44,640 nucleotides of DNA from an uncultured Bacilli bacterium (GTDB lineage: Bacteria > Bacillota_I > Bacilli_A > RF39 > UBA660), in NCBI GenBank assembly GCA_947623935.1, contig CANQIE010000006.1, positions 1 through 44,640 on the forward strand, written 5' to 3'. Each line of letters starts with the position of its first letter. Within the stretch, counting starts at the first letter, position 1. Shown one piece after another: positions 1 through 44,640 of the stretch. The notes below the pieces were generated by a model. That model searched no databases and was not told the DNA's origin. It saw only the letters and a program-made list of their open reading frames with translations. A program made the translations under genes and the position numbers.

Positions 1-156
1 TTCAATTATCATTTTTACTATATCATTTTGTTTTAATTTTTTTACTTTTTTGGTCTCACATCATTTACAACTATACACAAGTCGACACAATTCTTTAATT
101 TATGATTGTATTTTAACTTTTTTATATATAAAATATAAATTGAAAGGAGTAATACT

Positions 157-933
157 ATGTTAATTATATTGATTATCATTGCTTTAATTATCTTGATTTC
201 TTCGATTAAGCAAGTAGAAGAGTACGAAAGAGGTATCTTATTTACGAAAGGAAAATTCACGAAAATATTAAATCCTGGATGGAATCTGGTCTTTCCTATT
301 TTCCAAAGTTATAAAAAAGTCGATATTCGTACCAAAGCAGTTGATGTACCAGAACAAGATGCCATCACGAGAGACAATGTTACTGTTCGGATTAATGCGG
401 TATTGTACTATAACATTTTTGATGCATCTAAAGCAGTTCTTGCCGTACAAGATTACTTTTTTGCCGTCAGTCAACTTGCTCAAACCACCATGCGTAATGC
501 CGTTGGAGCCGTAACTTTAGATGAACTACTAACGGAAAGAGATAAAATTAGTGAAAACATTTGTAAAATTATCGATGAAGCAACCGATCCATGGGGCATC
601 AAAGTAGAAAATGTAGAACTAAAAGATATTGCTCTTCCTGAGGAAATGCAAAGAGTCATCGCCAAAGTAGCCGAAGCAGAACGTGAAAAACAAGCAGTTA
701 TTACGAAATCAATTGGAGAAATTGAAGCAAGTAAAAACTTAGCTGAAGCAGCATCTACGATGGCAAATTCACCAGGAGCATTGCATTTAAGAACGCTTTC
801 TACCATCAATGATATCTCAAGTGACCAATCGAACACCATTATCTTTGCGATACCAATTGAAGTACTACAAGCATTTGGTAATAGCAACATCACAGGAAAT
901 GATATTGTAAACAAAATTACAAAAAAGAATTAA
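157..933 (+). CDS. Stomatin/prohibitin-like SPFH-domain membrane protein (slipin family)
   Basis: A 258-residue protein with a hydrophobic N-terminal segment (residues 1-17) followed directly by an SPFH domain (about 18-165), including an ERGILF motif near 24-29 and a helical, Glu/Lys/Ala-rich stretch (about 165-205). SPFH proteins oligomerise on membranes and scaffold microdomains or chaperone membrane proteases; the bacterial partner is often an NfeD protein. No nfeD gene lies downstream, and the upstream side is outside the window. The start is supported by AAAGGAG about 8 bases before the ATG. The gene stands alone, converging on the RluA-like gene with a shared terminator between them. 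Family assignment is confident from the fold pattern; the specific partner and role cannot be read from the sequence. Confidence 0.88.
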   Translation: MLIILIIIALIILISSIKQVEEYERGILFTKGKFTKILNPGWNLVFPIFQSYKKVDIRTKAVDVPEQDAITRDNVTVRINAVLYYNIFDASKAVLAVQDYFFAVSQLAQTTMRNAVGAVTLDELLTERDKISENICKIIDEATDPWGIKVENVELKDIALPEEMQRVIAKVAEAEREKQAVITKSIGEIEASKNLAEAASTMANSPGALHLRTLSTINDISSDQSNTIIFAIPIEVLQAFGNSNITGNDIVNKITKKN

Positions 934-945
934 TTTTAAGTAAAG

Positions 946-974
946 TAAAAAGTCATCTTAAAGGATGGCTTTTT
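946..974. terminator. Bidirectional rho-independent terminator
   Basis: A-rich and T-rich flanks enclose a hairpin (AGTCATC paired with GATGGCT, one G-T pair) between the converging SPFH and RluA-like genes. It has a T-tract on both strands, so it can serve both. Confidence 0.75.
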
Positions 975-1658
975 CTATAAACTATTTTTTATTTTATCAA
1001 TATCAAAATATTTAAAACCACTTTCTTGAGGTGGATAATTTGTAAATGTCATCACTTCTTTTTTTACAGGATGTGTAAAGGATAATTCATAAGCATGTAA
1101 AGCAATATCTTCACTTGACAATTCACCGTACCTACTATCTCCATACAAAGGGTAACCACGAGATGCAAACTGAACACGTATCTGATGGTGTCTACCCGTT
1201 TCTAAAGAAATATCCACAAGTGACAAATCCAGCTCCCTATTATAGTCTAAAAGTGTATACGTTAATTTGGAAAGTTTTCCCTCTTTTTCACTTACTACTT
1301 TGGTATTATAATTAACATCTTTCTTTAGATAATCGACAAATTCACCTTGACGCGGAACTTTTCCATGCACAACAGCCATATATTTCTTTTTAAAATCATG
1401 GGTACGAATGCTGTCACTCAACCTACTAGCAGCTTTACTACTTCTTGCAAAAACCATTACGCCTCCAACCGGACGATCAAGACGATGTACTAATCCGATA
1501 TAGACGTTTCCTTTTTTATGATATTTTTCTTTAACATAATCTTTCACCATCGATAATAAGTCCATATCCTTAGTAGAGTCTTGTTGGCTCAACACATTTT
1601 TAGGCTTTACGACCACGATAATGTGATTATCTTCATATAAAACATCTAACTTATTCAT
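975..1658 (-). CDS. RluA-family RNA pseudouridine synthase
   Basis: Converts specific uridines in rRNA or tRNA to pseudouridine. The 227-residue protein has the family signature HRLDRPVGG with the catalytic aspartate at residue 61, followed by the conserved ARSSKAASRLS region and the RHQIRVQ motif. No N-terminal S4 domain is present, so it is a short, single-domain member. The frame is open upstream, but the start at 1658 was chosen because GGAAGG sits 9-10 bases before it and the family begins there. The start overlaps the end of the upstream methyltransferase gene by 8 bases, so the two RNA-modification genes are translationally coupled. The target nucleotide cannot be deduced from sequence. 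Confidence 0.9.
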   Translation of the reverse strand: MNKLDVLYEDNHIIVVVKPKNVLSQQDSTKDMDLLSMVKDYVKEKYHKKGNVYIGLVHRLDRPVGGVMVFARSSKAASRLSDSIRTHDFKKKYMAVVHGKVPRQGEFVDYLKKDVNYNTKVVSEKEGKLSKLTYTLLDYNRELDLSLVDISLETGRHHQIRVQFASRGYPLYGDSRYGELSSEDIALHAYELSFTHPVKKEVMTFTNYPPQESGFKYFDIDKIKNSL

Positions 1659-2517
1659 TGCTCTCAAACCTTCCATAAATACCACAAGGAAGAACGATTT
1701 CACTATCGGAAACAGGTAAGCCCACTTCATCCGAAGTCACTTTTCCTTTATATTTTTTACCCACCGTTAAATTAAGAAGATTTTCTAATACCTTACAAGA
1801 AAGTCCTGTCGTGTAAGAATTGATAATGACAAACAAAGGTTGATCCGATAACAACTCTACACAAAGATCTAGTAAAGGAGCTAAATCTTTTTCAATGTTC
1901 CATACTTCTTTGTTGGCTCCTCTTCCATAACTAGGGGGATCCATAATAATCGCATCGTACTTATTGCCTCTTCGAATTTCTCTTTTTACAAATTTTACCA
2001 CATCGTCTACGATATAACGAATAGGCTTATCTTGTAGATTCGATACCTTAACATTTTCTTTGCACCAATCCACCATGCCCCGGGAAGAATCAACATGAAC
2101 AACACTAGCTCCTGCTTTAAGGCAGGCAACACTAGCACCACCTGTATAAGCAAACAAATTGAGTACTTTAATAGGACGATTAGCATTTTCAATTTTTTCA
2201 CGCATGTAATCCCAGTTCACGGCTTGTTCTGGAAATAATCCGGTATGTTTAAATCCCATCTGTTTAATACAGAAAGTTAAGTCTTTATAATTTATCGTCC
2301 AGCTAGCGGGACACTCTTTTTTATTTTCCCAAGTTCCTCCACCTTGATTACTTCGATGGTAATGCGCATGAATTCGTTTGTCATCGTTTAAATTGCCATC
2401 CTCCCAAATAATTTGAGGATCTGGTCTTAAAAGATAGATGTCTCCCCATCGTTCTAATTTTTCCCCTTTACTGGTATCTAATAATTCATAATCTTTCCAA
2501 TTTTTGGCAAGTTGCAT
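1651..2517 (-). CDS. Class I SAM-dependent methyltransferase, RlmI-like (COG1092 type)
   Basis: A 288-residue Rossmann-fold methyltransferase. SAM motif I is visible as VLNLFAYTGGASVAC near residues 118-132, the acidic ribose-binding residue follows in VVHVDSS, and the DPPSYG catalytic motif is at about 193-198. These are typical of RlmI/RlmK-type rRNA methyltransferases acting on cytosine C5 or guanine. The N-terminal PUA domain of classical RlmI is not obvious, so the substrate is uncertain. It is the first gene of a two-gene unit with the RluA-like synthase, which supports an RNA-modification role. A strong SD (AAAGGGGAG) precedes the ATG. Its promoter and a perfect palindrome lie just upstream. 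Confidence 0.82.
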   Translation of the reverse strand: MQLAKNWKDYELLDTSKGEKLERWGDIYLLRPDPQIIWEDGNLNDDKRIHAHYHRSNQGGGTWENKKECPASWTINYKDLTFCIKQMGFKHTGLFPEQAVNWDYMREKIENANRPIKVLNLFAYTGGASVACLKAGASVVHVDSSRGMVDWCKENVKVSNLQDKPIRYIVDDVVKFVKREIRRGNKYDAIIMDPPSYGRGANKEVWNIEKDLAPLLDLCVELLSDQPLFVIINSYTTGLSCKVLENLLNLTVGKKYKGKVTSDEVGLPVSDSEIVLPCGIYGRFESNE

Positions 2518-2528
2518 AGTATCTCCCC

Positions 2529-2544
2529 TTTCGTTATAACGAAA
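2529..2544. promoter_or_regulatory. Perfect 16-bp palindrome, candidate operator
   Basis: TTTCGTTATAACGAAA reads identically on both strands. It lies between the predicted transcription start (about 2549) and the SD of the methyltransferase gene. That position suits a repressor roadblock. The cognate regulator is unknown. Confidence 0.45.
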
Positions 2545-2555
2545 TAGATAACTTT

Positions 2556-2584
2556 ATTATAATGGAACAAACGCTTTTTTACAA
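2556..2584 (-). promoter_or_regulatory. SigA-type promoter of the methyltransferase/RluA operon
   Basis: On the minus strand, TTGTAA (2579-2584) is separated by 17 bases from a perfect TATAAT (2556-2561). Confidence 0.7.
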
Positions 2585-2600
2585 TTCGTTTTTGAGTATC

Positions 2601-2623
2601 AAAAAAGAGTCTTTACAACTCTT
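2601..2623 (-). terminator. Terminator of the pncC-nrtR unit
   Basis: On the minus strand, AAGAGT and ACTCTT pair around a 7-base loop, followed by a T run. The stem overlaps the last codons of the NrtR-like gene. Confidence 0.6.
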
Positions 2624-3440
2624 TCTTTTTATAACGGAATAGTGCACTAGGACGATGTCCTCCTCCTGTTTGTACGTGTTTGGTCTTTTCCACTTTTTCT
2701 TTAATAATGCGACGGAAAGCAGGATCTAGTAATTCTTTTCCAAGTACCACTTCATAGATTTGTTGTAATTCTCCTAAAGTGAACTCTTCAGGTACTAAAT
2801 GAAAAGCAATATCTGTATATTCAATTTTATTTTTGATGCGCTCAAGTCCTGAGGCAATTACTTTGGCATGGTCAAAAGCAAGGTCATTATTTTCAAGTAC
2901 TTCATAACGATAATCTGAGTTCATCGAATCACTAATCTTCTTTTGCACTTTAAACGATAACACTTCTTCTCCACTATCTAAAATGATTTCTAGATAGTCT
3001 TTATGTTGTTTTGGAACAACATGGAACCATTTTGCATTATTGGAAAGATTCCCTTTTATCAAGTTTTTATCAATTAACGCTACATGAGAAGTACTAATAA
3101 CCCGCATACGAGGATCCCTATCCACTTCTCCAAACGTATAAAGTTGTTCTACATAAATGTTTTCTAAATTGGTCTCATTCTTTAAAACTCTTTTAGTAGC
3201 CTCTTCAATAGATTCCTTAATACCTACAAATCCACCTGGTAAACACCATTTATCTTTAAAAGGATAATCTTTTCTTTTAACTAACAACACACTCAAAAAC
3301 TTTTCTGATAATTTTCGGTAATTGTTTACTTCTTCACTTGAAACTGAAAAGATTAAAATATCGGTCGTAAGGGATAAACGTTCAAATTGATTGGGATCGT
3401 AATCTTTTAAAAATTCTGCTTCACTTTTATAAGTCTTCAT
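2613..3440 (-). CDS. NrtR-like regulator: degenerate Nudix domain plus C-terminal winged helix
   Basis: A 275-residue protein with an N-terminal Nudix-like domain (about 25-160) and a C-terminal winged-helix segment (about 210-275, rich in basic residues, with FTLGELQQIYE and GGGHRPSALFRY). This is the architecture of NrtR, a repressor of NAD genes that binds ADP-ribose or a related Nudix ligand. The Nudix box at residues 70-92 is eroded: R84 is followed by V instead of E, the EE pair reads NE, and the final G reads N. Loss of hydrolysis is therefore likely, as in known NrtR proteins. GGAGG just before 3440 decides the start. It sits 10 bases after a pncC-like NMN deamidase gene and about 3 kb from the NAD operon, which supports NAD control. 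The DNA target is inferred, not proven. Confidence 0.8.
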   Translation of the reverse strand: MKTYKSEAEFLKDYDPNQFERLSLTTDILIFSVSSEEVNNYRKLSEKFLSVLLVKRKDYPFKDKWCLPGGFVGIKESIEEATKRVLKNETNLENIYVEQLYTFGEVDRDPRMRVISTSHVALIDKNLIKGNLSNNAKWFHVVPKQHKDYLEIILDSGEEVLSFKVQKKISDSMNSDYRYEVLENNDLAFDHAKVIASGLERIKNKIEYTDIAFHLVPEEFTLGELQQIYEVVLGKELLDPAFRRIIKEKVEKTKHVQTGGGHRPSALFRYKKKEL

Positions 3441-3450
3441 AATACCTCCA

Positions 3451-3978
3451 TTATTTTTTATAGACATTGAAATAATCTCTTTTCTCTTTTTCAACATCAT
3501 ATGCTAATACAAAAAGTAAAATATCTACAATTCGTTCTAACACGAGTTCTTTATTTTCTCTTCTAGAAGCCTTTGCTACTTCAAGAGAAGAATTGTAATA
3601 AAGATCTTTTTCCTTATCATAAATCGATACAAAAACCGTGTTATCTTTTCCAAAAGGATTCTCTTTATCTATCCTATTCAATTTACCAGTAATTCCTACT
3701 CCATAATCACTTAGAGTAAACAATGAAATATGATAACTCATCTCCATTGCCGTTTCCATACTATATACACTATAGGTATCGATCACTTCTTTCGATACTC
3801 CCATTTTGATTTTGTATTCATTGGAATAAGTCACTGCACTAAATTTTAAGATGTCACTAGCCCCTTCAATATTGGTAATTTGATTGGCTACTCCTCCACC
3901 CGTACAAGATTCCATCGTAGCGATAGTTTTCTTCTCATTTGTTAATTTTTCTACTAATGTACGATATTTTTCATCCAT
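3451..3978 (-). CDS. pncC: CinA C-terminal-type nicotinamide-nucleotide amidase (PncC-like)
   Basis: A stand-alone CinA C-terminal domain of 175 residues. Such proteins deamidate nicotinamide mononucleotide to nicotinate mononucleotide, recycling the NMN released by NAD-dependent DNA ligase. The signature TMESCTGGGVANQIT at about residues 21-35 carries the serine nucleophile (S24), and GASDILKFSAVTYSNEYK matches the second conserved block. The GITG motif is retained. The gene is co-directional with the NrtR-like gene 10 bases downstream, so regulator and NMN salvage enzyme appear co-transcribed. A ligA gene, a producer of NMN, lies in the same window. No N-terminal MoCF-like domain is present, as in the E. 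coli PncC type. Confidence 0.82.
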   Translation of the reverse strand: MDEKYRTLVEKLTNEKKTIATMESCTGGGVANQITNIEGASDILKFSAVTYSNEYKIKMGVSKEVIDTYSVYSMETAMEMSYHISLFTLSDYGVGITGKLNRIDKENPFGKDNTVFVSIYDKEKDLYYNSSLEVAKASRRENKELVLERIVDILLFVLAYDVEKEKRDYFNVYKK

Positions 3979-4021
3979 ATAAATCCTTCTTTCAATCTGT
4001 TTTTTGAAAACATTATAAATT

Positions 4022-4036
4022 TGTATATTTTAACAA
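4022..4036 (-). promoter_or_regulatory. Motif shared with the pncA leader, candidate regulatory site
   Basis: On the minus strand TTGTTAAAATATACA lies in the pncC leader. A near-identical copy differing at one base lies in the pncA leader (11280-11294). Both are downstream of their promoters. In AT-rich DNA this could be chance. Confidence 0.3.
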
Positions 4037-4067
4037 TACTTTTATCTGTTTTCTTATTAACAATTTT

Positions 4068-4096
4068 ATTATAACACATTTATCTAAAAACTCCAA
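4068..4096 (-). promoter_or_regulatory. Promoter of the pncC-nrtR unit
   Basis: Minus strand TTGGAG (4091-4096), 17-base spacer, TATAAT (4068-4073). It leaves a leader of about 80 bases before the pncC start. Confidence 0.6.
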
Positions 4097-4151
4097 CTAC
4101 TTAACTTTTACATTATAAATAGTTAATTATTTTTTAGTTTTATTAAATATC

Positions 4152-4179
4152 AAAAAAGAGAGATTTTTCTATCTCTCTT
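4152..4179 (-). terminator. Terminator of surface-protein gene A
   Basis: On the minus strand AAGAGAGAT and ATCTCTCTT pair perfectly around a 6-base loop and run into TTTT. Gene A therefore appears to be a single-gene unit. Confidence 0.8.
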
Positions 4180-4201
4180 ATACATGCTTCAGTTTGTAAA
4201 A

Positions 4202-4345
4202 TTACCGTATAGGAGCAAGTACAAGGCGGAGCGAACAATCACCACGACCTCCTCCGGTTTGACCAACAAAGAAGAAAACTCCGAATAACGGATAATTCAT
4301 AATTGGCGGACTTCCAGGGACATTACCTCCACGAAGAAGCCATGG
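4202..4345 (-). other. Hypervariable C-terminal segment of gene A (VR-like)
   Basis: Encodes the last 47 residues from PWLLRGG to the stop. Scaffold residues (RGG, GVF, the conserved G, LVLAPI) match paralogues B and C; the residues between differ. This is the position and pattern of a DGR variable region. No template repeat or reverse transcriptase was found in the window. Confidence 0.55.
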
Positions 4346-6154
4346 ATACGTAGAAGTTACAAAGAGTGCTTGATCACCATACCACCATGCGGTCTCGGAT
4401 AAATCATGCCCATAACACACGCCTCCATTACATGCCGTTTCTGATAATCTAAAATCATTTGAATCAGGAATGTCATTGGTATATAAATCATAATATTTTT
4501 CTTCTGGTAGCCTATTTGTTTCACCTTCGGTTTTAAATCCGGAAGCACCAACTAGAGGTTCTTTGTTTTCATCACTTAAAACACCCATAACATATTCCAA
4601 TTCTCCTCCAACCATATCATAAACTCCTGTAACATTTCCAGTTGTCGATGTTGTTTGTCCATTAATTGAATCATAGGTATCACCGCTTACTAATACTCCA
4701 GTTGTATATGGTTCACCACAATTTAGTGCTACTTGCTTTTCAGTTTGATTATAAGCACTATTTCCATATTTTCCATATTTACTTTGGGATAAATAAGCAA
4801 CCGACGCCCATTCACTATTCTTAATCATGTGAATATCATAACTGCTATCATTTAAGAAGCCATACTTTTGATAATCTTTTGTTTGCATATTTCTTGACAT
4901 ATAGAACAAATCAGCTATTCTTGTCCAATTTATAGGTGTTGCTGCTGGTTTAACTTCTAATTTATTTTCTTTATCTTTACTAGTTTCAAACTTGGCATAC
5001 CAAAATCCTGTTAGTTCATCTTCTCCAAATTTAAATGCTGGTTGTATTCTATAATTTACATCACTTGCATCTGTGTTTTTTTCATTGATAAAGTTGATTT
5101 GTATTTCTCCTGGATTTGGATAACATGTATTACCTTCACTATAATTACTGCCATTAAAAATACAATCTTCTCCTTGTCCACTTGTTCCTTCAGGTATATA
5201 GTATTCATATCTTGGTATCCATACCCACATCGTGTTAATATCGGTCATTGATATTTCAGTTCCGGCAGGTTCACTCGTATAATGGTCTCTTGTTTCAGAA
5301 GTTACGGTTACCGCATTCGCCCATTCTTGCATCTCATAATCATACCATTTTTTATTAAGATCTGCTTTCACCCATGACTTCTTGTTATTATCATATCTAA
5401 CGGGTATTAATCCTTCGATTAAGTTTGGATAATTGGCTCCACTTTCGTCTTTGTATACTCCTGGTTTTTCTAGTATTGGTAGTTCTCCATTTTGAGCATA
5501 CACATTTACTTTTACTGAAAAGATCATGTTATTGTATATCCATGAACCATTGACTACCGAGTTGGCATCATTATCTACCCACATCCTATAACGAAAAGTT
5601 TTAGTGTATTCCGATTGTCCATCTTCTATTCTTTCTCTATATAATGTTTTAGCTCCTGAAATACTTGTATCTTTTAATAAATCCGGTACCTTACTATTAT
5701 ATAAATCACTATATAGATTTAACGCATTATTGGTTGGTAGTCCACTCCCTGTTAATTCTTTTTCTTCTCCATTTTCTACTTCCTGTAAATAAGTCTTTAC
5801 GGTATATTCTGGTAAAGTAGAAGTGCTTTCCTTTGTTAAATAAATTTCATAATTAATGGCTGCTCCCCTAGTTGTTGCTTTGATATCAAAATCAAATACT
5901 CCCTCTTTTTCCGTAGTCAATACCATTCCCTCTTCATCACTTATTGGAAATGCATTCGTTAACGATATTTTATTCTTTTCTACTCTAGTTTCATCATAAA
6001 CAAAGGTTAATGTTCCTGTTTGTAATGTATTCTCTGTTGTTCCTTGTCTTGAATATTGAAAGAAGGCAAAAGTGGTTCCTACCGTGATTAAGACTAAACT
6101 TAATACGAGCAAGCAAACAGCAATGAGTTTTTTTCCATTTCTCTTATCTTTCAT
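4202..6154 (-). CDS. Surface protein A: SipW/TasA-like export signal plus FGE/C-type-lectin-like domain with variable C-terminus
   Basis: A 650-residue exported protein. Residues about 8-32 form a hydrophobic segment ending in TTFAFFQYS, followed by GTLTFVYDE, the pattern of SipW-processed TasA/camelysin-type proteins. The middle carries INTMWVWIPRYEY and GFWYAKFETS. The last ~200 residues follow a formylglycine-generating-enzyme/C-type-lectin pattern (TGNVTGVYDMVGGELEYVMG, then PWLLRGG, GVF and LRLVLAPI). It is one of four paralogues. Its variable insert between RGG and GVF is 14 residues, against 8-9 in the others. No LPXTG or C-terminal membrane anchor is seen. The start is fixed by an AAGGAG 10 bases upstream; a nearer ATG runs into a stop. 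Its promoter contains a G8 tract. Function is inferred as surface display or ligand binding. Confidence 0.8.
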   Translation of the reverse strand: MKDKRNGKKLIAVCLLVLSLVLITVGTTFAFFQYSRQGTTENTLQTGTLTFVYDETRVEKNKISLTNAFPISDEEGMVLTTEKEGVFDFDIKATTRGAAINYEIYLTKESTSTLPEYTVKTYLQEVENGEEKELTGSGLPTNNALNLYSDLYNSKVPDLLKDTSISGAKTLYRERIEDGQSEYTKTFRYRMWVDNDANSVVNGSWIYNNMIFSVKVNVYAQNGELPILEKPGVYKDESGANYPNLIEGLIPVRYDNNKKSWVKADLNKKWYDYEMQEWANAVTVTSETRDHYTSEPAGTEISMTDINTMWVWIPRYEYYIPEGTSGQGEDCIFNGSNYSEGNTCYPNPGEIQINFINEKNTDASDVNYRIQPAFKFGEDELTGFWYAKFETSKDKENKLEVKPAATPINWTRIADLFYMSRNMQTKDYQKYGFLNDSSYDIHMIKNSEWASVAYLSQSKYGKYGNSAYNQTEKQVALNCGEPYTTGVLVSGDTYDSINGQTTSTTGNVTGVYDMVGGELEYVMGVLSDENKEPLVGASGFKTEGETNRLPEEKYYDLYTNDIPDSNDFRLSETACNGGVCYGHDLSETAWWYGDQALFVTSTYPWLLRGGNVPGSPPIMNYPLFGVFFFVGQTGGGRGDCSLRLVLAPIR

Positions 6155-6187
6155 AACTTCATTTCTCCTTTATCATTATCTATTTCT

Positions 6188-6214
6188 ATTATAAAACTAC
6201 CCCCCCCATGTCAA
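6188..6214 (-). promoter_or_regulatory. Poly-G spacer promoter of gene A (G8, 15-bp spacer), candidate phase-variable
   Basis: Minus strand TTGACA (6209-6214), then T, eight G (complement of C at 6200-6207), TAGTTT, and TATAAT (6188-6193). The spacer is 15 bases, two short of optimum, and would change by one for each G gained or lost. Confidence 0.75.
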
Positions 6215-6251
6215 CTTTTTGTTAATTTTTCTATTCTTTTTTTACATTCTA

Positions 6252-6295
6252 TAAAAAAACAGCTAATTTCCTTTTACTATATAGGTTTATTAGCT
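6252..6295 (-). terminator. Terminator of the NAD operon
   Basis: On the minus strand AGCTAAT and ATTAGCT pair around a loop containing CC/GG, followed by GTTTTTTT. It lies just after nadD and before the gene A promoter. Confidence 0.6.
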
Positions 6296-6324
6296 ATCTA
6301 TTTTTTATTTCTCTAAAAAGTATT

Positions 6325-6900
6325 TTATTTATATAATTTATTTTTTTGAATATAGTTTAAGACATTAACATCTATTTCTATAACTTCTTCTCCTTCTTTT
6401 AATTTCTTCCTTATTTTCGTTGAAGATACCCCTTCCACTACAATATCGGTAAATAAAACATTGTCGAGTCTTAACTTGGTTTTCTTTAGGAATACTTCTT
6501 CATCATATCCTTTTCTTCGAATAACTAAGAAACGATAATTTTCAAGTAGAGCTTCATAATTTTTCCACGTATCGAACTCTTCTAAATTATCTTCCCCTAG
6601 AATGAAATAGATCACATCATCTTCATATTTCTTTTTAAAATGAAGTAAAGTCTCATACGTATATTTCTTTCCATTTCGAACTTCATAATCCGATACTTCA
6701 ACATTTTTAATTCCTTTTAAAGAAAGTTTTGCCATTTCCATTCGATCTTTGGCTGAAATAAGATCTTTTTTGTTATACTCATCACCCGTTGGAACCACAA
6801 TCATTTTATCGACATAATGACGATCTAATAGTTCCAAAATAATCTTCTTATGAGCTAAATGAATAGGATTAAAACTACCTCCAAAAATACCTATTTTCAT
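6325..6900 (-). CDS. nadD: Nicotinate-nucleotide adenylyltransferase
   Basis: Transfers AMP from ATP to nicotinate mononucleotide to give nicotinate adenine dinucleotide. The 191-residue protein opens with MKIGIFGGSFNPIHLAH, the nucleotidyltransferase (T/H)xGH-type motif, and has the C-terminal EGVSSTKIRKKL (ISSTxIR) motif that binds ATP phosphates. The SGED-like block appears as ILGEDNLEEFDTW. An ATG two codons upstream (6906) is possible, but the SD (AGAGG) is better spaced for 6900. It is the last gene of the six-gene NAD operon, 12 bases after nadK, and precedes a terminator. Confidence 0.93.
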   Translation of the reverse strand: MKIGIFGGSFNPIHLAHKKIILELLDRHYVDKMIVVPTGDEYNKKDLISAKDRMEMAKLSLKGIKNVEVSDYEVRNGKKYTYETLLHFKKKYEDDVIYFILGEDNLEEFDTWKNYEALLENYRFLVIRRKGYDEEVFLKKTKLRLDNVLFTDIVVEGVSSTKIRKKLKEGEEVIEIDVNVLNYIQKNKLYK

Positions 6901-6912
6901 GAGCATACACCT

Positions 6913-7716
6913 CTAATCTTGTAAAAATTTTTCACGGATACGACGAACAAAACGATTTTCTTCTAAACGAACGAGTTTAATAGGTTGTTTTGATACTTGA
7001 ACGTTGATTTCTTCCACTTCTTGATATCGATAGTTTTCTCCATCAATGGAAAGAAGCAAATCACTTCTTTCTTTTTGAGGTTTGATAGTGATAGGAAGTT
7101 CAATAGGAATTATCAAAGAATGTAAAATATTACGGTAACTTCGACTGTTTAGTGGAGCCATAGGTGTAATTTCTAAAGCTTCAATGGAAGGATAAATAAT
7201 ACTTCCTCCTAAACTTAGGTTGTAAGCAGTTGAACCATTGGAAGAAGAAACTAACAAACCATCACCATGAAATGTCTCTAAGATTTCACCTTCAATAATT
7301 AAATCGAGCGAAGCGGTTCGTAGTTCTTTTTCTCTTACTGTAATTTCATTATACGCTTCAAAATGAGAAATAGAGTAAGGTGTTTTAATTTCAATCGATA
7401 AAAGCGTTACTTCTTCTTGATAATAATCTCCAATGGAAATTCGCTCTAAAAAAGATTCTACATTTTTAGGAAGAATTTCTTGTGCAAACCCTAAAGTTCC
7501 TGTATTAATTCCTACATAGAGAGCTTGTCTATTAAAAGAAGATTTTTTGAGCATCCGTAAGAAGGCTCCATCTCCGCCAATTGCAATACCTAAATCGTAG
7601 TTTTGTAAATCTTCAATTAAACCGTACTTCGGCAAAAGACGACGTAACTTCTTTTCTAGTAATAAAGATTTTTTCGTATGATTACTGAAAAGACGAACCG
7701 TCTTAATTTTTTTCAT
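6913..7716 (-). CDS. nadK: NAD kinase
   Basis: Phosphorylates NAD to NADP. The 267-residue size is typical for Gram-positive enzymes. The catalytic GGDG motif is at residues 47-50 in AIGGDGAFLRML, followed by GINTGTLGF and the conserved GDGLLVSSSNGSTAYNLSLGG block that forms the NAD site. It is 5 bases downstream of nadE and followed closely by nadD, so its expression is tied to NAD salvage. No unusual features or losses are seen. Confidence 0.93.
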   Translation of the reverse strand: MKKIKTVRLFSNHTKKSLLLEKKLRRLLPKYGLIEDLQNYDLGIAIGGDGAFLRMLKKSSFNRQALYVGINTGTLGFAQEILPKNVESFLERISIGDYYQEEVTLLSIEIKTPYSISHFEAYNEITVREKELRTASLDLIIEGEILETFHGDGLLVSSSNGSTAYNLSLGGSIIYPSIEALEITPMAPLNSRSYRNILHSLIIPIELPITIKPQKERSDLLLSIDGENYRYQEVEEINVQVSKQPIKLVRLEENRFVRRIREKFLQD

Positions 7717-7721
7717 TTAAA

Positions 7722-8477
7722 TCACTTCTTTCGATAAGTTGGAATGGTAAATTTATGTTGATTGTTATCATGTAATTTTTTAATTTTGTTCCTTACCTCT
7801 TCATCTACTTGCATAGGATCCGTCATATAGGTTGCAATATCTTTGTAAGAAACACCTAGTTTTTCTTCATCCGTTTGATTTGATAAACCATCATTTGGTG
7901 CCTTATAAAGAACTTCTTTAGGAACTTCTAGATATTCTCCTAACGCAATCACTTCATCGACTGTAAAATCTGCAATCGGTGAAATATCGTGTACAGAGTC
8001 TCCACCTTTGGTGAAGTAACCTACATAAAGTTCACATTTGTTAGAAGTACCTGCTACTAAATAGGGCTTGTGATGAACGGCACTAAATAGAGCTGCTAGA
8101 TAATAAAGCGAAGCCATTCTAAGACGTGGTTTTAAATTAATAGTACTATTTTTCTTTTGCTCTTCGGTGAATGTTCCAAGTTTAGCAACTTCCCTATCAA
8201 ACGCATCAAAAGCATTCGTCAAATCAAAGTTATAAAGTGGAAAACCATAGAAATCGCTCACTAACTTTGCATCCATCTTATCTTGACTATGTGAGTGGCA
8301 TGGAAGAGTAACTCCAATCACATTTTCTTTACCCAACGCTTTCGTAAATAGGGCTGCTACAACACCACTATCTTTTCCTCCACTAATACCGATGATAGCA
8401 CCTCCTAAATGATTTTCTTCGTAATAGTCTCTAATAAACTGAATAATGTTTTCACATTCTTTTTTGGCATCAAACAT
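7722..8477 (-). CDS. nadE: Ammonia-dependent NAD synthetase
   Basis: Amidates nicotinate adenine dinucleotide to NAD using ATP and ammonia. The 251-residue protein lacks the glutaminase domain of the long form, so ammonia is the expected nitrogen donor. The PP-loop SGGKDS is at residues 32-37 in IIGISGGKDSGVVAAL, and VAGTSNKCELYVGYFTKGGDS matches the deamido-NAD binding block. It starts one base after the end of the Nudix hydrolase gene, with AAGGAAGG upstream. It sits centrally in the NAD operon and provides the amidation step. Confidence 0.94.
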   Translation of the reverse strand: MFDAKKECENIIQFIRDYYEENHLGGAIIGISGGKDSGVVAALFTKALGKENVIGVTLPCHSHSQDKMDAKLVSDFYGFPLYNFDLTNAFDAFDREVAKLGTFTEEQKKNSTINLKPRLRMASLYYLAALFSAVHHKPYLVAGTSNKCELYVGYFTKGGDSVHDISPIADFTVDEVIALGEYLEVPKEVLYKAPNDGLSNQTDEEKLGVSYKDIATYMTDPMQVDEEVRNKIKKLHDNNQHKFTIPTYRKK

Positions 8478-8478
8478 T

Positions 8479-9084
8479 TTATTTTCCTTCCTTTCTTTCC
8501 TTTAAATAAGGTTTTGCAAGTAACATCGTAAGCTCTGCATTAGCGCCTTTTATATAGCCGTTTTCTAATAACTCATAGGCTTCTTCCAACGTACATTTAA
8601 AAATTTCGATATGTTCATCTTTATCCAAATGTGGGCTGCTCACTTTTTCACAATTGGTAGCAAGTAAAGCATAATTTAAGGCTCCAGAACATCCTTCATC
8701 TTGATAGAAACTACCTAATACTCTAATTTCTTTAGCAAGATAACCTGTTTCTTCCAATAATTCTCTTTTAGAAGCATCTTCCATCGCTTCTTGATTTTCT
8801 TGGTATCCAGCGGGAAGACCTACCCCCACTCCACCTTTGATAAAAACTCTAGGTTCTACTACAAACAACACTTCATCGTCCTTGGTAATCGCCATCGTAA
8901 TGGCGGCACTTCCATCCTTTTTATTTTTTAATATGCGTTCACGATTAAATTCCATACCATTTTTTAATCTTACATGATAAGGTTTTACCGTAACAAAATG
9001 ACTCACTTCTTCTAAAGGAGTTAAGTCTTCAATTTCAAAAGAAGAAATAAGATGATTTAACTCCATTAACTTTTCTTTTCGCAT
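8479..9084 (-). CDS. Nudix hydrolase, probable ADP-ribose pyrophosphatase
   Basis: A 201-residue Nudix enzyme with an intact Nudix box at residues 93-115 (G-x5-E-x7-RELLEETGY), so all metal-binding glutamates are present. Proteins of this type usually split ADP-ribose or related NAD breakdown products into AMP and ribose 5-phosphate. Its place inside the NAD operon, between pncB and nadE with gaps of only one base, fits NAD turnover. It contrasts with the eroded Nudix box of the nearby NrtR-like regulator: an active hydrolase here could remove the ligand sensed there (inference). The exact substrate cannot be read from sequence. Confidence 0.87.
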   Translation of the reverse strand: MRKEKLMELNHLISSFEIEDLTPLEEVSHFVTVKPYHVRLKNGMEFNRERILKNKKDGSAAITMAITKDDEVLFVVEPRVFIKGGVGVGLPAGYQENQEAMEDASKRELLEETGYLAKEIRVLGSFYQDEGCSGALNYALLATNCEKVSSPHLDKDEHIEIFKCTLEEAYELLENGYIKGANAELTMLLAKPYLKERKEGK

Positions 9085-9085
9085 T

Positions 9086-10552
9086 TTACTTTACCTTTCT
9101 ATATTGTTTTCCAGACTCTGCTACTTGACCCATGACATCAAAAAGCATGTACTGTTTTAATTCTCTTAACTTATCCGATAAATCGACATAATAAGTATGT
9201 GGATTTTTAATATCCGTAATACGTTCTGTTAAACTTTGATATTCACTTTCACAGTAAGCTTGACGATCTTTAATGGAAGGCATTTGATAAACTAATTTTC
9301 CATTTTTATAAATAGGCACTTGTAATTCTCTTACGTAGTAGTCATCAATCGTAGTCTTCTTCCAAGGATCTTTATCCGATACTAAGGTATATTTATCGGT
9401 AGAAATCATTTCATCGCTTAAGGCAACAACATCCCCTAAAACTTTATGACTATCGAAGTCGTAAAAACGATAGACTTTTTTGTATCCAGGATTAGTGGTC
9501 TTAATGGTATCACCACTCACCTTTATTTTAGGAATGATCTTTCCTCCTTTATCTTCCATAGCTACTAGTTTATAAACACCATTAACTCTTTCTTTACTAG
9601 CTGCAATATTATCGCCTGCCCCAATACTGTTGATAACAGCGCCTTGCGCAAGATAGTCGCTAATAGAGTATTCATCAAGGCCATTCGATAAACAAATACC
9701 AGCATCTTCCAAACCTGCTTCTACCAACATTTCTTTAGCAGCTTTTGATAAATAAACTAAATCACCTGAGTCAATACGAATTCCTTTTAGACGATAACCA
9801 TTTGGTTCTAGATACTCTTTAGCAATACGAATCGCATTCGGTACTCCACTATTTAGTGTATCATAAGTATCCACTAAAAGTGTACAATTAGTAGGATGTG
9901 CCTTGGCATAAGCAAGGAAGGCATCGTATTCAGAGCCAAATGCTTGTATTAAACTATGGGCCATCGTACCAAGAGCAGGAATATTATTTTCTTGAGCAGA
10001 AAGCGTATTAGAAGTTCCAACACATCCTCCAACATAAGCATATTTACTAGCATCTACACTTGATGCTGCACCTCTTGCGCGACGTGCTCCAAACTCCATT
10101 ACAGGAATTCCTTTAGCAGCAGAAGTAATTCTTTTAGCCTTAGTGGTAACTAGACTACCATGATTGAAGCAAGTAAGTAAATAAGTCTCTAAGATCTGAG
10201 CCTCTACTAAATTGGCACGAACCGTAATCACTGGTTCATTAGGAAAGGCAGCAGTTCCGTCCGGCATAGCATATAAATCTCCAGTAAAGCGAAGATCTTT
10301 TAAATAAGAAAGAAATTCTTCACTAAATTGTTTTGTTTCTCTTAAATAGGCAATGGCTTCTTCATCGAATTTAAAATTTTCGATGTATTTAATGATTTCA
10401 TCAAGTCCACCTGTCATGGTGTATCCTCCATTAAAAGGATTGGTACGAAAGAAGATATCGAAATAAGCCATATCATCTTTCATTCCTTCATTAAAGTAAA
10501 CTTGTGCCATCGTTAGTTCGTAAAAATCGGTCATTAAAGTATTATTTTTCAT
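9086..10552 (-). CDS. pncB: Nicotinate phosphoribosyltransferase
   Basis: Condenses nicotinate with PRPP, using ATP, to give nicotinate mononucleotide; this is the entry step of the Preiss-Handler pathway. The 488-residue length fits the long Gram-positive form. Conserved blocks are the N-terminal LMTDFYELTMAQVYF, MEFGARRARG, GCVGTSNTLSA near the catalytic region, and IRIDSGDL that binds phosphoribosyl. The gene is second in the operon, following pncA by 19 bases, which pairs nicotinamide deamidation with nicotinate capture. The Nudix gene begins one base after its end. Confidence 0.94.
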   Translation of the reverse strand: MKNNTLMTDFYELTMAQVYFNEGMKDDMAYFDIFFRTNPFNGGYTMTGGLDEIIKYIENFKFDEEAIAYLRETKQFSEEFLSYLKDLRFTGDLYAMPDGTAAFPNEPVITVRANLVEAQILETYLLTCFNHGSLVTTKAKRITSAAKGIPVMEFGARRARGAASSVDASKYAYVGGCVGTSNTLSAQENNIPALGTMAHSLIQAFGSEYDAFLAYAKAHPTNCTLLVDTYDTLNSGVPNAIRIAKEYLEPNGYRLKGIRIDSGDLVYLSKAAKEMLVEAGLEDAGICLSNGLDEYSISDYLAQGAVINSIGAGDNIAASKERVNGVYKLVAMEDKGGKIIPKIKVSGDTIKTTNPGYKKVYRFYDFDSHKVLGDVVALSDEMISTDKYTLVSDKDPWKKTTIDDYYVRELQVPIYKNGKLVYQMPSIKDRQAYCESEYQSLTERITDIKNPHTYYVDLSDKLRELKQYMLFDVMGQVAESGKQYRKVK

Positions 10553-10571
10553 ATTCTTTCCTCTTTTCTTG

Positions 10572-11165
10572 TTAATTCTTTCTTACTAATTTTGCTCCTT
10601 GTTGTTTTAATAACAACTTGGCAGCGTCTTCATAAACCGTTCTATCATGATTTGGTCCACCGTAGGTTGCAATCGCATCTTCATGGACGATTACTTCGAT
10701 ATCTCGATTATATTGATCAAAATAATTCATCATAGGAAGTACTCCATTTACTACACAAATATCGGTACAGCATCCAACAACTTCTACTCTCTTTAAATTC
10801 ACACATCCTTTTAATATTTCTTCAAATCCTGGTGCTACAAAGAAACTAGTTGAATTCTTCTTTACAACAATACCCTCTTTCTCATAAGGAGCAAGTGCTG
10901 GAACCAGTTCTGCTTCCTTTGTTCCCTCGATACAATGAAGGGTATTTCCAAAACGCTTAAACTCAGCTGATTCTTTCGTATGTGTATCTTTAACCCAAAT
11001 AATTAAAGCTCCTTTGTTTTTCGCTTCTTTAATAAGTTCTAGTTGTCTTGGAATAACTTTATTAATTTCGGTATCATGCAACACTCCTTCATTGGTAAAG
11101 CCATTAACCATATCTACGACGATAAATAAGTTTTCATATACATTTAAGTTTTTAATTGTTTTCAT
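10572..11165 (-). CDS. pncA: Nicotinamidase (isochorismatase-like cysteine hydrolase)
   Basis: Hydrolyses nicotinamide to nicotinate and ammonia. The catalytic triad of the cysteine hydrolase family is visible: Asp in LFIVVDMVNGF, Lys in the VKK segment before NSTSFF, and Cys in VVGCCTDICVVNG. The start at 11165 (198 residues) is preferred because AGGAGG lies 8 bases upstream and the family normally begins close to the Asp strand. The frame stays open to another ATG at 11237, which has its own weaker SD (AAGGAAGG), so a form 24 residues longer is possible. It heads the NAD operon behind a perfect-consensus promoter. Confidence 0.88.
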   Translation of the reverse strand: MKTIKNLNVYENLFIVVDMVNGFTNEGVLHDTEINKVIPRQLELIKEAKNKGALIIWVKDTHTKESAEFKRFGNTLHCIEGTKEAELVPALAPYEKEGIVVKKNSTSFFVAPGFEEILKGCVNLKRVEVVGCCTDICVVNGVLPMMNYFDQYNRDIEVIVHEDAIATYGGPNHDRTVYEDAAKLLLKQQGAKLVRKN

Positions 11166-11279
11166 TTTATTTTCCTCCTTTTCATAATGTTTTGTTAGTA
11201 ATTCAAAGGGTGTCTCTTCACTTAGTTTTAATAGCATAATATCCTTCCTTTCTTTTTAACATTTTATTAATATCAAAAC

Positions 11280-11294
11280 TGTAAATTTTAACAA
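11280..11294 (-). promoter_or_regulatory. Motif shared with the pncC leader
   Basis: Minus strand TTGTTAAAATTTACA, one base different from the copy at 4022-4036. It overlaps the distal arm of the inverted repeat below. Confidence 0.3.
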
Positions 11295-11310
11295 GTTTTC
11301 TTGCTTGTTA
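11289..11310. promoter_or_regulatory. Inverted repeat over the NAD operon start site, candidate operator
   Basis: Perfect 7-bp arms TAACAAG and CTTGTTA separated by 8 bases, beginning at about the expected transcription start. The location suits repression by a dimeric regulator such as the NrtR-like protein. Binding is inferred. Confidence 0.5.
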
Positions 11311-11315
11311 CTAAC

Positions 11316-11344
11316 ATTATATTAAAAACAAAATTAATTGTCAA
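11316..11344 (-). promoter_or_regulatory. Perfect-consensus SigA promoter of the NAD operon
   Basis: Minus strand TTGACA (11339-11344), 17-base spacer, TATAAT (11316-11321). Both hexamers match consensus exactly, so strong expression would need an additional repressing control. Confidence 0.88.
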
Positions 11345-11371
11345 TACCTTTTTAACAAAAAATTAAAAAGA

Positions 11372-11400
11372 AAAATAAAAGCCCTTTAAAATAAAGAGCT
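11372..11400 (-). terminator. Terminator of surface-protein gene B
   Basis: On the minus strand AGCTCTTT pairs with AAAGGGCT (one G-T pair) and leads into TTTATTTTT. It isolates gene B from the NAD operon promoter that follows. Confidence 0.7.
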
Positions 11401-11446
11401 AAATCATTATGCTATTTTTTTCAAAAAAGAGTAAATACATAGAATT

Positions 11447-11575
11447 TTAATTTACAATAGGAGCAAGCACAAGGTGAAACGCAAGCATATAATACCAACC
11501 ACCATTAGTACCGGAAAGATAAAACACTCCTGCGTCCCATTGATTACCATAAGTACCACCACGCATAATCCATGG
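11447..11575 (-). other. Hypervariable C-terminal segment of gene B (VR-like)
   Basis: The last 42 codons. Between RGG and GVF it has eight residues, and the 22 residues after GVF align in length with all paralogues while differing at most exposed positions. His replaces the Arg of the usual FRLVLAPI ending. Confidence 0.55.
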
Positions 11576-13432
11576 ACTCGCCGAGTCTGGAAAATAAAAA
11601 GTATCACGATACCAACCTGATGTTTCAGATAAAGCGTGCCCATAACATACATGTCCACCACATGCTGTTGTGGCTAGATTTCCATCATTCGAAGATAAAT
11701 CATTACTTGTATATAAATCATAATACTTAGCATCAGGCATTCTCTTTTCACTGGTTTCATCATAAACAAATCCAGATGATGCTATAATTGGTTGTCCATT
11801 TTCATCACTTAAGACACCCATGACACGATCAGCTGATCCTCCACTCATATCATAGATTCCTGTAATATTTCCAGTCGTTGATGCTTTTTGACCTATTTCT
11901 GTATTATAAGTGTTTGTACTACAAGTATCAGTACTTTGAAATGCATTTACAGAATTTCCTGCTATTCCTGTTATATATTGCATACAGTTATTAATAAATA
12001 CCCCTTCTCCATCATTTCCATATTTTCCATATTGACTTTGGGAGAGATAAGCAACTGCTCCCCATTCACTATTCTTACTCAAATGCGTATCCATATTTTC
12101 ACCAGTAAATCCATATTCAGTTTTATAATCAGTCATCATTTTTTGAGATACTATAAAGGCAGACGCATTTTGTATATATCTCCATGAGATTGCATTTGGT
12201 TTAATGTATGGTTTTAAATCAGTTTTATTACAAGTTTCTGTACTTTCTTCACACTCAGAGCTTGTACTTGTCTCAAACTTTCCATACCAAAATCCTGTTA
12301 ATTCATCTTCTCCAAATGTAAACGCTGGATGTACTCTATAATCATCGGTACTTGCTATATTACTAGTTCCATTGATAAAGTTGACTTTAATTTCTCCTGG
12401 ATTTGGATAACAATCATAATCTACACTATAAGCTGTGCAAACACTTTTATTTCCTCTTGTTCCCTCTGGTATATAGTATTCATATCTTGGTATCCAGACC
12501 CACATCGTGTTGATATCATCTATTAATATAGGTGTTCCTGGTTCTGCTTTTTGATAATATTCTCTATCATGGCCAGCTTCTGCTTCTGTCTTCTCTACTA
12601 CCGTTACTGCATTCGCCCATTCTTGATTACAGTAATTGTACCAGTTAGCGGTTTTTGCATTTGCTTTCTTCCAGGTTGCTTCTTCATAATCGTAATATAC
12701 TGGTATCATTCTTTCTACCAACTTTGGTTCATTGACATTACTATCATTACAAATCTCAGCTGGATCTGTTGGTCCAGGTATACTATTGTTTTGCGCATAT
12801 ACATTTACTTTTACAGAAAAAGTCTTATAATTATGAATCCATTCTCCTCCTCTTACTTGATTAGCATTCTCATCTACCCACATTCTAAAACGGAATGTCT
12901 TTGTAATTTCTTCTTCATTTACACTTCCTTGATATAACGTCTTTCCAATTACTTCTTGTTTTAACATCGATGGAACTTTACTTTCTCCTAACTCACTATA
13001 TAGATTGATTGCCTCACTTGTAAATAGATTGGATACTCCTGATTCTATATTTTCACCTGTTACTTCTGTTAAATACGTCTTTACTGCATATTCTGGTAAA
13101 GTAGAATTATTATCCTTTGTTAAATAGATTTCATAATAGATAGAAGCCCCTTTTGCTTCCGATCTTACTTGGAATTCAAAAAAGCCTGTTCCTGTTTGTT
13201 TTACTCCATCAGTATCACTCATTGGAAAAGCATTCGTTAGACTTACTCCATTTTTTTCTTTTCTATTTTCATCATAGATAAAAGTTAAGGTACCTGACTC
13301 TAATTTATTTACGGTAGTTCCTTGTTTTGAATATTGAAAGAAAGCAAAGGTGGTTCCTATTGCAATTAAAACAAGACTTAATACAAGTAGACAAACTGCG
13401 ATTATCTCCTTTTTAGTTCCTTTCTCTTTCAT
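11447..13432 (-). CDS. Surface protein B: SipW/TasA-like export signal plus FGE/C-type-lectin-like domain with variable C-terminus
   Basis: A 661-residue paralogue of A, C and D. The N-terminus has a hydrophobic segment (about 8-32) ending in GTTFAFFQYSKQGTT, then GTLTFIYDE as in camelysin/TasA-like proteins. The middle holds INTMWVWIPRYEY and a cysteine-containing stretch (EGTRGNKSVC...DCYPNPGEI) shared in form with A but not with C or D. The C-terminal domain has TGNITGIYDMSGGSADRVMG, CYGHALSET and PWIMRGG...GVFYL...LVLAPI. About the first 315 residues are nearly identical to C. The start is set by AAGGAG about 10 bases upstream. The promoter carries a G9 tract. A single-gene unit with its own terminator; a role in surface binding is inferred. 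Confidence 0.8.
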   Translation of the reverse strand: MKEKGTKKEIIAVCLLVLSLVLIAIGTTFAFFQYSKQGTTVNKLESGTLTFIYDENRKEKNGVSLTNAFPMSDTDGVKQTGTGFFEFQVRSEAKGASIYYEIYLTKDNNSTLPEYAVKTYLTEVTGENIESGVSNLFTSEAINLYSELGESKVPSMLKQEVIGKTLYQGSVNEEEITKTFRFRMWVDENANQVRGGEWIHNYKTFSVKVNVYAQNNSIPGPTDPAEICNDSNVNEPKLVERMIPVYYDYEEATWKKANAKTANWYNYCNQEWANAVTVVEKTEAEAGHDREYYQKAEPGTPILIDDINTMWVWIPRYEYYIPEGTRGNKSVCTAYSVDYDCYPNPGEIKVNFINGTSNIASTDDYRVHPAFTFGEDELTGFWYGKFETSTSSECEESTETCNKTDLKPYIKPNAISWRYIQNASAFIVSQKMMTDYKTEYGFTGENMDTHLSKNSEWGAVAYLSQSQYGKYGNDGEGVFINNCMQYITGIAGNSVNAFQSTDTCSTNTYNTEIGQKASTTGNITGIYDMSGGSADRVMGVLSDENGQPIIASSGFVYDETSEKRMPDAKYYDLYTSNDLSSNDGNLATTACGGHVCYGHALSETSGWYRDTFYFPDSASPWIMRGGTYGNQWDAGVFYLSGTNGGWYYMLAFHLVLAPIVN

Positions 13433-13495
13433 GAGATCACTTCTCCTTTTATTATTTATCTATTTCTATTATAAAACTACCCCCCCCCAGGTCAA
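12476..13495. repeat. Near-identical ~1.02 kb block, copy 1 (gene B 5' half and promoter)
   Basis: Aligns without gaps with 19120-20139, covering the promoter, G9 tract, start and about 318 codons. Only scattered substitutions are seen. It ends abruptly just after the WVWIPRYEY motif. Confidence 0.8.
13468..13495 (-). promoter_or_regulatory. Poly-G spacer promoter of gene B (G9, 16-bp spacer), candidate phase-variable
   Basis: Minus strand TTGACC (13490-13495), T, nine G (complement of C at 13480-13488), TAGTTT, TATAAT (13468-13473). Confidence 0.75.
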
Positions 13496-13499
13496 CTTT

Positions 13500-13787
13500 T
13501 TGTTTACTTTTTTTGCCAAAAAAAATTCTATCTTTTTCTAAAAATCTCTTCACAATTACATTTTTATCTTTTCTCCTATCCGCTTTATTTTCTGATTTTT
13601 TTTATTTGTATCATTTTTCTCAAATGGGAAAAATGATTATTAATAACCTTTTATTTCTAACGTTTTACCGGTATCGGAAAATGTTAAAATACTATTAACT
13701 CTTGTTTCTTTTTTTATTTATATATGATAAACCATCCTATCCTAAATACTTTTACTCTAGAACTTCCTACACAATCACTAAAAAAAC
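13500..13787. other. Intergenic stretch with two inverted repeats, no gene seen
   Basis: T-rich DNA between the divergent gene B and rpsD promoters. A perfect 10-bp inverted repeat lies at 13610-13637 (ATCATTTTTC and GAAAAATGAT), and an imperfect one at 13659-13685 centred on CCGGTATCGG. Neither has a T-tract typical of a terminator, and I see no convincing reading frame. Confidence 0.45.
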
Positions 13788-13817
13788 TTGACAAGAGTAC
13801 GTTCTTTCGCATATAAT
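13788..13817 (+). promoter_or_regulatory. SigA promoter of rpsD
   Basis: TTGACA (13788-13793), 18-base spacer, TATAAT (13812-13817). Transcription would start near 13824. Confidence 0.85.
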
Positions 13818-13823
13818 TTAAGG

Positions 13824-13987
13824 TGCATATTCGTTGAACAGCACTATTTTAAAAAGTTTAATGTGTTCTTTACAGTGAGAAGTACCCTAGGCTGTTTAGG
13901 TGAAACTCTTCAAAAGGAACTCCCTAAACTTAGAGAAAATAGCATTTCAAGGTTTATGAAAAAAACATTGAAGGAGGAAAAAGAAAA
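13824..13987 (+). ncRNA. rpsD 5' leader, candidate S4 autoregulatory RNA
   Basis: About 160 untranslated bases separate the promoter from rpsD. Firmicutes rpsD genes commonly carry a structured leader bound by S4 for feedback control. The segment with GTGAGAAGTACCC and GGTGAAACTC looks structured rather than coding. Assignment rests on context; no covariance search was possible. Confidence 0.5.
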
Positions 13988-14590
13988 ATGGCTAGATACA
14001 CAGGACCAAATTACAAACAAGCACGTCGTGTTGGATTTTCAACTTTAGAAACTGGTAAAGAATTAGCTCGTCGTCCTTATGGACCAGGTCAACATGGACA
14101 AGATCGTCATGGAAAACTTTCAGAATACGGAGTACAGTTAAAAGAAAAACAAAAAGTTAAATTCATGTATGGTCTTACTGAAAGACAATTCAGAAACACA
14201 TTTGAAGAAGCCAACAAGATGAAAGGTGTTACAGGTACAAACTTTTTACAATTACTTGAATCTCGTCTTGATAATTTAGTATACCGTTTAGGCTTTGCTA
14301 GAACAAGAAGAGCTGCTCGTCAATTAGTAAACCATGGACACATCACCGTTAATGGAAAGAAAGTTGATATCCCATCTTACCGTGTTAAAGTAGGTTCTAC
14401 TATCGCACTTAAGAATGAATCACAAGACCACAAAGCAGCACTTGCTTCATTAGAAGCTACTACCAATCGTGTTGAATTTGTAACATTCGATGATGCTAAA
14501 AAAATAGGAACTTATGTAAGACTACCTGAACGTAACGAATTAAATGCGGATATTGATGAGACATTAATCGTTGAGTTCTATAACAAGTAG
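13988..14590 (+). CDS. rpsD: 30S ribosomal protein S4
   Basis: Primary 16S rRNA-binding protein that nucleates assembly of the 30S body. The 200-residue length equals typical Gram-positive S4. The N-terminus [18 protein letters not shown] and the [11 protein letters not shown] segment match the family, and the S4 RNA-binding domain is clear ([44 protein letters not shown]). GGAGG precedes the ATG. It is a monocistronic unit with its own promoter, long leader and terminator. A second S4-type domain occurs in TyrS in this window, which is normal. Confidence 0.97.
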
Positions 14591-14595
14591 AAAAT

Positions 14596-14624
14596 AATAT
14601 TCACCTCAGGGTGGATATTTTTTT
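14596..14624 (+). terminator. rpsD terminator
   Basis: ATATTCACC pairs with GGTGGATAT (one G-T pair) and is followed by a T run. Confidence 0.8.
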
Positions 14625-14693
14625 GCCCAAATAGGTCACTTCTATTTCTAAATGGAATATGCTATAATCATAGTAATAAGAAAGGATAGAAGT

Positions 14694-15359
14694 ATGTTAA
14701 ATAAAGATTTATTTTTAACGCATGATAGTCTAGTAGATGACTTTGTTCAATCATTTACTTATCCCTATGAAGTACTTTCTAAAATTGAAAGCTACATTAT
14801 AGAAAAGGGAAAAACATTAGGAAGTGACTATCTTTTTAAAGAAGGAAATATTTGGATTCATAAAAGTGCTAAAGTAGATCCTTCATCTACCATTATAGGA
14901 CCATGTATTATAGATCGAGAAAGTGAAATAAGGCCCCATGCCTATATTAGAGGAAAAGTAGTAGTAGGAAAAAGATGTGTCATAGGAAATAGTTCGGAAC
15001 TTAAAAATACCCTTCTCTATGATGATGTACAAGTTCCACACTTTAATTATGTGGGAGACTCTATTTTAGGAAGTCACGCTCATTTAGGAGCGGGTTCTAT
15101 TATTTCCAATTTAAAAAGTGATAAAACCGATGTAGTCATTAAGAGTAATCCACCTCTATCTACAAACTTACGCAAAGTAGGAGCTTTTTTAGGAGACTAT
15201 GTAGAAGTAGGTTGCAATTGTGTTTTAAATCCTGGAACTGTTGTAGGAGTTCACTCCACTATTTATCCATTAACTTCGGTTAGAGGTGTTATTCCTCCTT
15301 ATATAATTATGAAAGATAAAGATACACTTGCAAGAAAAGAGGTTTTACAACATGGGTAA
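14694..15359 (+). CDS. GlmU C-terminal-like hexapeptide-repeat acyltransferase
   Basis: A 221-residue left-handed beta-helix protein with many isoleucine-rich hexapeptide repeats (about 50-205). The segment PHFNYVGDSILGSHAHLGAGSIISN resembles the acetyl-CoA site of GlmU, where the His of HxxYxGD is the catalytic base. No pyrophosphorylase domain is present. It is directly coupled to glmM (8-base overlap), so a role in acetylating glucosamine 1-phosphate or a related amino sugar is likely. The frame is open to 14652, but the ATG at 14694 follows AAAGGATAG and begins the conserved sequence. Substrate is inferred from neighbour and fold. Confidence 0.75.
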   Translation: MLNKDLFLTHDSLVDDFVQSFTYPYEVLSKIESYIIEKGKTLGSDYLFKEGNIWIHKSAKVDPSSTIIGPCIIDRESEIRPHAYIRGKVVVGKRCVIGNSSELKNTLLYDDVQVPHFNYVGDSILGSHAHLGAGSIISNLKSDKTDVVIKSNPPLSTNLRKVGAFLGDYVEVGCNCVLNPGTVVGVHSTIYPLTSVRGVIPPYIIMKDKDTLARKEVLQHG

Positions 15360-16695
15360 AATATTTGGAACCGATGGAGCAAGAGGATTAGTCAACAAAG
15401 AACTTTCAGGTGACCTTGCCTTAAATCTTGGAAAATGTATGGTTCAAGTCTTAAAAAAAGAAAAAAAGAAAGAAGTGCTTTCTTTCATTATCGGATCCGA
15501 TACCAGAATTTCTAATGATATGCTCTCTCACGCCGTCATTGCAGGAATCCTAAGTGAAGGAAGTCATGTCTATGATGTAGGAGTACTCCCTACCCCTGCC
15601 ATTGCCTATTTGATTACCAAACACCAAATGGATGGTGGAATTGTCATTTCAGCAAGTCATAATCCAGCCGAATATAATGGCATTAAAGTGCTTACAGATG
15701 AAGGAATCAAATTAAGTGAAGAGTTAGAAGAAGCCATTGAAGAAGAACTAACCCATCATCAAAATAATCAAGAAGTAAATAAAGTAGGTAATTACTTTGT
15801 CTTAGAAAAAGGAGAACAAGAATATATTGAGCATTTAAAATCATCGATTGAAAATAAAATTGATTCAATTAAAATATTGGTTGATACAGCGAACGGTGCA
15901 GCCTATAAAACAGCACAAGACCTCTTCCACTCCTTAAATGCAAACGTAGACTTTATCAATAATGATCCCGATGGCTATAACATCAATCATCAAGCAGGTT
16001 CCACCCACATTGAAATATTGCAAGAAAAAGTAAAAGAAGGAGGCTATGACATAGGAATTGCCTATGATGGAGATGCTGATCGTTGTATTTTAGTGGATGA
16101 AAAAGGAGACGAAATCGATGGCGATTACATTTTAGCAATCGTTGGAAAATATCTTAAAGAAAAAGGAAAACTTACTGGTAACACCATCGTAGGAACCGTT
16201 ATGAGTAACCTTGGTTTTATCAAGTTTTGTGAAAGTGAAAACATTCATTTTGAAAGTACTAAAGTAGGAGATAAATACGTTTTAGCAAGAATGAATGAAA
16301 AAGGATACCACTTAGGAGGAGAACAAAGTGGTCATATTATCTTTAAAGACTATGCAACAACGGGAGATGGGGAACTTACTTCACTACAAGTGCTAAACAT
16401 CATGAGTGAAATCCATCAAAAACTAAGTGTCTTAAAAGAAGTCATGACCAAATATCCACAAGTTTTAATCAACGTTGAAGTAACTAAAGAAGGAAAAGAA
16501 AAATATCTTGTCAATACAAAGATTCAAGAAGCTATTAAAGAAGTCGAAAATATCTTAAAAGATCAAGGTCGCATCTTAGTCCGTCCTTCTGGAACCGAAA
16601 ACTTAATTCGAGTAATGATTGAAGGAAAAAACGAAGACGAAATTAAAAAGCAAGCTAATTATCTTGCTTCTGTTATCGAAAAAGAACTATGTTAA
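15352..16695 (+). CDS. glmM: Phosphoglucosamine mutase
   Basis: Interconverts glucosamine 6-phosphate and glucosamine 1-phosphate for UDP-GlcNAc and cell wall synthesis. The 447-residue protein has the start MGKIFGTDGARG, the phosphoserine loop ISASHNPAEYNGIKV with the active Ser at residue 102, the metal-binding DGDADR motif, and the phosphate-binding RPSGTENLIRVM near the C-terminus. The start at 15352 overlaps the last codons of the hexapeptide gene (ATGGGTAA), showing translational coupling. The pair supplies amino-sugar precursors to the envelope genes elsewhere in the window. Confidence 0.95.
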   Translation: MGKIFGTDGARGLVNKELSGDLALNLGKCMVQVLKKEKKKEVLSFIIGSDTRISNDMLSHAVIAGILSEGSHVYDVGVLPTPAIAYLITKHQMDGGIVISASHNPAEYNGIKVLTDEGIKLSEELEEAIEEELTHHQNNQEVNKVGNYFVLEKGEQEYIEHLKSSIENKIDSIKILVDTANGAAYKTAQDLFHSLNANVDFINNDPDGYNINHQAGSTHIEILQEKVKEGGYDIGIAYDGDADRCILVDEKGDEIDGDYILAIVGKYLKEKGKLTGNTIVGTVMSNLGFIKFCESENIHFESTKVGDKYVLARMNEKGYHLGGEQSGHIIFKDYATTGDGELTSLQVLNIMSEIHQKLSVLKEVMTKYPQVLINVEVTKEGKEKYLVNTKIQEAIKEVENILKDQGRILVRPSGTENLIRVMIEGKNEDEIKKQANYLASVIEKELC

Positions 16696-16718
16696 AAGGA
16701 GGTATCCCTCCTTTTTTT
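16694..16718. terminator. Bidirectional terminator between glmM and the repeat-protein gene
   Basis: AAAGGAGG and CCTCCTTT pair around TATC, with T-tracts on both strands. It separates converging genes. Confidence 0.85.
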
Positions 16719-18054
16719 ATTTATCTAAAGTAAAGAGCCATCCTTGATAATCTTTTCCATTATGACCTGATTTAGCTAAGTCATGATCATTACTTCTAGA
16801 ATGTCCTACAGCTAACAAATGGTCTTCTTCTATCGTCAAATATAAGATGTTATCGTCATTCTTTCCGCCATAAGCCTTTTTATCTAAGATTTCTCCATTT
16901 AAATCCATTTTAACGATTAATCCCGTCATTTCATCTTCTTCATCACTTGGATTTTCCAATTCCCCATCATGAGAAGTAAAATGTCCTACAACATAGAAAG
17001 TATCCTCTACCAAATAAGCACTTTGATAACGTTCATAGTTACTTCCACCAAAAGACTTTTCAAAAAGAAGTTTTCCATCCGTATTGTATTTAACTACAAG
17101 AGCATCCGTATTAGTCGTATTTCTTTGTGCATCTAAATCCGCATCTCCAGTATCGGTCCAAATTTTTTTACTACCAAAGACATAAATACTATCGTCTTTT
17201 ACAATGACATCTTTAAATCCATCTGAATCGGTGTAACTGTAATTACGTACCCATTTACGATTTCCTTTTTCATCATAGAAAACGGTAATTCCGGTATCTT
17301 TTGAATCTCTTCCTACCACCACATAACCACCTTTAGCTTTAGCAATGGCACTAAAGATACCTGATTTGTTTCCTCCATAGTTACTTGCCCATACTTCTTC
17401 ACCATTTAAATCGTATTTAACAATGATACCTCCACCCGTCGTGTGGTTTCCAATTTCCAAGTTTTCATAAATACTTTGACCAATTACTACATAGCCATCA
17501 TCTTCGACTAAAATATCTAAGAATTTAGAATCGGATAAAGTTTTATAATGTTTTTCCCAAACTTTATTACCTTCTAAATCATATTTAATAAATAGCGCTT
17601 CACGAATATTGTTTTCTTTTTCATAATCTGTTAGTTCGGCACTTCCTGCAACAAGATAACCATCATCTATTTTTTTAACAGCACTAAAGGAAGAATTTTG
17701 TCCATCGTCGTACATGACTTCCCATAAGAGTTTATTGTCTTTATCATACTTAGCAAGACGTCCTTTTTCAATACCATTAGTATAATCATATTTTGAACTA
17801 TAACGGAAATCACTGCTACCTGCAATAATACGATCTTCTCCATCGACATCCACCATACTAAAGGCCTCATAATAAGTCGTATTCTGTTCTCTTTGATATT
17901 GCATAATCACAAAAAGAATTCCTTCAATTAAAATAATACCCAAACAAATAAGTCCAATGATTTTTAAAATCTTCTTTAATCGTATATTATTATAATCATT
18001 AATATCTTGTTTTTTATTTTCTTGTCTCTTATTTTCTTTCTTTTTCTTTGTCAT
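16717..18054 (-). CDS. Membrane-anchored beta-propeller-like repeat protein
   Basis: A 445-residue protein with a highly charged Lys/Glu/Asn N-terminus (1-25), one membrane segment (about 28-52), and an extracellular region of repeated blades. The repeat includes KYDxxGxxxWExxYGG-like units (ALFIKYDLEGNKVW, GIIVKYDLNGEEVW, ALVVKYNTDGKLLF, GLIVKMDLNGEIL), spaced about 55-80 residues apart, each followed by a GYVVVG-like strand. This resembles PQQ/WD-like propellers found in secreted bacterial proteins of unknown role. N-terminal orientation suggests the propeller faces outside. It is monocistronic. I do not recognise a specific function; binding or scaffolding is a guess. Confidence 0.75.
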   Translation of the reverse strand: MTKKKKENKRQENKKQDINDYNNIRLKKILKIIGLICLGIILIEGILFVIMQYQREQNTTYYEAFSMVDVDGEDRIIAGSSDFRYSSKYDYTNGIEKGRLAKYDKDNKLLWEVMYDDGQNSSFSAVKKIDDGYLVAGSAELTDYEKENNIREALFIKYDLEGNKVWEKHYKTLSDSKFLDILVEDDGYVVIGQSIYENLEIGNHTTGGGIIVKYDLNGEEVWASNYGGNKSGIFSAIAKAKGGYVVVGRDSKDTGITVFYDEKGNRKWVRNYSYTDSDGFKDVIVKDDSIYVFGSKKIWTDTGDADLDAQRNTTNTDALVVKYNTDGKLLFEKSFGGSNYERYQSAYLVEDTFYVVGHFTSHDGELENPSDEEDEMTGLIVKMDLNGEILDKKAYGGKNDDNILYLTIEEDHLLAVGHSRSNDHDLAKSGHNGKDYQGWLFTLDK

Positions 18055-18102
18055 ATTTTGTCACCCAATACTATTATACATCGAAATAACATTAGGCAAA
18101 AG

Positions 18103-18133
18103 AAAAAAAGATTTGTTTTAATAAAATCTTTTT
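18103..18133 (-). terminator. Terminator of surface-protein gene C
   Basis: On the minus strand AAAAAGATTT pairs with AAATCTTTTT and runs into a long T stretch. Confidence 0.75.
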
Positions 18134-18138
18134 TCTCC

Positions 18139-18264
18139 TTAAGCAATAGGGGCAAGCACTAAGCGGAACGAGGAGCTGATGAGCGGCTCACCGTAGCTAT
18201 CGCTGAAACCGAACACTCCCGTAGGCGCGCCATCATGGTAGGCGCCGCCGCGACCGAACCACGG
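18139..18264 (-). other. Hypervariable, GC-rich C-terminal segment of gene C (VR-like)
   Basis: The last 41 codons and the stop. By my count 77 of the 124 bases at 18141-18264 are G or C, and the coding strand is poor in A (about 14). A depletion is what repeated A-to-N mutagenesis would leave, although recombination with foreign DNA would look similar. Confidence 0.55.
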
Positions 18265-20076
18265 GAGCGTAGAGATTATATTGTTATGAGTATCTCCATA
18301 CCAAGCTAAAGTCTCTGATAAAGCATGTCCATAACATATACTTCCATTACATGCTTTTGCAATATCTGTTCCTTTATATAAATCATAATATTTATCTTCT
18401 GGTATTTTGTTACCTTGAGCATCGCCAGAAACAAATCCAGATGATGCTATAGTTGGTTGTTCATTTTTATCACTTAAGGCACCCATAACACGCTCCCAGG
18501 ATCCACCACTCATATCATAGATTCCTGTGATGTTTCCTGTCGTAGATGCTTTTTGACCTTGTATTGTATCATAAGTATTTGTACAAGTATTACTTTGTCC
18601 TGCACTTGCTGTATTTCCTGCGATTCCTGTAATCAAACTAGAACAGTTATTTATATATACTTCTTTGTCATTCTCTCCATAAGTATCATTTCCATATTTG
18701 CCATATTTACTTTGGGAGAGATAGGCAACTGAACTCCATTCACTATTCTTACTCATATGCGTATTTATTTCTTCACCTTTAAATCCATAGGTTGATGCCT
18801 TTGTTGAATTCATACTTAATGAAGCATAGAAAGCATTTGATATATTTATCCATCTCCATGATACTACTCCTGGTTTTATTACTGGAGTTAAATTCGAATT
18901 ATTAGCAGGTCCATCATTAAATATTTGTTCTTCATTACTAGGTTCAAACTTTCCATACCAGAAGCCTGTTAATTCTTTATCTCCAAAGGTAAAGGCTGGA
19001 TGCATTTTATAATTATTTTCATCACTTACTTTGCTGCTTGTTCCACTTATGAAGTTAACTTTTATTTCTCCTGGTTGAGCTTGAGTTTCTCCTGCATAAT
19101 TTGCAATACTTACATAATTGTATTCATATCTTGGTATCCACACCCACATCGTATTGATATCATCTATTAATATAGGTGTTCCAGGTTCTGCTTTTAGATA
19201 ATCTTCTCTATCATGACCAGCTTCTGCTTCTGTCTTCTCTACTACCGTTACCGCATTTGCCCATTCTTGATTACAGTAATTGTACCAATTGGCTGTGTTA
19301 GCATTTGCTTTCTTCCAGGTTGCTTCTTCATAATCATAATATACCGGTATCATTCCATCTACCAACTTTGGTTCATTGACATTACTATCATTACAAATTT
19401 CAGCTGAATCTGTTGGTCCAGGTATACTATTGTTTTGCGCATATACATTTACTTTTACAGAAAAGGTTTTATTATTATGAATCCATTCTCCTCCTCTTAC
19501 TTGATTAGCATTCTCATCTACCCACATTCTATACCGGAATGTCTTTGTAATTTCTTCTTCATTTACACTTCCTTGATATAACGTCTTTCCAATTACTTCT
19601 TGATTTAATAGTGATGGAACTTTACTTTTTCCTAACTCACTATATAGATTGATTGCCTCACTTGTAAATAGATTGGATACTCCTGATTCTATATTTTCAC
19701 CTGTTACTTCTGTTAAATACGTCTTTACTGCATATTCTGGTAAAGTAGAATTATTATCCTTTGTTAAATAGATTTCATAATAGATAGAAGCCCCTTTTGC
19801 TTCCGATCTTACTTGGAATTCAAAAAAGCCTGTTCCTGTTTGTTTTACTCCATCAGTATCACTCATTGGAAAAGCATTCGTTAGACTTACTCCATTTTTT
19901 TCTTTTCTATTTTCATCATAGATAAAAGTTAAGGTACCTGACTCTAATTTATTTACGGTAGTTCCTTGTTTTGAATATTGAAAGAAAGCAAAGGTGGTTC
20001 CTATTGCAATTAAAACAAGACTTAATACAAGTAGACAAACCACGATTATCTCTTTCTTAGTCCTTTTCTCTTCCAT
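18139..20076 (-). CDS. Surface protein C: SipW/TasA-like export signal plus FGE/C-type-lectin-like domain with variable C-terminus
   Basis: A 645-residue paralogue of A, B and D. Its N-terminal ~315 residues, including the hydrophobic signal and FAFFQYSKQGTT, are nearly identical to B. After INTMWVWIPRYEY it switches to a different segment (ANYAGETQAQPGEI) that resembles D rather than B, so the gene looks mosaic. The C-terminal domain has TGNITGIYDMSGGSWERVMG, CYGHALSET, PWFGRGG, GVFGF and SFRLVLAPI, the FGE-like lectin pattern of DGR targets. The last ~125 bases are about 62% G+C in otherwise AT-rich DNA. The promoter carries a G9 tract and the gene has its own terminator. Surface-binding role is inferred. 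Confidence 0.8.
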   Translation of the reverse strand: MEEKRTKKEIIVVCLLVLSLVLIAIGTTFAFFQYSKQGTTVNKLESGTLTFIYDENRKEKNGVSLTNAFPMSDTDGVKQTGTGFFEFQVRSEAKGASIYYEIYLTKDNNSTLPEYAVKTYLTEVTGENIESGVSNLFTSEAINLYSELGKSKVPSLLNQEVIGKTLYQGSVNEEEITKTFRYRMWVDENANQVRGGEWIHNNKTFSVKVNVYAQNNSIPGPTDSAEICNDSNVNEPKLVDGMIPVYYDYEEATWKKANANTANWYNYCNQEWANAVTVVEKTEAEAGHDREDYLKAEPGTPILIDDINTMWVWIPRYEYNYVSIANYAGETQAQPGEIKVNFISGTSSKVSDENNYKMHPAFTFGDKELTGFWYGKFEPSNEEQIFNDGPANNSNLTPVIKPGVVSWRWINISNAFYASLSMNSTKASTYGFKGEEINTHMSKNSEWSSVAYLSQSKYGKYGNDTYGENDKEVYINNCSSLITGIAGNTASAGQSNTCTNTYDTIQGQKASTTGNITGIYDMSGGSWERVMGALSDKNEQPTIASSGFVSGDAQGNKIPEDKYYDLYKGTDIAKACNGSICYGHALSETLAWYGDTHNNIISTLPWFGRGGAYHDGAPTGVFGFSDSYGEPLISSSFRLVLAPIA

Positions 20077-20139
20077 GATATCACTTCTCCTTTTACTATT
20101 TATCTATTTCCATTATAAAACTACCCCCCCCCACGTCAA
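19120..20139. repeat. Near-identical ~1.02 kb block, copy 2 (gene C 5' half and promoter)
   Basis: Gap-free partner of 12476-13495, including promoter hexamers, nine-base C tract and about 318 codons. Evidence for recent duplication or gene conversion. Confidence 0.8.
20112..20139 (-). promoter_or_regulatory. Poly-G spacer promoter of gene C (G9, 16-bp spacer), candidate phase-variable
   Basis: Minus strand TTGACG (20134-20139), T, nine G (complement of C at 20124-20132), TAGTTT, TATAAT (20112-20117). Confidence 0.75.
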
Positions 20140-20164
20140 CTTTTTGTTAATTTTTTTTCGCAAA

Positions 20165-20195
20165 AGAAAAACAGCTCGTTTTTTCGAACTGTTTT
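20165..20195 (-). terminator. tyrS terminator
   Basis: On the minus strand AACAGTTCG pairs with CGAGCTGTT around an A-rich loop, followed by TTTCTTTT. It lies just upstream of the gene C promoter. Confidence 0.7.
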
Positions 20196-21420
20196 AAGCA
20201 TGCTCTATTAAATAGTATTTCTTTTTTCCTCGACGAATAACGGTATAACATTTGCCAAAAGCATTTTCTTTTGAAACTGTAAAGTCTAAGTCTAGTACTT
20301 TTTCTCCATTTACCGAAATCGTTCCATTGGTAATAAACTCTCTTGCTTCTCTTTTACTAGAACAAATACTAGCTTCTACTAATAGATCAATTAAAGGGCA
20401 ATCCTCTTTACAAGTATAACTTGGAACTCCTTTCATGGCATCTTTAATTTCATCTAGTGTTAAATCTTTGATATTACCGCTAAAGAGGCGTTCTGAAATC
20501 TTTAATGCTTCCTCATAAGCATCACGTCCATGAACAAAGGTAATAACTTCTCTTGCTAAAATTTGTTGAGCCTCTCTTTTTTCAGGTTCTTGTTGGAAAC
20601 GTTTTTCAATTTCCATAATTTCTTCTGGTGGTAAGAAAGTGAGTTTCTTTAAGTATTCAATGACTTTGCTATCCTCTGCATTTAAGAAAAATTGATACAT
20701 TTCATAAGGTGAAGTCTTATTACGATCAAGCCAAATAGCATTTCCTTCACTTTTACCAAACTTTGTTCCATCGGCCTTGGTAATTAAAGGCATAACTAAA
20801 CCATATGCATCTTTTCCTGTTTTCTTACGAATAAGTTCGACTCCAGAAGTAATATTTCCCCATTGGTCGCTTCCTCCAATTTGAAGGGTACAGTTTTTAT
20901 GTTCAAATAAATATAAGAAGTCTAGTGCCTGCATAATCATGTAAGAAAACTCGGTATAAGTAATTCCAATATCGAGTCTACTCTTAACCGTTTCTTTATT
21001 TAACATGTAATTTAAATTAAAGAACTTACCATAATCACGTAGATAATCGATAAAGTTGATGTCCTTAGACCAATCGTAGTTATTGACCACTTCAAAACCA
21101 AATAAATCTTTTACTTGTTTACTCAAATGTTCATAGTTATACTCCAATAACTCTTTGGTAATCATAGGACGCTCTGCCGAAGGTTTAGGATCTCCAATAA
21201 GACCTGTCGCTCCTCCTACTAAAAGGATGGGATGATGTCCTGCTTGTTTTAATCTAGTCGCCATCGAAAATGTGGAATAATGTCCAATATGAAGGCTATC
21301 TCCGGTAGGATCGGTTCCAATATAGAACGTAAGTCCTCCTTTATTTAATTTTTCTTCGAGGATGGGATCCGTAATATTTTCGATTAGTCCTCTCCATTTT
21401 AATTCTTCTACTAATGTCAT
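20194..21420 (-). CDS. tyrS: Tyrosyl-tRNA synthetase
   Basis: Charges tRNA-Tyr with tyrosine. The 408-residue protein has the class I HIGH motif at 44-47 (DPTGDSLHIGHYS), the KMSKS-equivalent KFGKS in TKADGTKFGKSEGNAIW, the tyrosine/tRNA block LQIGGSDQWGNI, and a C-terminal S4-like RNA-binding domain (SSKREAREFITNGTISVNGEKV). The length is usual for the bacterial type. GGAGG lies a few bases before the ATG. Expression is controlled by a T-box leader directly upstream, so it responds to uncharged tRNA. Confidence 0.97.
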   Translation of the reverse strand: MTLVEELKWRGLIENITDPILEEKLNKGGLTFYIGTDPTGDSLHIGHYSTFSMATRLKQAGHHPILLVGGATGLIGDPKPSAERPMITKELLEYNYEHLSKQVKDLFGFEVVNNYDWSKDINFIDYLRDYGKFFNLNYMLNKETVKSRLDIGITYTEFSYMIMQALDFLYLFEHKNCTLQIGGSDQWGNITSGVELIRKKTGKDAYGLVMPLITKADGTKFGKSEGNAIWLDRNKTSPYEMYQFFLNAEDSKVIEYLKKLTFLPPEEIMEIEKRFQQEPEKREAQQILAREVITFVHGRDAYEEALKISERLFSGNIKDLTLDEIKDAMKGVPSYTCKEDCPLIDLLVEASICSSKREAREFITNGTISVNGEKVLDLDFTVSKENAFGKCYTVIRRGKKKYYLIEHA

Positions 21421-21431
21421 AATTTCCTCCT

Positions 21432-21650
21432 AAAATAAAAGTCCCTATATGAAACATATAAGGACGAATTTTTCCGTGGTACCACCTTAATTCATAGATA
21501 AATCTATGCACTCTTTTCTTCGTTAAAGGGAAGAATCCTTGAAACTCCCAATTTTGTAATTCAGTGTTATTTCCATGACTAGTTTCCACCCTTCCCTAGC
21601 TCTCTATACACATCCATAAACCTACTTTAAATTGTTCGTCGTTTCTAAAA
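21432..21650 (-). promoter_or_regulatory. T-box riboswitch upstream of tyrS
   Basis: Minus strand leader with the hallmark T-box sequence GGTGGTACCACG (around 21474-21486). It is followed by a terminator stem, GTCCTTATATG paired with CATATAGGGAC, and TTTTATTTT (about 21432-21466). A TAC triplet at 21556-21558 is a plausible tyrosine specifier. Uncharged tRNA-Tyr would stabilise the antiterminator. Confidence 0.92.
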
Positions 21651-21657
21651 CAATTAA

Positions 21658-21686
21658 ATCATATCATAAAAATCCTTTTATTGCAA
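21658..21686 (-). promoter_or_regulatory. Promoter of the T-box/tyrS transcript
   Basis: Minus strand TTGCAA (21681-21686), 17-base spacer, TATGAT (21658-21663). Confidence 0.65.
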
Positions 21687-21697
21687 AGAAAAAGAGA

Positions 21698-22117
21698 TTA
21701 TTTCTCTTTCTTTTCTAATTTCTTTAAGACTTCTTTTACGACTTTGATAGCTTGTTTCCTTACTTCTTCGGCTGCTTCTTGTAAAACAGGAGTTCCTTTT
21801 TCAACGGCAAGATTTACAAGTTCATTCGCTTTTGTCTTCACTTGTTCTGCTTTTTCTTTGGCAAGTTCAATGGCTTTCTCTTTATCAAGTTCAGCTAAAT
21901 CGTATTTGATTTCTTCAATCTTGTATTCGATTTTTTCTTTGACATCTTCCATATCAATTTCTTTAGCTTTCTTGACTAATTCATCCATCTTGTCTTTTAA
22001 AAGTTTACGTGTTTCACTACCTTTACGTGGCGCAAATAAAAGTCCAAGTCCTGCTCCTACAAGAGCTCCTACAACAAACTTTCCTGTTCCGCCTTTTTTT
22101 GTTTCATTTTTACTCAT
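21698..22117 (-). CDS. YtxH-like small membrane-associated protein
   Basis: A 139-residue protein with a short glycine-rich hydrophobic segment (about 12-30, FVVGALVGAGLGLLFAPRKGSETR) followed by a long Lys/Glu helix (about 35-139). The GxLxGLLFAPRKGxxTR pattern is the YtxH signature. Its start overlaps the upstream DUF948-like gene by 8 bases. The pair mirrors the ytxG-ytxH order of Bacillus, where the proteins are stress-associated and of poorly defined function. It is the last gene of a three- or four-gene unit. Molecular role is unknown; membrane attachment with a cytoplasmic coiled coil is inferred. Confidence 0.8.
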   Translation of the reverse strand: MSKNETKKGGTGKFVVGALVGAGLGLLFAPRKGSETRKLLKDKMDELVKKAKEIDMEDVKEKIEYKIEEIKYDLAELDKEKAIELAKEKAEQVKTKANELVNLAVEKGTPVLQEAAEEVRKQAIKVVKEVLKKLEKKEK

Positions 22118-22409
22118 TTTCTTCTTCCTCCTCCATCTTTTTTATTTTCTTATTATTGAAGAAATGACCAATAAAATTACTAACAGTTCCAACCACACCT
22201 TCGGTAAATGAGGTAAGAGTATTCGAGGCCGTGTCGATAATGTGAAATAAGGTATTTAAACTGTTCACTTTTCCCTCGACATTATCTAGTATTCGATTAA
22301 GTCGCGTAATAGAACCAATTAAATAAACCCCTAATACGACAAGAACCGCCAAAAGGATGGCTCCTAAAATATACAAAACAATCGGTAATACTTGCATGAG
22401 TGTTTCCAT
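22110..22409 (-). CDS. DUF948/YtxG-like membrane protein
   Basis: A 99-residue protein with one N-terminal membrane segment (about 8-32, VLPIVLYILGAILLAVLVVLGVYLIGS), a helical region that could form a coiled coil (RLNRILDNVEGKVNSLNTLFHIIDTASN), and a charged tail (KKIKKMEEEEENE). This is the layout of DUF948 proteins such as YtxG. GGAG precedes the ATG. The gene lies 3 bases after the Glu-rich protein and overlaps the YtxH-like gene by 8 bases, so the three are made together. Confidence 0.72.
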   Translation of the reverse strand: METLMQVLPIVLYILGAILLAVLVVLGVYLIGSITRLNRILDNVEGKVNSLNTLFHIIDTASNTLTSFTEGVVGTVSNFIGHFFNNKKIKKMEEEEENE

Positions 22410-22412
22410 ATT

Positions 22413-23408
22413 CTACTCCTTTTCTTCGTACATCGAATCGATTAAATCAAATAGATTATCTTCAATTTCAAGGTCAGACGATGCTTCTTCTTGAGGAACT
22501 GTAACTGCTTCTTTTTCTTCTTCTACTGCTTTTTCTTCTGGTTCTGTATCTTTCTCTTTAACTTCGCTTCTTCGACGATGCTTCTTCGCATCTTCCTTTG
22601 CTTGATCTTTATAATCTACATTATATTCTAACCCAAGATCTTCAAAATATTCAGTCGCGTCTGCTATGGTTACTTGAGAAACGGTTGGGGCTTCGGTATT
22701 TTCCGTCATGTCATAAAGCATATTTTCTTTTTCTTCCTCTTCCATTTTGGCAGGAGAGTCTACTTTTTTATCTTCGACATCATCTAAATCCAAGTCGGCA
22801 GCAAGTCCTCCATAGGCTTTTCTACGAACCGTATCCAAATCAACTTTATGCACATAACTGCTGGCTACATTTTTACGATCTTTCTTATCGACAATATCGT
22901 CTTTCGAATAGTTCTTATCTAAAATTCCATAGATCGGTGAAATAATCGGCGTTGGATGGAATGTCTTTTCTCTAGGTTCACCATGATAAACCCGCTCATA
23001 ACTTGGATTATGTCCACCATAAAGTTCTTTTTTAGGTGCTTCCTTCTCTTTTGGAATAGCGGTTTCTTCTACTCTATCTTCCTCAATAAAATCATCATCT
23101 TCAAAAAGTTTAAAATTTAAATCTGGCTTTAAAAGTTCTTGATCCGAAAGGCTTGGAATTTCTTCTTGAACTTCTTTTGCTTCTTCTGGCTCCTCGTCTT
23201 CCAACACTTCAACATGTCTTTCTTCTCTTTTTGGAGTCTCAATACGTTTTGCAACAGGAGCTTTTTCTTCCTTCGTCTCTTTCTTTTCAAGTTCTTTTTC
23301 TCTTATCTTTTCTTTTACTTTTTCTTTTCGTGGGGGTTTCTCTACTTCTTCTACTTCGACATATTCTTCTTCAAAAAATACATTTTTTAGCTTGTCCAAT
23401 AGGCCCAT
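22413..23408 (-). CDS. Glu/Lys-rich, largely disordered protein with amphipathic N-terminus
   Basis: A 331-residue, strongly charged protein that I do not recognise as a named family. It opens with MGLLDKLKNVFFEEEYVEVEE, like the membrane-targeting amphipathic helix and acidic stretch of SepF, but the SepF core is absent. Long Glu/Lys/Pro-rich tracts (about 20-110 and 275-320) look disordered. Between them are short ordered-looking motifs: YGGHNPSYERVYHG, a hydrophobic TPIISPIYGILDKNY near residues 155-170, and RRKAYGGLAADLDLDD. It lies 14 bases after a lipoprotein gene and directly before YtxG/YtxH-like genes. A membrane-peripheral scaffold is a reasonable guess. Confidence 0.7.
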   Translation of the reverse strand: MGLLDKLKNVFFEEEYVEVEEVEKPPRKEKVKEKIREKELEKKETKEEKAPVAKRIETPKREERHVEVLEDEEPEEAKEVQEEIPSLSDQELLKPDLNFKLFEDDDFIEEDRVEETAIPKEKEAPKKELYGGHNPSYERVYHGEPREKTFHPTPIISPIYGILDKNYSKDDIVDKKDRKNVASSYVHKVDLDTVRRKAYGGLAADLDLDDVEDKKVDSPAKMEEEEKENMLYDMTENTEAPTVSQVTIADATEYFEDLGLEYNVDYKDQAKEDAKKHRRRSEVKEKDTEPEEKAVEEEKEAVTVPQEEASSDLEIEDNLFDLIDSMYEEKE

Positions 23409-23422
23409 AAGAGCACCTCTTT

Positions 23423-24088
23423 CTATTTAATTTCTTCCTCTAACTGGATATTATCTTCACTTGGAAGTTCTCCTACTTCTGGTTGATAGATATATTCTTG
23501 TTCGTACTCCAAAAATTCGCTTTCTTCTCGTTTCGGTTTAAAGATATCAATCGATTCTTCCGAATAATTTAAGATGTTGTTTCCAACAAAGGTCGCAAGT
23601 ACATCGTCGTTATACTGAACGCTCGATAAAATGAGCAGTATATGACTGATGGCATCTTTTAAATCTGCTTCTTCGATAAAGGCTTCAACCTTGGCATAAT
23701 GAAACATAGCTTCTACAAAATACTTTCCTTGTGAAGCATTGATTTCAAGATAACCACTTTTGTTGTTATAATCGAGCCTTTTCGAAAAATAACTATTTTT
23801 ATTTTCTTGATACGTATTTTCTACCTGATGTAAATAAGATACGGCATCTACATAGAGATAATAGTTATAATCTCCATCTAACAACACTTGATTGTATTGG
23901 TCTTTTTCAACCAAAGATACACCCTTAGGTAAATAATACTTATATCCTTCGAACACTTCATTGGATAAAGTATTATCGTTTTGTAAAATAGAATCAATGA
24001 TTCCCGTTAAGCTTTCATCATCGAGTCTTACCACCGTACAACCGGAAACGAGTAAAGTTACTAAAAGTAGTATTACGATTTTTTTCAT
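23423..24088 (-). CDS. Putative lipoprotein of unknown function
   Basis: A 221-residue protein with a type II signal peptide: MKKIVILLLVTLLVSGC, lipobox VSGC with the lipidated Cys at residue 17. The mature part is acidic (many Glu/Asp near the C-terminus, ending EDNIQLEEEIK), with no domain I can name. Internally, GYKYYLPKGVSLVEKDQYNQVLLDGDYNYYLYVD looks beta-rich. It should be anchored on the outer face of the cytoplasmic membrane. It precedes the Glu/Lys-rich protein by 14 bases, suggesting co-transcription with the YtxG/YtxH-like set. A TATAAT lies in the short gap upstream, so transcription may begin here. Confidence 0.78.
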   Translation of the reverse strand: MKKIVILLLVTLLVSGCTVVRLDDESLTGIIDSILQNDNTLSNEVFEGYKYYLPKGVSLVEKDQYNQVLLDGDYNYYLYVDAVSYLHQVENTYQENKNSYFSKRLDYNNKSGYLEINASQGKYFVEAMFHYAKVEAFIEEADLKDAISHILLILSSVQYNDDVLATFVGNNILNYSEESIDIFKPKREESEFLEYEQEYIYQPEVGELPSEDNIQLEEEIK

Positions 24089-24149
24089 AACTCACCTACT
24101 CTATATATTATTATAACAAATTTTGCCTAGAAATAAATACATTTTTCAT

Positions 24150-24803
24150 TTATTTTACGTTTCGCTTGCTTTTTACTTGTTCTTTAGTAGCTTCAATGTA
24201 ATAAATAGGAAGGCCAAGACTTGCAAATTTATCTTCAAACTCGGTCGTAATCAAATCTTGTTGTGTTTGATGTAAGTCTAAGGATACTTCTTGTAAGAGA
24301 TAACCATTTTGACTAAGTGAAACGAGTGAATAAGTGAAAAGGTCTTTATTATCGGTTCTTTGATAGAGATGAACATCTCCTTTAAAAAGACCCGGATATT
24401 TTTCTAGAAAGATGGGACTAGTGAGCCTTCTTAAAGCATGTCTTTTCTTAGGCCAAGGATCCGAAAAGTTTAAATAAAGCGTATCAATTTCATGATCAAA
24501 CATCTTATCAATTTCATTTGCATTTCCTCGTATAACATAGAGGTTAGTAAGATCTTTTGGAATTTTTTCAAGAGCACGTGCAATCACACTATCATACTTT
24601 TCGATTCCAACAAAGTTAATATCAGGATACTTCTTAGCCATTTCAATTAAGAACTGTCCTTTTCCCATACCGATTTCTAAATGAATAGAGTGGCTGTTTC
24701 CAAATTTTTCATGCCATTTTCCAAAATAAGAAGACCCATCGTAGATTAAAAAGGGACTATTTCTTAAAATTTCTTCTTTATTGGCAACATTTCGAAGGCG
24801 CAT
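24150..24803 (-). CDS. trmB: tRNA (guanine-N7)-methyltransferase
   Basis: Methylates N7 of G46 in the variable loop of tRNAs. The 217-residue protein has the SAM motif HLEIGMGKGQFLIEMA, the ribose-binding GIEKYDSV, and the TrmB signature LNFSDPWPKKRHALRRLTSP, followed by TDNKDLFTYSL. The C-terminal TEFEDKFASLGLPIYYIEATK block is also typical. Size is normal. It is separated by 61 bases from the lipoprotein gene and may be its own unit. Confidence 0.95.
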   Translation of the reverse strand: MRLRNVANKEEILRNSPFLIYDGSSYFGKWHEKFGNSHSIHLEIGMGKGQFLIEMAKKYPDINFVGIEKYDSVIARALEKIPKDLTNLYVIRGNANEIDKMFDHEIDTLYLNFSDPWPKKRHALRRLTSPIFLEKYPGLFKGDVHLYQRTDNKDLFTYSLVSLSQNGYLLQEVSLDLHQTQQDLITTEFEDKFASLGLPIYYIEATKEQVKSKRNVK

Positions 24804-24880
24804 ACTTTCTCACCATTTATTATTATACTAGGAACCAAATGCTTTTTTCAACATATATTAAATTGAAAAGGAGAGAAAAT

Positions 24881-25138
24881 ATGAATAACTTCCAACCCCC
24901 TTATGGATGGAATCCGAACATGGGACAAAATCCAATGGCACCCTGGCCAAATAACAATCAAGGAAATTGTAATTGTAGCAATGAAGTTAAAAATCTAGAA
25001 GGAAGAATTAGTCGCATGGAAAGACAACTTCGAAGATTAGAAGAAAGAGTCAACCGGATCGATCAAAGTTACCCTTCTGCTACCCATTATAATGATAACT
25101 ACAATAGTAACTATTCCCAAGGCTACAACATGATGTAA
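24881..25138 (+). CDS. Small Pro/Asn-rich protein with central coiled coil
   Basis: An 85-residue protein that I cannot name. The N-terminus (1-38) is rich in Pro, Asn, Gln, Trp and Gly (QPPYGWNPNMGQNPMAPWP). A highly charged heptad region (about 42-68, RISRMERQLRRLEERVNRID) follows, then a Tyr/Asn/Ser-rich tail. GGAGAG before the ATG at 24881 decides the start, although the frame is open to 24839. It has its own terminator. Such compositions occur in coat-like or surface-associated small proteins, but no signal peptide is present. Function unknown. Confidence 0.72.
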   Translation: MNNFQPPYGWNPNMGQNPMAPWPNNNQGNCNCSNEVKNLEGRISRMERQLRRLEERVNRIDQSYPSATHYNDNYNSNYSQGYNMM

Positions 25139-25141
25139 AAT

Positions 25142-25163
25142 ACGGAAAAATTCCGTGTTTTTT
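25142..25163 (+). terminator. Terminator after the small coiled-coil gene
   Basis: ACGGAA pairs with TTCCGT around a 3-base A loop, followed by a T run. Confidence 0.8.
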
Positions 25164-25197
25164 TATGATATAATAAGTAAAAAAGAGGTGAGACAAG

Positions 25198-26826
25198 ATG
25201 GAACTTAAAAACATAACTTTACATTTTGGCTTACAGACGGTCTTCGACGAAGTATCCATCTATCTTCCCGAAGGTGAAAAAGTAGGTATCGTTGGTGTAA
25301 ATGGTGCGGGCAAGACCACATTATTTAAATTGTTATTAAAAGAAATTGAACCGGACCATGGTACCATCTATTTTCCAAATAAAGTAAGAATGACTTATCT
25401 TCCTCAAGTGATTACCGATGAAATACCTTCCAGTGATATCTCTGTTTTAGACTATCTTTTAACGGGTAGACCCATTCAAAAACTAGAAAATGAAATTACT
25501 TCACTATATACCCACATGATGGAAAAAAGTGAAAAAGAACAAAACAAAGACTTAAAGAAAATTGAAAAACTAGAGCAAGAACTCGATTACTATGAACCTT
25601 TAAAAGCCGAAAGTGAACTTTTAAAATTAATCGAAGGTTTTAAGATGGATGAAAAACTGCTCGACCAAAAACTTTGTACTTTATCAGGAGGTCAAAAGTC
25701 CAAGGTAGCTTTCCTAAGACTTCTTTACAGTAAACCTGATTTTATATTACTGGATGAACCGACCAACCACTTAGATGAGCAAACTAAGGATTATGTCATC
25801 TCCTACCTAAAAAATTATCCCAGAACCATCTACATCATTTCACACGATATCGAATTTTTAAATGAAATTACGAGTAAGACTGTATTTATTGATAAAGTAC
25901 ACCATACAATGGAATTATTTGATGGCAATTATTCTAAATTCATGCGTCTTAAAGAAGAACGGGAAAAAAGAATAGAAAAAGAAGCTGAACAACAAGCCAA
26001 AGAGAAACAAAAATTAGAAGAAATCATTGCAAGATACATTCATGGAAATGAAAAGAAAGCGAAGATTGCTAAGGACCGTCAAAAGAAACTTGCCCGTCTT
26101 TTGGAAAATGAAGTCGTTGTGGAAAAGAAAAGTAAAAAAACTTCCCTGAAACTTTCAATGGAACGAGAAAGTACTCTTTTTCCCATTAAACTTGAAAACG
26201 TTTCGTTTAAATACAATAAAAACGATAAACGAAATCTCTTATATAAAATCAGTTTTGAGATCCCAAGAGGTGAACGTTTCTTGATTGTAGGAGAAAATGG
26301 TGTAGGAAAATCGACCTTGCTAAAACTAATCGTAGGACTTCTCTCTCCAGATCAAGGAAAAATCATTCTAGGACCCAAGACCGATATTGCCTATTATGCT
26401 CAAGAGCATGAACAACTAAATCCCACTCAAAACTTAATCGAGAACTTAAGTGAATTCAATTTATCTGAACACGAAGCACGAGGAGTCCTTGGAAAATTTC
26501 TTTTTGAAAATGAAGAGTTATACAAAAAAGTTAAAAACTTATCTCCTGGGGAGAGAAGCCGAATTGCACTTGCTAAATTGATGCTCAAAAAAGCCAATGT
26601 CTTAATTTTGGACGAGCCTACCAATCATTTGGATCCAGATACGCAAAAGATTATTGCTGATAACATCAAATCGTTCGAAGGAACCATCATTTTAGTTTCG
26701 CACAACACCACGTTTGTCGACCAATTAGGAATCAATCGTACTTTAATTTTGCCGGAAGGAAGACTTGATTACTATCAAAAAGAAGTCGTTTCTTATTTTG
26801 AAAAAAAGAATACCAAAAAGAGATAG
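25198..26826 (+). CDS. ABC-F family ATPase (ribosome-associated type)
   Basis: A 542-residue protein with two ABC ATPase domains and no membrane segments. Domain 1 has Walker A GVNGAGKTT (about 33-41), signature LSGGQKSKVA and Walker B FILLDEPTNHLD. Domain 2 has GENGVGKST, LSPGERSRIA and VLILDEPTNHLD. A charged helical linker (about 240-315, rich in Lys/Glu) joins them, as in ABC-F factors that act on the ribosome E site in translation or antibiotic protection. Length matches YdiF/YkpA-type housekeeping members. No resistance phenotype can be read from the sequence. Confidence 0.92.
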   Translation: MELKNITLHFGLQTVFDEVSIYLPEGEKVGIVGVNGAGKTTLFKLLLKEIEPDHGTIYFPNKVRMTYLPQVITDEIPSSDISVLDYLLTGRPIQKLENEITSLYTHMMEKSEKEQNKDLKKIEKLEQELDYYEPLKAESELLKLIEGFKMDEKLLDQKLCTLSGGQKSKVAFLRLLYSKPDFILLDEPTNHLDEQTKDYVISYLKNYPRTIYIISHDIEFLNEITSKTVFIDKVHHTMELFDGNYSKFMRLKEEREKRIEKEAEQQAKEKQKLEEIIARYIHGNEKKAKIAKDRQKKLARLLENEVVVEKKSKKTSLKLSMERESTLFPIKLENVSFKYNKNDKRNLLYKISFEIPRGERFLIVGENGVGKSTLLKLIVGLLSPDQGKIILGPKTDIAYYAQEHEQLNPTQNLIENLSEFNLSEHEARGVLGKFLFENEELYKKVKNLSPGERSRIALAKLMLKKANVLILDEPTNHLDPDTQKIIADNIKSFEGTIILVSHNTTFVDQLGINRTLILPEGRLDYYQKEVVSYFEKKNTKKR

Positions 26827-26899
26827 GAGAAAACGACTAGAAAACATGGATTTTTTTAAAGAAGCCGTGTTATACTAAAAATAAGGTAAGGTGATTGGA

Positions 26900-28177
26900 A
26901 TGCACTTCATAACAGAAATCGATCTTAAAAAATACGATGACTTTGTCAAAAACCACAAAAAAAGTCATTTCTTACAAAGTGCTACCTGGGGAAAATTTGA
27001 AGAAAAAGAAGCAGATCGCATTCCCCATTATGTAGGAATGGAAGATGAAAACCATCATTTGGTTGCAGCAGCATTACTCCTCGAAAAAAAATTGCCTTTA
27101 GGCTACTGTTACTTCTATTCACCACGGGGCTATGTCATTGACTTTGACGATTTTGACTTAGTTACCACTTTTACGAAGGAATTAAAGCGTTATTTAAAGA
27201 AAAAAAGAGCACTTTTTGTCAAAATCGATCCTGATATCAAACTAGAGACGTTAGATATCGATGGAAACGTACTTGAAGATAAAGAAAATCATTTTGCACT
27301 AGTCGACCACTTAAAGTCCTTGGGTTATCGTCATTTTGGCTACAATAAAAATTTTGAAAATAGTGAACCCCGTTATACCTTCCGTCTTGATTTAACGCCC
27401 TCAATCGAAGAGATTGTAGAACACTTTCATCCAACAACCAAAAAAATTATTAAACGTGGAAATCCCTTTCATTTAATTTTAGAAAAAAACGAAGAAGCGA
27501 GCATCGAAGACTTTTATTTGACTATGATGGAAACCGCCAAAAGAGAAAAAGTTCTTTACCACGATATCGAATACTATAAAGCTTTCTATGAAATGCTTCA
27601 TAAAAAAAATCAATCTGATTTATATGTCGTATCGATCAATACTCAAGAATTAAAAGAAAATTATGAAAGTAAAATCAAAGAATTAAAAGAAAAAATAGCA
27701 TCTTTCGATGGAAAGACCGATACAAAAAATCAAAACAAAAAACAAGAATTTGTGAATCAATTAACCAAAAAAGAAAAAGAGTACGAAGAAATTCAACAAA
27801 TCAAAGAGAAAAGACTCGTTCTATCTTCGATACTAACCGCTAAATATGGAGATAAAGTTTGGACGGTACACGGAGGAAATCATTCCTTATTAAGAGAATT
27901 AAATGCCAATTACTTTATCTATTTTGAAATCATTAAAGATGCGAAAAAAGAAGGTTTTCATTACATTGATTTCTTTGGTACTACAGGAGATCCTAGGGAA
28001 GAAAATCCCATCTATGGAATTCATTTATTTAAAAAACGTTTAGGAGGAGAATACACCGAGTTTATTGGAGAGTTTGATTTAGTAAGCAAACCCCTACTCT
28101 ACTTCATCTTTCAAAAACTAATCCCCTTCTACCGCAAGATGAAAAGAAAAAGCCAAAGGAGGAACCAAGACCTATGA
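26900..28177 (+). CDS. FemABX peptidyltransferase 1 (peptidoglycan cross-bridge)
   Basis: FemABX proteins add amino acids from aminoacyl-tRNA to the peptide stem of peptidoglycan precursors. The 425-residue protein shows two GNAT-like halves (about 1-165 and 165-415) and, inside the second half, a Lys/Glu-rich antiparallel coiled-coil arm (about 245-310) that binds tRNA in this family. Conserved pieces are HFLQSATWGKFEE, YSPRGYVIDF, YRHFGYNKN, RGNPF, and HYIDFFGTTGDPREENPIYGIHLFKKRLGGEYTEFIGEFDLV. GTG at 26891 is in frame, but AAGGTG is better spaced for 26900. It overlaps the next FemABX gene by 4 bases. The amino acid added is not deducible. Confidence 0.9.
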   Translation: MHFITEIDLKKYDDFVKNHKKSHFLQSATWGKFEEKEADRIPHYVGMEDENHHLVAAALLLEKKLPLGYCYFYSPRGYVIDFDDFDLVTTFTKELKRYLKKKRALFVKIDPDIKLETLDIDGNVLEDKENHFALVDHLKSLGYRHFGYNKNFENSEPRYTFRLDLTPSIEEIVEHFHPTTKKIIKRGNPFHLILEKNEEASIEDFYLTMMETAKREKVLYHDIEYYKAFYEMLHKKNQSDLYVVSINTQELKENYESKIKELKEKIASFDGKTDTKNQNKKQEFVNQLTKKEKEYEEIQQIKEKRLVLSSILTAKYGDKVWTVHGGNHSLLRELNANYFIYFEIIKDAKKEGFHYIDFFGTTGDPREENPIYGIHLFKKRLGGEYTEFIGEFDLVSKPLLYFIFQKLIPFYRKMKRKSQRRNQDL

Positions 28178-29484
28178 AATTCGAAGAATTAACCAAAGAA
28201 GAATTTAGTGCTTTTGCCAAAACACATCCTTTGCAAAACTTTCACCAAACCACTGCGTGGGGCGATTTAAAGAAGAGAACCGCTTGGGAAAGTTATTATG
28301 TGGGTATGAAAGATAAAAAAGGAAAATTACTTTGTGCTTCCTTACTACTAGCCAAAAATACCCCTATCAAAAGAAAAATGTTCTACGCGCCACGAGGCTT
28401 CTTAATCGATTTTGAAGATAAAAAACTACTTGCTTCCTTTACCGAAGCTTTAAAAATGTTTATTAAAGAAAAAAAAGGATTCTTTTTAAAGATTGATCCG
28501 TATCTCGATTACCAAGAACGAGATATCGATGGAAACGTAGTCAAAGATGGATTCAATCATCAAAAAGCAGTCGATAATCTGGTAGAAAATGGTTATAAAC
28601 ATTATGGTTTTAATCTTTACCAAGATACCCTTCAACCTAGATGGATGTTTACAACGACAACAAAGAACCGTAGTTTAGATGATATTTTAAAAGAGATGGA
28701 TCCGAAGACTAGACAAGTACTCCATCGAAATGAACGACTTGGAATGACCGTACGAGAAATTAAAGAAGATGAACTCGATAAGTTTAAAAAAGTCATGGAA
28801 CATACGAGCAATAGAAGAGAATTTATTGATCGTCCATTCTCCTATTATAAAAACATGTTTGAAGTACTAGGCAAAGAAAACATGATTAAAGTACTTTTAG
28901 CTGAATTGGATATTCCGAAAATCGTTTCGAATTTAGAAGATGAGAAAAAAGCGGTTCAAAAAGAAAAAAACGATCGCCTTTATAAAAAAGAACATGGCAT
29001 CAACCAAATGAATGAAAAGAAATTTGCCCAGAAACAAAAAGAAGACGAAGAACACATTGCACGTCTTGAGAAAAAGATTAAAGAAATGGAAAGTCTTGCC
29101 AAAAAACATGGAGATGTCATTGTTCTAGGAGGTATTCTATTCTTAATCTATGGCAAAGAAGTTCTCTCTCTAGTGGGTGGAAGTTATCAAGAATTCATGG
29201 AATATAATTCCGCTTATACCGTTCATTATGCTGGATTAAAATACGCTTGGGAAAATCATTTTGACCGGTATAACTTCTATGGTATTACAGGGGACTTTAG
29301 CGAATCTAATCCTTATTATGGACTATACCTATTTAAACGAGGCTTTGGAGGTCAAGTAGAAGAACTAATCGGTGAATTTGATCTCATCATTAGTAAACCT
29401 TATTACTATCTCTATAAAGTAGCCTTTGGTCTTTATCATAAATTAAAAAGTATCAAAGCAAAGATCCAAAAAAAGAATGCTTAA
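28174..29484 (+). CDS. FemABX peptidyltransferase 2
   Basis: A 436-residue paralogue of the preceding gene, translationally coupled to it through an ATGA overlap. It keeps NFHQTTAWGDLK, YAPRGFLIDFED, the substrate-binding RWMF strand, VLHRNERLGMTV, the coiled-coil arm (about 245-310, rich in Lys/Glu), and the closing block YNFYGITGDFSESNPYYGLYLFKRGFGGQVEELIGEFDL. Two adjacent enzymes in a pair suggest sequential addition of two residues to the interpeptide bridge, as with FemA/FemB or MurM/MurN. A third copy is encoded 1.7 kb downstream on the other strand. Confidence 0.9.
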   Translation: MKFEELTKEEFSAFAKTHPLQNFHQTTAWGDLKKRTAWESYYVGMKDKKGKLLCASLLLAKNTPIKRKMFYAPRGFLIDFEDKKLLASFTEALKMFIKEKKGFFLKIDPYLDYQERDIDGNVVKDGFNHQKAVDNLVENGYKHYGFNLYQDTLQPRWMFTTTTKNRSLDDILKEMDPKTRQVLHRNERLGMTVREIKEDELDKFKKVMEHTSNRREFIDRPFSYYKNMFEVLGKENMIKVLLAELDIPKIVSNLEDEKKAVQKEKNDRLYKKEHGINQMNEKKFAQKQKEDEEHIARLEKKIKEMESLAKKHGDVIVLGGILFLIYGKEVLSLVGGSYQEFMEYNSAYTVHYAGLKYAWENHFDRYNFYGITGDFSESNPYYGLYLFKRGFGGQVEELIGEFDLIISKPYYYLYKVAFGLYHKLKSIKAKIQKKNA

Positions 29485-29504
29485 TCTCTAAGCACTCTTT
29501 TTAT
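29474..29504. terminator. Bidirectional terminator after the FemABX pair
   Basis: TGCTTA pairs with TAAGCA around a 5-base loop, extended by AAAGA and TCTTT, with T-tracts on both strands. Confidence 0.7.
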
Positions 29505-30352
29505 TTTTGATACGTTTTAACATATTTTTTTCCAGAATATGGATTACATTTTACTTTACTATAAGATGTTTCCAGCTTTAATTCTCTTGGATAAGTTAAT
29601 GATTCTACAACCGAGCATCTACTTTCACTTGGAGTAAAAGCCTTATCTAATTTTTTAGTAGGTGTCTTATAGTATACACACATCATAGATTCCTCTGAAG
29701 GTTGATATAAAGCTCCTTCAAAATAGTCTTCTTTGGTAGGATCACCATTGATACTAAGCTCAAGTCTTGAATGATTCATGTTTTCTTTTAAGAATAATGT
29801 CACTGGATTCTTTTTATTGGCTTTAGAAGCTTCTGTTAAAACTTCTTGAATAGCCAAATGTATATCTTGATACATTTCACGTTGTTCTAATGGATCAATT
29901 GCTAAAGCTTCCATATAAGTTGGAATCATATCAAAAGATAAATCTTCATCTGTCACTTGGTTCATTCCAAAATCGTAACCAAATTCCTTTTTAGAAAAGA
30001 TTTTGCTAATATCTCTACCATTCGTTGTATAGTGAATATGAACTATATTTTCACCTTTATATGAGTACATCGTAATCGTTCCATCAAAAGTAGCATTTTT
30101 CCAAGATAAAGTATATTTATCGTCAGCTTGTTCCCCTTCTGTAGTAAAGCTTAATGTTTCTTTCTTGTTCGCTGCTTCGGCAAAACTAAAGAATTCGTCA
30201 AGGGAACTTACTAATTTCGGATAAACTTTAGGACTTTCTTCCTCCGTTATTTCCGTTGCATCAATAAGTGCTTCACGAGCTGTTTTTTCACTACTTTTAT
30301 CTTGTGAAATTAAATATGATCCATAGATATCAAAAACATAATAATTTTTCAT
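29501..30352 (-). CDS. Hypothetical protein
   Basis: A 283-residue protein I do not recognise. No signal peptide or membrane segment is visible, and the sequence alternates Thr/Lys-rich beta-like stretches with short helices, for example YTLSWKNATFDGTITMYSYKGENIVHIHYTT. The C-terminal 60 residues contain three cysteines. It is a single-gene unit with its own promoter, directed toward the FemABX pair and ending at a bidirectional terminator. Comparison with the other hypothetical at 34166-34918 shows similar size and style but no alignment I would trust. Confidence 0.6.
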   Translation of the reverse strand: MKNYYVFDIYGSYLISQDKSSEKTAREALIDATEITEEESPKVYPKLVSSLDEFFSFAEAANKKETLSFTTEGEQADDKYTLSWKNATFDGTITMYSYKGENIVHIHYTTNGRDISKIFSKKEFGYDFGMNQVTDEDLSFDMIPTYMEALAIDPLEQREMYQDIHLAIQEVLTEASKANKKNPVTLFLKENMNHSRLELSINGDPTKEDYFEGALYQPSEESMMCVYYKTPTKKLDKAFTPSESRCSVVESLTYPRELKLETSYSKVKCNPYSGKKYVKTYQK

Positions 30353-30385
30353 GCTTTTTTCATCCCCTTTTCAATAACGTTCTAT

Positions 30386-30414
30386 ATTTTAGCATAAAAA
30401 AAGCGTTTTGTCAA
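30386..30414 (-). promoter_or_regulatory. Promoter of the hypothetical gene at 29501-30352
   Basis: Minus strand TTGACA (30409-30414), 17-base spacer, TAAAAT (30386-30391). The -35 lies inside the upstream gene's terminator. Confidence 0.7.
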
Positions 30415-30430
30415 ACAAAACATGCTATTT
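30396..30430 (-). terminator. Terminator overlapping a promoter
   Basis: On the minus strand AGCATGTTTTG pairs with CAAAACGCT and continues into TTTTTTT. It ends the 30425-31108 gene and its loop holds the next -35. Confidence 0.6.
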
Positions 30431-31108
30431 TTTCATATAAATCTTATCGTTATCCACTGGAATATCAATCTCATGCATCGAAAGATAAGAAGTGAGTCCT
30501 TTGGTATAATGATTTACAATCTGTTCTCTCCTACTTACTAAGGATTCTTTTTCTGTTGTAACATCCTTGACTTTTTGCTCTAAAGTAGCTTTCTCCTTTT
30601 CAAAAGGAATCTTTTCTTGCCGAATAGAGTCTATTTTTTCTTTTACTCTATCCTCATAATCTATAGGGTAAGTCTCCACGATTTTCTTCTTCATGTTATA
30701 TTCTCCTAAACCATCAAAGAAAAGCGAATCCTTAGCATCCATTTTATATAGAATAGCCCCAATAGATAAAAATGAAATACCTCCAACGATACTTAATAAA
30801 GGAACAGAAAGGGATAAAAACAAAGAATGGATAACAAAAAGAAAAATAGGAACACCAATAAGGGCAATACCAAAGGAACAAAAAAGCGTTCTTAAAGTAG
30901 CTTTGGTCTTGGTCATAGAAGAAAAGTTCTTTTTATGAAGGCGATAACTTTCTAAATTACAATTAAGAAGGTTCTCTTGTGTTGCTTTATATTCAATTTC
31001 TTGTGTCTTTTTATAAATTCCTTGATTTAGATCATTCAATCTAATATCACATTGCACCATTTCTTCATCCATTTCTTTTAACATTTCTTGAAAAGCCTGA
31101 TAAGTCAT
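30425..31108 (-). CDS. Two-TM membrane protein flanked by coiled coils
   Basis: A 227-residue protein of unknown family. Residues 1-70 are helical and charged. Two closely spaced hydrophobic segments follow (about 72-95 and 97-117, FCSFGIALIGVPIFLFVIHS and LFLSLSVPLLSIVGGISFLS), and residues about 150-205 form another Lys/Glu coiled coil. Both ends are therefore likely on the same, cytoplasmic side. It is monocistronic, with promoter TTGAAA/TAAGAT upstream. No enzymatic motif is seen. A structural or mechanosensing-type scaffold would be speculation. Confidence 0.62.
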   Translation of the reverse strand: MTYQAFQEMLKEMDEEMVQCDIRLNDLNQGIYKKTQEIEYKATQENLLNCNLESYRLHKKNFSSMTKTKATLRTLFCSFGIALIGVPIFLFVIHSLFLSLSVPLLSIVGGISFLSIGAILYKMDAKDSLFFDGLGEYNMKKKIVETYPIDYEDRVKEKIDSIRQEKIPFEKEKATLEQKVKDVTTEKESLVSRREQIVNHYTKGLTSYLSMHEIDIPVDNDKIYMKK

Positions 31109-31135
31109 ATGATTATCTCCTTAAAAACAGTTATT

Positions 31136-31164
31136 ATCTTAGCACAAAAAAAGAAACTTTTCAA
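31136..31164 (-). promoter_or_regulatory. Promoter of the two-TM protein gene
   Basis: Minus strand TTGAAA (31159-31164), 17-base spacer, TAAGAT (31136-31141). It overlaps a weak hairpin and T-tract that probably ends the upstream FemABX gene. Confidence 0.55.
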
Positions 31165-31170
31165 TCTCTT

Positions 31171-32421
31171 TTAGTGCTTGATAATCTTCTTCAAAAAGTC
31201 ATAGATGGTATTGAAGAATGTCACGGGTAAAGTAAACTGACCAATGTATTCGATGACTTCTCCACCAAAACCTCGTTTAAATTCATAGACACCATAGAAA
31301 GGATTGTTTTCTTTTTCAAAATTTCCACTAATGCCATAGAAATTGCACGCTTTAAAACCTTCTTTATAAGCATCTTTTATATGTTGGTCGTACATGGCAT
31401 ATTTAGGAGTAAAACTATGGTACTCAACTAAGCTTCCAGAAGTAAGGGTCAAATATTCGCTTCCACTTCGAAGTGACAACAAACATCCAATGGCTCTTCC
31501 CTTAGGATAATTCTTTTTAAATTCATTTGCTTTTTCTACTTCTTCTTTGTATTTTTCTACTAGGTGTTGGCTCGTTTCTTTCTTGGCTTTTAATTTGGCT
31601 CCTACATTGTTGCTTTGCATCTTTAAGACAATCTCTTGATAATTCTTTTCTTCTTCTTTAAGTAAGTTTTTACTATGTTCAAGATAAATATCCGGATCTA
31701 GATAGGCAATATATATCGTCATTAAATCATGCATGTACTCATACATTTCTTGATAGTAAGCTAAATCACGGAAAAAGAATTCTTTCCTTCGAGCCGTGGA
31801 TTCAAATAACTCTTCCATGACCGGTAAATCTTCAATAGACCCTTTTTTAACAATTAAACCTTTTTTATAACTTGACTCCATATTCTTTCGTGTACTTTTT
31901 GAAAACTTTTCTTTTTTAACTTCATACGGTTCATCTAATAGAAGACGATAGGCAAAACGTACTTGCATGGCTTCCAAATATTGATTAAATCCAAAATGAC
32001 GATAACCTAGATTGATTAGGTTTTGAAAAGCTTCCGTATCTTGGTCATCAAGTTCTTTAATAGAGCCGTCACTTAAACGAGTACGATAAATTAAATTAGG
32101 GTCCATGATAATACGGAAGCCTTTACGTGCTTTCGCAAACGCTTTAATTTCTTTCGTAAAAAAGGATAAAAGAGGTACATCATGATAATCGATTAAAAAT
32201 CCTCTTGGGGCATAGAAAGAACGTCGTCCTAAAAGAAGAGTATGTTCTTCTAATAAAGTTGCAGCTTTAATCTTTCCCTTTTCTTTAACACCTACATAAT
32301 GTACTTTAATTCCTTGATGGGTTTTCAAATGTCCTAAGTAAGTAGTCTGCATAAAACTCTCTTGTGGATAGGTACTAGCAAAATCCATAAACTCTTGTTC
32401 CGTTAAAGTTACAAATTCCAT
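31171..32421 (-). CDS. FemABX peptidyltransferase 3
   Basis: A 416-residue member of the same family as the genes at 26900 and 28174. It has SFMQTTYLGHLKTHQG, FYAPRGFLIDYHD, YRHFGFNQYLEAMQVRF, the SKSTRKNMESSYKKG strand, the Lys/Glu coiled-coil arm (about 245-300), and CNFYGISGNFEKENNPFYGVYEFKRGFGGEVIEYIGQF. It follows the MurJ-like flippase gene by only 4 bases, so lipid II modification and lipid II flipping appear co-expressed. By analogy it may add the first residue of the bridge, but order of action among the three enzymes cannot be assigned from sequence. Confidence 0.9.
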   Translation of the reverse strand: MEFVTLTEQEFMDFASTYPQESFMQTTYLGHLKTHQGIKVHYVGVKEKGKIKAATLLEEHTLLLGRRSFYAPRGFLIDYHDVPLLSFFTKEIKAFAKARKGFRIIMDPNLIYRTRLSDGSIKELDDQDTEAFQNLINLGYRHFGFNQYLEAMQVRFAYRLLLDEPYEVKKEKFSKSTRKNMESSYKKGLIVKKGSIEDLPVMEELFESTARRKEFFFRDLAYYQEMYEYMHDLMTIYIAYLDPDIYLEHSKNLLKEEEKNYQEIVLKMQSNNVGAKLKAKKETSQHLVEKYKEEVEKANEFKKNYPKGRAIGCLLSLRSGSEYLTLTSGSLVEYHSFTPKYAMYDQHIKDAYKEGFKACNFYGISGNFEKENNPFYGVYEFKRGFGGEVIEYIGQFTLPVTFFNTIYDFLKKIIKH

Positions 32422-32425
32422 GTTA

Positions 32426-34063
32426 TCATCCTTTTCTTTTTATTTTCATTTTTTTTAAATCATTTCCAAAAATAGATTCCGTTAATTTATTATACCGCAT
32501 TAAAAGGAAATAGGTAACGCTTCCTACCAAAGCATAAAGTAAGATGACGAAAAGACTTCCTAACCTACTATCGTAAGAAAGAGGCACTACTTGACGAAGT
32601 ACGAATAAAACTAGAAGCATAACAAACGTGCATTCAAAAATGGTAAGAATTCGTTTTAAGGTCTCTTCGTAACGTACTTTTAACTTTTTATTGAAATAGA
32701 ATAAAGCAATAAATGAAGGTACTAAGTAGCCTAAAATCGATGCTGTTATACTTCCATAATAACTAGGAAGTCCCATCTTTGTAAAGGCATAAAGAAGCGG
32801 TACGTTAAATAACAACTTCGTAAGAAAGCCAGAGATTAAAGAAATACCTACTACTTTATAAGCTTTTAAGGTTTGTAAAATCGTCATACAAGAAGTAAAT
32901 AATGTCATGGCAAGCGCTGTAAACACATAATATTGATAACTCACCGTTCCATAAAGGATGGAGGCTTCTTTACCATAGAATAAAGTCCAGATGGGATCCG
33001 CTAAAAAAGATAGACCAAAGACCATCGGAACCGCTAAAAAGAAAAGCATTTGGAGTGTTTTGGTAATTTTATTCCGCACATCATCGTAATCTTTTTGCAC
33101 AAGACTTGCGGATAAATTAGGAATGAGGCTCACCATTACCCCCGTAGTAAGGGAAACCACAATCATATTGAGTTTAAGTCCCCATGTCGAGAAAACGCTC
33201 ATGATGCTTTCTGCCATCGTTACAGAATAACCTAAGTTGTTAACGAGTGTCTTGACTAATGTCATAATGTCGATGGTACTATAGAGCGACTTAAAAATAT
33301 CGATTAGAATAAAAGGAAGAGCATAGATAATAATCTTTTTTAAAATCGTTTTATCAGAAACCTTTTCCTCTTTTTTAACTTCGCCTTTACTGGCTAAAAC
33401 GTTCTTGTTTCTATGGACTACTGAGACCAAATAGAAGTATGAAGCAAGCGCTCCAATAGTCGCTGCAAAAACGGCTACTCCCACGGCATCTTTCAAACTC
33501 AAATGGAAAACTTTTAAAGTAAGAAAGCTTCCGATCACAATCACAAGTACGCGCAATAATTGTTCTAAGATTTGTGAAATGGATGTAGGTGTAATATATT
33601 TATGTCCTTGCAAGTAACCTCGGTAAACACTTAAGATCGGTACTACTAAAATAGCCGTTGAAACCATGCGTAAAACAAAAGTAACATCGCCTACACTATT
33701 GCCACCTTCAACATTTCCAATAATGGCTTGAGCAATAAAGGGAGCCGTTATAAATAATACAAGAAAGCAGATAACACCAAAGCAAAGTAACGTTTTCTTT
33801 CCTAACTTAAAAGCACGTTCTTTCAAGTGATCGTAGCCTAATGTATGGTATTCACTAGTCACTTTCGATATGGCAAGCGGAATCCCTGCCTGACTAATAC
33901 TTAAAAAAATCGAATAAATATTGTAAGCATATCCGTAGAGAGCACCTCCTGTGGATCCAATAATCGCATAAAAAGGAATCACATAGAGGACACCTAGAAT
34001 CTTACATAATACAATTCCTAAGGTTGCAATAAAAGCACCTTGGATAAAGGAGTTCTTTTTCAA
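32426..34063 (-). CDS. MOP-superfamily lipid flippase, YtgP/SpoVB-like (MurJ-type candidate)
   Basis: A 545-residue polytopic protein with about 14 predicted membrane segments across its length, starting KNSFIQGAFIATLGIVLCKILGVLYVIPFY. This matches the YtgP/SpoVB branch, some members of which flip lipid II. Charged residues within the first helices (K22-type, R/E in YGYAYNIYSIFLSISQAGIPLAISK) are kept. Translation starts at a TTG codon, supported by AGGAGG 9 bases upstream. It precedes the third FemABX gene by 4 bases, which supports peptidoglycan precursor transport over polysaccharide export. Confidence 0.85.
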   Translation of the reverse strand: MKKNSFIQGAFIATLGIVLCKILGVLYVIPFYAIIGSTGGALYGYAYNIYSIFLSISQAGIPLAISKVTSEYHTLGYDHLKERAFKLGKKTLLCFGVICFLVLFITAPFIAQAIIGNVEGGNSVGDVTFVLRMVSTAILVVPILSVYRGYLQGHKYITPTSISQILEQLLRVLVIVIGSFLTLKVFHLSLKDAVGVAVFAATIGALASYFYLVSVVHRNKNVLASKGEVKKEEKVSDKTILKKIIIYALPFILIDIFKSLYSTIDIMTLVKTLVNNLGYSVTMAESIMSVFSTWGLKLNMIVVSLTTGVMVSLIPNLSASLVQKDYDDVRNKITKTLQMLFFLAVPMVFGLSFLADPIWTLFYGKEASILYGTVSYQYYVFTALAMTLFTSCMTILQTLKAYKVVGISLISGFLTKLLFNVPLLYAFTKMGLPSYYGSITASILGYLVPSFIALFYFNKKLKVRYEETLKRILTIFECTFVMLLVLFVLRQVVPLSYDSRLGSLFVILLYALVGSVTYFLLMRYNKLTESIFGNDLKKMKIKRKG

Positions 34064-34133
34064 GTTTTTTATCCTCCTTTCTACTTCTTATTATATGATA
34101 CCACAAAACCACTATTTTGACACCTTTTAGGCC

Positions 34134-34159
34134 ACAAAAAAAGAGATTTTCATCTCTTT
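34134..34159 (-). terminator. Terminator of the hypothetical gene at 34166-34918
   Basis: On the minus strand AAAGAGAT and ATCTCTTT pair perfectly around a 4-base loop and run into TTTT. Confidence 0.8.
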
Positions 34160-34165
34160 CTATCA

Positions 34166-34918
34166 CTATTTATAGTAAATAACAGGTTTATCACTAAAGA
34201 CTAATTCATTAAGATCATGAAGTGCATCTTTACTGTAAGTACTCATGGAGAAAGTCGTTTCTTTATCTACGGTAACATCGTATTCACAAGAAGTAGGTTC
34301 TAGAATGTTCTTTCTACTTTGATTAGTACAAGTTGCTTTTACTTCTTGAGAAGCCATAGGTAGTAATGGACTTTTACGAAGTGATTTTAAATAATCTTCT
34401 AAGTCCATCTTTTCATCATAAGTTAAAGACATAGCCCCCATCATTTTTTCATCATATGTTTGATGTGATAAATAGTATTGATCAATAATCGGATAATCGA
34501 CCATTTCATCGTGGTTAGCAATAGTCTGTTTAATGACATCTACTGTACCATCTTCATTAGTTTGAAGTCCAAAGAATTTAGCAATAATACGATTATTCTT
34601 AGATGTTGTAGCCGTTGTAAAAGTAGCAAAAGTATATTCTTTTGTTACATCATCTAAAGATGAAACCGCTACTTGTATTTCATTATTATCTAAGAAAGCT
34701 TTGGTTATCTCTACACGAGCAGTGTTATTTTCTCCTACTAACTTTTGGACTTTTCCTTCTTCATTTTTTACTTCTTGTAAATCATATCCTCTTAATCCTG
34801 CGATTAAATCGACACAAATGGTTCTATCTCTTCCTATGCTAAGTGGTAAAAAGTGAATAATTTTATCGACATTGTGGTACTGATCGTAATCGTAATGTCC
34901 TTCATCAATATAAACCAT
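34166..34918 (-). CDS. Hypothetical protein
   Basis: A 250-residue protein I do not recognise. It has no signal peptide or membrane helix. The sequence is rich in Thr, Asp and Lys, with strand-like stretches (IQVAVSSLDDVTKEYTFATFTTATTS) and a helical centre (YDEKMDLEDYLKSLRKSP). Two cysteines lie near residues 200-215. A GGGGG-type SD precedes the ATG. It is a single-gene unit with a clear promoter and terminator. Size and setting recall the hypothetical at 29501-30352, but homology between them is not evident. Confidence 0.6.
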   Translation of the reverse strand: MVYIDEGHYDYDQYHNVDKIIHFLPLSIGRDRTICVDLIAGLRGYDLQEVKNEEGKVQKLVGENNTARVEITKAFLDNNEIQVAVSSLDDVTKEYTFATFTTATTSKNNRIIAKFFGLQTNEDGTVDVIKQTIANHDEMVDYPIIDQYYLSHQTYDEKMMGAMSLTYDEKMDLEDYLKSLRKSPLLPMASQEVKATCTNQSRKNILEPTSCEYDVTVDKETTFSMSTYSKDALHDLNELVFSDKPVIYYK

Positions 34919-34950
34919 AATTAATCCCCCTTTTTCAAAAGTCGTTGCCT

Positions 34951-34979
34951 ATTATAGCACATTTTTTTCATTTTGGCAA
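34951..34979 (-). promoter_or_regulatory. Promoter of the hypothetical gene at 34166-34918
   Basis: Minus strand TTGCCA (34974-34979), 17-base spacer, TATAAT (34951-34956). Confidence 0.75.
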
Positions 34980-34998
34980 GGTTTTTTTATGTTTTTCC

Positions 34999-36366
34999 TT
35001 ATTCGACTACGATCCAAGCATTAGGTAGACGCCTAATCGTACGACGTTCACCATTAAATGGATTGTTTAAGAATTGTCCTTTTTCATAAAGGGATGCCGA
35101 AGTTCCACCATCGAGATTTGCTGCATTATAAGCACCATACTGTTCCATAATCTTAGCCATTTCATAGAAGGTACAACCTTTACTATGACTTTGAAGTCCA
35201 TCAATAACAAGCATTAAAACAATACCATCTTTGCGTTGTCCAATAGCAGTTCTAGCAAGAGCATAAGTGGATGTTTGTTTTTTGATTTGATTAATGCCAT
35301 TGATGATTAAGTAAGGCCCCCAATCGACCGCATCCCGTATGCCTTCTAAAACTGCTTCTTCACCGGTAATATTTTTTAAAACGAGCTGGTTGTCGTAGTT
35401 AAACCCAATGATTCCTCCATTAGCAGGATATTTTCTAAAATTGGTTAACAAGACTCCATCTTTAATGACTGGTCCATGTGGAATGCCCCCATTACTGCGC
35501 CAATCCGGGTCATAAAAGCCTCCTGCATTCATAGCAATAATCGCTTTTTCTCTTTCTGCCATCACCGGAATAATTTCTCCATAAGCAGTATCATCCATTC
35601 CCATTCCTGAACTGGTTGCTAGTTTTACTTTCGAAGGATCGTACACCACCGCCATATACCCCTGATAATGATAAGTCGTATTTTCAACCACACCTTCAAT
35701 CTTTAAAATCTTATAAGAGTCATGATTAGGATTCGATAGAATTGCTTCTTCGTATTGATTGGCATAACTAGGTTGATTAAGTTTAAGGTCATCAAACGAT
35801 ACAATATCTTCATAAAGGGTATTTTGCTCTTCCTCTAAGATTCTAGTAGAAGCTACTTCATTAATTGTTTTATCATCGTAAAAGAATGAGGCTATCGGCT
35901 GATATTTCATTGAAGCAAGCGCCTTATTAATAATAAAATCTTTGACCATGTGATTACCATATAAAAGATAAGTACCAGAAGTAATTAGTAAAAAGTAACC
36001 AAGTAAAAGAAACAATAATACTTTTCCTTTTCTCGTAAATGCTTTTTTCTTTTTAAAATCAATTTTAAGGAAAAGATAAATGCCACTCAAAACTAAAAGC
36101 AACAAGAAAAGCACCAGTAAAGTCATCACCACTGGAAAAGAGATCAAAATAGACTTATTTAAAGCCATCATGTATAAAGGAATGAGGGTAATAAGTAAAA
36201 AAACAGAACACACAAAAAGGAAAGTCATTAATTTAACTTTCTTTTTTTCTTTTTTAGGAGTCCTCTTTCTGGGACGATTTATCTTTTGCTTCTCGGCAAG
36301 TATTTCTTTTTTTAAATCTTTAATCTCTCTTGTTGCTCCAATCACTTCTGGATCGAACTTGGCCAT
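34999..36366 (-). CDS. Membrane-bound phosphodiester glycosidase (NAGPA-domain protein)
   Basis: A 455-residue protein with a Lys/Arg-rich cytoplasmic start (about 10-45), three membrane segments (about 46-66, 73-98 and 115-137), and an extracytoplasmic NAGPA-like domain (about 225-455). Family landmarks are AIIAMNAGGFYDPDWRSNGGIPHGPVIKDG, AVDWGPYLIINGINQ, RTAIGQRKDGIVLMLVIDGLQ and the NLDGGTSASLYEKG motif. Bacterial members cleave sugar-phosphodiester bonds in envelope glycopolymers or exopolysaccharides. The gene follows the small membrane protein at 36380 by 13 bases. The natural polymer substrate cannot be determined here. Confidence 0.85.
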   Translation of the reverse strand: MAKFDPEVIGATREIKDLKKEILAEKQKINRPRKRTPKKEKKKVKLMTFLFVCSVFLLITLIPLYMMALNKSILISFPVVMTLLVLFLLLLVLSGIYLFLKIDFKKKKAFTRKGKVLLFLLLGYFLLITSGTYLLYGNHMVKDFIINKALASMKYQPIASFFYDDKTINEVASTRILEEEQNTLYEDIVSFDDLKLNQPSYANQYEEAILSNPNHDSYKILKIEGVVENTTYHYQGYMAVVYDPSKVKLATSSGMGMDDTAYGEIIPVMAEREKAIIAMNAGGFYDPDWRSNGGIPHGPVIKDGVLLTNFRKYPANGGIIGFNYDNQLVLKNITGEEAVLEGIRDAVDWGPYLIINGINQIKKQTSTYALARTAIGQRKDGIVLMLVIDGLQSHSKGCTFYEMAKIMEQYGAYNAANLDGGTSASLYEKGQFLNNPFNGERRTIRRLPNAWIVVE

Positions 36367-36379
36367 ATAATCCCCTCAT

Positions 36380-36931
36380 TTATGCTCCTAGGTAGATGCC
36401 ATCGTTATCAAAGTCAAGATAACTATTTCGAACTTGTGAAGTGAAATGATGAAGCACTTCATCCTTTGTCCAAGCATTATACTCATCTACCGCATGGTTA
36501 TAGCATAATATCATTTTAACATAAGTGTTGATGATTGTCTCATAATTTTTTTGAAAAACAGCACACTTCGTCATGATTTCGCTATTAGCAAAGGAAGAAG
36601 TCTTACAAGTATTTTTTAAAACAGAGGTAGAACTATCCATATCTATCATAATTTGTTCAATTTGATTTAGGGTATCTAAGGTTACTTCTTGATTTTCTTT
36701 CATATCTTCAAAGTAAAAACCAAATACCTCTTGGAATTTAGCAAGTTGTTCTTCAAAACTTTTCGTTTGATCATTAAATGCTAAATATTCTTTACGCACA
36801 TTTAACACGATCTCCTTTTGCGTATGGACATCGTTTCGATACGAAGTAAGAAACATCAAAAAACAACCTGAAGATATCATTAAAACAGCTACAATTACTA
36901 AAAAAAGAGCAAAGTAATAAGGTTTTTTCAT
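36380..36931 (-). CDS. Small membrane-anchored hypothetical protein
   Basis: A 183-residue protein with one N-terminal membrane segment (about 5-30, YYFALFLVIVAVLMISSGCFLMFL) and a helical exterior domain (about 35-165) with alternating hydrophobic and charged residues. The SSGC at 21-24 is not an ideal lipobox for a signal of this length, so a simple membrane anchor is preferred. The ATG at 36931 was chosen because GAGGTGAG precedes it; the open frame upstream to 37012 lacks an SD. It lies just before the phosphodiester glycosidase gene and may act with it. Function unknown. Confidence 0.65.
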   Translation of the reverse strand: MKKPYYFALFLVIVAVLMISSGCFLMFLTSYRNDVHTQKEIVLNVRKEYLAFNDQTKSFEEQLAKFQEVFGFYFEDMKENQEVTLDTLNQIEQIMIDMDSSTSVLKNTCKTSSFANSEIMTKCAVFQKNYETIINTYVKMILCYNHAVDEYNAWTKDEVLHHFTSQVRNSYLDFDNDGIYLGA

Positions 36932-36995
36932 TTTTCTCACCTCAAGTACAACTATAAATGATTTTACACTTTTTGAAAAGAAGATTGACATAAAA

Positions 36996-37019
36996 AAATC
37001 TGTGCTTAACACAGATTTT
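36996..37019 (-). terminator. ligA terminator
   Basis: On the minus strand AATCTGTG and CACAGATT pair around a short loop, followed by TTTTTT. Confidence 0.85.
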
Positions 37020-37022
37020 ACA

Positions 37023-39032
<2,010 letters not shown>

Positions 39033-39060
39033 CTATATTTATTGTATCACAAAAGATATA

Positions 39061-39088
39061 AAAAGTAGTATTTTTTGATACTACTTTT
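39061..39088 (-). terminator. Terminator at the end of the nucleotidyltransferase gene
   Basis: Perfect 10-bp arms AAAAGTAGTA and TACTACTTTT around an 8-base loop overlap the last codons of the gene. Confidence 0.7.
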
Positions 39089-39992
39089 GCCATAAAGAGT
39101 AAGGATATTTGCCTTCCTCACACATCTTTTTAAGAGCCTCGACCACCATCTCTTTATCTTCCTTGTAAGTAACGCCTTGCCATACCGCTTTAGTAGGTAA
39201 AACTCTTACTTTTGCTTTATGCTCATGAATCATTTCATAGAGACTTTCGGAAATTAAAAACTCACATTTGTCTAACTGATTTTTATTCGCTTCTAAAAAT
39301 GAAGGGAATTGTTCTTCTAGTTTTTCAAAAAGACTAGGGAAGAAGCCAAATAAATTCATCGATACATATTGGTCTTCCTTCATTTCAAAAGGAGCATCTC
39401 CACTTAACGGTGAAGCTATAATTTTACCTTCTACTTTTTCAAGACTACTTTCTACCATCTTAGTTAAGTAACCATTTTCTTCTTCACACACTCCACGTTT
39501 GACACTACCATGATCAGTAAGGGTATTTTTCGCAAGATATCCAACCGTTAAATACGTATCTTGGTTAGTTTCATTATCTAGAAAATCAGAGACCACTTTA
39601 AAGCCATCATAATCGTAGAAATCATCGGCATTAATGACCGCAAAAGGCTCTTTGATAACGTCTCTTGCTGCAAGAATTGCCTGCGAAGTACCTAAAGGTT
39701 TGGTCCTATCCGCTGGTAAAGTAAATCCTTTCGGAATATCTTCTAAGGTTTGGAAAACATACTCGACTTGAATCTTATCCTCAACTCTTTTTCCAATCGT
39801 CTCTTTGAAAACTTCTTCCATTTCCTTTTTAATGATGAACACCACTTTCGTAAAACCACATCTTAATGCATCATAAATCGAGTAATCAATTAAAAATTCA
39901 CCACTAGGGCCCATCGGTTCAATTTGTTTTAAGCCACCAAACCTACTTCCCATTCCTGCCGCCATAATAAGCAATGTTTTTTCTTTTTTCAT
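39081..39992 (-). CDS. Sugar-nucleotide/sugar-phosphate nucleotidyltransferase
   Basis: A 303-residue NTP-transferase. The N-terminal signature LLIMAAGMGSRFGGLKQIEPMGPSGEFLIDYS (nucleotide-binding GxGxR/Gx plus Lys) and the metal-binding VINADDFYDYDGF block place it with GlmU/RfbA/GalU-type enzymes. The substrate sugar is not clear, and it lacks a C-terminal beta-helix, unlike GlmU. It is the last gene of the helicase unit, 11 bases after the small hypothetical, and likely contributes to envelope polymer synthesis (inference). Confidence 0.85.
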   Translation of the reverse strand: MKKEKTLLIMAAGMGSRFGGLKQIEPMGPSGEFLIDYSIYDALRCGFTKVVFIIKKEMEEVFKETIGKRVEDKIQVEYVFQTLEDIPKGFTLPADRTKPLGTSQAILAARDVIKEPFAVINADDFYDYDGFKVVSDFLDNETNQDTYLTVGYLAKNTLTDHGSVKRGVCEEENGYLTKMVESSLEKVEGKIIASPLSGDAPFEMKEDQYVSMNLFGFFPSLFEKLEEQFPSFLEANKNQLDKCEFLISESLYEMIHEHKAKVRVLPTKAVWQGVTYKEDKEMVVEALKKMCEEGKYPYSLWQK

Positions 39993-40003
39993 ATTTTCTC
40001 CTT

Positions 40004-40393
40004 TTATTGATAACGTACTCTTCCATATGGACGGTACGCTTTCACATAATTTTTTGGTGTTGGATGAGCAAGTCTATCTTCTAATAAAGATAAACCTGAA
40101 AGAATCGAAGTATCTAGATCCTCCACCGATTCCCTAATCTCTAGATATTCTGCTTCGGCATAAGGCCCTTCATGTTTTTTAAAACCAATATCTAAGTGCA
40201 GCCAACCTAATTGGTCGATAAAAAGTTGTAATAGAGCTCCTTCTTGAAGCATTTGGGTAATCATAGGAAAACAGTAAAATCCTTTGAGCTCATCACCCAT
40301 TTCAGTAAGTTTGATACCTCTTTCGGTTTCACTTACTAAAGCTCCATAGAAGCGGTTACTCATCCAATTCACAAAGATTACTCTTTCCATCAT
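40004..40393 (-). CDS. Hypothetical protein, helicase-coupled
   Basis: A 129-residue protein with no recognised domain. It begins MMERVIFVNWMSNRFYGAL, has a mixed alpha/beta pattern (LQLFIDQLGWLHLDIGF), and ends in an aromatic/basic tail (YVKAYRPYGRVRYQ). No membrane segment is seen. Its start overlaps the stop of the helicase gene by 4 bases (ATGA), so translation is coupled, and the nucleotidyltransferase gene follows. The helicase neighbour could mean a nucleic acid role or simple operon sharing. Confidence 0.65.
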   Translation of the reverse strand: MMERVIFVNWMSNRFYGALVSETERGIKLTEMGDELKGFYCFPMITQMLQEGALLQLFIDQLGWLHLDIGFKKHEGPYAEAEYLEIRESVEDLDTSILSGLSLLEDRLAHPTPKNYVKAYRPYGRVRYQ

Positions 40394-42483
40394 TCCGCCT
40401 CTACTTTCTTGATACTCTTATGATTTTTCATTAATTTCTTAACACCTGCTTTAAAAGCAATGCTAACCAAGGTATTCGATACTTCAACAACTCTTCCCAT
40501 ACCGAACACATCATGATAAACATACTCTCCTACTTCGTAATTGACATCTTCTTCATGTAAATATTCTTTTTCATCTAATTTTACTTCAACCGGTTCTTCT
40601 TTTTGTTTTGCCTCAATCAAAGTAGGATCTAATTCACTTAAAAAACGACTTGCTGGATTGACTTGATCTTTTCCAAAAAGCATTCTCTTACGAGCATTTA
40701 ATAAATAGAGTTTTTCTCTTGCTCTAGTAATCGCCACATAACAAAGTCTTCGCTCTTCTTCTAATCCCCCTTTATCCATAAGGGAATTAATATGTGGGAA
40801 AATACCTTCTTCAAGACCCGTTACAAAGACATAATCGAACTCTAATCCTTTAACCGAATGAATTGTCATCAAACTGATCCGGTCTTTTTCATCTTTATAT
40901 TCTTCTACATCACTAATTAAACTGGTTTCTAGTAGGAAATCTTCTAGTGAAATAACACCATAGGTCTCTTCAAAAGCACGGGTAATCGATTTAAACTCTT
41001 CCAAGTTTTCAAGACGAATATCGGCTTCCAAGGTCTTTTCACTTTCTAATTCTTGACGGTAACCCGTGGTATCCAGCACTTTATCAACAAGTTCCGTTAA
41101 GGTTAAGTTTTCACTTACCCTTTTTAAGTCTTCAATCGTATTTTTAAAGGCTGCCTCTTTTCCTGAAGTAATCGCATCATACATACTTGTGCCTTCCTTA
41201 TCTGCTTTTTCAATCAAGTTCTGAATTGATTTAAGACCAATTCCTCTTTTAGGCACATTGATAATACGCATTAGACTAACATTATCTTTATCGTTATGAA
41301 TAAGCCGTAAATAGGCTAATAAATCTTTAATTTCTTTACGACTATAGAATCCAATACTACCTACGATTTTAAAAGGAAGATTGGCTTTTAAAAATTCCTC
41401 TTCAAAGATATGAGACTGGGCATTGGTCCTGTAAAGAACCGCAATTTCTTTTTCCTTTATACCCCTATTTAAAAGCTGTTTAATTTCACGAATAATGTAG
41501 AAAGCTTCATCTCGTTCATCGTAAGCACGGTAATAGGTAATCTTATCTCCTTCACCTTTACTACTCCAAAGATTCTTCTCTTTTCTTCCTTGATTGTTTT
41601 TAATAACCGAATTCGCTGCTTCTAGAATCGTCTTAGTAGAACGATAATTTTCTTCTAAAAGAATCGTTTTTGCATTTTTATAGTCTTTCTCAAAATTTAA
41701 AATGTTTCGATAATTAGCTCCTCGCCAAGAATAAATACTTTGATCCGGATCTCCTACCACACAAATATTTTTATACTTGTAGGCAATCATCTTTGATAAG
41801 ATATATTGAGCTTGGTTTGTATCCTGATACTCATCAATTAAAACATACTGGTACCTATCTTGGTAACGTTCTAGAATTTCAGGATGTTCTTTAAATAATT
41901 CAATCGGTAACACCAATAAATCATCAAAATCTAAAGAGTTATTCTGCTTTAACGTCTTTTGATATCGTTTGTATACTTCTAATACCACTTTTTCAAAATC
42001 ACTCGTTGCAAAACGTTCATAACCGATAGGTGTCATCAATTCATTTTTACATCCACTTATTTTATTCTTAATTGCATTGGGATTATACGTCTTAGGATCT
42101 AAATTTAAATCTTTTAAAATACGTTTAATAACAGTAAGCGTATCATCACTATCTAAAATAACAAAGTTATGGTCGTACCCTAATAAATTACAATTTTCGC
42201 GAATAATTTGTAAGCCAAAAGAATGGAAGGTTGAAATCTGTATATTTTTAGCCATAGCTCCAATTAAAGAAGATACACGTTCTCTCATTTCTTTTGCTGC
42301 TTTATTCGTAAAAGTAATCGCTAATATCTCATAAGGACTAATCTTTTTTTCTTCAATAAGGTAAGCAATACGCATCGTTAGAACACGAGTCTTTCCACTA
42401 CCAGCACCAGCTAAAACTAATAAGGCTCCATCGGTGGTTGTTACTGCTTCTTTTTGTTCTTTATTTAATGTGCTTAAATCCAT
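40390..42483 (-). CDS. pcrA: UvrD/PcrA-type ATP-dependent DNA helicase
   Basis: Superfamily 1 helicase for repair and replication restart. The 697-residue protein carries Walker A LAGAGSGKTR (about 24-33), motif Ia AITFTNKAAKEMRER, Walker B YVLIDEYQDTNQAQY, motif III VVGDPDQSIYSWRGA, motif IV LEENYRSTKTIL, and motifs V/VI in LMTIHSVKGLEFDYVFVTGLEEG and YVAITRAREKLYLL. The C-terminal YHDVFGMGRVVEV segment matches the PcrA tail. The length and tail favour PcrA over Rep. It leads a three-gene unit ending in a nucleotidyltransferase. Confidence 0.94.
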   Translation of the reverse strand: MDLSTLNKEQKEAVTTTDGALLVLAGAGSGKTRVLTMRIAYLIEEKKISPYEILAITFTNKAAKEMRERVSSLIGAMAKNIQISTFHSFGLQIIRENCNLLGYDHNFVILDSDDTLTVIKRILKDLNLDPKTYNPNAIKNKISGCKNELMTPIGYERFATSDFEKVVLEVYKRYQKTLKQNNSLDFDDLLVLPIELFKEHPEILERYQDRYQYVLIDEYQDTNQAQYILSKMIAYKYKNICVVGDPDQSIYSWRGANYRNILNFEKDYKNAKTILLEENYRSTKTILEAANSVIKNNQGRKEKNLWSSKGEGDKITYYRAYDERDEAFYIIREIKQLLNRGIKEKEIAVLYRTNAQSHIFEEEFLKANLPFKIVGSIGFYSRKEIKDLLAYLRLIHNDKDNVSLMRIINVPKRGIGLKSIQNLIEKADKEGTSMYDAITSGKEAAFKNTIEDLKRVSENLTLTELVDKVLDTTGYRQELESEKTLEADIRLENLEEFKSITRAFEETYGVISLEDFLLETSLISDVEEYKDEKDRISLMTIHSVKGLEFDYVFVTGLEEGIFPHINSLMDKGGLEEERRLCYVAITRAREKLYLLNARKRMLFGKDQVNPASRFLSELDPTLIEAKQKEEPVEVKLDEKEYLHEEDVNYEVGEYVYHDVFGMGRVVEVSNTLVSIAFKAGVKKLMKNHKSIKKVEAE

Positions 42484-42512
42484 GTTATTCCCTACCTTTT
42501 CTACTAATTTCT

Positions 42513-42540
42513 ATTATACAATAGATTATTTTTTTTTCAA
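42513..42540 (-). promoter_or_regulatory. pcrA promoter
   Basis: Minus strand TTGAAA (42535-42540), 16-base A-rich spacer, TATAAT (42513-42518). Confidence 0.65.
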
Positions 42541-42678
42541 AGAAAAAGTACAGGAAGCAAAAAGTATAATTTTTTTTATTATAATGACTAATTTTTTAGT
42601 AAAATCAATATTTTTCTAGAATTATATATATGGAACGTCCTAGAAGGTACTATTTCCCTTCCCGAAAGGAGGAATTCT

Positions 42679-42750
42679 ATGAGAAGAACTGAACATTATC
42701 TTTTCTTTATCATACTCCTTTTGATTTTAATTATTTTGTTAAAAATGTAA
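42679..42750 (+). CDS. 23-residue hydrophobic small protein
   Basis: ATG at 42679 is preceded by AAAGGAGG six bases upstream, one of the best ribosome-binding sites in the window. The product starts MRRTEHYLFF and continues as an uninterrupted hydrophobic run ending LLKM: a basic N-terminus followed by one membrane helix. It sits within the inverted-repeat unit. Size and composition recall type I toxins or other small membrane peptides, but no family is recognised and no antisense RNA was established. The strong SD is the main reason to call it a gene. Confidence 0.5.
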   Translation: MRRTEHYLFFIILLLILIILLKM

Positions 42751-42763
42751 AACCAAAAAAATA

Positions 42764-42784
42764 GTACCTACTTAAAGTAGGTAC
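42764..42784 (-). terminator. Perfect palindrome, probable terminator of gene D
   Basis: GTACCTACTT and AAGTAGGTAC pair with a single-base centre. On the minus strand it is followed by TATTTTTTT, about 140 bases past the stop of gene D. Confidence 0.5.
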
Positions 42785-42924
42785 AAATCTCAATACGGGA
42801 AATAGTACCTATCTTACCTAGGTACGTTCCTTTATTTATTATATTAGCATTCTTATTATGTTATGTAAATAGTTTTTTAGTATTTCCAAACAAAGTCTTT
42901 GATTCCCATATTTTACAATATAAA

Positions 42925-43056
42925 TCATTCACCCATAGAAACAAGAACAACACGAAACGAACCAGCCTGATTTCCCGCACCACCGCTCATCTCAAATTGA
43001 AACACTCCTGTGCCTTCACCGGAATGTATGGAACAACCGCCGCGAGCAAGCCATGG
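42925..43056 (-). other. Hypervariable C-terminal segment of gene D (VR-like)
   Basis: The last 43 codons and the stop. Nine residues lie between RGG and GVF, and the 22 after GVF keep the family length. Like C, it is richer in G and C than its surroundings. Confidence 0.5.
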
Positions 43057-44640
43057 ATAAGTAGAACTCACAAATCCGTCCCAATCTTGATACCAGCTTA
43101 AGGTTTCTGATAGTGCATGCCCATAACATACTCTATTAGCACATGCTGTTTCAGCATTGGTTACATTATATAAATCATAATATTTTTCATTTGGTAACTC
43201 TCTTCCATTAGATATTGGACCATCACTATTTAATTCTCCATTGAATCCTGAATTAACAATATTGCTCGTTCCACTTCTTGGCTTTCCATCTTTATCAGCT
43301 AGAGCGCCCATTACATATTCCCATGAACCACCATTCATATCATAGACTCCTGTAATATTTCCAGTAGTTGAGGCCTTCTGACCTTTCAAAGTTTCATAAG
43401 TGTTTGTACAAGTATCACTCCGTCCTGCACTTACTGTGTCCCCTGCTATTCCTGTTATATATTTATCACAGTTGTTTTTATATACTTCTTTATCATTTAT
43501 TTCATATATATCATTTCCATATTTCCCATATTTGCTTTGAGATAGGTAGGATACTGCACCCCATTCACTATTCTTACTCATATGCGTATCAATACTTTCA
43601 TTATTGTTAAATCCATATTTTATAGCATTTGTTTCTAATTTCATATTGAATGACACATAAAACATAATTGCTACTTGCACATGTTTCCATGAGATTACAT
43701 TTGGTTTTATGATTGGTGTTAAAGAGGAATTGTTTTCTTGTTTTCCTTCTTGATTACTGGTTTCAAACTTTCCATACCAGAAGCCTGTTAATTTATCTTC
43801 TCCAAAGTTAAAGGCTGGATGTACTTTATATTTTTCATTACTTGCTGTATCATTAATTCCATTTAGAAAGTTAATAACTATTTCTCCTGGTTGTTCAGCT
43901 GTTCCTCCCGCATATTGATCCCCTAAATTCGTATATTTGTATTCATATCTTGGTATCCACACCCACATCGTGTTGATATCATCCATTGGTATTTTAGTTC
44001 CTGCTTCTGCTGTTTGATAACTCTCTCTTTTCTTAGTACCTACTCCATCTTCATCTAAGCCTATCGTTACAGCATTAGCCCATTCTTGTTTGTCATAATT
44101 ATACCATTTCTTTGTTGTATCTGCTTTTACCCAAGAGTTTTGACTTTCATCATAGACAACTGGTATTAATCCTGTTACTAATTCAGGTGCATTAGGTTCC
44201 ACTCTTTCATAATTTCCTGTAATTTCTTCTTCTGTATCTGTTATAGCTAATGTTTTATTACTTAATCCACATTTCCCATTTAATGTTACTGTCTGAGTTG
44301 TATTCGTTTTATTTATTAATTTTATGGTATAGGTTCTTGTTTCTCCTACAGATAAATTTTCTTTATCAATAAAGTCTCCATTACTAGAAGAAGCTAATAC
44401 TTCTACATTATCATTTTTTAAATAAGTGATGGTTGAATGTATTGGTACTTGACTATCATTTCTTATCGTTACTTCTACTTCTTTTTCGGTTTGATTTACT
44501 AATTCAATTTGATTACCCTCTATTCCTTCTATTTGTATAGGACAAGAAAGCGTTCCTGCCACAATATTAAGTGCACCTTTCTTTTCTACTTTCGTTGTAA
44601 ATATGGCATAACTAAAACCAAGAATTCCTACCACCATTAG
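42925..44640 (-). CDS. Surface protein D (partial at right edge): FGE/C-type-lectin-like domain with variable C-terminus
   Basis: At least 571 residues; the frame is still open at the window edge, so the start is outside. The visible N-terminus has a hydrophobic end (MVVGILGFSYAIFTTK) and a beta-rich region unlike A-C (TLSCPIQIEGIEGNQIELVNQTEKEVEVTIRND). From GLIPVVYDE onward it aligns with the family: INTMWVWIPRYEY, YAGGTAEQPGEI, GFWYGKFETS, GNITGVYDMNGGSWEYVMG, CYGHALSET, PWLARGG, GVFQF and SFRVVL. The usual LAPI ending is VSM here. It ends in TGA. Whether it has a poly-G promoter cannot be seen. Export and surface binding are inferred from paralogy. Confidence 0.8.
   Translation of the reverse strand, partial: LMVVGILGFSYAIFTTKVEKKGALNIVAGTLSCPIQIEGIEGNQIELVNQTEKEVEVTIRNDSQVPIHSTITYLKNDNVEVLASSSNGDFIDKENLSVGETRTYTIKLINKTNTTQTVTLNGKCGLSNKTLAITDTEEEITGNYERVEPNAPELVTGLIPVVYDESQNSWVKADTTKKWYNYDKQEWANAVTIGLDEDGVGTKKRESYQTAEAGTKIPMDDINTMWVWIPRYEYKYTNLGDQYAGGTAEQPGEIVINFLNGINDTASNEKYKVHPAFNFGEDKLTGFWYGKFETSNQEGKQENNSSLTPIIKPNVISWKHVQVAIMFYVSFNMKLETNAIKYGFNNNESIDTHMSKNSEWGAVSYLSQSKYGKYGNDIYEINDKEVYKNNCDKYITGIAGDTVSAGRSDTCTNTYETLKGQKASTTGNITGVYDMNGGSWEYVMGALADKDGKPRSGTSNIVNSGFNGELNSDGPISNGRELPNEKYYDLYNVTNAETACANRVCYGHALSETLSWYQDWDGFVSSTYPWLARGGCSIHSGEGTGVFQFEMSGGAGNQAGSFRVVLVSMGE

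Follow-up and report, generated by a model that had tools for sequence, protein, structure and literature searches.

A GC-rich gene end in an uncultured Bacilli bacterium as a probable VR of a dispersed DGR target family

Described systems and the family in this genome

Diversity-generating retroelements (DGRs) with dispersed targets, as far as we found them described, act on only a few target genes. Treponema denticola isolates, for example, have 2 to 7, and isolates without a reverse transcriptase (RT) keep leftover targets (PMC4891356). Cyanobacterial DGRs have remote variable proteins (PMC7517822) and nanoarchaea carry RT-less DGR fragments (PMC4372165). Yan et al. described DGRs in which many variable regions (VRs) share one template repeat (TR); one of them comprised 91 TR-VR pairs (PMC6642488). 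Multiplicity alone is therefore not new. Phase-variable promoters, of which a homopolymer in the spacer between the -35 and -10 elements is the hallmark, are found at Neisseria porA/opc and Mycoplasma hyorhinis vlp.

We analyzed a window of 44,640 nucleotides from an uncultured Bacilli bacterium (contig CANQIE010000006.1 of assembly GCA_947623935.1) that contains gene C and three of its paralogs (Table 1). Across the 1.15-Mb genome the family is spread over at least 41 distinct VR ends, which take the form PW..RGG...GVF...G....SFRLVLAP and are an open frame in all 41. The arrangement resembles the Treponema denticola DGR (TvpA family; PMC4891356), in which one cassette serves several dispersed CLec-fold targets with a 3'-end VR and targets are kept in some isolates after loss of RT and TR. 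The present case differs in having at least 41 targets rather than 2 to 7, in the survival of TR and leader without an RT, and in the G-tract promoters of the targets, which are unreported in the available part of that source (PMC4891356). Remote targets and RT-less fragments, either fossil or trans-diversified, are also shared with the cyanobacterial and nanoarchaeal DGRs, although these have fewer targets per genome, and the available parts of both reports mention no phase-variable promoter (PMC7517822, PMC4372165). The TaqVP DGR of Thermus aquaticus (PDB 5VF4; PMC6328139) is alike in its FGE-subtype CLec fold and AAY-coded variable C-terminal residues; however, TaqVP is prophage-borne and single-domain, whereas the gene C product bears a TasA-like domain in addition, at its N-terminus, and belongs to a large bacterial family. 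Our reading, to which we give a probability of about 0.92, is that gene C is a DGR target whose GC-rich end block is the VR, and that it is most likely one of a now-drifting repertoire among whose members G-tract slippage would choose.

Table 1. Coordinates and strands of the family genes, the gene C VR, and the G-tract promoters in the window
Feature	Position	Strand	Remarks
VR of gene C	18145..18273	-	ungapped alignment to C2 TR; core W...FRLVL at 18154-18261
Gene C, variable protein, 645 aa	18139..20076	-	N-terminal hydrophobic segment, TasA-like beta domain, CLec (FGE-subtype), terminal VR
Gene B, paralog, 75% identity to gene C	11447..13432	-	VR about 11456-11590
Gene A, paralog	4202..6154	-	VR about 4208-4342, 6 codons longer
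Gene D, paralog, different N-terminus	42925..44637	-	VR about 42934-43053
Gene C promoter	20112..20139	-	TTGACG-T-G9-TAGTTT-TATAAT; G9 inside 16-nt spacer
Gene B promoter	13468..13495	-	G9 tract
Gene A promoter	6188..6214	-	G8 tract, 15-nt spacer

Composition, template, and protein of the gene C end

The initial annotation had described the end of gene C as an abrupt GC-rich, A-poor block, and its counts hold: G and C make up exactly 77 of the 124 bases at 18141-18264, and the coding strand has 14 A in this interval (16 over 18139-18264). The block also stands out from AT-rich surroundings as described, with a window mean GC of 33.4%. Against an average of 41.4 G/C and an SD of 6.1 for 124-bp windows, it lies about 5.8 SD above the mean, and the top 124-bp window of the whole stretch (18149-18272, 80 G/C) is at the same gene end. 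The windows ranked second and third (42958-43081 with 65 G/C and 4303-4426 with 62) coincide in part with the ends of two further members of the family, and the end of gene B (11460-11583, 58 G/C) is tied for fourth; the feature is therefore a family trait and not confined to gene C. At third codon positions of gene C, the last ~44 codons have a GC of 0.68 compared to 0.19 in the gene body, and A falls from 0.44 in the body to 0.05 in the tail.

A codon-level alignment to a template repeat, suggested as a check, could be made because a TR was found in the same genome at C2:58704-59008, just 3' of one family gene, and the gene C end aligns to it without gaps. This TR reads NPWFKRGGNYNDGTNAGVFNFNNNNGNANSNNSFRLVLAP; it is rich in AAC codons and in GC, the form expected of a DGR template repeat. 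Homology begins about 4 codons before the PW motif, near 18273, slightly off the PW-RGG boundary that had been proposed. Mismatches between the gene C VR and the C2 TR fall on 21 of 31 template adenines but on 14 of 77 other bases (p=1.4e-6, descriptive only because related sequences are not independent). Pooled over 31 VRs of this genome, the mismatch rate by template base is 66% for A, 43% for C, 27% for G, and 25% for T, and the VRs of gene B and of paralog L005 differ from each other at 13 of 31 A columns and 5 of 77 non-A columns. AAY codons of the template become NNY in the VRs: rewritten AAY codons retain a pyrimidine third base in 12 of 13 cases in gene C, in 83% across the own family, and in 256 of 315 in a larger ungapped set. 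For amino acids that allow either a Y or an R third base, the ratio is 170:34 in family VRs, whereas the bodies of the four window genes give 462:781 (p=3e-36, descriptive for the same reason). Such an excess is not what ordinary selection for changed amino acids would be expected to produce. Relatives do share the composition and show synonymous drift, as the initial annotation had envisaged for a long-standing conserved end, but where their amino acids vary, they do so mainly at codon positions with a template adenine, in an NNY pattern.

The suggestion that A-to-N replacement shaped the block stands in kind, as a template exists, differences concentrate on its adenines, and the VRs are poorer in A and mostly richer in GC than the template. 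As a cause of the GC rise it accounts for only a part, because the template itself is GC-rich (0.51, with the window at 0.33) and already holds about 18 of the 29 percentage points by which the gene C VR exceeds the window in GC. Simulated A-to-N replacement on the TR, using the replacement frequencies observed in the family, gave a GC of 0.646 +/- 0.024 and an A content of 0.096, in comparison to 0.626 and 0.114 in the gene C VR. Non-A differences to the C2 TR amount to 18% for gene C and the same for the VR adjoining the TR, which is high for an active DGR (the adenine concentration is cleaner in the congeners described below). The C2 TR is therefore not a recent parent of these VRs, and other templates, long drift, or both are required; the parent template of the gene C VR was probably one other than the C2 TR itself.

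A GC-rich hairpin near the VR 3' end occurs at congener cis VRs and at 5 of 40 VRs of this genome, and at neither the TRs nor gene C. The palindrome GTAAG-CGA-CTTAC lies just past the stop codon of paralogs L014 and L011 and of congener VRs, and gene C is without it. In their N-terminal halves genes B and C are nearly identical, and in their C-terminal halves they differ, a mosaic pointing to possible recombination among paralogs. Gene D starts at the window and contig end, which places its promoter outside the window, and a 445-aa neighboring gene at 16717-18054 had no Pfam match.

The AlphaFold model of the gene C product is of moderate confidence (mean pLDDT, 64). Its top Foldseek match was the DGR variable protein TaqVP (5vf4; E=4e-7, prob 1.00), at a low TM-score of 0.25-0.42, which assigns the target a CLec fold at that level of model confidence. 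A TasA fibre matched weakly (E=4e-3), as did FGE-sulfatase in 7 of 26 paralogs. Gene C on its own yielded no usable hit in Pfam and NCBIfam scans and none at all in a PDB sequence-profile search. On this model, the product would be an exported TasA-like N-terminal part bearing a CLec domain, the replaced VR residues are expected to line a ligand site, and the protein would presumably be surface exposed and bind a ligand.

G-tract promoters of family members

A G6-G10 tract lies between TTGAC and TATAAT in 20 of the 21 family members examined, gene C included. In the whole genome we identified 40 G-tract promoters with G8-G10, of which 31 have a 16-nt spacer; in a tally from coordinates, 34 are upstream of family members or N-terminal-only relatives, 5 are at contig ends, and the remaining one, L302 (C4:37173, minus strand), stands before a non-family gene, read over 426 aa and possibly SPFH-like. 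No G/C run of 7 or more occurs in the window outside the three promoters of genes A, B, and C, and reversed-pattern controls gave 0 hits. Congeners G001 and G003, both with the family and with DGR cassettes, have 26 and 27 such promoters, respectively, compared to 0 in G002, where the same search shows no member of the family, and 0 in G004, an incomplete genome whose family matches are all weak. In G001 the promoter spacer measures 19-20 nt, off the optimum.

With tract lengths taken as assembly values, G9 gives a 16-nt spacer, so that single-base slippage would give 15 or 17. The homopolymer thus sits inside the -35/-10 spacer of a surface-type protein promoter at lengths giving 15-17 nt, as in Neisseria porA/opc and Mycoplasma hyorhinis vlp. 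Unlike in those systems, the family driven here is DGR-diversified, and switching is a prediction from the promoter sequence. We consider it likely that the G tracts make the family promoters phase variable by slippage. A full-text search, viewed as titles and abstract openings, returned no published link of this sort between DGRs and phase variation, which is weak evidence of novelty.

Cassettes of congeners and the fate of the enzyme

Complete DGRs, with RT, Avd, and an adjacent TR, are present in two congeners. In G003 (the public MAG Lapin-032 bin119, an uncultured Bacilli bacterium), a single 3.1-kb contig (C130) that is broken inside a VR contains a VR end, hairpin, TR, leader of ~180 nt, MutS_I-domain protein, Avd (NCBIfam score 80.3 against a cutoff of 80), and an RT matching RVT_1 with the motif IGNYTSQ. 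G001 has two RT/Avd cassettes, one with RT, Avd, and a partial TR at a contig end (C92) and one with RT and Avd (C79). It also has a separate VP-VR-TR locus without an adjacent RT, where VR/TR mismatches are at 11 of 32 A, 3 of 31 G, 0 of 31 C, and 0 of 29 T. Between two VRs of G003 (L053 and L062), differences occupy 57% of adenine columns and 1% of the remaining ones. These VR data of G003 and G001 indicate that adenine mutagenesis operates in the genus.

Further observations concern the RTs and templates of these genomes. At L061 (G001:C15), an orphan VP-VR-hairpin-TR without an RT is followed by a gene called RecD-like from its sequence, a layout pointing to satellite templates that are served in trans. 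At L038 (G001:C5), the gene immediately upstream of a family member encodes a group-II-intron-type RT; the congener RTs L036-L038 were not counted as DGR RTs because they are group II intron RTs. A search of IMG/VR with the RT found only distant relatives, with at most 42% identity in full-length matches, and a close-relative scan of IMG/VR contigs gave no match to the gene C protein family; a phage home for the family is therefore not indicated.

The C2 TR and leader of our genome are 96% identical to their G003 counterparts, compared to 93% for tyrS DNA between the two genomes. Horizontal transfer of the cassette between them was considered and dropped, as this tyrS identity makes vertical descent sufficient. 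At C2, inside a 77-kb contig, the MutS-like, Avd, and RT genes of G003 are absent, and the TR is followed by a terminator-like inverted repeat and then by unrelated genes, one of them YqfD-like as called from sequence. A second site, on C18 (L005, 1-470), holds a relic cassette in which the leader is kept, the MutS-like frame is cut off some ten codons from its start, and the whole is fused directly to a variable gene with a TR-type tail (APRL*). Neither a DGR RT (by PF00078 or the congener RT protein) nor Avd (PF22296) was detected in the assembly. As this assembly consists of 50 contigs, is 93% complete, and is interrupted at many family members, the absence of an RT is not proof of its loss. 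The nearest-neighbor VR distance at non-A positions is typically ~0.26 here versus ~0.10 in G003, a comparison biased by the G003 VR set having been partly picked by similarity to its TR. Most likely, the 41 or more ends are an old repertoire now drifting, and we lean slightly toward a repertoire made by a DGR that later lost its enzyme and is now frozen.

Under the mechanism that we propose, an AAY-codon-rich and GC-rich template RNA would be reverse-transcribed by the DGR RT together with Avd, adenines would be copied to any base, and the cDNA would take the place of the gene C 3' end, which would then have NNY codons, few A, and a high GC content. Mutagenic homing at gene C is what we infer from its sequence. 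The target would be a C-type-lectin-fold protein of surface type, the RT/Avd/MutS-like operon would have gone from the TR locus, and the choice among members would probably be made by slippage of the promoter G tracts.

Two explanations would dispense with a retroelement at this locus. One is that a GC-rich C-terminal cassette was recently imported by horizontal transfer, the other possibility raised by the initial annotation, which fits the abruptness of the compositional boundary; it found no support, since ends of this kind are shared by two congeners and by 41 or more paralogs and align codon by codon to a native template, and the gene C family has the null IMG/VR result given above. The shared native template refutes it, and we regard import as scarcely credible. 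Ordinary diversifying selection combined with recombination among paralogs would account for mosaic genes such as B and C, but it fails to predict a non-target AAC-rich template, the adenine bias, the skew in NNY third bases, a GC jump limited to ~130 bp, or a congener VR pair so unequally divergent at adenine and other columns, and it is very improbable. A DGR origin of the gene C block, by comparison, is very highly probable.

Whether that DGR has ceased to act is a closer matter. It may still be active, with RT and Avd in the missing ~7% of the genome or on a short unbinned contig, working in trans on dispersed targets from the C2 or an unseen template. Incompleteness favors this, with many contig ends falling inside family members and the G003 cassette itself on a short contig broken in a VR, as do the conservation of the C2 TR and leader above that of tyrS, as if constrained, a TR without adjacent RT in G001 despite its two RT cassettes, and open frames in all 41 VRs. 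However, remote VRs are at least as close to the C2 TR as its neighboring VR is (14 of 77 non-A), VR-VR distances at non-A positions are mostly large, and at both sites expected to carry cassette genes these are lost or truncated. We give continuing activity a substantial chance, but one short of even, and lean slightly to a drifting repertoire whose enzyme has been lost.

In a single 1.15-Mb genome, at least 41 diversified ends are found together with orphan template loci without an RT and contingency-locus-like promoters. A tentative picture is a two-layer system in a gut lineage of Bacilli with a tiny genome, in which a DGR with trans-acting or satellite templates would have written at least 41 lectin-like surface proteins and G-tract slippage in the promoters of almost all members would pick those displayed, the enzyme having been lost while template and repertoire were kept. 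Such a system would connect two separate mechanisms of bacterial surface variation. Congeners with an RT and this genome, apparently without one, would offer a natural before-and-after comparison of how a DGR repertoire persists once mutagenesis stops.
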